DNA from: a virus
Virus record (IMG/VR): IMGVR_UViG_3300021961_000264
Span: 1-37,466 of that record
Length of the DNA stretch: 37,466 bases
Strand: one strand, 5' to 3'
A program made the position numbers and the translations under genes. Each line of letters starts with the position of its first letter. Position 1 is the first letter of the stretch. This document shows positions 1 to 37,466 of the stretch, one piece after another. The notes beneath the pieces were generated by a model. The model was not told the origin of the DNA and made no database searches. It saw only the letters and a program-made list of their open reading frames with translations.

Positions 1-27
1 GTCGCAAAATAGTTTGTGTGTGTTCAT
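1..27 (-). CDS. Left-edge fragment of the 105-aa protein gene (5' end only)
   Basis: The minus strand from 27 begins with ATG and reads MNTHKLFCD before running off the window. This is identical to the start of the complete gene at 36564-36881. Its start codon shares a base with the stop of the coiled-coil gene (TAATG), exactly as in the right-hand copy. It is a window-edge fragment, not an independent gene. Confidence 0.8.
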
Positions 28-263
28 TAATTTCTTTTGGTGAGTTGGTTTTCCAGACTGTCAATGGTGGCCTGCTGGTGGGTGAAAACCCGGTCTGCCA
101 GGTCTTCTAGTTCTGCCACCTGTTCGGCCATGAACTCCAGCTCCTCATGGAGTTCAGCGATTTGTTGGTCCTTCTTTTGGAGCAGTTCTTCGGCAGAGGC
201 AAAAACTCCGCGCAGGAGGTGTTGCAACTCGTCTATTTTTTCCCGCGCCTCGGTGACGTTCAT
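27..263 (-). CDS. Small coiled-coil protein (copy L)
   Basis: The product has 78 residues, starting at MNVTEAREK. The ATG at 263 overlaps the stop of the upstream zinc-ribbon gene as ATGA, which decides this start over the longer reading frame. Most of the sequence is heptad-rich with many Glu, Gln, Leu and Lys residues (LLRGVFASAEELLQKK, then IAELHEELEFMAEQVAELE), so a long dimeric coiled coil is likely. I recognise no family. The right-hand copy at 36881-37117 differs at only a few N-terminal residues although the DNA carries many substitutions. Most changes are therefore silent and the protein is under selection. The function is unknown; a scaffold or regulatory partner is possible. Confidence 0.75.
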   Translation of the reverse strand: MNVTEAREKIDELQHLLRGVFASAEELLQKKDQQIAELHEELEFMAEQVAELEDLADRVFTHQQATIDSLENQLTKRN

Positions 264-547
264 ACCGCACCCCCTCTCCGCGCATGGCAGGCTACGCACA
301 CGGCGCCAGTCCTGTCGTTTTTCCGACCGCAGTCAGTGCAGAGTCCCTGCGCTTTACGTTCTGCCCGCCTGCGCCGGTGATACTCCGGCAGGTCGGCGGT
401 CAGCTTTTCGTGTGGTCGCTTGTATGGGTTCTTGGGTGTTACCCCACTGACCCGGCGGAGGAGGGTCACGATATCCCGCTCCGGTAGATCGGCGTCGAGC
501 GCCTGACGAGCGGCGAAAATAATGTCGCCATAGGATTGTGGTTTCAT
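260..547 (-). CDS. Small zinc-ribbon protein (copy L)
   Basis: The 95-residue product has a basic middle (HRRRRAERKAQG) followed by four cysteines, C70-x2-C73 and C84-x2-C87 (CTDCG and CVACH). This is a typical zinc-ribbon or zinc-knuckle arrangement, followed by a short basic tail. A nucleic-acid-binding role is likely from the Cys spacing and the Arg/Lys content, but no specific family is identified. Its ATG at 547 overlaps the stop of the 34-residue membrane peptide (ATGA), and its own stop overlaps the next start. The three small genes are therefore translationally coupled. The second copy at 37114-37401 differs by only a few residues. Confidence 0.8.
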   Translation of the reverse strand: MKPQSYGDIIFAARQALDADLPERDIVTLLRRVSGVTPKNPYKRPHEKLTADLPEYHRRRRAERKAQGLCTDCGRKNDRTGAVCVACHARRGGAV

Positions 548-648
548 TTCAAGAGGTTGATTAGAGACTTGACGAGGCTCATGACAAGGTCGGAGACGAG
601 CAGGAATCCCACCAGCGTCATGCCAATGTTTGTGAGTATTTTTTCCAT
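544..648 (-). CDS. 34-aa single-span membrane peptide
   Basis: This very short ORF reads MEKILTNIGMTLVGFLL and continues through a hydrophobic segment to LINLLK. It is essentially one transmembrane helix with Lys at both ends. The start at 648 follows the stop of the 77-aa gene by four bases, and the stop (544-546) overlaps the ATG of the zinc-ribbon gene as ATGA. This coupling is the main reason to call it real. It could be a small holin or antiholin or a membrane-remodelling peptide; the sequence alone does not decide. The corresponding right-hand copy runs off the window. Confidence 0.55.
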   Translation of the reverse strand: MEKILTNIGMTLVGFLLVSDLVMSLVKSLINLLK

Positions 649-652
649 AGTG

Positions 653-886
653 TTAAAAGAAGAAGCCAACAAGACCGGCGCCAACGGAGCCGAAGACGAG
701 GACGGCCAGGATGGCGTCCACAACCAACTGGAACCGGCGGTATTCCGCCAGCTTATCCGCGCCCCGCTGATAGTCGGCGGGGATTACCTCCGAAACGGCA
801 TTGCGCCGTTCCAGTTCGTGACGAAATGCCGCCACGTTATCGGTGATGCGGTCGGAGTTCCGACCGACTTTAGTTTGCTTTTGCAT
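653..886 (-). CDS. 77-aa protein with C-terminal membrane anchor
   Basis: The N-terminal ~50 residues are charged and probably helical (RITDNVAAFRHELERRNAV...). The last ~24 residues (VVDAILAVLVFGSVGAGLVGFFF) form a clear hydrophobic helix ending at the C-terminus, which suggests a tail-anchored protein facing the cytoplasm. The start overlaps the end of the preceding small gene by 17 bases. No family is recognised. Adjacent to another small membrane peptide, it could act at the envelope, but its place in a block with recombination genes gives no clear role. Confidence 0.65.
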   Translation of the reverse strand: MQKQTKVGRNSDRITDNVAAFRHELERRNAVSEVIPADYQRGADKLAEYRRFQLVVDAILAVLVFGSVGAGLVGFFF

Positions 887-1064
887 AAGCGTGTTTTTTG
901 TCTAGGTGCTGTTCAACTTCTGGGTAACGGTCGGCAAAGACGCCGACCAAAGCGATGAGGTAGTTCAATTTGAACGACCCCACCATGCCCGGCGACACAT
1001 TGTATCGCAGCACGGCTGCCTGGAGGATTTCCTCCACCTTCTTTTCGTTTGGAGATGTTTCCAT
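870..1064 (-). CDS. 64-aa hypothetical protein
   Basis: The start chosen is METSPNEKK at 1064. It is preceded by an A/C-rich leader (AAAACAAACAACACC) like those of many other genes here. A longer frame beginning with TTG at 1139 would place this leader inside the coding sequence and is less likely. The product is probably mostly helical (KKVEEILQAAVLRYNVSPGMVGSFKLNYLIALVGVFA), soluble, and has no recognised motif. It lies downstream of the YqaJ-companion gene, so a role in DNA metabolism is possible but not shown. Confidence 0.6.
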   Translation of the reverse strand: METSPNEKKVEEILQAAVLRYNVSPGMVGSFKLNYLIALVGVFADRYPEVEQHLDKKHAYAKAN

Positions 1065-1135
1065 GGTGTTGTTTGTTTTATCGCTGACGGCAGAAGGATC
1101 GCACGGACCGCAACTGCCGTCAACGAAAAGTTTCG

Positions 1136-1732
1136 TCAATGTGCAGCCGGCCTGGAATCAACCGTCTCGGCGATTGCTTTCAGTTTGGGCATTTCACCCA
1201 CCAGCGCCTTCTGTGCCTTTGGACCAATGTCGCCCCAAGCCCGCTTGAGCGCCTCGGTCCCCTGCTGGGCGGCCTCCTCCAGCGCCTCACGGCTGGACCC
1301 GTAGTCGTGCGCGGTGAACTCCGGCTTGGTCTGGTCAATGACCAGCGGGCGAATCGTCACCGGCTTGCGACTTCCTTTGCTGGCGGTCAGCGCCAGGGTG
1401 AGCGGGCCGGCGAGGTCCGACATGTGGGAAATGCGAATGCCCCCCACTGCCATGCCAGCCCACTTGACGTCTGGGTCACGGTAAAGGGTCAGGCTTCGCC
1501 CGGTGTAGGCTTTAGCGTCCGGTCCCCAGCCGGCGACCAGCACACGGCACATGCTCTTGCATGGCCGGAACGCCTTGTCGCTGCCGTCAAAATAAATGCT
1601 GACAGGTTGCTCCTGCCCGCCCTTGATTTGCACCTCACGGATTCGAATAGTGCGGGGTCCGGCGATGAGATCGTCGGCGTTGATCTGGTCACTTTTTGGA
1701 GTGATCACCGTGGTCATGTCTTGGTCTTGCAT
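1136..1732 (-). CDS. Conserved companion of YqaJ-type exonuclease
   Basis: The product has 198 residues from MQDQDMTTV; an alternative start is the internal ATG five codons later. The start follows a CA-repeat leader (CCACACACACACACAAGACC), and the longer frame would translate that leader. The core contains IRIREVQIKGG and a block with CRVLVAGWGPDAKAYTGR followed by LTLYRDPDVKWAGMAVGG. I recall similar proteins next to phage YqaJ or RecT-like genes, but I cannot name a characterised family. Placed directly downstream of the exonuclease, it is a candidate recombination partner such as a single-strand annealing or inhibitor protein. That role is inferred from context only. Confidence 0.7.
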   Translation of the reverse strand: MQDQDMTTVITPKSDQINADDLIAGPRTIRIREVQIKGGQEQPVSIYFDGSDKAFRPCKSMCRVLVAGWGPDAKAYTGRSLTLYRDPDVKWAGMAVGGIRISHMSDLAGPLTLALTASKGSRKPVTIRPLVIDQTKPEFTAHDYGSSREALEEAAQQGTEALKRAWGDIGPKAQKALVGEMPKLKAIAETVDSRPAAH

Positions 1733-1755
1733 GGTCTTGTGTGTGTGTGTGTGGT

Positions 1756-2439
1756 TTACTCTGACAAAAACATTTCTTTTTCGACGTGGCGCTGAGTCGG
1801 GTGCCAACCGTTGGCAGCAACAGCTTGGTGGAACGCCGACGTTTTCTCGGCAACCTTAGCTTCAAACGCCGCAGCAGCGTCAAGGATCGCGGACTGGGTC
1901 TTGGGGTCTGGATACACACGGATGACAACCATGGGCAATCCTCCGCAGTAGCTGATGAAGTCGATCCACTGGCGCTCGGACACAAGAAGGCCGGTCTGCA
2001 ACTGGAGCATATACTCCGCAGGAACAGCTTGTTCCGCGATGGTTTGGATTTGATACTTCTGACGCCGTGACTTGCACTCAATGAGTCCATGCTCGCCAAC
2101 CGTCCCGTCAGGGGAATACCCCAGCGTGAACCCCCACTTGCTATTGGTGATGAATCCAATGTCCGAGCGGGCCGGCTCATACTTCTCTGAATACAACGCC
2201 CGTGCGCGAATCTCGTCTTCATGCCCGCGCAGCATGTCGTCGGAGACATAAAAAGGCTCAACGTATCGGGTGATGCGTTGAGCGCATAGCTCGTAAACGT
2301 GCGCCCGCGTTTTGTCATTGTCCGCCACCTTGCCGGTTGGCGAGACGATGAGCTTCACTTCGGACGCAGTGATCACGCCGCAGCGAGCGGCGTGCCATTC
2401 TTCTGACCCTTGGATTAGGTCACGGTGTTCAGTTCTCAT
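1756..2439 (-). CDS. YqaJ/lambda-exonuclease-type recombination nuclease
   Basis: The 227-residue protein has the YqaJ viral recombinase signature. The N-terminal QGSEEWHAARCGVITAS segment is followed by a PD-(D/E)XK core, with D111 in SPDGTV, E121 and K123 in IECKS, and the Y143-x3-Q147 helix. Such enzymes degrade one strand of linear double-stranded DNA and feed annealing recombination and concatemer processing. The start at 2439 is an ATG after an A/C-rich leader (ACACCGCACAACACAA); an upstream TTG start would translate this leader. The gene directly downstream is probably its partner. Together with SSB, VRR-NUC and the metallophosphoesterase it makes up the phage recombination set. Confidence 0.9.
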   Translation of the reverse strand: MRTEHRDLIQGSEEWHAARCGVITASEVKLIVSPTGKVADNDKTRAHVYELCAQRITRYVEPFYVSDDMLRGHEDEIRARALYSEKYEPARSDIGFITNSKWGFTLGYSPDGTVGEHGLIECKSRRQKYQIQTIAEQAVPAEYMLQLQTGLLVSERQWIDFISYCGGLPMVVIRVYPDPKTQSAILDAAAAFEAKVAEKTSAFHQAVAANGWHPTQRHVEKEMFLSE

Positions 2440-2484
2440 TTGTGTGTTGTGCGGTGTTGTCCGCTTCAAAAGCCTAGACGCAAC

Positions 2485-2766
2485 TCAAGAACCCGGCAAC
2501 CTTTTTTTCGTTTTTTTCGTCGGGCGTTCTGCTCTCACTCCATTTTTCCACAAGAACGCGGCCATGATCGTCGCCTCACTGCTGACCTTTTCCTCAGTCC
2601 AGTGGGGGTGTCGTTCGTGTGAAAATTCGTGGATCAGAACATCGAGTCGCAACTCTCCTTCAATTCGCGGATCGATCTCAATGCGCCCGTCTGGGTGCCA
2701 CAGGCCAATCGCTTGGTGCCTGCCAAGCTTGCGCTCGGTGACCTTGGGAATTTTGCGTCTGCTCAT
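2485..2766 (-). CDS. Mini-zincin metallopeptidase-like protein
   Basis: The 93-residue product contains HEFSH at 46-50, the HExxH zinc motif, within DVLIHEFSHERHPHW. Further His at 53 and 55 and Glu at 58-59 could supply the third ligand. The very short length places it among minimal zincin-like phage proteins. It may be a protease or a fold-only relative; the substrate is unknown. Its ATG overlaps the stop of the HTH gene as ATGA. The C-terminal tail is basic (RPTKKTKKRL), encoded by A-rich runs that appear as T7 tracts on the plus strand. These tracts could cause slippage or sequencing error. Confidence 0.7.
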   Translation of the reverse strand: MSRRKIPKVTERKLGRHQAIGLWHPDGRIEIDPRIEGELRLDVLIHEFSHERHPHWTEEKVSSEATIMAAFLWKNGVRAERPTKKTKKRLPGS

Positions 2767-3017
2767 TTGAGGAGTCGGTAGTGTGGTGTTTGAGACGTGA
2801 ATCCAGTCGCGTGACGGATGCGAAACCGTTTCACCTCGACCCTGCCATTCTTGGCTGCGTCCGCGAGGTAGGTCTGCGCCTTGAAGCGACTAAACCCCAG
2901 GAGGGACTGAATCTGCTCTCGGGTCAACCATTCCTCAGGTGGGGTGTCAACGACAGGTTCGGGGGCGGAGAGGGCAGCAAGCCACGCCTCAGTATTGTTT
3001 AAAGTTTGTGGGCGCAT
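2763..3017 (-). CDS. Small helix-turn-helix DNA-binding protein
   Basis: The product has 84 residues from MRPQTLNNTEAW. The start at 3017 follows the leader CTAACAACACCTACC and overlaps the end of the phosphoesterase gene. Residues ~36-65 (LTREQIQSLLGFSRFK followed by QTYLADAAKNGRVEVKRF) have the look of a winged helix-turn-helix, with a recognition helix and a wing. It may be a phage transcription regulator or a DNA-architecture protein. The ATGA overlap with the mini-zincin suggests co-translation. No family name is assigned. Confidence 0.65.
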   Translation of the reverse strand: MRPQTLNNTEAWLAALSAPEPVVDTPPEEWLTREQIQSLLGFSRFKAQTYLADAAKNGRVEVKRFRIRHATGFTSQTPHYRLLK

Positions 3018-3726
3018 GGTAGGTGTTGTTAGTTTCTCTGACTTCCTGGACAACAAAGGAACCGTCACCATGGATGAGTCCCATATAAAAACCATTCTCA
3101 TGTCGCAGCGAGGACGTGTGCCGTGCGTTGTATGGCTGGTCCACGTTCAATAGACCGCCGCAGGCGTAGGCTGCTTTCCGTTCCTGAAAGGTGCCGAACG
3201 TGTGAACGTCGAAAGCGTGGACATGGCCGAACACGCACGAACCGTAGATTGCTGCGTGCTGCCGAGCGGCATAAACTCCGTGGTGAAAACCGTGGAGAAA
3301 GTTCAATTTCCCGAAGGTAAAAACACCACGGCGCTTGTGATACTCACGCCACTCGCACTTAAGTTTGCGAAGCGTGTTCTCCAAATCTCCGCAGAGTTTG
3401 CGGGCATAGTCGGCCTTGATGCCGGCAGTGCTGTTCTCAGCCAACTGAAAGAGGCGGTCGTCGTGGTTCCCCATCAGCATGTGGGTGGGTTTCCAGGCAT
3501 GAAGAAAATCATTCCCTGCTTGCCAGTCATCCTGCATCGTTTCGCATTGCTCTTCTGCGGACGCTCCTTGACGCAGGGGGCGAAGATCGAAAAGGTCACC
3601 GCCATACAAGCGGACGTGAGGCCGGAAGTCCTTGGTGACGTCCATCAGCGCCTGGACTGCTCTGGGGTTTTGACGGTCCCCGTGTAAATCCGAGGCAAAA
3701 ATGAACCTGATCGTGTTGTTTTTCAT
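2989..3726 (-). CDS. Calcineurin-like metallophosphoesterase
   Basis: The 245-residue protein has the full set of metallophosphoesterase motifs: D13-x-H15 in ASDLHGD, GGD at 42-44 in YGGDLFD, GNHDD around 86-90, the histidines of LHGFHHG at ~144-150, and GHVH at 167-170. These bind two metal ions and cleave phosphodiesters. Phage members resemble Mre11/SbcD nucleases or small phosphodiesterases, and the sequence alone does not choose between them. There is no SbcC-like ATPase nearby. The start overlaps the amidase stop (ATGA) and follows an A/C leader (ACCAAAACCAAAACAAA) that lies inside the amidase gene end. Confidence 0.88.
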   Translation of the reverse strand: MKNNTIRFIFASDLHGDRQNPRAVQALMDVTKDFRPHVRLYGGDLFDLRPLRQGASAEEQCETMQDDWQAGNDFLHAWKPTHMLMGNHDDRLFQLAENSTAGIKADYARKLCGDLENTLRKLKCEWREYHKRRGVFTFGKLNFLHGFHHGVYAARQHAAIYGSCVFGHVHAFDVHTFGTFQERKAAYACGGLLNVDQPYNARHTSSLRHENGFYMGLIHGDGSFVVQEVRETNNTYHAPTNFKQY

Positions 3727-4304
3727 TTTGTTTTGGTTTTGGTTTGTTCTCTGACAAAAGAATCAAGCACGTTGGCCAATGCCTCGCAAGCCTGCGCCCG
3801 CATCGAGGGGTCAGTCATTTTCCCGTGGTCGCCGGGGTTGTCAATGAAACCAATCTCCAGCAGCACGGTTGGCTGGAATGCCATGACTGCAAGCCTGGGG
3901 TGCTGAGAGGCGCCCTCTGCCTTGACTCCACGATCCTTGGTGCCGAGGGTCTTGGTGACGGCAGCATTAACACGTTCAGCCAGCGCCCGGTGCTGGGCGC
4001 CTCGGAAGAACGTCTCGGTCCCGCTCGCCGTGCCGTTGAACGAATTGCAATGAAGGGACAACATGACGATGCCACGATAGTCCCTGGCGATCTCCGCCCG
4101 CTCGGAAACGTGTGCGGGATCGGACGCGCCAGCCCGCGTGCGGATGACCCGGTGACCAAGGCACTGCAAGAAGGCGCGGACCTCATTCGCCCACTCCATG
4201 ACAACCTCCGCTTCCGTGGTCTTTCCAACGCCCACTGCGCCTGGGTCATAAACACCAGGGCGCCGGTTGCCCATTCCGTGACCGGGGTCGAGGATGATGG
4301 TCAT
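3723..4304 (-). CDS. N-acetylmuramoyl-L-alanine amidase (endolysin)
   Basis: This 193-residue Amidase_3-type enzyme cleaves the bond between N-acetylmuramic acid and L-alanine in peptidoglycan. Visible zinc ligands are H9 in LDPGHG, E31 in KTTEAEVV and H85 in SLHCNS. The catalytic glutamate is E150 in VLLEIGFIDN. There is no signal peptide or cell-wall-binding domain, so release to the periplasm should depend on a holin. The directly upstream 71-aa gene, joined by an ATGA overlap, is the candidate. The C-terminus is Thr/Lys-rich (EQTKTKTK), encoded by an A/C-rich stretch that also serves as leader for the next gene. Confidence 0.93.
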   Translation of the reverse strand: MTIILDPGHGMGNRRPGVYDPGAVGVGKTTEAEVVMEWANEVRAFLQCLGHRVIRTRAGASDPAHVSERAEIARDYRGIVMLSLHCNSFNGTASGTETFFRGAQHRALAERVNAAVTKTLGTKDRGVKAEGASQHPRLAVMAFQPTVLLEIGFIDNPGDHGKMTDPSMRAQACEALANVLDSFVREQTKTKTK

Positions 4305-4516
4305 TTGTTTTTACGGGCGAGAAACGACAGAACCACTTCAAGCAGGCCAACCCCGATGAGGGTAATGGCCGCAGTGCTGTTTTCGGCAGTCACGCTAACG
4401 GCACCAGCAGCGGAGGCTTTAGCAGCGAGCCAGACGCCAGCAAGGCCGGCGCCCTTGGCGATCTGCCGAACGATCCAGCCCTTGCTGGAGGTGATAATGG
4501 TGATGATGGAGTTCAT
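4301..4516 (-). CDS. Holin candidate
   Basis: The 71-residue product has an amphipathic or hydrophobic N-terminal part (residues 1-30, IAKGAGLAGVWLAAKASAAG) and a clear C-terminal transmembrane segment (AAITLIGVGLLEVVLSFLA) followed by the charged tail RKNK. Small size, one or two membrane spans, a basic tail and immediate coupling to the amidase (ATGA overlap) all fit a holin that permeabilises the inner membrane. I assign no homology-based family. Other membrane proteins in the block (141 aa at 5193-5618 and the small spans near 600) are alternative holin or antiholin candidates. Confidence 0.65.
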   Translation of the reverse strand: MNSIITIITSSKGWIVRQIAKGAGLAGVWLAAKASAAGAVSVTAENSTAAITLIGVGLLEVVLSFLARKNK

Positions 4517-4707
4517 TTCGAGTGGACTTCAATGGCCGGAAGCTCGACCGGCTGGGGTTCGGTTTTATGAATGGTTGGCAGCGGAGCGATGCCAACAGTG
4601 ATCTTGCTTCCACCGACTTCAAAGCCAAGTGAGAGCATTGGGGTATATCCCTTCATGGCCGCACAAGACGGCAGCAGAAGGAGGGGTATGAGGATCGCGT
4701 ATTTCAT
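4513..4707 (-). CDS. Small Pro-rich lipoprotein, o-spanin (Rz1-like) candidate
   Basis: The 64-residue product starts MKYAILIPLLLLPSCAAMK, a short signal peptide with a lipobox ending in Cys15 (LPSC). The mature part ends in a Pro/Glu-rich tail (PLPTIHKTEPQPVELPAIE). Outer-membrane spanins are small lipoproteins with Pro-rich tails located next to an i-spanin gene, and an i-spanin-like gene lies ~200 bases upstream. The start at 4707 overlaps the stop of the preceding tiny lipoprotein gene as ATGA. A longer frame from 4737 would bury the signal peptide and is rejected. Confidence 0.7.
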   Translation of the reverse strand: MKYAILIPLLLLPSCAAMKGYTPMLSLGFEVGGSKITVGIAPLPTIHKTEPQPVELPAIEVHSK

Positions 4708-4823
4708 GGCAGGAGAATGAGGAGAAGGGCTTGGCACGAATTCATTTGCATGTTGTTCGCAGGGTCATCCGGTGTCGAGCAAGAAGCAAGCAAAAAAATC
4801 AGGAGCAGGAGCTTCACGTTCAT
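4704..4823 (-). CDS. 39-aa mini-lipoprotein
   Basis: The 39-codon ORF begins MNVKLLLLIFLLASCSTP, a complete lipoprotein signal with lipobox LASC and Cys15. A short polar stretch with DDPANNMQMNS and a hydrophobic C-terminus LLLILLP follow. Both ends are fixed by ATGA overlaps, with the 31-aa gene upstream and the 64-aa lipoprotein downstream. Such short lipoproteins next to spanins can be second o-spanins or lysis inhibitors. It might instead only serve re-initiation for the downstream gene. Signal and coupling are directly visible; function is inferred. Confidence 0.6.
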   Translation of the reverse strand: MNVKLLLLIFLLASCSTPDDPANNMQMNSCQALLLILLP

Positions 4824-4915
4824 TTCCTGGCTCCTTCACTCACGGGTTCATTTTCACTGGCCAGTGAAATCCAGTCGCCGCAGGTGGGGTTCAAATGTGG
4901 GTGTGTCGCTTTCAT
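4820..4915 (-). CDS. 31-aa micro-protein in lysis cassette
   Basis: The ORF reads MKATHPHLNPTCGDW and continues to EGARK with no recognised motif. Its ATG at 4915 overlaps the stop of the i-spanin-like gene, and its stop overlaps the start of the mini-lipoprotein, both as ATGA. The unbroken coupling chain is the evidence that it is translated. It may mainly carry ribosomes across the 95-base interval, or be a functional micro-protein. Confidence 0.5.
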   Translation of the reverse strand: MKATHPHLNPTCGDWISLASENEPVSEGARK

Positions 4916-5193
4916 TTTCTCTCTCCCTTCATTTCGTTGAGAACGTCCCTAAGACCCAACATGGTTTCTGACATTCGGTCAATGGACGACACAAACTCTT
5001 TTCTGTCAAGCCGGTTTTCTGCTCGCCAGTCCTCCCGCTCAGAGTGGTGCATTTTGGTGACACGGTCCAAGTGAGAAGTGAGGAAGCGCCACATCAGGAA
5101 AACCATGACACTGAGAACCATACACACCAAACCCGGCAAACCATATTGGTCCCAAAGCTCGGGGGCGCCCAAGGTTGGCAGGGTCGTCGTCAT
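4912..5193 (-). CDS. i-spanin-like protein: N-terminal TM plus coiled coil
   Basis: The 93-residue product starts MTTTLPTLGAPELWDQYG. It has one transmembrane helix at ~20-38 (LVCMVLSVMVFLMWRFL) and then a charged helical, probably coiled-coil domain (HLDRVTKMHHSEREDWRAEN, then KEFVSSIDRMSETMLGL). This layout is that of an inner-membrane spanin (Rz-type), and two lipoproteins follow in the same coupled run. The start at 5193 shares a base with the stop of the upstream membrane protein (TAATG), which excludes the longer frame reaching 5313. The role is inferred from topology and neighbours, not from sequence similarity. Confidence 0.65.
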   Translation of the reverse strand: MTTTLPTLGAPELWDQYGLPGLVCMVLSVMVFLMWRFLTSHLDRVTKMHHSEREDWRAENRLDRKEFVSSIDRMSETMLGLRDVLNEMKGERK

Positions 5194-5618
5194 TAGGTCA
5201 AGGCGAGGACGAGAGCATAAACAACCCCAATCGCCGCGCCAACCGTCAGGAGAAAGGCTCGGTGACAAGAGGACAAAACGTGGAGGTGACAGAGTGCAGC
5301 CAGAATGCCACACGCCTGCCGGAAAATTGAATTGCTGACAACGCCATGCTCAAACCACCACTTCGCCGCCGGCTGGTTTTGCTCGTAATGGTGCCAAGCA
5401 ACCCCCCACCAAGCGTTGTCGCCAAGCTTTCCCAGAAAGGAAAAGCAGATGCCCAAGACCAACCAATCGACCAACTCTATGTTCTCTCCGGCAATGCGCT
5501 TCCGAAAAACCGTCCACCCCTTCGGCGCCCAAATAATTAAAACGGCAGCAGACATGATCAGCACAAGGGGGGTCAGGCCAAGTGAAAGGAGTTGGAAAAA
5601 TTCGCGCAGGTCATTCAT
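5193..5618 (-). CDS. Polytopic membrane protein, 141 aa
   Basis: Three to four hydrophobic segments are visible: LGLTPLVLIMSAAVLIIW near 13-30, VDWLVLGICFSFLG near 50-63, CGILAALCHLHVL near 103-115, and FLLTVGAAIGVVYALVLAL near 122-140. No known family is recognised. Placed first among the coupled lysis genes, it may be a second holin, an antiholin or a superinfection-exclusion protein. The stop overlaps the start of the i-spanin-like gene. Confidence 0.7.
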   Translation of the reverse strand: MNDLREFFQLLSLGLTPLVLIMSAAVLIIWAPKGWTVFRKRIAGENIELVDWLVLGICFSFLGKLGDNAWWGVAWHHYEQNQPAAKWWFEHGVVSNSIFRQACGILAALCHLHVLSSCHRAFLLTVGAAIGVVYALVLALT

Positions 5619-5636
5619 GTTGGGGCATGGGTTTCC

Positions 5637-5840
5637 TTAATCTTGCAGCAGGATATGTGGAATTGCAACCAGCATTTTCCCCACCCGGCAGCACCACTCC
5701 CCGTCCCAACCGTCCTGATCCGCGCCAGGGAAAAGCGGTTCCACGATGGCCCCATCCAGCAAGACAACCCGACCAGTCGACCACTCGGTGACCTCCGTGC
5801 GTTGCCGTATCTTTACCGCTCCTGGAAGACTGTATGGCAT
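5637..5840 (-). CDS. 67-aa hypothetical protein
   Basis: The product reads MPYSLPGAVKIRQRTEVTEW and continues as a soluble, β-rich-looking sequence with two adjacent cysteines (EWCCRVG). The start lies just after the SSB terminator, making it the first gene of the next transcription block. No domain is recognised. A longer frame that crosses the terminator in another phase (5611-5901) is rejected. The start codon has neither a Shine-Dalgarno sequence nor the typical A/C leader, so confidence is moderate. Confidence 0.5.
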   Translation of the reverse strand: MPYSLPGAVKIRQRTEVTEWSTGRVVLLDGAIVEPLFPGADQDGWDGEWCCRVGKMLVAIPHILLQD

Positions 5841-5845
5841 ACAAC

Positions 5846-5879
5846 AAAAAGCACGCTACACAAAGTAGTGTAGCGTGCT
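5846..5879 (-). terminator. Rho-independent terminator after SSB
   Basis: A perfect 12-bp inverted repeat (AGCACGCTACAC at 5850-5861 and its complement at 5868-5879) has a six-base loop. On the minus strand it is followed by TTTTTGTTGT. It begins 15 bases downstream of the SSB stop codon and should end the long structural transcript. Confidence 0.85.
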
Positions 5880-5894
5880 GGGTTAAGTGTTCAT

Positions 5895-6314
5895 TCACCA
5901 AGGGATTTCGCCACCACTGTCGGAGTCGTCGTATGGTGCGGCGTCCGACTTGGTTGGGCGGGCGTTGGCAGCGGCGTCGGTTTTGCCACCAAGGAACAAG
6001 ACGTCGTCGGCAACGACGCCTAGCTTGGTCCGCTTGGCGCCGGTCGCTTTGTCAGCCCACTCCTCCGAGCGCAGGCGCCCGTTGACGCAAACTTGGCTCC
6101 CCTTTCTGAGGTATTTGGCGCAGACCTCTGCGGTCTTCCCCCAGATGGTGATGTCCACAAAAGTGACTTCCTCCTTCTCCTGCCCAGAACCGTCTTTCCA
6201 TTTGCGGTTAAGGGCAATCCCGGTGTTTCCCACGGCGTTGCCGCCGGTAGTATTCCTGAGTTCAATGTCGCGGGTCAGGTTCCCAATCAAGGTAACGTGG
6301 TTCAGTGTAGCCAT
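5895..6314 (-). CDS. ssb: Single-stranded DNA-binding protein
   Basis: This 139-residue SSB of the bacterial OB-fold type starts MATLNHVTLIGNLTRDIELR. The middle shows the usual strands (VTFVDITIWGKTAEVCAKYLRKGSQV, VNGRLRSEEW). The C-terminus is a Gly/Asp-rich acidic tail ending DSGGEIPW, the partner-docking tip of SSB proteins (usually DDIPF). It coats single-stranded DNA during replication and recombination. The start at 6314 follows a CAACAACAAAC leader. A 124-base gap upstream may hold its own promoter; TTGACC and CATGCT about 17 bases apart are a weak candidate. A terminator follows directly, so it could be a single-gene unit. Confidence 0.95.
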   Translation of the reverse strand: MATLNHVTLIGNLTRDIELRNTTGGNAVGNTGIALNRKWKDGSGQEKEEVTFVDITIWGKTAEVCAKYLRKGSQVCVNGRLRSEEWADKATGAKRTKLGVVADDVLFLGGKTDAAANARPTKSDAAPYDDSDSGGEIPW

Positions 6315-6438
6315 ATGTTTGTTGTTGAAAAGCACTGCCGCGTATTCAAGACGGGAACAACACAACCCGGCGTGGTTTTCACTCACGTTCTAGCCCACGG
6401 TCAGTGCGTCCCCAGCATGGAGCGGAAAACTCGGCAGG

Positions 6439-6819
6439 TCAAGTCAAAATCTCTGCGATTCTAGGCTCGTCGATGATCCCATCGAGGAACAGTGCCGTCA
6501 CCCCTTGAGTGACCCTTGGGTCGTCCGAGTGAACCTCCGACCTCCATCCGGCAAGCAGCAAGCGCAAAGCCGCCACGGTTGGGTCAGTTGAAAGGCTAAT
6601 TGCGGCAAGCTCCTCCATGGTGAATTCCTCCACGAAAGCCTCGGTGTCGGGCCACCTTTTCGGCGGGTTCTGCTGACGATTCCACTCAGCCAGGGCGGCG
6701 TCATAGCTGTCGGCAAGTTCCAGATCTGTTGGCGGAGGCAGGCCGTCCGTGAAAGTCACTTGTTCTCCGAACAAGACGGCCTTCCGGCGAAGAAAAGCTA
6801 GGTGAAAGGCGAGATTCAT
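6439..6819 (-). CDS. 126-aa hypothetical protein downstream of tail fibre
   Basis: The start shares a base with the tail-fibre stop (TAATG). The product has an N-terminal helical region (MNLAFHLAFLRRKAVLFG), a Pro- and Trp-containing middle (EWNRQQNPPKRWPDTEAF) and helical repeats after that (FTMEELAAISLSTDPTVAAL). The coupling with the fibre gene suggests a fibre-assembly chaperone or a fibre-associated protein. No family is recognised and the proposed role rests on position only. Confidence 0.65.
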   Translation of the reverse strand: MNLAFHLAFLRRKAVLFGEQVTFTDGLPPPTDLELADSYDAALAEWNRQQNPPKRWPDTEAFVEEFTMEELAAISLSTDPTVAALRLLLAGWRSEVHSDDPRVTQGVTALFLDGIIDEPRIAEILT

Positions 6820-8726
6820 TATACAAGAGTTCGTTTCGTTAGTTCCATTTCGGCACCCGAATTCACCGTGGAAGTCACCGTGCCAGAGGTCTCGCAGGCG
6901 ATTCTCAGCACCACATTGCCCGAGGTGCCAGCCGTGGTGATTCGCCCGCGCAAAATCATTTCGGCGTCAGACTTCGATACAGCAGTTGTCTGGACGTACG
7001 GAGTGTCGGACGCGGTAAGTATAGCACTCGCGCTGTTGCCAGCAGCGTATTGCAAAAAGACCGCTACTTGCATGGTTGCACCAGTGGGAATTTGCAGAGC
7101 TACACGGATACCTTCGCCGGCTCCCGTGGTATTAACCTGAGACCTGATTTCGATGTAGTATTCCGAGTTCGCTTCCATCGCGATGCTCATTCCCGTCACC
7201 GATTCCAGCGCCGTGCTGGCCGTCACAGTGTAATCGCTGCTCAAGGTAACTCGCTCGAATTCAGGTGGACCGCTTGAACCGCTTGCCGTAATCGTCGTGT
7301 CAGTGATGGTTAGTCCCGTGCCAACGGTCAAATGCGTCAACTTGCCTGCGGAGTCATCCCAAAACACAAGTCGATCAGCGCCGGGGTCGTCGGCGCTCAG
7401 GGCTTGAGAAGTCAGTGTGAGAACGTCCGTCACGCTGGCGTCAAGCGTCACATCTCCGCTGTTGGTGCCCGTAAGGTCCAGCGTCGTTTTCATCGTCGCC
7501 GCGTCAACGCCAAGCTGGATGGTGCCAGATGTGGTGATAGGACTGCCTGAGTCAACCTGAATACCATCGGTGCCGGAGACGGCAACGCTTGTGACGGTGC
7601 CGGTGCCACCGATGGTTGACGGTTCCCAACGGTTGTTAGCGGTTGACCATGTGAGAGCTTGACCGTTTGTGGCGCTTTTCTGCTGCAACTCGTAGGTGTT
7701 CAGATTGGTCAAACTACCCCCGTCCCCGTTGGTAAGAAGAAGTGTTCCCGTCGATGAAGGAAGCGTTACATTAGGGGTGCCAGACAAAGACGATGGCGCT
7801 TGCAAGAAAACATAGTCGGTCGGTCCAGTTGTGGGGGAATAACGAATGCCGACACCGTTTGAAACACTGTCAACGTCGTATTGAACAACATCAAATGGGG
7901 TGTCACTGTTTGTGTTTTTCCAGACCAATGACGCTAGGTCGGAGTCATATTTCAAGAACCCGTTGCTAAAAGAAGGGACGCCATCTGCCGCCGATGTGAT
8001 TCGCCCCTTGGAATCAACCGTGACGTTCGCAAGAACGTATGACCCCGGCGTAACCGCAGTGTTCGCCAAGGTCGCTGCCTGACTGCCGTTGCCGGGACCA
8101 GCAGTCACATCGCCAGTCAACTCAGTGATGCCCGTGTCCGTCACCGTCACCGCCAAAGTCGTTCCCGTCATCGACAACCCGGTGCCGAGCGTGATTTCCT
8201 GCGGATCACCGGAGCCAGAGTCACCTCGACCAATCAACGTAGACCCGGCGCTGACGTTTTGCATTTTTGCATAGCTGACTGCATCATTGGAAATTGTCGT
8301 CGCATTGCTGCCAGCAGAAGCGGTCACGTCACCAGTCAGCGCAGACCGGCGGATGTTGGCCCCTTGGAATTCCAACCCACCGTCAAGACCAACCTGTTGG
8401 GGGTCGCCAGAACCAGAACTGTGGCGCCCAATGAGGTGTTCGGTGGCGATGTCCTCCATCTTGGCGAACGTGACCGCGTTGTTGGCAATGGTCACCGCGC
8501 CGGTCGTCGCCACCGTTACATCGCCAGAAGCCGGAACCCAGGCGTCGTCATAATCTGTGGACGACTGCTTCACCAGGAGGTCGCCAGCGTCCCCACCGGA
8601 CGCAACGCCAGGACCAGGAACAAGGGTCGGACTAACCGCAACCGATGCCACTTGCTGGGTTGGGTTGGTCACCGTGACCTTCACGGGACCGGGGTCGGGG
8701 TTCGTCACATAAACTTTGATGGCCAT
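6819..8726 (-). CDS. Tail fibre protein, repeat-rich
   Basis: The 635-residue protein starts MAIKVYVTNPDPGPV. The N-terminal ~90 residues are a virion-anchoring region. It is followed by repeats of the type NNAVTFAKMEDI...LIGRHSSGSGDPQ and NDAVSYAKMQNV...LIGRGDSGSGDPQ, with LTGDVT units at ~150, ~220 and further on. Such Ser/Gly/Thr-rich repeats are typical of trimeric fibre shafts. The last ~140 residues (from PPEFERVTLSSDY) look like a jelly-roll or TNF-like receptor-binding head. The start at 8726 is separated by one base from the preceding stop. No intramolecular chaperone or enzyme motif is visible. Confidence 0.85.
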   Translation of the reverse strand: MAIKVYVTNPDPGPVKVTVTNPTQQVASVAVSPTLVPGPGVASGGDAGDLLVKQSSTDYDDAWVPASGDVTVATTGAVTIANNAVTFAKMEDIATEHLIGRHSSGSGDPQQVGLDGGLEFQGANIRRSALTGDVTASAGSNATTISNDAVSYAKMQNVSAGSTLIGRGDSGSGDPQEITLGTGLSMTGTTLAVTVTDTGITELTGDVTAGPGNGSQAATLANTAVTPGSYVLANVTVDSKGRITSAADGVPSFSNGFLKYDSDLASLVWKNTNSDTPFDVVQYDVDSVSNGVGIRYSPTTGPTDYVFLQAPSSLSGTPNVTLPSSTGTLLLTNGDGGSLTNLNTYELQQKSATNGQALTWSTANNRWEPSTIGGTGTVTSVAVSGTDGIQVDSGSPITTSGTIQLGVDAATMKTTLDLTGTNSGDVTLDASVTDVLTLTSQALSADDPGADRLVFWDDSAGKLTHLTVGTGLTITDTTITASGSSGPPEFERVTLSSDYTVTASTALESVTGMSIAMEANSEYYIEIRSQVNTTGAGEGIRVALQIPTGATMQVAVFLQYAAGNSASAILTASDTPYVQTTAVSKSDAEMILRGRITTAGTSGNVVLRIACETSGTVTSTVNSGAEMELTKRTLV

Positions 8727-8727
8727 A

Positions 8728-9081
8728 TCAGGACTGGGTGCAGACGTTTCGGACAAAAACTTTAGCGGTGTAGATGGGCGCCAGTCGGATGCCGCCAGAC
8801 GTGGTCAGCACCACGTCGTAGATGTAATCTCCGACAGTCATCGCCGCCGTCTCGGTGTCGGTCTTGGTGATCTGGTATGTGCCGGTCGAAGCATCGACCC
8901 AGGAAATTCCCATGGTGAACGCCAACGCGGAGTCAACATCTTTCCTGGCGTCTGCGTCGATGGTGTAGCCGGTGTAGTCAACGGCATTGCCAGACTCGTC
9001 GGTGAGTTGGTATTGGACTGCCACGAAATCAATGTTCCGCAGGAAAGTGACGTTGAGGTTGGAGATGTCAGCGCATGCCAT
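8728..9081 (-). CDS. Fibre/baseplate attachment protein-like, 117 aa
   Basis: The product is all-β looking. It begins MACADISNLNVTFLRNIDF and includes VAVQYQLTDESGNAVDYTGYT and GDYIYDVVLTTSGGIR. Proteins with this pattern (polypeptide with a deviation term, then GDY.YDV...S.G) occur next to phage fibre genes and resemble the N-terminal Ig-like domain of upper baseplate proteins. It probably joins fibre to tail. The name comes from position and general pattern, not a firm family match. Confidence 0.65.
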   Translation of the reverse strand: MACADISNLNVTFLRNIDFVAVQYQLTDESGNAVDYTGYTIDADARKDVDSALAFTMGISWVDASTGTYQITKTDTETAAMTVGDYIYDVVLTTSGGIRLAPIYTAKVFVRNVCTQS

Positions 9082-9119
9082 GGCGGTGAATGGTTACATG
9101 GTTTCTTTGCTTTTTCAAG

Positions 9120-12100
9120 TTATTCCTCGGCTTGAGCCTTGTAGATTTTCCTGACGTCCCGGCCAATGTTGAGGAACACATCGGCAGCGCCACCGGCGGG
9201 ACCGTAAATCAAGGACATAACGTAACCAGAGGCGGCAGACAGGCCGTCAATCTCGTCAATAATACTGTCGGGGTCTGGGTCAAGAAGTTCGTCCAAGTTG
9301 TCAATTGCACGCTCAATCTGACGAAAAGCTTTGGCCGCGAGCAACTCGTTGGTAAAAGTCCTAAGACCCATGGCGCGGCGGACAGACATATCGATAACGG
9401 AACCGAAAACAAACAGACCGTTGATCGGACCAAGTGCCAGCGCCGCCGCCCACTGTTCAACGCTCCACTCACGCTCGCGGTCCTCCTCGTCACCCATGAG
9501 TAAAGCGAGGAAGCAGGAGACAAGCTGAGTGATGGCGGGTTGGAGCAAATGCGCCACAAGGATTCTCTGGGCGTTCATTCCAACGTCCTTCCCCTTTGCC
9601 AGTTGGCGCATCGCCATGAGATCAATAGCGAGAGCTTTGCGGGAGTCGCTGGCAAACATCCAAAGCCCCTTGACGAATGGGTTGCTTTGATTTTCAATCA
9701 GCGCCCGGTTCACCATGTCGGCAGGTTGGGCGGAGGTGGCGAGCATTCGCTCAACTCGTTTTGTTGCAATGGCATTCGCCTGTTCATCGGTCATGCCCTC
9801 CTCTTTTAGTGCCGCCCGCTTGTAGTAACGGAAGGCAATGGCGGCGCCGATGGCAGTCCATCCACCGTCCACAAGCGCCATTGGCGCCATGCCTTTCTGC
9901 ATGGCTGAAACAAGCGCAGACGTGTTCATGCCTGCGCCACTCATGGCGATTCGTGCTTCGGCTGAAAACCCACCCTCAAGCCTGCGCTGAATGTTTGGGG
10001 AAACCCACATTGCGGCAACCTCTTGGGCGAACTCAACAGGTTGTCCGAACGCTTTGGCGAGTCCTGCGGCATAGGCTGGCGCGGGAACGTCAGCAAGCAT
10101 GGGGTTGAGCAGTGCAGACGTTTGCTTGAGAATTGGTGAAAGACGGAACGCTAGCCCCTTGAACGCCGTGTATTGAATAAGCCTGCCCCAAAGAGCGTTG
10201 AGTGAGTGCATGTCCCAGGCGGACTTGTTGCCGTTGTTCTCAATGGCCTTGATTCGATTCTTGACGTTCTCAAGCGCACCGCTGCCACTCTTGCTGCGAA
10301 TGGCGTTCTGCACGTTGGAATCAAGCACCACTGCCTTCAAATCTCGAATGACCTCGGCGTGGGAAACCCAGTGGGCAACGTGTTCCCAATGAGAAAGGAA
10401 AGCGACAAAGGCGTCCATTTGCCGCAGTGGTGAGTTGGCATTGACGCGGGCTTTTGTGAACCCGGCCTCAAGGCTGGAGTTCATGTTGCCGTTGTCTTGC
10501 ATGACACTCGTGTCACCGGGCCGCTCTCGGTAGATGGGGGCATAGTTTTTAATTCGCGGCAGCGGTGCATTAAACAGGCGTCGATAGGTCGGGTCGATTA
10601 GTTCTGCCGCAACACTGTATTCGTCCGCCATCCAATCGGCCAAAGACTTTGCCTCCGGTGACAGGAACTCGTTTAGTTGCTTCAAGGATTCGTCTGTCCA
10701 TCCGTCGCGTTCCATCTGCTTTCGGCTGGTTTCCTGCCTGCTCCACAGTAGCCACATAATTCCCTGCGCTTCCGACATGAACTTTTCAACCTGGTCGCCG
10801 GCATTCACAACTTTCCTCACCTCAACCCCACGCTTCATGGGTCCAGATGCGGCGAAGTCGGAAAGCGCCTGTTCGGCCTGGGCATCATTCAGCCCAATGT
10901 CTTCCGGCTTGACTTTGCCATCAGCAAGACGTTCCAGAACGTCAACGGGAATGGTGACCGTTTCAGTTGTGCGCGACGGATTGACAAACACGCCAGAGTT
11001 GCGAAGCTTTTGAAGTCGAGCCATTAGCTTGCGCCGTGAACTTTCCCCTTTGGACCCCAGCAGGGCATCAAGGAATTCCATTCGCCTGCGGTCTGCACCG
11101 ATCTTGATGTCCGTGCTTTTGTTCGCCGCCTCAATGATTTTGTCGGAGAAGTATTGGTAAACCTTGGAGTCTTCGCCAAACAGGATTTCCAGTTGCTGCG
11201 CCGTTGTCCAAAGCAGGGAGTCGCCGGTTGCCTTGACCTTGGAAACAAAGTCCTTCCATGCCCGGCTCTTTGTCTGGTTGTCGGTGTTCTCGGCATCGGC
11301 CAGGGTCTTGCGAACGTCACCAACAACAGACTTGCGGGCGTCGGTCTTGAGTTCGGCAAGGAAAGCCTTGCGTTCCTCGTCCAAAACCGACCGGCCAAGC
11401 TTGCCTGTCTCGATGATTTCACGCAGCCACTCAACGGCGGCAAACCGATGCTCTGCATCACGCTCGCCCCATCCGCTGAACAGTTCGGCAATCGCCATCC
11501 TGTTCAGTGCGTCCTGCACGGCTTCGGCGTCGTCGGATTCGCGCACGGTCTTTTCATAGCCGGCAATCATCGCGTCCTGCTGCGACTCGTCCAGGTCATA
11601 CACGGAAAGGGCAAAATCAACCTGCTCGGTGGCGTCTGACAACAGCTTGCCGGCCATTCTGCCACCGGAATCCCTTTGCGACTTGTAGCGGTCAAACAGC
11701 TTCTCGGCTTCCGTCGTCGCCTCTTCAGCTAGGTATCGCTCAAGCTCTCTGTCCATCTTGGCAACGCGTCGCTCGATCTCGCGCATCATCCCCTCTGGGG
11801 TCGAGCGTTGGGCGACGGCAATAAAGCCACCGACACGTGTCCGCACAAGCGGAGGCATGGCGGCAAGGGCAGCGTTCAGTGTGCGAAGTGCAGCAAGCAG
11901 TCGTGCCTTTCGATCAATACCAGCAACCGTGGCGGCAAATTTATTTTTAAGGTTGGACCTCTCAACGTCTCCTTGAGCTTTACGCTTTGCAATTTTAGCG
12001 TCAAATTCGCGGATGATCTTTTCAAGATTTAGCTTTGTGGCCTTGTCTTTCTTTGCTCCCTCAAGTTCAAAATCACGTTCCTGCTTGATAGTTTCAATGT

Positions 12101-15100
12101 CGGCTTGAATGTCCGCCTCTATTGCAAGAAGTTGTTGTTGATATTTTGCTTCCTCTGCTGCTTCCGCTTTACCTGTGTCGGGTTGCGTTACTTTTAGCAC
12201 CTCTTTCTTAGCCTTGTCCAACGCACGCGTTGCAAGTTCACGACGAACCGCAGGATCGCGCATAAGCGGACTAAAGACGCTGGTCAGTCGGTCTTCAAAG
12301 GATGGTTGGAGGGAATAAGTAATCTCGGGCCGGGTCGTGTCGAACCGCTGGCTGAGCGGGATGACGTTGCCCTGTTCGTCGAGGGTGATGGGGTCGGCGG
12401 ATTTGATTGGGTTTAAAGTCTCTCCGTCCCACACACCTACAATATCTGCTGATGAAATCGTTGGAACGCCAATTTCCATCAAACCACCTACCGTCACAGA
12501 TTCGATTGCAGTGGTCGGCATTTCTCGCAACATGACCACTACCCCTCCGTTTCTCGCGTCGTATCCGCCTTTCCCTGTTGCGGTGATTCGGTCTACATCT
12601 CTTGTTACATAAAATGCGTTTTGGTTCAATGGCCGAATCGGTTTTGTCCCGCTATCTTGGATTTCCATGTACTCCGATCTGCTCATCGCCCTCCACAGTC
12701 CTGATGTATCTGTAAACCCTCTGCCTTTTTTAACAGCATCCCAAAGTTCGTCTCTCCATTTCGCCAAATTCTTTCCGATTGGTATTCTTGCAGCCTTCGC
12801 CGCTTCATCCACCAACCGCTGCAACTCAGCCGCCGACTGCGGATTGCGTTGCGTCCATTGCTCGATCACGCCTGCACGATCTTCAGTAGGAGCAGCCTTG
12901 ACGAGCGCGCCAAGGTTGTCGGTGCCACTGTCGCCGCCTTCAACGAGGCTGAGATATCCGGCATCGGAACGGGCGTCCTCCGCGCGGAGGGAGTAGGTGT
13001 ATGGTTGTCCCTCAAGCCCAAGCGTCTCGCTGGCAATTTGCCGCGCCTGCTCAATGGTTGCCTCCTGTTCAGCCAGGGCTGCATCAACGCCGAGCAGTTT
13101 GTTGATGAACGCGTCGTAGTCTTCACCGAGCTTGCCCTCTGCCCGCGCTTTTTTAATCGCCAGTGCAGACTGAAAGATCGGCTGGAAGTATTGGCGCCAC
13201 GCTTTGGTGAAGGCGGAAAGCATTCCCGCTGCCTTCGCGTTTTCACGGCCCGCACGAATGTGTGCAGCCATGCCACGGGAAACAACACCGGGTGCAATCT
13301 TGCCGCCCTCCTTCCTGCGACCAAGAACATCGAGAACGACAACGCGGGAGATCGCCTCAATCAGCGCCCGCTCTTGGTCTGCCGACTGCCGGTCGAAGAT
13401 GACCTGCTTTTCCGCTCGCCCTTCATTCACAACCTGTTCCGCCAGTGTGACCATGGCTATTGCTTCCTCTCTGGTCAAACTACCGTTGGACAACATCTTC
13501 TTGGTCTTGCCCTCAATGCTTTCCTCAACCATGGTCAAGACGTTCCCGCCAGCGAACACCCTGGCAACACTGCGCTTCACCCCGTCAGCAAACTCGAAAG
13601 TCGATTCACCGAGGATGTTGAATACCATTTTCTGCGCCTGATCCGGCGTCAACCCGGCCATACGAGCGGCAACTTCAACCGCTTCCTTGTTGTCCTTCCA
13701 GGTGATCTGCTGAACGGTTCCCGGCTGAATGTCGGCAGTGTCGGTTGACTCAAGGACGTCTGCCATGCGGGCAATGGCGAGGATGCTTTCCCTTTCGTTC
13801 GCTGAATAGTGTTCCTGGAGAAGTGCCGCAGCTTCTTCCGCCGTTCCAACGGTCACTTCAGCCTGGGGGGTCGTGACCTTCCATCCGCCGGAAACCTTCT
13901 GCATCCGGTATCCCGCTCGGTCAGCAATCTTGGCCGCGTCGTCTTGGAACTGCTTTAGCTTGCCGAGAACGGCTTCGCGGGCCGCCCTGCGTTCTTCCAG
14001 AATCTTCCCTGCCGCCTCGCTGCCAACCTCGCCAACGGAAACACCCTTGGCATTCACTGAACGCCAGTCTGAAAGCATGAGACTCTGCGCCTCCGCCCAC
14101 TGCCCCGCGTCGGCAAGCTCCTTTATTTTGGCTGCGTTCTCCGACGAATATCCAGCAGCAATCAGTAGGTCGGTGTTCCTAGCCAGCGCCCTGCTGTTTT
14201 GGAAGTCCGAGAATTGACCGACGCCAGAACCAAGCAACACCAGGGGGATGATTGTAGCAATCAGTTCACCTTGGTTTGCCTTCCAGTCCCGCCAGAAGTT
14301 GTCCCAGCGCACGTCAGGAACGTCGTCGGTCAATGCGTTGGTCAGGTCAACCAACATTTCGGGGAAGGCTTGCTGAAAAAGTTCTTCGGTGTATTCAACC
14401 CCGGTGCCGATAGCCAGCCGACCGGCAAGTTGTTTGGCAATTGCGCCGCCGGTAAAGGCTGGGGCGTTGATGAGCCTGCCCAAGCTGGGAAGGCGCCCAA
14501 AAAGGAGGCGGTCAGAAATGACCTCCGACGCGGCTTGGAAGGGTGCAGCCAAAAGGGAAAGCGCATCAAGCTGGCCTTCAGTCATTTCTGGATACTGTTC
14601 CCGCATGCGTTGCTTTGTGTCGGCTTTAAATTGCCCAAGCATCAACGCCGGACCAACGTAAGGAATAAAGCTTCCAACCATCATCGGAAGGTTCTCTGCG
14701 GCACCAGACAATGACATGCCAAGCAGTTCAACACGGTCGATGGGGTCAAGGCTACCAGTGCTAAGGGAGCGCATCTTTCCGCGCAGATGGAGCAGGTCGT
14801 TCCTGCGCTTCTCCTCCTCGTCGGTTGGTTGAAACCCCATTTTCTGGTCATACCGATACTCAGCCTCACTTGCCGTTGCCTTGTTAGCCATTCTTCCAAT
14901 TTGGAGAAGCCCCTCCATACCGCTGGACAGGAAGCCTTCAAGCCCGCGATCAAACGAAAGAACAAGCCTTGTGAATGCATCCTTCTGCGTTTCACCGGGT
15001 TTGGCACCAAGGGAAGCAACCGCCTCAATGACCATGTCTCGGTCTTCTTCTGGAACGCCCAAAAGCAATTCCGCCATGTCGGCATAAACCGCCTCATTCA

Positions 15101-15680
15101 TCATCCCCCCGGTTTCCTCTAGCGCCTTGTCTGGGGCTCGACCAATCTCCGCGAGCTTGTTGATTTGAAACCGGTATGGGTAAAGCTTGGCCTTGGTCTG
15201 TTGGTAGAGACGGGTGAACTCGGTCAGGTGTTCGCCTGCCTTTGCCGCAAATTTCCCCGGCGCACGCAGACCTGCCTTGTCTTGAACCGAGGCGATGGCA
15301 TCGGCGATGGGAATGTCACGGGCGGCAGAATTAAACGCCTCCTCAATGACGGTGGCCTGCGTTGTGAGGTGACTTCCCACCAAGTTTGTGAATTCCTCGT
15401 CGGTGATGCCGTCGGCCTCTTGTTTCAAGTAGACCGAGGCGATGGCGTCTTTGTTTGCCTGCCAGTCCGGCGCCCCTGGAATGTTGTCCTTGCCGTTGAC
15501 CTTATCCATCCACGACGCGACCGCCATGTTTCGGGTGAACGCAGCCTTGTCGGGAATCATCCATGAGACGTTTTTGTCCTCAATGGCTTTGATGTGAAAG
15601 CTTTCGCCACCGACAATTGAGCGTCGGATGTCTGCTTCAAGTTCCTTCTTCTGTCGAGCCAAGCGTTGTTCTTGTGTCAT
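9120..15680 (-). CDS. Giant internal virion / DNA-ejection protein, 2186 aa
   Basis: This multi-domain virion protein occupies the position of T7 gp16. Hydrophobic segments are visible at ~330-350 (NLPMMVGSFIPYVGPALML), ~470-487 and near the C-terminus (~2040-2100 and ~2147-2180). These could cross the host membrane during ejection. Residues ~990-1090 (LWRAMSRSEYMEIQDSG, then KGGYDARNGGVVVML) resemble the ADP-ribosyltransferase-like or polyvalent-protein modules found in large phage proteins. Residues ~1160-1245 are a charged coiled coil. No lytic transglycosylase motif is evident, unlike T7 gp16. The ATG overlaps the upstream stop (ATGA). The role in the ejection tunnel is inferred from size, order and membrane segments. 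Confidence 0.8.
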   Translation of the reverse strand: MTQEQRLARQKKELEADIRRSIVGGESFHIKAIEDKNVSWMIPDKAAFTRNMAVASWMDKVNGKDNIPGAPDWQANKDAIASVYLKQEADGITDEEFTNLVGSHLTTQATVIEEAFNSAARDIPIADAIASVQDKAGLRAPGKFAAKAGEHLTEFTRLYQQTKAKLYPYRFQINKLAEIGRAPDKALEETGGMMNEAVYADMAELLLGVPEEDRDMVIEAVASLGAKPGETQKDAFTRLVLSFDRGLEGFLSSGMEGLLQIGRMANKATASEAEYRYDQKMGFQPTDEEEKRRNDLLHLRGKMRSLSTGSLDPIDRVELLGMSLSGAAENLPMMVGSFIPYVGPALMLGQFKADTKQRMREQYPEMTEGQLDALSLLAAPFQAASEVISDRLLFGRLPSLGRLINAPAFTGGAIAKQLAGRLAIGTGVEYTEELFQQAFPEMLVDLTNALTDDVPDVRWDNFWRDWKANQGELIATIIPLVLLGSGVGQFSDFQNSRALARNTDLLIAAGYSSENAAKIKELADAGQWAEAQSLMLSDWRSVNAKGVSVGEVGSEAAGKILEERRAAREAVLGKLKQFQDDAAKIADRAGYRMQKVSGGWKVTTPQAEVTVGTAEEAAALLQEHYSANERESILAIARMADVLESTDTADIQPGTVQQITWKDNKEAVEVAARMAGLTPDQAQKMVFNILGESTFEFADGVKRSVARVFAGGNVLTMVEESIEGKTKKMLSNGSLTREEAIAMVTLAEQVVNEGRAEKQVIFDRQSADQERALIEAISRVVVLDVLGRRKEGGKIAPGVVSRGMAAHIRAGRENAKAAGMLSAFTKAWRQYFQPIFQSALAIKKARAEGKLGEDYDAFINKLLGVDAALAEQEATIEQARQIASETLGLEGQPYTYSLRAEDARSDAGYLSLVEGGDSGTDNLGALVKAAPTEDRAGVIEQWTQRNPQSAAELQRLVDEAAKAARIPIGKNLAKWRDELWDAVKKGRGFTDTSGLWRAMSRSEYMEIQDSGTKPIRPLNQNAFYVTRDVDRITATGKGGYDARNGGVVVMLREMPTTAIESVTVGGLMEIGVPTISSADIVGVWDGETLNPIKSADPITLDEQGNVIPLSQRFDTTRPEITYSLQPSFEDRLTSVFSPLMRDPAVRRELATRALDKAKKEVLKVTQPDTGKAEAAEEAKYQQQLLAIEADIQADIETIKQERDFELEGAKKDKATKLNLEKIIREFDAKIAKRKAQGDVERSNLKNKFAATVAGIDRKARLLAALRTLNAALAAMPPLVRTRVGGFIAVAQRSTPEGMMREIERRVAKMDRELERYLAEEATTEAEKLFDRYKSQRDSGGRMAGKLLSDATEQVDFALSVYDLDESQQDAMIAGYEKTVRESDDAEAVQDALNRMAIAELFSGWGERDAEHRFAAVEWLREIIETGKLGRSVLDEERKAFLAELKTDARKSVVGDVRKTLADAENTDNQTKSRAWKDFVSKVKATGDSLLWTTAQQLEILFGEDSKVYQYFSDKIIEAANKSTDIKIGADRRRMEFLDALLGSKGESSRRKLMARLQKLRNSGVFVNPSRTTETVTIPVDVLERLADGKVKPEDIGLNDAQAEQALSDFAASGPMKRGVEVRKVVNAGDQVEKFMSEAQGIMWLLWSRQETSRKQMERDGWTDESLKQLNEFLSPEAKSLADWMADEYSVAAELIDPTYRRLFNAPLPRIKNYAPIYRERPGDTSVMQDNGNMNSSLEAGFTKARVNANSPLRQMDAFVAFLSHWEHVAHWVSHAEVIRDLKAVVLDSNVQNAIRSKSGSGALENVKNRIKAIENNGNKSAWDMHSLNALWGRLIQYTAFKGLAFRLSPILKQTSALLNPMLADVPAPAYAAGLAKAFGQPVEFAQEVAAMWVSPNIQRRLEGGFSAEARIAMSGAGMNTSALVSAMQKGMAPMALVDGGWTAIGAAIAFRYYKRAALKEEGMTDEQANAIATKRVERMLATSAQPADMVNRALIENQSNPFVKGLWMFASDSRKALAIDLMAMRQLAKGKDVGMNAQRILVAHLLQPAITQLVSCFLALLMGDEEDREREWSVEQWAAALALGPINGLFVFGSVIDMSVRRAMGLRTFTNELLAAKAFRQIERAIDNLDELLDPDPDSIIDEIDGLSAASGYVMSLIYGPAGGAADVFLNIGRDVRKIYKAQAEE

Positions 15681-17254
15681 GGTGAAAGCTGTGGGGTATA
15701 ATTGATGTCGGGAATCAGGCTGTTGGATTCCGACTTGCCTCCGCCGACCGGAAGTGGCGGCGGATATTGCCCAGCACCAGCCCGTTCTTGCAGTTCTCTC
15801 TTGGCCTCACGGGAAACCGATTCACCAGTCACCTGGAAGATGATGTCTGCTGCTTGCTTAGGTGTTGGGTTTTGAGGCATGCGGCTTTTTATTGTATTGG
15901 ACATGCGCGTGATTTCAAGCTCAAAAGCAGCAAATTCTTTCTCCTTGCCCTTGATCAGCAGTTTGTTTTTGTCGAAGAATTCCCCACGGCGCCGCTTCAC
16001 CAAGTCGGTCAAGACGCCGAGGCCGTCAGCGATGAATGCCGTCCGGTCGTCGGGGTTCTCTCCTGCGCGCCTCTTTTCCAGTTTTGCCTTCAACTCTCCG
16101 CGCATGTGTTCCGGCAGGTTGTTGATCCTTGCCGAAAGGGAAATAAGCTTGCCCATAGTCTCTGGCGATCTGTTCCCAAAAGTGGAAACATCAAGAGTGT
16201 CAATGGCGGACTCCAGTGCCAGCGATTCAAGGACCATCTCATCAAGCGACAGTGGCGCTGCGTTGATCTCCGAGACGATTTTCTGCCGCTCCGCTGGTGA
16301 GGTGATGTATTTGAACTCAACGTCGTCACCCCGCTTAATCTCGCCGGTGGCAACCTTGTCGGCAATATCGCCAAGTTCCGTCAACTTGAGCGTCCGGTCT
16401 TGGGTTTCAATGTGAGCCTCAAGGCGCTTCTTGTCGGTTTCCGGCAAGTCCCACGCCTTGATCATTTCCCTCGCCGCAGCCGGGTCTGTTTCCGCTGTCT
16501 TCAATATGTCATAAGAAAGTTGTCCATCGATGACCTCCTTTTTGCGGACCCCATACTGAGCGTCGGACAGAACCTTTCTTTTAAAAGCCTGCTCGTCTAG
16601 TTGCGAAACGAGTTCCCAGTTGTTTTCCAGGACCGCCTGTGAGCGCATCTCCTTGTAGTCCTGGACATACGTCTGCTGCTCCAGTCCATCGACCTCAATC
16701 TCCATGGCGTCCGCCGTTTCGGACGGGACAATGCCAGAGTCTCGGAGGTTGGTAATAGCATCCCTCGCCGGTCCATAGTCTCGCGTCTGCCCGCCCTTGG
16801 TGATGGCGTTGCGAACCGACTGCATTGCGTTCTTGCCCTTCTGTCGAAACGACTCGGCGCCAACCTGGATGGTTCCCTCGGTGGACCACTTGGAAAGGCG
16901 GAGGGACATTTGTTCCCTGGCCTGGGGTGATAGTCGCAGTTCACCAATTTTCTTCTCCATGTTCGCAACGCTCTCCTGCCACGCGGGAAGCCATGCGTCT
17001 TCGTTCCCGGCGTTCTCCTGCTGGAACTTGGCAAATCTCATTTGCTCGTCTTGCAGCGCCAAGTTTGCTTCGGTCATGTTCTTGACGTCGTCTGCACGGA
17101 TGGACAACTCCATGACGCGGTCGGCTACCTGAGCCACCTGCATGAGTGCCTCACCGGTTGCTGACCTTGGTTGAACCGGAAGCTGGGCAACCTTTGCCGT
17201 TTGGTTGCCTGTCTGCAACTGCTGCGGTCCGTCGATTAGTGGAATGCGTGCCAT
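15677..17254 (-). CDS. Internal virion protein, gp15-like
   Basis: The 525-residue, mostly helical protein begins MARIPLIDGPQQLQTGNQ. Long amphipathic helices follow (NLALQDEQMRFAKFQQENAG, SMEKK-type segments and IRADDVKNM). The C-terminus is Pro/Gly-rich. It lies between a gp14-like gene and the giant gene, in the order of T7 internal core genes 14-15-16, and should form part of the ejected core and periplasmic tunnel. The stop overlaps the giant protein start. The sequence alone does not show a catalytic motif. Confidence 0.8.
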   Translation of the reverse strand: MARIPLIDGPQQLQTGNQTAKVAQLPVQPRSATGEALMQVAQVADRVMELSIRADDVKNMTEANLALQDEQMRFAKFQQENAGNEDAWLPAWQESVANMEKKIGELRLSPQAREQMSLRLSKWSTEGTIQVGAESFRQKGKNAMQSVRNAITKGGQTRDYGPARDAITNLRDSGIVPSETADAMEIEVDGLEQQTYVQDYKEMRSQAVLENNWELVSQLDEQAFKRKVLSDAQYGVRKKEVIDGQLSYDILKTAETDPAAAREMIKAWDLPETDKKRLEAHIETQDRTLKLTELGDIADKVATGEIKRGDDVEFKYITSPAERQKIVSEINAAPLSLDEMVLESLALESAIDTLDVSTFGNRSPETMGKLISLSARINNLPEHMRGELKAKLEKRRAGENPDDRTAFIADGLGVLTDLVKRRRGEFFDKNKLLIKGKEKEFAAFELEITRMSNTIKSRMPQNPTPKQAADIIFQVTGESVSREAKRELQERAGAGQYPPPLPVGGGKSESNSLIPDINYTPQLSP

Positions 17255-17264
17255 GGTTTCTCTG

Positions 17265-17810
17265 TTAGGTTTTCGCCGTCGTGGGGCTGGTCGGTTTCGC
17301 CGTTGTGGGTCTGGTCGAGAAATACTGCATGCCCGTGCTGGCTACCTGCGCCATCCCAGAAAGGACGGTGCCGGCCCGCGTTCCTCGGATTTGTGAAGCT
17401 TGCGCCTTGCCTTCATCAAGGACGGCAGTGCGTTGAGCGGTGAGTTGTCGCTGCCCGAGGTCGAACATGTATCGCTGGTCGGCAAGCTGAAGTTGCTGTT
17501 GCGCCCATGTGTCCGCCTCAATGTCCAAGACCGTGCCGGTCCCCATCATGGCTCCGGTGCCGGCCATTGCCGCCCGCTGTTGCGCCCGCATCCTGTTCTG
17601 CTGTTGTGCCGCACGACGCTGGTTCTCGGTCTGCTCGATGGACTGTCGCTTCTTCTCTTGGGCAATTGCCTTCGCCTCTGCGTCCGCGTTCATCTCCGCC
17701 TGCTTGGCCGCGTTGTTTGCCTGCCGAACGCTCATCACGGTGCCGGCAGTCGCCGCTGCGGCGGAAACACCGGCAGAGATGGCGGCAATGGTTGCAACTT
17801 CAAGTCCCAT
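17265..17810 (-). CDS. Internal virion protein, gp14-like
   Basis: The 181-residue product starts MGLEVATIAAISAGVSAAAA, a small-residue hydrophobic segment that is likely membrane-inserting. A long Ala/Gln-rich helix follows (RQANNAAKQAEMNADAEAKA) with MRAQQRAAMAGTGAMMGTGT further on. The hydrophobic N-terminus plus Gln/Ala-rich helix is characteristic of gp14-type proteins that insert in the outer membrane on ejection. The order next to gp15- and gp16-like genes supports this. Confidence 0.8.
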   Translation of the reverse strand: MGLEVATIAAISAGVSAAAATAGTVMSVRQANNAAKQAEMNADAEAKAIAQEKKRQSIEQTENQRRAAQQQNRMRAQQRAAMAGTGAMMGTGTVLDIEADTWAQQQLQLADQRYMFDLGQRQLTAQRTAVLDEGKAQASQIRGTRAGTVLSGMAQVASTGMQYFSTRPTTAKPTSPTTAKT

Positions 17811-17814
17811 GGTT

Positions 17815-18219
17815 TTAGAGAATTAGGTGACACTTCTTGTAAAGCCGGGAAGAAATAATTCCGCCCAGGCTTTTGGCTTCCCTTTCCATAACAGGATTCA
17901 TCACAATTTCAACGAATAAAAAGGGGAAAGGTGATTCTTCGCTTGCTTTTTTCGCAAAGCTTTTCACGGCGGCAAGGAGTAGCTGAAACCCGGTTCGGAC
18001 AGATTCAATGTTGAACCGGCGCGGCAGGTATACGTGATCGACCAAGAGCATGGGGGTGTTGGTCTTCGTGACCCAGCATGACAGGATGGGGGAACCGTTC
18101 TCTGTGGCCACAAACCCGTCCGGTGGAAGAAGCGACCGCACCAGCCCACACCCACGCCGTTCCGCCCAGCCTTGGACGGTTTCAAAATCTGCATCTGTAA
18201 CTCGACGCACCTCGATCAT
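17815..18219 (-). CDS. GNAT-fold-like protein, gp13 position
   Basis: The 134-residue product begins MIEVRRVTDADFETVQGWAE, like the N-terminal strand and helix of a GNAT acetyltransferase. A later segment (DHVYLPRRFNIESVRTGFQ) could correspond to the strand 4 to helix 3 acetyl-CoA region, although the classical R/Q-x-x-G-x-G/A loop is not clear. In T7-type phages a GNAT-like protein (gp13) sits between nozzle and gp14 genes, as here. It may be catalytically inactive. It overlaps the nozzle gene stop by ATGA. Confidence 0.65.
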   Translation of the reverse strand: MIEVRRVTDADFETVQGWAERRGCGLVRSLLPPDGFVATENGSPILSCWVTKTNTPMLLVDHVYLPRRFNIESVRTGFQLLLAAVKSFAKKASEESPFPFLFVEIVMNPVMEREAKSLGGIISSRLYKKCHLIL

Positions 18220-21200
18220 TCGCCTTGGACCTCCAGTGAGAGAATGTATCCCAACAACCCAAATGGCGTTGGGGTGTTGTGAACAATGGAAACCTGAGAG
18301 TAGTTGCGCCAGTCTGCTGAGAAATGATTGGGGTGAAGGTCGTCGTCAGTTCTCCCAGTGAACACGGGCGCTGGCGTCCTTGGGTATTCAATTGGTTGTG
18401 TGGCGTTGGTGAGAGTGTCGCCAAATGTGCCGCCGTGGGAATTTTGCATCAGGAATGTGATCCTGTTTGGTCGCCACCTGCGCCCCTGCCCGGTACCGGT
18501 TTGCAGCTGCACGTCAACAGGGAAGCCCTTGAGGACCGACTCAATTTCGAATCCAGCCGTGTAGTTGCCCGCCAAGTTGGTGAAGTTCGGGAAGACTGCG
18601 TTGTATGGGGCTGAGTTCGGGATGGCATCGGACGGTCCGGCAACGCTGAATGTGGCGCCGTTCTGGAATATCCAAAGACGCCGACCGACGAATGGACCAT
18701 AGCTTGCCGTGCTGACCGTTGTGTCGGAACCGGACTGTGTTGGGTTAATGGACCATGAACAGTCGAGGTGAATCGGCGAGAACGCCATTGCCGACCCCGT
18801 TTCGTGGTCAACATCAGACGCCAAAGCCGTGTTGTCATTGACATCTAGCTTCTCAATGAACCGACCATACTGAGAGTTGCCCAAGGAACGGCGAACCACA
18901 AACCACACTTGGTCGGTTTCCTCATCGGTCGTGACAACGTCTTCAAATGTGTCGCCACCGTCCTCGCCCGTCAGGTGCTTCGACCATGCCGTCAACTGCT
19001 GCGCTCGGTCGTAGAAAAAGGAGAACAACTCCCCAGCCTCGTTGACAACCCAAAGGCACGGGAAGGGGTTCCGCATGAACGCCATCCGCTTGACCTTGCC
19101 AAGCGTCGGGCCAAGCAGGAGGGAGAGGTCCGGTGCGGTGTATCCGTCAATCTGGAAATTGTATGCGAATTCCAAGACCTTCTTCCCGCTGCCTGGAGTC
19201 CAGAGCAGCGCCTCCTCGATGACGATGGGGGCGACGTCGCCGCTGCCGTAGTTGGTCCGCAGACGTGCGCGGAAGGTCGATGGTTTGATGACGGTTTCCT
19301 CGTCGCCACCATCAATCGTCCACTCCTGGAGGTTGGTTCCGACAACCAGAACCCGGTTGAAGGACTGGAGCCACTTGATCTCGTTTCGCTTGGTCGCGCC
19401 GAGAGTGATGTCCATCGCGTCGGTGTCAAGCGTCCCGGTCAGGAAGTTGTAGAAGTCGTCGGTCTGGCTTGCCCAGATTCTTGCCGGTTGACCACGGGTG
19501 CCACCAAACCACAAGCGGAAATCGTGGAACGCAATCGCCGAGGGGTAACCCTGTTCGGCAGAAAAGGCGGGCTTGCGAAAGGCGTTGGTCGCCACGCCGA
19601 TGACGTTGACGGGCGGCAGTTGGTTGCCGGGAACAATGAGATCACCCTTGACGTTCTTTTCGTCCGTGTATTCCGTGATCTTGTAAGGGAACGTCAGAAT
19701 AGCTGTTGCTGGCTCCAGGCGGATGCGCTTGCTGGCGCTCCCGCCACTGGTGATGTTCCCACTCAATCGATAATAGGTTCCAACGCTGCCACCGTCACCA
19801 GTATAGGACACGTTGCCTTCATTGCCGTCTAAAATTTCCCACCGGCGCAATTCTCGCCACAGAACCCCGTCTGCGGATTCTTCAAGCACAAGGGTAGAGA
19901 TGACTGCGGCGCCGGAGTTCCAGTTCGTGGAAACGGTGAACGTGCCTTGAATGAGGATCGCCTCAGTTGGTCCAACGTCACCGGTGCCACTGAGGATCAG
20001 GTCGCGGAAGTATTTCTCGACGCCAAACTGGAAGCGCCAGATGTCGCCAACATCGGTCGAGGCAAAGGTGTCGTCTGTTGCAACCAATTTGAAGTTGACG
20101 TCAACCAAGTCGAAGTCGCCGCTCGAAACCCGCCAAAACTTCGCCCACAACTGAGAAGACCCTGGCCGGTTGCCTCCCTGCCAGCCGTAAACATTGGAGG
20201 TCGGCGTTGTTGAGGTATGATTGGCGATGCACTCGTAGATGACCTTGCCGCGCTTCACAAAGTCACCGGCGGTATAGGAGGTTGCCGTAGCCCAAGCGTC
20301 AATGTCCTCGCTTGATGTGCCTGAGTTCCACACGGTCAGGTAGCTGCCGCCAGTGACGGGTGCCGTCGTGGCTCCAGACGTGTGGGCTGAGTAGCAGGTG
20401 TAGAGTAGGCCGTCAGTGCCGATCACGCGGTCGCCAACGTCATAGCTTGTCGAGGTTGCCCAATCCTCATAGTCGTATTGGATTTGGAGGTTGACCAATG
20501 TTTCATTGAGGTCAAGCGCCGGGGCGAAGTCGAAGGGAACGGGTTCAAATCGGTATTTGAAACGGCGGGTACTGCCAACCGAATCAAGCTGACCATCGCG
20601 CACAATCAACCGTTGTGGCGGAAAATCGGGATGAACAAAGAAGGTGATGTCATTGATCTGAATGTATTTGACCTTGCCGAAATCATAGGTCGTCCACTCG
20701 GGAATCGGAATCTTGAGCTGCTGCGACGAACCAGTAGCCGGAACACCTGCACTGTATGGTTCAACACCAAACAAATACCACTTGGAACTGTCGAAAGACG
20801 CCGTGCTTGTGTGGTCCTCGATGCAATAGTAGAGATCACTCTCGGAGTCACCAGGGTCGTCAACACCAACGATGTCACCAACTTTATATGTGGTGCTTGC
20901 CGCCCAATAGTCCAGAACACCGACCAACTGGTCATCAAGGGGAAGCATTTCCAGTCCGTTGAGTTCCAGCAAGACCGACTCCGTGACCGTGTCCGTTTGG
21001 GCGTCCGTATCAAGACCAGTGGCTCGGATGGAGACAAGGCGCGACTCCGCTGAGTCCAAGTTGTTACGCTGAACAAACTGCGTGCCAGGGCGTTTGAAGA
21101 CCCCGCCATAGGGCGAGACAAGCATGTTCTTCAATTCGACGCACCCGTTCTTGAGCTTGTCGAGGTCAAACCGGCCACCCATCTTGGGGGTCAGAAGTCC

Positions 21201-21239
21201 GCCGTTAAAACTGGCGCTGAGAGTGTGAATTCCGCTCAT
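18216..21239 (-). CDS. Tail nozzle protein, gp12 (tail tubular protein B)-like, with CBM-like insertions
   Basis: The 1007-residue protein begins with the family hallmark MSGIHTLSASFNGGLLTPKM and later NMLVSPYGGVFKRPGTQF, as in T7 gp12 homologues that close the tail tip. Three inserted modules at ~111-158, ~259-305 and ~315-370 share the pattern W-A-(S/T)-x-T-(S/T)-Y-x-x-G-D-x-V, then Y-x-C and H-T-S. This is typical of CBM5/12 carbohydrate-binding modules. The remaining sequence includes GLRFGGTRGQPARIW-like strands and the β-propeller region DFRLWFGGTRGQPARIWASQ. The insertions would place sugar-binding modules at the tail tip. The ATG overlaps downstream and upstream genes in ATGA fashion. 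Confidence 0.88.
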   Translation of the reverse strand: MSGIHTLSASFNGGLLTPKMGGRFDLDKLKNGCVELKNMLVSPYGGVFKRPGTQFVQRNNLDSAESRLVSIRATGLDTDAQTDTVTESVLLELNGLEMLPLDDQLVGVLDYWAASTTYKVGDIVGVDDPGDSESDLYYCIEDHTSTASFDSSKWYLFGVEPYSAGVPATGSSQQLKIPIPEWTTYDFGKVKYIQINDITFFVHPDFPPQRLIVRDGQLDSVGSTRRFKYRFEPVPFDFAPALDLNETLVNLQIQYDYEDWATSTSYDVGDRVIGTDGLLYTCYSAHTSGATTAPVTGGSYLTVWNSGTSSEDIDAWATATSYTAGDFVKRGKVIYECIANHTSTTPTSNVYGWQGGNRPGSSQLWAKFWRVSSGDFDLVDVNFKLVATDDTFASTDVGDIWRFQFGVEKYFRDLILSGTGDVGPTEAILIQGTFTVSTNWNSGAAVISTLVLEESADGVLWRELRRWEILDGNEGNVSYTGDGGSVGTYYRLSGNITSGGSASKRIRLEPATAILTFPYKITEYTDEKNVKGDLIVPGNQLPPVNVIGVATNAFRKPAFSAEQGYPSAIAFHDFRLWFGGTRGQPARIWASQTDDFYNFLTGTLDTDAMDITLGATKRNEIKWLQSFNRVLVVGTNLQEWTIDGGDEETVIKPSTFRARLRTNYGSGDVAPIVIEEALLWTPGSGKKVLEFAYNFQIDGYTAPDLSLLLGPTLGKVKRMAFMRNPFPCLWVVNEAGELFSFFYDRAQQLTAWSKHLTGEDGGDTFEDVVTTDEETDQVWFVVRRSLGNSQYGRFIEKLDVNDNTALASDVDHETGSAMAFSPIHLDCSWSINPTQSGSDTTVSTASYGPFVGRRLWIFQNGATFSVAGPSDAIPNSAPYNAVFPNFTNLAGNYTAGFEIESVLKGFPVDVQLQTGTGQGRRWRPNRITFLMQNSHGGTFGDTLTNATQPIEYPRTPAPVFTGRTDDDLHPNHFSADWRNYSQVSIVHNTPTPFGLLGYILSLEVQGE

Positions 21240-22075
21240 GCTGTTTGAATAACACCAGAACGAGACTGAAGCAACTGTGAATCAGGGAAAGGTAGCGTGC
21301 GTGGCTTTTTGCCCTCCCTGGCGTCCCGTGTCTTGGCCATGGGCGCCAGCATGCCCTCGTAGGACTGCCGCAAGCCACCGGCCTGCCCAGAGGGTCCGGC
21401 TAGGTTCTGCGCCATGTAGGAGGCAAGCAGGAAAGAGAAGGCGTTCACAAAGTCTGCCGGCCAATCCTCGGGGTCGGCGCTCATGTCGTCGATGTAAGTG
21501 ATGTTCACTTCTTCACTGTTGCAAAGTATGAACCCCTTTTCGATGGAGAAGTCATCACTGTCATCCTTAAGCCCGCCACCGTCGCCGTTAATCTTCAACA
21601 CGCGCAGGCAGCAGTCCGGCAGTTCGTGTTGGAAATCCCAGTCGAACTTAGGAACTTTGGCAAACTCTCCGGTCGCGGACGTGTAGCCGGAAGCATACTC
21701 GGAGTCATCGAGGTCGAAGGCGTTGGCACTCACCTTTGTGACATACCAGTTGCCGTTTGCCGAGGTTGCCCCTTCAACGTCACGCAGCAGAATGCGGTCG
21801 CCCGTTTCAAGACCGTGGCTGGTCGATGTAACGCGAAACACGCCGCTGCCGTTGTCGGTGATGGCAGACCCGGTCAGGGCGGTGAAGGAAACCTCGGAGC
21901 GTGTCCGCTCAATGGCGAAGTTCCATGGGTGAGATTTAAGTGCCTCTTGGGCGGCAGTGGAAAACCACTGAAGGGCGACAACGGCTTGCGGGGTCTGGTC
22001 GGAGTCAATGTTCTTCAGCGGTCGCCCACCGAGATGCGTGATCGCCAGATTTGCAATGTCCGTCTTGGTCGCCAT
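21236..22075 (-). CDS. Tail adaptor, gp11 (tail tubular protein A)-like
   Basis: The 279-residue protein begins MATKTDIANLAITHLGGRPL, the typical start of gp11-type adaptor proteins. It continues with AAQEALKSHPWNFAIERT, a common helix in this family. Between ~60 and ~115 an inserted β domain (SHGLETGDRILLRDVEG, then NGNWYVTKVSANAFDLD) resembles the FCCH module seen in several phage proteins. Residues PKFDWDFQHELPDCCLRVLK also fit the family. It joins portal to nozzle. The gene follows a GC-rich hairpin and precedes the nozzle gene with an ATGA overlap. Confidence 0.88.
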   Translation of the reverse strand: MATKTDIANLAITHLGGRPLKNIDSDQTPQAVVALQWFSTAAQEALKSHPWNFAIERTRSEVSFTALTGSAITDNGSGVFRVTSTSHGLETGDRILLRDVEGATSANGNWYVTKVSANAFDLDDSEYASGYTSATGEFAKVPKFDWDFQHELPDCCLRVLKINGDGGGLKDDSDDFSIEKGFILCNSEEVNITYIDDMSADPEDWPADFVNAFSFLLASYMAQNLAGPSGQAGGLRQSYEGMLAPMAKTRDAREGKKPRTLPFPDSQLLQSRSGVIQTA

Positions 22076-22085
22076 GGGAAAAGGT

Positions 22086-22112
22086 AGCCGGGTGGGAATG
22101 ACCCACCCGGCT
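22086..22112. terminator. GC-rich hairpin between decoration protein and adaptor genes
   Basis: A perfect 11-bp inverted repeat (AGCCGGGTGGG at 22086-22096 and CCCACCCGGCT at 22102-22112) has a five-base loop. The minus-strand tail is only ACCTTTT, so termination would be weak or partial. It may instead act as an mRNA 3'-end stabiliser for the head transcript. Confidence 0.7.
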
Positions 22113-22123
22113 GGGTTTTAGGC

Positions 22124-22588
22124 TTAGGCCAGGGTGTAGACGATGTTCCACGTCTGCGAATGCGAGGCGCCAGCAGTCACGGTACCCCAGGTCACGTAGA
22201 CCCAAGCATCGTCGGTCAGTGTCACCGGGGTGAGGGCGGCGGCACCAGCGGTGCTGCTGAACGGTTCCGAACCAGCCGAGCCACCGAGGGCAAGGGCGGT
22301 CGCGTAACCATCAGCGTCACCCGTGCCGTCGTCGTAGATGTAGCCAACGGTGCCGGTGCAGGCATCGCCGGGATCGCCGTGGTCAACCGAGCAAAGCTGC
22401 GGGATGACGCGTGCGCCAGCGGGGAGCTTGCACAGATACAGGGGGTCAGCAGTGGCAGCGGTGTAGCTGGTCTTGCTGACGTTGAGGCAATGGAGGTTGC
22501 CCCCATTGCTGTTCTGGGTGGGGCGGTCAGCGCCGTTGAGAGCGGCATCAACCTGGGATTGGGCGAAGGTAGTGTAAACGGAAGCCAT
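22124..22588 (-). CDS. Probable head decoration / minor capsid protein
   Basis: The 154-residue product begins MASVYTTFAQSQVDAALNGA and is rich in Gly, Ala, Thr and Asp with β-strand pattern (YLCKLPAGARVIPQLCSVDH and DAWVYVTWGTVTAGASHS). It lies directly downstream of the major capsid gene, separated by a strong hairpin, the usual place for decoration proteins. Codon content is as GC-rich as the capsid gene. The role is inferred from position and composition. Confidence 0.7.
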   Translation of the reverse strand: MASVYTTFAQSQVDAALNGADRPTQNSNGGNLHCLNVSKTSYTAATADPLYLCKLPAGARVIPQLCSVDHGDPGDACTGTVGYIYDDGTGDADGYATALALGGSAGSEPFSSTAGAAALTPVTLTDDAWVYVTWGTVTAGASHSQTWNIVYTLA

Positions 22589-22615
22589 AATCTTTGAAGG
22601 TGAGGGGTTAGTTGT

Positions 22616-22640
22616 GGGGCGGGGGGTTATCCCCCGCCCC
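22616..22640. terminator. Strong GC hairpin after major capsid gene
   Basis: A perfect 10-bp stem (GGGGCGGGGG at 22616-22625 and its complement at 22631-22640) with a five-base loop begins 9 bases after the capsid stop. No T-tract follows on the minus strand. It therefore looks like an mRNA-stabilising or attenuating structure rather than a full terminator. Confidence 0.7.
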
Positions 22641-22648
22641 GGTTAAGG

Positions 22649-23545
22649 TTAGGCGGGGCTGCGGTCACAGTAGACGCGAACCACATACTCGTTCTGGCAA
22701 CGGACGGCGCCGAACATGGCGGTCGTGCGAAGCTGGAGGGCATGGGTGCGGGTCGGCAGGATGTCCATGTAAGCCTTGATGCCGTTCATCGCGAACTTCA
22801 CTCCCGACTTGTGCCAAGCGAAAACCGAGGTGATGTCGGTGCCGGAGTTGATCGGGAGGCGCTCGGTGCGGATGAACTTGAGGCCGAGGAAGCTATCAAC
22901 CTGACCGCTAGCAAGAGCGCGGACAGTGTTGAAGTCACTGCTGGTGACCTCAGTGGTCTTCAGCAGGTCTTGGACCTCCTGGGCGGTAACCGCGATGAAG
23001 CGGTCGCCATCCGGCACTTCAGCCTCGTCCATCGTCTTCTTGACGGCACGCAGCTTGGCGATCGTCAAACCACTGTTGGCGGCGGAACCGGACTCAACGT
23101 AGTCGACCGCAATGCTCTGACCGCCAGGGAACGCGTCACTGGTCGTGCCATCTTCACCGATGTAACGGGTTTCGTCGAAAGCGGCGATGATCACGTCGTC
23201 CATCGTGCGGTTGAACGCGGCACGGTGGGCGCCGAACTCTTCGCTCGTCGGCAGGATGATCTGGCCCAGGAAGGCGTCGTCGAACTCGTCGAACGTGGTG
23301 ACCTTCTGGTAGGGGCGCTGCGTGAGCCAGTACTTGTTGCCGTCGAATTCGCCGTCAGGGGTATCTCCCTTGCGGACGGAAACGAGTTCAGCTTCACGGG
23401 CGGTGATGAGGTTGAACGCCTTGCGCTTGCCGGTGAAATCGGCACGGGTCACGGCGTTGAGAAGTCGGGAGTCCGACTGCTGGAGTTCCTGCTTCCAGGC
23501 CGAGTCGAACTGGTCAGGATAGAATTGAGGAATGGTGAGAGACAT
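22649..23545 (-). CDS. Major capsid protein
   Basis: The 298-residue protein begins MSLTIPQFYPDQFDSAWKQE. It contains KYWLTQRPYQKVTTFDEFDD, SEEFGAHRAAFNRTMDDVI and GVKFAMNGIKAYMDILPTRT, features of the phiKMV-like / Phage_capsid_2-type HK97-fold major capsid proteins. No protease or delta-domain is visible, and a separate scaffold gene lies upstream, as in T7-type heads. The gene is flanked by a ~190-base leader and a strong 3' hairpin, consistent with high expression. There is no Shine-Dalgarno sequence in front of the ATG. Confidence 0.9.
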   Translation of the reverse strand: MSLTIPQFYPDQFDSAWKQELQQSDSRLLNAVTRADFTGKRKAFNLITAREAELVSVRKGDTPDGEFDGNKYWLTQRPYQKVTTFDEFDDAFLGQIILPTSEEFGAHRAAFNRTMDDVIIAAFDETRYIGEDGTTSDAFPGGQSIAVDYVESGSAANSGLTIAKLRAVKKTMDEAEVPDGDRFIAVTAQEVQDLLKTTEVTSSDFNTVRALASGQVDSFLGLKFIRTERLPINSGTDITSVFAWHKSGVKFAMNGIKAYMDILPTRTHALQLRTTAMFGAVRCQNEYVVRVYCDRSPA

Positions 23546-23737
23546 GGTGATTTGGATTTGAGTTTGAGGGTGCCTTCGGCGTCGTTGCCGGTGGCTTGAG
23601 TTTTATCTCGCTCCTCGGTTATCCGTGTCACGGGCCAATTCTGCAAGGGGTCACCGTTGTCCTTACGGGCGGTGACGCATTTAGGCACGCAAAGTTACTC
23701 TTTGCAAGCGGAAAAGTATCCCGAGCGGCAATAATAA
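23546..23737 (-). promoter_or_regulatory. Leader region of the capsid gene with two inverted repeats
   Basis: These 192 bases hold no convincing gene. On the minus strand TTGCAA and TAAATG are separated by 18 bases (near 23677-23706), a possible promoter. Overlapping it is a perfect palindrome GCAAAG-N5-CTTTGC (23689-23705), which could be an operator or a small hairpin. A second inverted repeat, GTCACCG-N13-CGGTGAC, lies at 23650-23676. They suggest a separately regulated capsid promoter or a structured 5' UTR. Confidence 0.4.
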
Positions 23738-23944
23738 TCAGCGCCGGGTCAGAAGAATGAAGATGATGGCGACAAGGAAAAGCATGGCCCTGCTGGGTTC
23801 TGGTATCACATGTGGTGGCCTTTTGTCATCCGGCACCACGTCCGGCAGGGAAATTGAAGGGGTCAACGTCCCCACTTCCGGCCAGACGAATAGCTTGTCT
23901 TGCCTGCTCCATGTTGGAAAAGCGAACTCTGTTTCCTTGTTCAT
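23738..23944 (-). CDS. 68-aa ORF with PEP-CTERM-like C-terminus
   Basis: The C-terminus reads VIPEPSRAMLFLVAIIFILL then TRR. This is Pro-Glu-Pro-Ser, a hydrophobic helix and a closing Arg pair, the layout of a PEP-CTERM sorting signal cleaved by exosortase in several Gram-negative phyla. The N-terminus (MNKETEFAFPTWSRQDKLF) has no signal peptide, unusual for such proteins. An AAGGA lies eight bases before ATG 23944. The first ~40 codons overlap the 64-aa gene in another frame, so the ORF could be overprinted, shorter with a GTG start, or chance. Only the tail motif is clear. Confidence 0.4.
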   Translation of the reverse strand: MNKETEFAFPTWSRQDKLFVWPEVGTLTPSISLPDVVPDDKRPPHVIPEPSRAMLFLVAIIFILLTRR

Positions 23945-24020
23945 CGATAAAGTCCTTCCAGCCAAACCACACGCGCTTTTGCGGGTAGTAATTTACGCGA
24001 GAAAATCGGATACGATACAT
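23826..24020 (-). CDS. 64-aa hypothetical protein between scaffold and capsid
   Basis: The product starts MYRIRFSRVNYYPQKRVWFG and continues with aromatic and basic residues (WKDFIDEQGNRVRFSNMEQA) to a Gly-rich end. The regular alternation suggests a small β/α domain, and similar short proteins are common in phage head regions, but I cannot name a family. The start at 24020 is chosen because the region upstream (24030-24068) folds into a hairpin whose outer arm would contain the alternative GTG start. It overlaps the PEP-CTERM-like ORF. Confidence 0.55.
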   Translation of the reverse strand: MYRIRFSRVNYYPQKRVWFGWKDFIDEQGNRVRFSNMEQARQAIRLAGSGDVDPFNFPAGRGAG

Positions 24021-24029
24021 AGAAAGCAA

Positions 24030-24068
24030 GTGGCGCACGATAAACCTGGAGGGCTTAACGTGCGCCAC
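24030..24068. terminator. Hairpin after scaffold gene
   Basis: A perfect 10-bp stem (GTGGCGCACG and CGTGCGCCAC) encloses a 19-base loop whose inner part can pair further (AAGCC with GGTTT). It begins ten bases after the scaffold stop. The minus strand shows only TTGCTTTC afterwards, so attenuation or mRNA processing is more likely than full termination. Confidence 0.6.
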
Positions 24069-24077
24069 GGGGTTTAG

Positions 24078-24932
24078 TTATCGGGTAGCCTCCCACAGTC
24101 GGCGCTTCTCAGCGACAAGAGTTTGAGCCTCGGGCGATCCTGGTTGGAGCGACCGCAGCTTTGTGTCGATCTGCTCCATGCGCTGGTGATACCCGGCCTT
24201 CTCACCCTCACCAATTAGACCGCCGTCCTCATTGGTCATTTGGTCGAAGCGAAGGATCGCTTTGGCAAGGTCTGGGTCGTTCCCGTATTTTGGGTTGTCG
24301 AGGTCCAGCCCGAGCGCCTTCGCGCCCCGTTGGACTCGGGCGGCGTTCTTGCTGGCTTCAGCGCCCCACTCCTTGGAGAGTTCCGCCATCACTCGCTCAG
24401 CCTCGCCAGCCGAAGCGGTTTCGGCAGACTCAACAGCAGCCTTCATGCTGCCGTTGTAGGCTTCGACCAGTTCACCGAGCGCCTCCGCCGGGATGCCGTA
24501 TTTGTGGGCGACCGTGGCAGCAGTCTGGGCAAGGTCGGCGTTCCACGTCCCCTCGCTGCCTTCGGACGGTTTCAGGCCGTATTCCTCGGGTGTGTTGGGC
24601 GCTCCAACCAGTTTGCGCCATTCCGCACGCTGTTCGTCGGTCGCCTCTGCACCAGGGAATGTCGGGGTCTTTGCCGAGATTTTCTTCTCCAAGTTGCCGT
24701 AGCTGCCAAGCAAGTCGATGGGACTCGGGAACTTGGAGAGGGTCTTCTCGAACGGCTTGAGGTGATCAGGAAGGCCGGCAGTCCAGCCCTCCTTGAACTT
24801 GGTTCCGTCTGCGTCAAGGAATGCGCCGAACCCCGAAAGGTCGGTCGTGCTGACGGTTGGGGTACTTGCCGTGGTTTGGGTGACAACCGCTTCCGGTGCC
24901 GCCTCTGTCGTGGTGGTGGTAGTATCGCTCAT
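24078..24932 (-). CDS. Capsid scaffolding protein
   Basis: The 284-residue, acidic protein begins MSDTTTTTTEAAPEAVVTQT. The Thr/Ala-rich N-terminus leads to an acidic helical region with PDHLKPFEKTLSKFPSPIDLL and GAPNTPEEYGLKPSEG. The C-terminus is helical (QRMEQIDTKLRSLQPGSPEA and QTLVAEKRRLWEATR). Low complexity, acidity and position between portal and capsid match T7-type scaffold proteins that guide procapsid assembly and leave before packaging. The start at 24932 follows CTAACATG; a longer frame from 25034 overlaps the preceding gene and lacks a leader. Confidence 0.85.
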   Translation of the reverse strand: MSDTTTTTTEAAPEAVVTQTTASTPTVSTTDLSGFGAFLDADGTKFKEGWTAGLPDHLKPFEKTLSKFPSPIDLLGSYGNLEKKISAKTPTFPGAEATDEQRAEWRKLVGAPNTPEEYGLKPSEGSEGTWNADLAQTAATVAHKYGIPAEALGELVEAYNGSMKAAVESAETASAGEAERVMAELSKEWGAEASKNAARVQRGAKALGLDLDNPKYGNDPDLAKAILRFDQMTNEDGGLIGEGEKAGYHQRMEQIDTKLRSLQPGSPEAQTLVAEKRRLWEATR

Positions 24933-24933
24933 G

Positions 24934-25170
24934 TTAGATGGGGAGTTTTCGCCAAGCGGGATAGACCTGACTAAATTTTGATTCTGTCCAGTTTCGCCGG
25001 CGCCACTCAATGACCGCCGGAGTTTTATCGCCAAACGCTGGGTCGGCTACGGGTTCTGGGTCGGCAGTCGGAGTGAGATGGAGTCGCACCGTCTCTCTTG
25101 ATGGCGCGTCCTCCATGGTGACCTCTTTCCTGGGCCGACCCCGTTTAGGTGGGGGTGGGTTGTCCTTCAT
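24934..25170 (-). CDS. 78-aa protein with AT-hook-like motif
   Basis: The product begins MKDNPPPPKRGRPRKEVTME. The KRGRPRK core is an AT-hook-like minor-groove binding motif. The rest is mixed (TVRLHLTPTADPEPVADPAF, then VIEWRRRNWTESKF). The start at 25170 overlaps the end of the 101-aa gene by 26 bases. DNA binding is suggested by the motif, but the location among head genes may instead mean a small virion or assembly protein. Confidence 0.6.
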   Translation of the reverse strand: MKDNPPPPKRGRPRKEVTMEDAPSRETVRLHLTPTADPEPVADPAFGDKTPAVIEWRRRNWTESKFSQVYPAWRKLPI

Positions 25171-25450
25171 TGGTCTTCTGTTTTCTTGTTCGTTTGGGTT
25201 TCTCAAAGGCGCTCTGCGTGAGCAGGGTGCCGAAAATCTCGCGCAGATGCGCCCTCGCACCGTCCCTTGCCGCCGCACGCTCAACCGAGTCGGCAGCGAA
25301 AACGGCACCGAAGACAGGCGCCAGATGATTCCAGTGACGCACCAGAATCTGGAAGTCTTCGGACGCCGCAAGTCGAATGATGGCGCCACTGAGTCTCGCC
25401 CGTTCCTCTGGGGTATTCGGGCGAAGGAGGTCGGAAAATTCAGTTCTCAT
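25145..25450 (-). CDS. 101-aa hypothetical protein between portal and scaffold
   Basis: The product starts MRTEFSDLLRPNTPEERARL and is helical (IIRLAASEDFQILVRHWNHL), ending in a basic tail (KPKRTRKQKTNEG). Small helical proteins are common between portal and scaffold genes in T7-type phages. I cannot name it. The start follows GTAAACACGC and lies 7 bases after the portal stop. Confidence 0.65.
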   Translation of the reverse strand: MRTEFSDLLRPNTPEERARLSGAIIRLAASEDFQILVRHWNHLAPVFGAVFAADSVERAAARDGARAHLREIFGTLLTQSAFEKPKRTRKQKTNEGQPTPT

Positions 25451-25456
25451 GCGTGT

Positions 25457-27103
25457 TTACTGTCCAAGCAGGGGCGCGGCCTTTGCGGCTGCGTTTGCCG
25501 CCATCTCCGCGCTTTGGAGTTGCGCCTGCTGTTGTTGTTGTTCTGCCCTCGCCTGACGCATCGCTTCCACCTGCTCGGGCGGCAGGAGGAACTCGGGCGG
25601 GGCGCCTGAGTTGCGTGACGTTTCGTTGATCCAATAGTCAAAGTTGATGCTATCCAGCACGTCTGGACGAAGCTGGGCAATGGCGCCCACCCGCTCAAGC
25701 ATGCGATCCATGCCAACCGTTCGGACGGCTGCAATGGCAAGGGCAAGCCTGGAGGTGTATTGGATCGTGGGGTTTGGCACCTGCAGCATCGACTCGGACA
25801 GGCGGACGATAGCTTCCTCGGGTGGCGCGGGCAGCATCGCATTCTCGGCACACTGTTCAAAGACTCGGACCATCAGCGGGCCGATCTTCTCGCTGGTCAG
25901 CCGGGTGTATGCCGGGGTGATCGTGTCGATCTTCTCGGCGGCACGCTGCTGAATCTCGGTGGCCGTGCGAATGCCCTCGATGTTTGCCATCATCTGCCAC
26001 ATGTCGAGGTGCGTCTTCTGTCCGACAACCTGCTGACGAATGTTTGCTCGTTCCATGCTCGCCTTGATGTCGAGCGTCGTGTTGAGGGGGTAGATGCGGT
26101 CATCGTTCATGCCCGGCGGGTAATAGTTCACGCCGCGAGCAGACGTCACCAGTTCGCCCTCAAAACTGTCTGGCACCATTAACGGAGGGAAGGTCTGCTT
26201 CTCTGCGGCGACGTCGAGCATCTTCTGAAGGAAGTTCAACTGCCGCGCTTCCGGCAGCATCTTGAACCCTGGCCCGTAGCCGTATGGGCTGCGGACTTCC
26301 AGGAAATCGCACTTCTCGTATCGCCCAACGTGGAACGGGAACGAGTCAAACCCACCCTCCTGGCAGACGTGATTCGACTCGATCTCGACGTAGACAGACG
26401 CGAACGGCTTCTTCTGCGCAACGGCTCGTCCTGCCGCTGGGTTGATCCGAGGGTACACGGCATGCAGGAACTTGAACGGCGCGTCGAGCATCTTGCCGCC
26501 AGCGTTGTAAGCTTCACGCACCTTCTCGGATACGTTCTCCAGGCCGAACTGGTCAACTGCACCACGGGCAGTGAGTTCGACCTCGCGCATGAGCGTGTCA
26601 ACTTGGCCGAGGTAATTCTCGTCGATGACATACGAGCCAACGCGGAGTGAGTTGAAAACAAGTTGGTTGTCCTTCACTTGGCTGAACATCGCTGACGTGC
26701 AGAACGTCAGGTGAACGATGTTGTCTTCGTGTACCTCGGTGTAGAAATTGCTGTTCGACAGGTATTCCTGCACCAGTTGCGTGCATTCAGTCATCCAACG
26801 CTCGACCGGGTCGCGACCACGAAGCTGGCGGATCGGTGAGAACTTAAACCACGGCTCATACGCTGGAGTGGTCCAAGACGTCAAGCCGGCAGCGGCAACG
26901 GTGATCGCCTGTTCTGCGGTCGTGTCGAAGATGTTCTGCTCGCCGGCGTTCTGGACGTTGTATTGCTTTCTATTGATCCCTCCCTTTCGCGGCATGATGT
27001 AGTCAGCAATGTCCTGCCACTGCGGGTCATACGCGGTTTCCCGGTATTCCTTCAGCGCCTTGTATCGCTTGACAAGCTGCTCGACGTCAGGTTGTGAGAT
27101 CAT
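25457..27103 (-). CDS. Portal (head-tail connector) protein
   Basis: The 548-residue protein begins MISQPDVEQLVKRYKALKEY. It shows the T7 gp8-type Head-tail connector pattern: YDPQWQDIADYIMPRKGG, then FDTTAEQAITVAAAGLTSW, and later LVTSARGVNYYPPGMND. A Gln/Ala-rich C-terminus (RAEQQQQQAQLQSAEMAANA) follows. Twelve subunits form the channel for DNA passage and for terminase docking. The start at 27103 lies one base after the stop of the preceding gene (TAACATG); the reading frame continues further upstream but would overlap that gene completely. Confidence 0.92.
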   Translation of the reverse strand: MISQPDVEQLVKRYKALKEYRETAYDPQWQDIADYIMPRKGGINRKQYNVQNAGEQNIFDTTAEQAITVAAAGLTSWTTPAYEPWFKFSPIRQLRGRDPVERWMTECTQLVQEYLSNSNFYTEVHEDNIVHLTFCTSAMFSQVKDNQLVFNSLRVGSYVIDENYLGQVDTLMREVELTARGAVDQFGLENVSEKVREAYNAGGKMLDAPFKFLHAVYPRINPAAGRAVAQKKPFASVYVEIESNHVCQEGGFDSFPFHVGRYEKCDFLEVRSPYGYGPGFKMLPEARQLNFLQKMLDVAAEKQTFPPLMVPDSFEGELVTSARGVNYYPPGMNDDRIYPLNTTLDIKASMERANIRQQVVGQKTHLDMWQMMANIEGIRTATEIQQRAAEKIDTITPAYTRLTSEKIGPLMVRVFEQCAENAMLPAPPEEAIVRLSESMLQVPNPTIQYTSRLALAIAAVRTVGMDRMLERVGAIAQLRPDVLDSINFDYWINETSRNSGAPPEFLLPPEQVEAMRQARAEQQQQQAQLQSAEMAANAAAKAAPLLGQ

Positions 27104-27104
27104 G

Positions 27105-27383
27105 TTATTGCTTCCCCATTCGTCCCAGCGCAGTCGGAGCGCCGAGGGTCTGCTGGTTCTGTTCGCCCGCCATCTGAGAAATGATGGACTGCCGAAGTCC
27201 CTTGCGCCTAGCAGCGCCGGTAGTCGCCTGCTCTGCACCCGCCATGGGATCAGCTTGTGGCGGAGCCATTGTAGGAGGAGGCGCCTTGGGCTTCTTGGGC
27301 GATCCGCCATTGAGCGGCGGACGACCGCCTAATGCTGCGGGTCGATGGACCCCAAAGGTTGGAGGATTTTCAGGTGTTTCCAT
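27105..27383 (-). CDS. 92-aa Pro-rich protein upstream of portal
   Basis: The product starts METPENPPTFGVHRPAALGG. It is low in complexity and rich in Pro, Gly and Lys (PKKPKAPPPTMAPPQAD), ending in a Gln/Met segment (IISQMAGEQNQQTLGAPTAL). It looks disordered, as small virion or packaging-accessory proteins often are. It overlaps the preceding gene by 55 bases and its stop is one base from the portal ATG. No family is recognised. Confidence 0.6.
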   Translation of the reverse strand: METPENPPTFGVHRPAALGGRPPLNGGSPKKPKAPPPTMAPPQADPMAGAEQATTGAARRKGLRQSIISQMAGEQNQQTLGAPTALGRMGKQ

Positions 27384-27652
27384 AAAGAGTCGAAATCGCG
27401 TGACTTTAGACACCCTTTTCGCAGATAGCAAACCCTTTTTGCGGTTGGGGCGTGAGAAAAAGCCTCTTGCATGTCGCCGGCGACGATCTCAACCCAGAGG
27501 ACCGATTCGCCCATGACGTCGTAGAGATGCGCCATGGCGAAGGCAGTGGGGCTGCTGTAGATGTAACCGTTGGCCAAGTTCCAGGCAAGGCGCTCGTCGG
27601 GGTCTTCACCGAGTTCCTCCAGCTTGTCGAGGGCAATGATGCATGGGTTCAT
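27329..27652 (-). CDS. 107-aa hypothetical protein downstream of terminase
   Basis: The start at 27652 (MNPCIIALDKLEELGEDPDE) lies one base after the terminase stop, the same TAACATG arrangement as at the portal. The product is helical (LAWNLANGYIYSSPTAFAMA, then HLYDVMGESVLWVEIVAGDM) with cysteines near CYLRKGC. No domain is recognised. Position suggests a head-packaging accessory protein. Confidence 0.65.
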   Translation of the reverse strand: MNPCIIALDKLEELGEDPDERLAWNLANGYIYSSPTAFAMAHLYDVMGESVLWVEIVAGDMQEAFSHAPTAKRVCYLRKGCLKSRDFDSLWKHLKILQPLGSIDPQH

Positions 27653-27653
27653 G

Positions 27654-28961
27654 TTATCCGACAAATCCTCCGCGTTGAAGCGCCCCTCGGCGCCTGGGTG
27701 TTTCGACTCGGCCCGTCACCCCAGGCGCTTTAACCAAGCCGGCGTGAATAGCTTCGGCCATGTAGCGCAGCGCGTCGGCAGTATGAGAAGAAAAGTCATG
27801 CACGGGAGTACTGGCGATGCGCTTGCCGCGATCGACCTCCTTTGTGTGGTAGGAGCCGAGGGCATCGACGCCGATCTCGGTTTCGGGTGTTCGGAAGACG
27901 AGCGTGGGGAACATGCCAATGAGCGCATTGATGCCCAGCCAGACGTCGGTCGTTACCGGCAGAACACGCACCTGACCGATGCCAGTGGCAGACAGTTCGT
28001 CGGCAAAGGTCTTGCCCGTGTATTCCCGGCGCCCGGCGTCGTGCGGCAGGAAGTGTAACCCATACGGGTAGCCCTTCCGCTGCATGTGCGCCACCCTCTC
28101 GTTAAGGGTGTTTGCGCCGAGGTCACCCACGTCGCAGTCGATGACGCGGATTTCCCGGCCAACCACTTGCCAATACCAAACTGAGGTGTTCGCCGGTGAC
28201 CCCAAGTCCCAGCTTGTGTGGACCGGCACGTCAGCGAGCGGCACTCTCCCGATGCGCCCCTCCTGTCGAGCCTTCTCAATGGCGGCAGCGTAAATGGCGC
28301 CAGGGATCGCAACACTGAAGTCGCACTCGTATTCCTGCTTGAACGCATGTTCCGGCATGCCTGCACGCAGGGACGCCAGTTCATCGGCGGGAATGATGCC
28401 CGATTCGCTGGCCCGCAGGAGCAGGGAAAACCACTCGTCCGCGTTCTCGAGCGCCTCGGTGTAACGAGAATAAAACGCATTCTTGCCCTTCGGTGTGCCA
28501 ATGAACGTCGCCCACCCCTGGTAGTCAGACAAGCACGGACGAATGACCATCGGCCATGCGCTGCCATCGATATCGGCAGGCTCGTCAATGACTACTCCGT
28601 CGAAATACAGACCGCGCATTCGGTCGTAGGAGTCGCCAGAGTAAAGTCGGATTTGCGCTTCGTTCGGCAGCACCAAGGAGAGTTCCTGCTGGTTGACCTT
28701 TGTGCCAGGGATCGCGGAGGTGAACTTTTGCAGGTAGCTCCAGGCGATATCCTTGGCCTGATCCCTGGTCGGCGCAATGTAACCGTAGCGTAACGGCGGG
28801 CCAGATCGCCGGTGAGTCAATGCTCGGGCGAGAATGTCTTGCAAACACGAATACGTTTTGCCGGCACGACGATGACAGACAAGGCAGGCAAACCGCTTTT
28901 GACGCTTCAGATAGGGCAAAAACGCGTCGCGGGGCTGGATGTGGATCTCAATGTGACTCAC
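27654..28961 (-). CDS. Terminase large subunit
   Basis: The 435-residue packaging motor has a Walker A-type motif CHRRAGKT at 29-36 and a Walker B motif VVIDEP at 123-128 with the catalytic Glu. The C-terminal RNase H-like nuclease has D252 in SWDLG, D308 in PHDAG and an Asp near 397 in HTADALRYM. It cuts concatemeric DNA and pumps it into the procapsid. The start is a GTG at 28961, 45 bases after the small subunit; no ATG is available near this position that keeps the N-terminus. The 5' neighbour, small subunit, fits the usual order. Confidence 0.95.
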   Translation of the reverse strand: MSHIEIHIQPRDAFLPYLKRQKRFACLVCHRRAGKTYSCLQDILARALTHRRSGPPLRYGYIAPTRDQAKDIAWSYLQKFTSAIPGTKVNQQELSLVLPNEAQIRLYSGDSYDRMRGLYFDGVVIDEPADIDGSAWPMVIRPCLSDYQGWATFIGTPKGKNAFYSRYTEALENADEWFSLLLRASESGIIPADELASLRAGMPEHAFKQEYECDFSVAIPGAIYAAAIEKARQEGRIGRVPLADVPVHTSWDLGSPANTSVWYWQVVGREIRVIDCDVGDLGANTLNERVAHMQRKGYPYGLHFLPHDAGRREYTGKTFADELSATGIGQVRVLPVTTDVWLGINALIGMFPTLVFRTPETEIGVDALGSYHTKEVDRGKRIASTPVHDFSSHTADALRYMAEAIHAGLVKAPGVTGRVETPRRRGALQRGGFVG

Positions 28962-29006
28962 GGCTACAACGCGTTTTTGGTGTGTTTCTGTCCAATTGCG
29001 GGGGCA

Positions 29007-29402
29007 TCAGGCTTCCTCTGCGTCACTGTCTCCGCCGATGCGAACCACGATGACTGGCGCTCCTCTGTTTGCTTCGGCACCGTCGCCACCGAGGTCGTTA
29101 TCAACCTTAATGGCGGCTAGTCGGTCACGGTTCTCGCCACTCAGTGCGATCTCCCGGCAGATGCGTCTCTTTTCGGCAGTGGTGAGGACTGCCTCATGTG
29201 CGGCTTGTGTTTGCAGCCACGTGACGCGGGCGGCGATGCTCTCTGTCCGCGCCAAACGAGACGCATTGCCACCATGAGGCGAATAGCCGGCGGCGATGTA
29301 AGCGTCGGCTTGGTTCATGCCCTGCGACCGAGCCTGCGCGAACAGCTCATGCTGTGCATCGCGGAGGGGTTTCGCTGGGTCTGGTTGTGACAGGTCTGCC
29401 AT
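29007..29402 (-). CDS. Terminase small subunit
   Basis: The product is 131 residues from MADLSQPDPAKPLRDAQHEL; alternative starts at 29447 or 29489 would add 15-29 residues. The sequence FAQARSQGMNQADAYIAAGY followed by SPHGGNASRLAR is the helix-turn-helix of many small terminases. A charged helix follows (TTAEKRRICREIALSGENRD). It should recognise the packaging site and recruit the large subunit. The repeat-rich region just upstream (29482-30025) is a possible binding site. Confidence 0.85.
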   Translation of the reverse strand: MADLSQPDPAKPLRDAQHELFAQARSQGMNQADAYIAAGYSPHGGNASRLARTESIAARVTWLQTQAAHEAVLTTAEKRRICREIALSGENRDRLAAIKVDNDLGGDGAEANRGAPVIVVRIGGDSDAEEA

Positions 29403-29596
29403 TCCGTGAAAATGGGGCGGCAGGAGGGTGAAGTCAAGGGCTTTCATGGAAAACAGCGGTCTAACAAGAAGCGTCGATAAATTGGGCAACTTTTCTCGTT
29501 GATTTTCAATGAGTTATAGAAAAAGAGGGGGGAAATTGGGCAACTATTGGGCAACTATTGGGCAACTTTTTCTGCCAACCCCACTTCTGCAACTCC

Positions 29597-29640
29597 TTAT
29601 ATTATAATACTTTATGAAAGTAGATATATATATATGAAAG
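29597..29640. promoter_or_regulatory. AT-rich core with ATTATAAT, possible promoter or DNA-unwinding element
   Basis: These 44 bases are nearly all A and T, including ATTATAAT at 29601-29608 (a -10 consensus on both strands) and an alternating TA run at 29624-29634. On the minus strand it lies ~200 bases before the small terminase start and could be the structural-operon promoter, though no clear -35 is visible. Flanked by the iteron-like copies, it could also be an origin unwinding element. Confidence 0.4.
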
Positions 29641-29982
29641 ATTTCTGGGCAAATTGGGCAAAAAAATATAGACCCATAGCGAGGTCCGTTTTTTTGGACG
29701 CAACGGAAAATCGGGGGATCTATATGTCTCTACCCCGAAAAGTTGCCCAATTTGCCCAATTTCTCGTAAAGTGTTGGAAATCAACAAACTCGGTGCCCAA
29801 CTTTTTGCCCAATTGTTGCCCAATTTGCCCAAAAACCTGCCCAGAACGCCTCTCAAAACTGAGAAAACGAAAGGTTTCGTTTAGGAGGGCCGACAAAACG
29901 CGCAGTGAAATTTTTCGTTCTGGGCAAATTGGGCGCCCAGTTTTGGGCAACCCCTGGCGTGTCGGGGGCGGTTCGAGGGCAT

Positions 29983-30013
29983 AAAAAAGCGCCACCAGTT
30001 TCCCGGTGGCGCT
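29983..30013 (-). terminator. Rho-independent terminator after early block
   Basis: A 9-bp perfect stem (AGCGCCACC at 29988-29996 and GGTGGCGCT at 30005-30013) with an 8-base loop is followed on the minus strand by six T. It starts about 13 bases after the stop of the acidic 69-aa gene and ends the block that includes the methyltransferase and replication genes. Confidence 0.85.
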
Positions 30014-30025
30014 ATGTTTGCCCAA

Positions 30026-30235
30026 TTATTCGTCCGACTTCCACCAGGGCGGGGACGTGTCTCCGAAGTCTGGGAAGGGGTCTGGGCTGGCAAATTGTTG
30101 CGCGTTCCAGTCCTCCATCGCCTGTCGGACTGCCACCTCAACGGTCGGCGGCATCAGGGGTTCATTGAGGGCTTCTTCAAGCAGGAGCCACCATTCTGGC
30201 GCTTCTGAGTATTCTGGCGGTTCGTCTCTGTTCAT
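30026..30235 (-). CDS. Acidic 69-aa protein
   Basis: The product MNRDEPPEYSEAPEWWLLLE and onward has about 16 Asp/Glu against 3 Arg/Lys residues, with several Trp and Pro. It is preceded by AACCACCCAACACAACACCAAC, an A/C leader without Shine-Dalgarno. Strongly acidic small phage proteins include DNA-mimic anti-restriction or anti-CRISPR proteins, but no family link is visible. It is the last gene before the terminator. Confidence 0.65.
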   Translation of the reverse strand: MNRDEPPEYSEAPEWWLLLEEALNEPLMPPTVEVAVRQAMEDWNAQQFASPDPFPDFGDTSPPWWKSDE

Positions 30236-30255
30236 GTTGGTGTTGTGTTGGGTGG

Positions 30256-30519
30256 TTACAGGATGTCGTTGATGATGTCGGTGGCAACCTCCTCAGCCCA
30301 CTCCTCATCGGTTTCGTTTTCGGGTTGGTACCAGTTGTCGATGGCGAGCTTAATGCAAGCCATTACACAGTTGCGCGTGAATTGAGGCTTGGACTCGTCG
30401 CCATAGAAATTGCTTTGGCCGATCATGCTCGACGTGTTCATCGTGATGATGTCGCGGCTTCCAAATGCGGAGTCGATGCGGGCGGCAATTTCGTTGGCTT
30501 GAGCTTCGGTGAGTTTCAT
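30256..30519 (-). CDS. 87-aa hypothetical protein
   Basis: The product begins MKLTEAQANEIAARIDSAFG and continues through KPQFTRNCVMACIKLAIDNW to an acidic C-terminus (NETDEEWAEEVATDIINDIL). It appears helical and soluble. The start follows the A/C leader CAACCCAACCCAACACCAAC. No domain is recognised. The gene is 20 bases upstream of the acidic gene and belongs to the same run. Confidence 0.65.
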   Translation of the reverse strand: MKLTEAQANEIAARIDSAFGSRDIITMNTSSMIGQSNFYGDESKPQFTRNCVMACIKLAIDNWYQPENETDEEWAEEVATDIINDIL

Positions 30520-30543
30520 GTTGGTGTTGGGTTGGGTTGTGGG

Positions 30544-31398
30544 TTAGATTTTGTGGATGCGTTCACCGATCCAGCGCATGACAGGAACGGCCATCGAGTT
30601 GCCCAGTGCCTTGTATCTCGGACCGTCAGGGCATTGATCGGCGGGTTTGTTTCGCCAGGGAATGAGGGTGTAGTCGTCGGGGAATCCTTGCAGTCGCTCG
30701 CACTCTGTTGGGGTTAGGCGACGAACCGCATCAGCTTTCTGGGCTACTGCCATGGCGTTTTTAGCCGTAAGCGATGGGCATATATTTTCGGCAGTAGCAC
30801 ACTGCGTTCCACTCAGCGTTGACGGGAAGGCTAGTGCCAAGCCTCCTGCGTTTTGGATGGGACTATATGCTGAAGTGGTCATAGCTGGAGCAACTTGAAC
30901 CTCTCGGATAGAATCAAAATTCTCCGCATAGGCTATAGCATGAGAGTATTCTTGATGAGGTATGGGTTCCAGAATATGGAAATCTTCTGTTAGTGCTTCC
31001 TGATTACCCAGCCACAGTTTAGACCCAGCATTTGCCATCAAGCAAGGGAACGTGAGCTTCCCGCTTGCAGTGCAACGCGCAGCTTCTTTGGTAGTGTCTT
31101 GCCGCGTTTTTCTGCTCGACGGAGAATCCCGGCACACGCTTTCGGACTCAAAAAGAACCTTTGCGGCAGTGTTTGCGTCTCCAAGACATCCGACAACGAA
31201 GACTCGACGACGACGCTGGGGGACTCCGAACCATTGAGCGTCCAGCACCCGGTAGGACCACCCATACCCCAACTCCCCCAACGCTCCGAGGAAGGCACCA
31301 AAATCCCGTCCTCCGTTGGATGACAGGACACCGGGGACGTTTTCCCAGACAATCCATCGAGGCCGGAGACGTTGAGCGATCTCAAGGTAGGTAAGCAT
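30544..31398 (-). CDS. DNA cytosine-5 methyltransferase, C-terminal part (frameshifted)
   Basis: This frame carries motif VI (WIVWENVPGVLSS), motif VIII (QRRRRVFVVG), a target-recognition region and motifs IX-X ending ALGNSMAVPVMRWIGERI. It continues the upstream frame that holds motifs I and IV. The frame switch lies at a run of four G on the plus strand (31410-31413), where one extra base would give continuity of the form LTDPRGGLMLTYLEIAQ. The gene may be a true pseudogene, a sequencing or assembly error, or a programmed -1 shift. Methylation would protect phage DNA from restriction or mark it. Confidence 0.8.
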   Translation of the reverse strand: MLTYLEIAQRLRPRWIVWENVPGVLSSNGGRDFGAFLGALGELGYGWSYRVLDAQWFGVPQRRRRVFVVGCLGDANTAAKVLFESESVCRDSPSSRKTRQDTTKEAARCTASGKLTFPCLMANAGSKLWLGNQEALTEDFHILEPIPHQEYSHAIAYAENFDSIREVQVAPAMTTSAYSPIQNAGGLALAFPSTLSGTQCATAENICPSLTAKNAMAVAQKADAVRRLTPTECERLQGFPDDYTLIPWRNKPADQCPDGPRYKALGNSMAVPVMRWIGERIHKI

Positions 31399-31670
31399 GA
31401 GTCCTCCACGGGGTCGGTGAGTCCTTTGCGGAGTCCTGCGACGGAGAAGGACTGGCAGGGGGTTCCTCCGACCAAAAGGTTAACTGTGTCTCTGAAAATC
31501 CATTCATGATGCTTGGTCATATCGCCCAGGTTTGGGACATCCGGCCAGTGATGGGCAAGCACTGCGGACGGAAAAGCTTCGATCTCGGAGAAAGCTAATG
31601 GCTTCCACCCGAGGGGATGCCATGCAATGGTTGCGGCTTCGATTCCTGAGCAGACTAAAATGTAGTTCAT
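31038..31670 (-). CDS. DNA cytosine-5 methyltransferase, N-terminal part (frameshifted)
   Basis: The frame starts MNYILVCSGIEAATIAWHPL (SAM-binding motif I, C-S-G-I) and has motif IV with catalytic Cys in GGTPCQSFSVAGLRKGL. After about residue 87 it no longer resembles the family, because the true continuation lies in the overlapping frame (30544-31398). The ATG at 31670 overlaps the stop of a 13-codon ORF. As read, this frame gives a truncated 210-residue protein without the target-recognition part. Confidence 0.75.
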   Translation of the reverse strand: MNYILVCSGIEAATIAWHPLGWKPLAFSEIEAFPSAVLAHHWPDVPNLGDMTKHHEWIFRDTVNLLVGGTPCQSFSVAGLRKGLTDPVEDSCLPTLRSLNVSGLDGLSGKTSPVSCHPTEDGILVPSSERWGSWGMGGPTGCWTLNGSESPSVVVESSLSDVLETQTLPQRFFLSPKACAGILRRAEKRGKTLPKKLRVALQAGSSRSLA

Positions 31671-31708
31671 CGCCCACCCCCTTTGCCGTGTTCTTCTGGT
31701 GTGTTCAT
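31667..31708 (-). CDS. 13-codon leader ORF before methyltransferase
   Basis: The ORF reads MNTPEEHGKGGGR and ends in CGATGA, so that its stop overlaps the methyltransferase start. It is preceded by CAACCCACAACAC. The coupling suggests a translated leader peptide that feeds ribosomes to the methyltransferase. The peptide itself may have no function. Confidence 0.4.
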   Translation of the reverse strand: MNTPEEHGKGGGR

Positions 31709-31721
31709 GTGTTGTGGGTTG

Positions 31722-31735
31722 CTATCAATTGATAG
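31722..31735. promoter_or_regulatory. Perfect palindrome upstream of methyltransferase
   Basis: CTATCAATTGATAG is a 14-base perfect palindrome 14 bases before the leader ORF start. It could bind a dimeric regulator, such as a methyltransferase that controls its own expression. No promoter elements are clearly visible around it. Confidence 0.4.
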
Positions 31736-31801
31736 GCGGTTAATGGCAATTCAAGGGTTGTGTGTTCCCCGCGTTGTTCGGATGCGCGGCCCACGTGGTA
31801 A

Positions 31802-31972
31802 TTATTTGGAGACAACGCGGAGCAGGTAGTCTTCCCACCCCCCACGCATGCCGTTCTCCCAAAGAACGAAAATTCTTCCATCAGGGAGAATTTCATCCAC
31901 CGTCCCGACTCCGAGATGGTTTTTTGTTTGGAACGTGGGGCGAACTTTGTCTCCGATGTTGATGGTCTTCAT
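31802..31972 (-). CDS. 56-aa SH3-like mini-protein
   Basis: The product reads MKTINIGDKVRPTFQTKNHL and continues GVGTVDEILPDGRIFVLWEN, then GWEDYLLRVV. The pattern G-D-x-V, a Gly-rich turn, G-x-V-x-E-I and I-x-V-x-W is that of small SH3-like β-barrels (KOW/DUF-type) in phages. It may bind nucleic acid or protein. The start follows CAACAACACAAAACAACATA. It lies between primase-helicase and methyltransferase. The span is below common size cut-offs but the reading frame is clear. Confidence 0.7.
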   Translation of the reverse strand: MKTINIGDKVRPTFQTKNHLGVGTVDEILPDGRIFVLWENGMRGGWEDYLLRVVSK

Positions 31973-32066
31973 TATGTTGTTTTGTGTTGTTGTTTCGCTG
32001 ACAACCCCAGTCTACACAACCCCCAAAAGGACGCAAGCGAAATTTTTCGTTTTTTTTTACAGGGGG

Positions 32067-34643
32067 TCATTCCTCCTGCTCTAAACCGAACATCGAACTC
32101 GGCAACCGTGTGGCACGAAGGCACAATCCCCCGAACCAGGCGGTCTTCACCCGACCGGCGCCTGGGAGTCGGCGGAGTTGGTCGCTCCACTTGCCGGCAA
32201 ACGGTGTGTCGGAGAAGACCTTTTTCAGTTCGGGGTGCGAATCGGCCACGTCGAGTGAACCGTCCCGCCTGAGTGCCATGCCGTGCCGCTCCAGTGTCGT
32301 GCGTGCCGCCTGCTGGTCGACGTAGCCGGACGCCTGCCTGACCAGTTCAGAGACGCTTCTGGAATAAACGCGGTCGTGTTCTTCATGCCGGACAATGGCA
32401 GCGAGCAGGACCGTGAGCGCCCGTTGCTCGTCCATGTCGTGTGGGTCCGCCCGAAACGCTTGCCACTCCTGCTGGCTGCACCAGTCGGTGGCCTCAGAGA
32501 GTGAGACAACTCGGTCGTGCCTCAAAGAAACGGCGCCAGCCAGCAGAGCGCCGATCTGGTCACCGTCACGCTGCCCGCCGAGGTGGGCTGCACAAGCGGT
32601 CGCAAACACCCTAGCATTGGCGGCAATTACAGGGGCCAGAGTCAGCGCCCGTGACCGGAACGCAGCGCACCACTGATCATCCAGCGTCGTCGTTGCCATC
32701 GCTGCCTGCATTCTTGGCCATGCGCCAGGTGTTTCAATGTGCCTTTGTGTGTCCATCTCCATGAGGGTCAGGCGCGACAGGTCCGCCCGCTGGGTGGCGG
32801 CAACACCAATGGAAGCAAACAAAAACATGCTCCTGACAGTGTATTCCAACGCGTCTCCACCCGCAGACCCCTTGATGATTTTGGCACGGGATTCGCGGCT
32901 GGCTTGGCGGGCGAGCATGAGGATGCGCTGAATACGCTCCTGATCGTGCTTGTTCTCCGTTTCCGCCTCGTCAATGACGACCGGGAAAGCATCACTCCGC
33001 AGGGACTGGCGAATGCCAGCCTCAGTCGTGGAGGTTCCCTGAGCGATGACCGCAGCGTCACCGAGAATGCGTTGGATTACCTGGTCGATGAGGACGGTTT
33101 TGCCACTGCCCGCCTTGCCACTCAGCCAAATGTGAGGGCGCCAGTCGAGCGCCCCGCAGATGGGAGCGCAAACCAGCCAGCCGGCAAGCAGCAGAGGGTC
33201 CATTGGTCCAGCCAAATTGGACAGGCTCAACAGTGACACTAGTTTGCCCGCCTCATCTGCCGGCAATGGGGCAAGAACTGAGCATGGGATTGCGCGTGCG
33301 GTCTGATAGAGGTAGGTGCTGGCGACCCCCTCAATGGACTTGGGACTGCCGTCCACATACAACTGGTCACCGGCGTGATACACGACACGCCCAGCATCGA
33401 GCCACGCGCCACGTCCCCTCAACCGAAACGGATCGAAAACTCCGACCGCCGTCTGGCGCTGCATGAGGGCATTGGCTGCGGAAATCCACGCCACGCTGCC
33501 CTCGGCGCCACCTCGGGAGGGAAACGAATCTTCCCACCACTGGAGGGGAGCCAGCCGAAGCAATTCTGTGCTGCGATGAGCGGCAGCAGACAACGCCACG
33601 ATCTGTCTCAGCGCGTGCGGGAAATAGTAATACGTCCCGTCGTCGTACCCCAGCAAATCAAAAGGCGCCCCAGAACGGTCTGCCCGTTGTTCGTCGTTCC
33701 GTTGAGGGGGAGCGGGCTGCCTCGCCGCCTCAACCATCTCGCGGACCTGCTTGGCCGTCCAGCCCTCGTCCACGGCATCGGCAACGTCCCACCCTCCGTC
33801 CTTGCCAGCCGGTGGGGTCACGACATGCACGGTGCAGCCAAGTTCCTCCAGCAGTTCCTTGACGGTTTTCGCGGCCTTCTTGCCGGCGTCGTCGGCGTCC
33901 GGCCAAATGGTCACGGTCCTGCCAGCCAGTGGGGTCCAGTCAACGTGCCGCACAGCTTGACAACCTCCCGGCCAGGAAACGGCGCAGGCGCCCAGTTCGG
34001 CCATGACGTCAGCGCATTTTTCACCCTCGACCACGACAACCCCGGCGTCAGGTCTGGCTGCGAGACGGTCAAGCCCGTAGAGGGGGCGAGGCTTGGCGAA
34101 TGATGTCCAAGCCCACTTGCTTTCGCCAACGGCGTTGGTGACCCATGTGCGGGGCAAAATCTCCTTGCCACCATCGGCTCGTTGATACCGGGCGATCCAA
34201 CCGATGGGGCGCCCCTCCGCGTTGAGGTAGCACCACGACGCGACCGGGTCACCATGGACGTGGTGCCGCAGTGGGGGCGGAGTCGGGACGCCAGGGGGGA
34301 CCGGGCAGACCTGCGTCCACTCTGGTCGGGATGGCGCCCGAGTTGCGGGAGCCGGTGCGGAGGACGCAACCCCAACAATTTCAGATAACGCCCGTGCCGC
34401 GGCGAGTTGCTCCAGTCCGTTGATGGCGGCGTATAGGGAGATGAGGTCACCTCCGCGAACGTCCCCAGCAAAGTCCGCCCAGCGACCCGTGCGGAGATTG
34501 ATGCTGAGAGACGAGCCGGCGTTGCCAGCCAGATCACCGACCAGCCACTCCGCACCATTCCTCCGACCAGCCGGGAGCCAGCGAGGGACCAACACCTCCG
34601 CCTGCTCAAGAGCGGCGGACGCAACGAGAGGGAAGTCAATCAT
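32067..34643 (-). CDS. Primase-helicase (Toprim + DUF927-like ATPase)
   Basis: The 858-residue protein starts MIDFPLVASAALEQAEVLVP. The N-terminal region (~28-90) resembles the zinc-binding part of primases but lacks the cysteines. A Toprim domain follows with VVVEGEK at 203-209 and IWPDADD at 246-252. A C-terminal helicase has a Walker A motif GKAGSGKT at ~508-515 and a Walker B-like VVIDEAE near 552, as in DUF927-type helicases. It should prime and unwind phage DNA. The start overlaps the 69-aa gene by eight bases. No separate DNA polymerase is seen in the window. Confidence 0.88.
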   Translation of the reverse strand: MIDFPLVASAALEQAEVLVPRWLPAGRRNGAEWLVGDLAGNAGSSLSINLRTGRWADFAGDVRGGDLISLYAAINGLEQLAAARALSEIVGVASSAPAPATRAPSRPEWTQVCPVPPGVPTPPPLRHHVHGDPVASWCYLNAEGRPIGWIARYQRADGGKEILPRTWVTNAVGESKWAWTSFAKPRPLYGLDRLAARPDAGVVVVEGEKCADVMAELGACAVSWPGGCQAVRHVDWTPLAGRTVTIWPDADDAGKKAAKTVKELLEELGCTVHVVTPPAGKDGGWDVADAVDEGWTAKQVREMVEAARQPAPPQRNDEQRADRSGAPFDLLGYDDGTYYYFPHALRQIVALSAAAHRSTELLRLAPLQWWEDSFPSRGGAEGSVAWISAANALMQRQTAVGVFDPFRLRGRGAWLDAGRVVYHAGDQLYVDGSPKSIEGVASTYLYQTARAIPCSVLAPLPADEAGKLVSLLSLSNLAGPMDPLLLAGWLVCAPICGALDWRPHIWLSGKAGSGKTVLIDQVIQRILGDAAVIAQGTSTTEAGIRQSLRSDAFPVVIDEAETENKHDQERIQRILMLARQASRESRAKIIKGSAGGDALEYTVRSMFLFASIGVAATQRADLSRLTLMEMDTQRHIETPGAWPRMQAAMATTTLDDQWCAAFRSRALTLAPVIAANARVFATACAAHLGGQRDGDQIGALLAGAVSLRHDRVVSLSEATDWCSQQEWQAFRADPHDMDEQRALTVLLAAIVRHEEHDRVYSRSVSELVRQASGYVDQQAARTTLERHGMALRRDGSLDVADSHPELKKVFSDTPFAGKWSDQLRRLPGAGRVKTAWFGGLCLRATRLPSSMFGLEQEE

Positions 34644-34845
34644 TTTCAAGTGGGGCGAAAAGTTCGACGACTTCAAATTCTTCACGATGGACCAGCATGA
34701 GTCCAGTGTGCGAACACCAGCAGGAAAGCGAGCGCAGAGTCTCGTCCATGAGGTGTAGCTGCCGCTCGGTGATGCGGCAGGCTTTACCGGGGTTTGCTTG
34801 GCACCATGCCGTCACCGCTGGCAGTGCTGTTTTGTAGGTTGTCAT
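34636..34845 (-). CDS. 69-aa hypothetical protein
   Basis: The product MTTYKTALPAVTAWCQANPG and onward is soluble with cysteines (LSCWCSHTG) and an acidic C-terminus. The ATG at 34845 follows CGCAATACAACAAC, an A/C leader that lies within the 3' end of the VRR-NUC gene (62-base overlap). No domain is recognised. Overlaps on both sides suggest tight co-expression with nuclease and primase. Confidence 0.55.
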   Translation of the reverse strand: MTTYKTALPAVTAWCQANPGKACRITERQLHLMDETLRSLSCWCSHTGLMLVHREEFEVVELFAPLEND

Positions 34846-35188
34846 GTTGTTGTATTGCGTCTAGGGCTTCTTCCTCTGAGCGGACGATAATGGCGATGCC
34901 GCCGGCGTCCGCAACATTTTTCTGCCAGACAATTTGATCTGGCCTAATTTTCCCGGTCGGCGTCTTGACCTCGACCGAGGTGAAAACCGCGATCCGCTTG
35001 CCGACCATGTCCGGAGTGACCTCGACCGAGCGCCACCCGATCAGGTCACCGCTGCCGGGGTTGAGGCCAAACTTGACAAACCTGCCGAACTGGTCCTTCA
35101 ACCCGCCGACATTATTGCGGAAAAGGCGCAGGCCGGGGACGCGACCGAGCGCCAGACGGATTCGTTGGAGGATGGTTGTCTCGTTCAT
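34784..35188 (-). CDS. VRR-NUC type PD-(D/E)XK nuclease
   Basis: The 134-residue product starts MNETTILQRIRLALGRVPGL. The nuclease core is visible as PGSGDLIGW (D48) and FTSVEVKTPTG (E73, K75), typical of the VRR-NUC family. Its members act on branched DNA such as Holliday junctions or flaps. The start at 35188 overlaps the helicase stop as ATGA, which excludes a longer frame from 35230. Along with SF2 helicase, YqaJ nuclease and SSB it forms a recombination/replication group. Confidence 0.88.
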   Translation of the reverse strand: MNETTILQRIRLALGRVPGLRLFRNNVGGLKDQFGRFVKFGLNPGSGDLIGWRSVEVTPDMVGKRIAVFTSVEVKTPTGKIRPDQIVWQKNVADAGGIAIIVRSEEEALDAIQQHDNLQNSTASGDGMVPSKPR

Positions 35189-36567
35189 GCGCGTTTCCTT
35201 TGTCGTGCTGCCATCACCTTTTTCGCCCATGCCGCCGGATAATTCATTCCCCTGGCGCGGCCAATGGCGATGAGGTCTTCAAGCGAGCGGGCGCCTCCTT
35301 GGGCTCGACGTCGCTCGCGTGCAACGGTGGCGGCATCAAGCTGCACCAGATCACCGGCAACCTCCTCAATGGTCCTTTGTTTTTTAGCCACCTCATGCCC
35401 GCACTCTGGGCAAGCGGGACCACACTCCACGGGCGAGTAGACACTGTAGCAGGACGGACACTGCCGGACGGTGGGACCGTTGTCCGTTTCCCTCGACCGT
35501 TTAGGGCGCCCCTCAAGCGACCACTCGCGGACCTCCTCGGCAAGACCGTGTCGCAGGCAGTTGCCGACGTGATCCAAAATTAGCGCCCGCGTTTTGCCCG
35601 GCGACACGCGCAACACGCGACCCACTTGCTGCAAGTGAAGGCCAAGGCTCTTGGTCGGTCGTAGCAGGATGGCTACCGAAACCCTCGGCAGGTCAAAGCC
35701 CTCGGAGATAATGTCGCAGGAAGTCAGGACTTTGATGGAACCGGACGCCAGCGCCTCAACACGCCTGCGCCGTTCGGCCCGGTCGAGGGTGCCGTCGATG
35801 GTGGCAGACGCAAATCCGGCGGCGGAAAAGGCGGCGGCAACGTGTTCGGCGTGAGCAACAGACGCACAAAACACCACGGCAGGCTCGCCGGCTGCGTGCC
35901 GAGCGTAATGCGCGACCGCGTCACCCGTGATGGTTGGGACGTCCACTGCCCCCTCGACCTCACGCCGGTCGAACTCACCAGCCCGCACATGCAATGCACT
36001 GACGTCTAAGTTGTTTGGGGGCGCGTAATAAACAGGACGGCATAGGTAGCCGTTGTCAATGAGCCAGGAAACCTCGGGACCACGGATGAGACAGTCAAAG
36101 GTGTCTCCGAGTCCGCGCCCGTCCAGCCGTTCTGGCGTGGCCGTAAACCCAAGCACAACGGCGCTGGGGAACGCCTGGGTGATGCGCTGCCACTGTCCTG
36201 CGGCGGCGTGGTGACACTCATCGACAATGAGGACGTCAGGCGGGGCAACACGGTCAAGCCTGCGGACAACCGTCTGCACCGAGACAACCTGCACATGCGG
36301 GAACGGGTCGCCGTGGTAACCGGCGGCGATGATCCCGTGCTGCACGTTGTCGTCGTTCAGGGTGCGGCTCGTTTGCTCGACAAGTTCCGCCCGATGGACG
36401 AGAATCCATACGCGCCTTCCCTTCCGGCCCGCGCCGTCAGCAATGTGGGCGAAGGTAACGGTCTTACCACTGCCCGTGGGGCTAACGACACACGGTGACC
36501 TCTTGCCGGACGCAATTGCACGACGCAGCGACATGACAAGCTCATGCTGGTATGGTCGGAGGTTCAT
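35185..36567 (-). CDS. SF2 helicase (RadD/YejH-like) with C-terminal zinc ribbon
   Basis: The 460-residue helicase has motif I SPTGSGKT at 29-36, motif II DECH at 116-119, motif III region GFTATPERLDG near 140-150 and motif VI QQVGRVLRV near 306-314. The C-terminal part has a zinc ribbon (CPSC, then CPECGHE). This combination is typical of RadD/YejH-type DNA helicases acting in recombination and repair. A start with MNLRPYQHEL, close to the Q-motif, fits the family. The stop overlaps the VRR-NUC start and the ATG overlaps the stop of the 105-aa gene. Confidence 0.92.
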   Translation of the reverse strand: MNLRPYQHELVMSLRRAIASGKRSPCVVSPTGSGKTVTFAHIADGAGRKGRRVWILVHRAELVEQTSRTLNDDNVQHGIIAAGYHGDPFPHVQVVSVQTVVRRLDRVAPPDVLIVDECHHAAAGQWQRITQAFPSAVVLGFTATPERLDGRGLGDTFDCLIRGPEVSWLIDNGYLCRPVYYAPPNNLDVSALHVRAGEFDRREVEGAVDVPTITGDAVAHYARHAAGEPAVVFCASVAHAEHVAAAFSAAGFASATIDGTLDRAERRRRVEALASGSIKVLTSCDIISEGFDLPRVSVAILLRPTKSLGLHLQQVGRVLRVSPGKTRALILDHVGNCLRHGLAEEVREWSLEGRPKRSRETDNGPTVRQCPSCYSVYSPVECGPACPECGHEVAKKQRTIEEVAGDLVQLDAATVARERRRAQGGARSLEDLIAIGRARGMNYPAAWAKKVMAARQRKRA

Positions 36568-36881
36568 CGCGTGTTGGCTTGCAATTTGAGGTATCGCTCG
36601 TAGTCCTCGGCATGCACCGGACAGTCGGGGCGCCTAGTGCTGCCGGTCGCCGAATGCCAGCGGTTTTTGTCACAGTTGCACGTCGGGTCCGAGTGACGCC
36701 GAAGCGCCTTCGTCAGTTCCGCATGCCAGACCTTGGTCATGCCCGCGCAAAGCACCAGCGCACGCATTTTTTCTTCTTCGTCCTTTGCGTCCGCCATTCG
36801 CTGGCGGCAAACCCGGTCGCTGAATTCCATCCGCAGCAACAGAGTTTCTACCTCGTCGCAAAATAGTTTGTGTGTGTTCAT
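36564..36881 (-). CDS. 105-aa hypothetical protein with Cys/His cluster
   Basis: The product starts MNTHKLFCDEVETLLLRMEF, has helical charged segments (ADAKDEEEKMRALVLCAGMT) and a cluster CNCDKNRWHS and DCPVHAEDY that could bind zinc. The stop overlaps the helicase ATG and the start shares a base with the coiled-coil gene stop. A 5' fragment of the same gene appears at 1-27. No family is recognised. Confidence 0.7.
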   Translation of the reverse strand: MNTHKLFCDEVETLLLRMEFSDRVCRQRMADAKDEEEKMRALVLCAGMTKVWHAELTKALRRHSDPTCNCDKNRWHSATGSTRRPDCPVHAEDYERYLKLQANTR

Positions 36882-37117
36882 TAATTTCTTTTGGTGAGTT
36901 GGTTTTCCAGACTGTCAATGGTGGCCTGCTGGTGGGTGAAAACCCGGTCTGCTAGGTCTTCCAGTTCTGCGACCTGTTCGGCCATGAACTCTAATTCCTC
37001 ATGGAGTTCAGCGATCTGTCGGTCTTTCTTCTGGAGCAGTTCCTCGGCAGAAGCAAACACGCCGCGCAGGAGATGCTGAAGTTCTTCTATTTTTTCCCGT
37101 GCCTCGATGCCGCTCAT
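36881..37117 (-). CDS. Small coiled-coil protein (copy R)
   Basis: The 78-residue product starts MSGIEAREKIEELQHLLRGV, with an ATG that overlaps the zinc-ribbon gene stop. It differs from the left copy at a few residues, mostly in the first ten and at one Gln/Arg site (KKDRQIAEL). The heptad pattern is the same. It is the complete gene preceding the 105-aa protein in this copy, with TAATG coupling. The function is unknown. Confidence 0.75.
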   Translation of the reverse strand: MSGIEAREKIEELQHLLRGVFASAEELLQKKDRQIAELHEELEFMAEQVAELEDLADRVFTHQQATIDSLENQLTKRN

Positions 37118-37401
37118 GCCACGCCCCCTCTCCGCGCATGGCAGGCAACGCACACGGCGCCGGTCCTGTCGTTTTTCCGACCGCAGTCAGTGCAGAGCCC
37201 CAGAGCTTTACGTTCTGCCCGCCTGCGCCGGTGATACTCCGGCAGGTCGGCGGTCAACTTTTCGTGTGGTCGCTTGTATGGGTTCTTGGGTGTTACCCCG
37301 GTGACCCGGCGGAGGAGGGTCACGATATCCCGCTCCGGCAGATCGGCGTCGAGCGCCTGACGAGCGGCGAAAATAATGTCGCCATAGGATTGTGGTTTCA
37401 T
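37114..37401 (-). CDS. Small zinc-ribbon protein (copy R)
   Basis: The 95-residue product has the same four-Cys ribbon (CTDCG and CVACH) and basic stretch as the left copy. It differs at a few positions (RRVTGVTPK, ERKALGLC and the C-terminal GGVA). ATGA overlaps are kept on both sides. Nucleic-acid binding is likely; there is no family name. Confidence 0.8.
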   Translation of the reverse strand: MKPQSYGDIIFAARQALDADLPERDIVTLLRRVTGVTPKNPYKRPHEKLTADLPEYHRRRRAERKALGLCTDCGRKNDRTGAVCVACHARRGGVA

Positions 37402-37466
37402 TTCAAGAGGTTGATTAGAGACTTGACGAGGCTCATGACAAGGTCGGAGACGAGCAGGAATCCCAC
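37398..37466 (-). CDS. Right-edge fragment of the 34-aa membrane peptide gene
   Basis: The 3' end of the small membrane peptide gene (reading GFLLVSDLVMSLVKSLINLL and one Lys) is present, with its stop overlapping the zinc-ribbon ATG. The 5' part lies outside the window. It is identical to the corresponding part at 544-612. Confidence 0.6.
   Translation of the reverse strand: MGFLLVSDLVMSLVKSLINLLK

Follow-up and report, generated by a model that had tools for sequence, protein, structure and literature searches.

What is the function of the dense array of 8-bp repeats that lies between the replication genes and the terminase genes of this phage? We analyzed the whole stretch of 37,466 nucleotides, hereafter called the window, which is a virus record with a podovirus capsid module (Head-tail_con portal, terminases, and major head protein). 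On comparative grounds, the array is very probably the site at which replication of the phage DNA starts, an origin of the pri-rep-ori or P4-alpha type.

The iteron array and its setting

The array contains 12 exact copies of TTGGGCAA in both orientations (the minus-strand copies as TTGCCCAA), as a first-pass annotation of this DNA had reported. Counting across the window, which that annotation had called for, revealed only four exact copies in the remaining part of the 37.5 kb, and TTGGGCAA is the most densely clustered 8-mer in the window. The clustering is far above that in shuffled sequences: in 200 first-order Markov shuffles, no 544-bp stretch held more than two TTGGGCAA copies, and in 40 shuffles, no cluster of any 8-mer exceeded four copies. 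About five near copies had also been claimed, and three with one mismatch were confirmed, together with a few 7-mers. The window's most AT-rich 50-mer, which the annotation lacked and the follow-up found, is located inside the array. Iteron sets of opposite orientation flank this element, and the spacing within the sets is mostly 9–12 bp (Table 1). The array has no DNA similarity to named phages, and a literature search for TTGGGCAA returned, among the papers listed, only unrelated sequence strings. The GC skew across the window gives no clear origin signal.

The array is located between the end of the replication block and the start of the small-terminase gene. The block to its right encodes, on the same strand, an SF2 helicase, a VRR-NUC nuclease, the primase-helicase, a C5 methyltransferase, and two small ORFs. 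All of the genes flanking the array are on the minus strand. The array thus separates two blocks, as the first-pass annotation had stated, and both are co-directional; the terminator that it had placed beside the array is a terminator-like hairpin within it. The left-most iteron overlaps the TTG codon of the longest small-terminase reading, and the real start is therefore probably a later ATG, at 29447 or 29402.

Several other features of the window were observed. The C5-cytosine methyltransferase gene (30544-31670, minus strand) is split: its two frames, ORFs 31038-31670 and 30544-31398, overlap, and either one matches one part of the DNA_methylase profile; a frameshift, a sequencing error, or a programmed shift may account for the split. 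The small ORFs, 30026-30235 and 30256-30519, have no Pfam or PHROG match. The ends of the window, 1-612 and 36855-37466, overlap over 612 bp with 94% identity, 36 mismatches, and zero gaps, which suggests that the genome is circular or terminally redundant and that two strains contributed to its assembly.

Table 1. Coordinates of the array, its parts, and the neighboring genes in the window
Feature	Positions	Strand	Remarks
Large terminase subunit	27654..28961	-	
Small terminase subunit	29007..29489	-	longest reading, TTG start
Proposed replication origin array	29482..30025	both orientations	12 exact and 3 one-mismatch TTGGGCAA iterons
Left iteron set	29482..29565	+	four exact copies: 29482, 29536, 29547, 29558
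AT-rich element, proposed DNA-unwinding element	29597..29646		86% AT
Iteron pair adjoining AT-rich element	29645..29661	+	one one-mismatch copy (29645), one exact (29654)
Right iteron set	29743..29832	-	five exact copies (29743, 29752, 29805, 29816, 29825), one one-mismatch (29793); inverted relative to left set
Third iteron group	29920..29950	+	one one-mismatch copy (29920), one exact (29943)
Terminator-like hairpin	29988..30013	-	inside array; for leftward transcripts of replication block
Outermost iteron	30018..30025	-	exact copy (30018); adjoins stop codon of ORF 30026-30235
Genes between initiator and array	30026..31670	-	C5 methyltransferase (two frames) and two small ORFs
Primase-helicase, proposed initiator	32067..34685	-	872 aa; Toprim, AAA+; phrog_35358 DNA primase
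C-terminal winged-helix-like domain, proposed iteron reader	32070..32483	-	residues 735-872

The primase-helicase and the arrays of its relatives

Which protein could act on the array? The proposed initiator combines a primase and a hexameric-type helicase in one polypeptide, as indicated by its Toprim and AAA matches, its assignment to phrog_35358, and its fold matches. The AlphaFold2 model is confident (mean pLDDT 88, pTM 0.57), and the predicted fold matches DnaG and the D5, NrS-1, and SaPI5 primase-helicases, with that of SaPI5 among the best matches; the profile search with the primase-helicase also recovered DnaG-type primases. The protein falls below the P4-family model, scoring 15 bits with TIGR01613 against the cut-off of 108.7 (P4 alpha itself scores 108.7), and it has no match to the Pox_D5 profile, which P4 alpha does match. 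Residues 735-872 form a separate, well-predicted domain in the AlphaFold2 model, with a winged-helix-like order of helices and strands. A search of the PDB with these residues yielded nothing significant (best E=0.36); several of the weak matches are winged-helix proteins, and the P4 origin-binding domain was not retrieved.

We took 80 further viral contigs from the at least 553 relatives found by an alignment search with the initiator. In 45 non-redundant viral loci, we asked whether the strongest two-orientation 8-mer cluster falls within -100 to +600 bp of the initiator stop codon. This was the case in 19 loci, as compared to 2.7 expected by position (P=1.3e-12), and such arrays usually lie no more than about 220 bp 3′ of the homologous primase-helicase gene. 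In the present phage, the array is instead 2.0 kb 3′ of the gene, with the methyltransferase and two small ORFs in between. By the exact 8-mer criterion, about 14 of the 45 relatives have no array, and some arrays are kilobases from the gene. The inspected arrays resemble one another, in that the iterons are often 9–12 bp apart around AT-rich tracts, while the iteron words vary (TTTGGCAA, CTTTGCAA, GTCTGCAA, GGTAACA, and others). The nearest initiator relatives are L279, with 56% identity, and L298; directly 3′ of the gene, they carry TTTGGCAA and CTTTGCAA arrays, respectively, each with TATATATAT tracts. Among the named phages, phi1422 has a GGTAACA array and S-H1 a ACCGTTAG array just 3′ of the gene, and Acjo_20 has a GTGTAACA array just 5′ of it; in one-mismatch scans, six of the nine named-phage records examined (L299, L300, L302, L303, L304, and L306) have no array at the initiator gene. 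This recurrence supports well the proposal, raised among others by the first-pass annotation, that the copies are iterons for replication initiation.

The iteron words track the initiator tree: with motif classes assigned by eye, 10 changes are required on the tree, as compared to 15.1 in the shuffles, and none of the 200 shuffles reached so small a number. The window falls within well-supported sets of 3 and 7 rows, which are uniformly GCA-type. The change of the word is accompanied, in close initiator pairs, by a change at the C-terminus. L357 and L358, which are close initiators with different iterons, share 94% identity outside the C-terminal domain and 71% within it, and the changes affect the helix-turn-helix stretch and the final hairpin. 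Overall, identity in the C-terminal domain drops by about 0.09 to 0.25 in close pairs whose iterons differ, whereas in close pairs with the same iteron this domain is as alike as the remainder (differences of -0.03 to +0.06). When the overall identity is controlled across the full set of pairs, motif similarity and C-terminal identity are uncorrelated (partial r=0.07). Since the close pairs are not mutually independent and this partial correlation is null, the contrast is suggestive and falls short of proof. The C-terminal winged-helix-like domain is the likely iteron reader, as judged from these comparisons.

A long tandem repeat with a 36-bp unit was also observed in one relative (L347, about 2050-2640), approximately 5.4 kb from the primase-helicase gene; the locus holds 25–26 copies of the core 8-mer.

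Apparent exchange of the replication module and rival readings

How does the array behave when the replication genes change? A search with the large terminase identified three records, L280, L281, and L282, of which L280 and L281 are fragments. They share the structural genes with this phage, with TerL 86–88% and TerS about 62% identical. None of the three has the array, two copies in direct orientation never occur less than about 30 bp apart anywhere in their records, and no relative of the primase-helicase is detectable in them (L280 and L281 being fragments). L282 instead encodes RecT-like, PD-(D/E)XK, DUF1376, and DnaB proteins. Since both the array and the primase-helicase are missing, the whole replication module was apparently exchanged, and the array appears to have gone with it, which points to a function in replication. 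The first-pass annotation had held that its reading would be contradicted if close relatives of the same gene order lacked the array. Such absence is indeed found with regard to the structural genes, in relatives whose replication module is swapped; it thereby points to replication. In L282, the DUF1376 gene of the DUF1376 and DnaB module (6972-8912) also contains AACCCAGTGG repeats with a spacing of 11 bp.

Could the array be an operator, to which a repressor or activator of the phage binds to switch from one of the two co-directional blocks to the other? Its intergenic position between these blocks and the terminator-like hairpin inside it would suit this role, and iterons can also autoregulate; nothing else positive was found for the regulator sites that the first-pass annotation had offered. 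In the relatives, however, the array accompanies the primase-helicase gene and not one type of downstream gene. In addition, about 15 sites over 544 bp exceed the usual need of a promoter, and no sigma-70-like promoter was found in the array region. An operator is thus very unlikely, and we give less weight again to a packaging site (a pac or cos region) recognized by the small terminase, which the annotation had likewise suggested. The small-terminase gene is located directly downstream of the array, and some pac regions are known to contain repeated sites, but relatives with the same capsid and terminase module lack the array and have another replication module, which argues against packaging. 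Moreover, in 16 terminase-anchored loci, the 1.2 kb on the 5′ side of the large terminase contain no array with copies in both orientations, and conversely, the L279, L298, and L311 records have related arrays but no detectable relative of this phage's TerL.

Iteron arrays also occur at centromere-like partition sites and at the targets of host proteins such as DnaA, which the first-pass annotation had named as a protein to test for binding. No partition gene was recognized among the scanned window proteins, and the word varies between phages with the initiator phylogeny, unlike a site for a host protein; TTGGGCAA is presumably not a DnaA box. We consider this reading fainter still than packaging. 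As for chance or neutral repeat expansion without function, tandem repeats with TTGGGCAA do exist in unrelated bacterial genomes, but the present array is far beyond the shuffles, with irregular spacing and both orientations, and the same layout with other words is found beside the homologous gene in independent phages. The comparative result already refutes this explanation, unless the array is dispensable, and its probability is close to nil.

Two other leads were discarded. Viral contigs with two adjacent TTGGGCAA copies mostly contain bare pairs, consistent with chance, and were not used as evidence. A triple TTGGGCAA pattern in genome_contigs was tried as a family signature and retrieved mainly regular tandem repeats of 9–38 bp, which are uninformative in this respect because of their regularity and because many of the periods are multiples of 3. 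Bacteroidales genomes (L168, L189, L200, L204, L226, L232, L240, and L254) contain regular 22–23 bp tandem arrays with TTGGGCAA, several of them on more than one contig; these look like an unrelated repeat family.

Proposed mechanism and relation to known origins

How would a replication origin of this type work? We propose that the primase-helicase uses its winged-helix-like domain at the C-terminus to bind the 8-bp TTGGGCAA iterons in the sets around the AT-rich element. The assembly of the initiator on these sets would then melt the AT-rich element. The helicase part would be loaded as a ring and unwind the DNA, and the Toprim primase part would lay the primers. Finally, after priming, the host replisome would take over.

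The closest known architecture is that of P4. The P4 alpha protein binds type I repeats through a winged helix, and then unwinds and primes (PMC4234260). These repeats, GGTGAACA, are also 8 bp long and are found in both orientations in ori and crr. The present phage resembles P4 in the combination of a Toprim primase and an AAA+ helicase in one protein, and in the 8-bp iterons in both orientations accompanied by AT-rich DNA. Furthermore, the P4 crr site is 46 bp 3′ of the alpha gene, and the arrays next to homologues of the present initiator occupy the corresponding place. In contrast to P4, the present initiator is outside TIGR01613 and Pox_D5, the iteron word is different, and one combined array replaces the separate ori and crr. 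P4 is a satellite, whereas the present phage is a free-living podovirus with the array 2 kb from the gene.

In the PICIs, the origin is the region directly 3′ of the initiator gene, where two iteron sets always flank an AT-rich region, and the function of the pri-ori unit is supported by plasmid tests (PMC6092414). The likeness to the PICI/SaPI pri-rep-ori includes the initiator itself, as seen in the fold match with the SaPI5 primase-helicase. The present phage differs in having its own capsid and terminase, a primase-helicase of the phrog_35358 family, and different iterons. The lambda-type ori, with iterons in the initiator gene, is apparently used by L282; it likewise has short repeats and is likely an initiator-binding origin, but these repeats are coding and in a single orientation, and the helicase is DnaB rather than a fused primase-helicase.

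Similar arrays are found on VapE/PriCT_2-type replicons, elements with a VapE-domain helicase gene that encode, by domain content, a different initiator family from that of the present phage. L056, a contig of 5.9 kb, has a 127-bp terminal repeat and is thus a small circular element; it encodes a serine recombinase and a PriCT_2/VapE primase-helicase. It carries 13 TTGGGCAA copies in both orientations at 5371-5718, the same word with a different initiator family. In L130, GCCCAACCT/AGGTTGGG repeats in both orientations (5540-5760) directly follow the VapE-domain helicase gene.

The proposed origin would work, in its architecture, like the P4 and PICI origins, yet the initiator fails the P4 alpha family model and the array is 2.0 kb distant, and we regard it as a variant rather than a member of the family.

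More broadly, there is perhaps an even chance that replication begins at iteron origins like those of P4 and the PICIs in a large class of free-living tailed phages, and that the word and the C-terminal domain vary in step there against an otherwise constant enzyme. Such a class is not described as such in the literature searched. The origins of most uncultivated phages are unknown, and here is an origin type that can be located from the sequence, via the initiator gene and the iterons, with at least 553 initiator relatives. If the pairing of word and C-terminal domain is true, it provides a naturally occurring set of initiators matched to their own iteron words (TTGGGCAA, TTTGGCAA, CTTTGCAA, GTCTGCAA, GGTAACA, CGTCAGAA, and others), and a recognition code could be deduced from these pairs. 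With the paired changes, one could test by what means initiators of this kind recognize DNA, and whether phages and their satellites are isolated from one another by the specificity of their origins.
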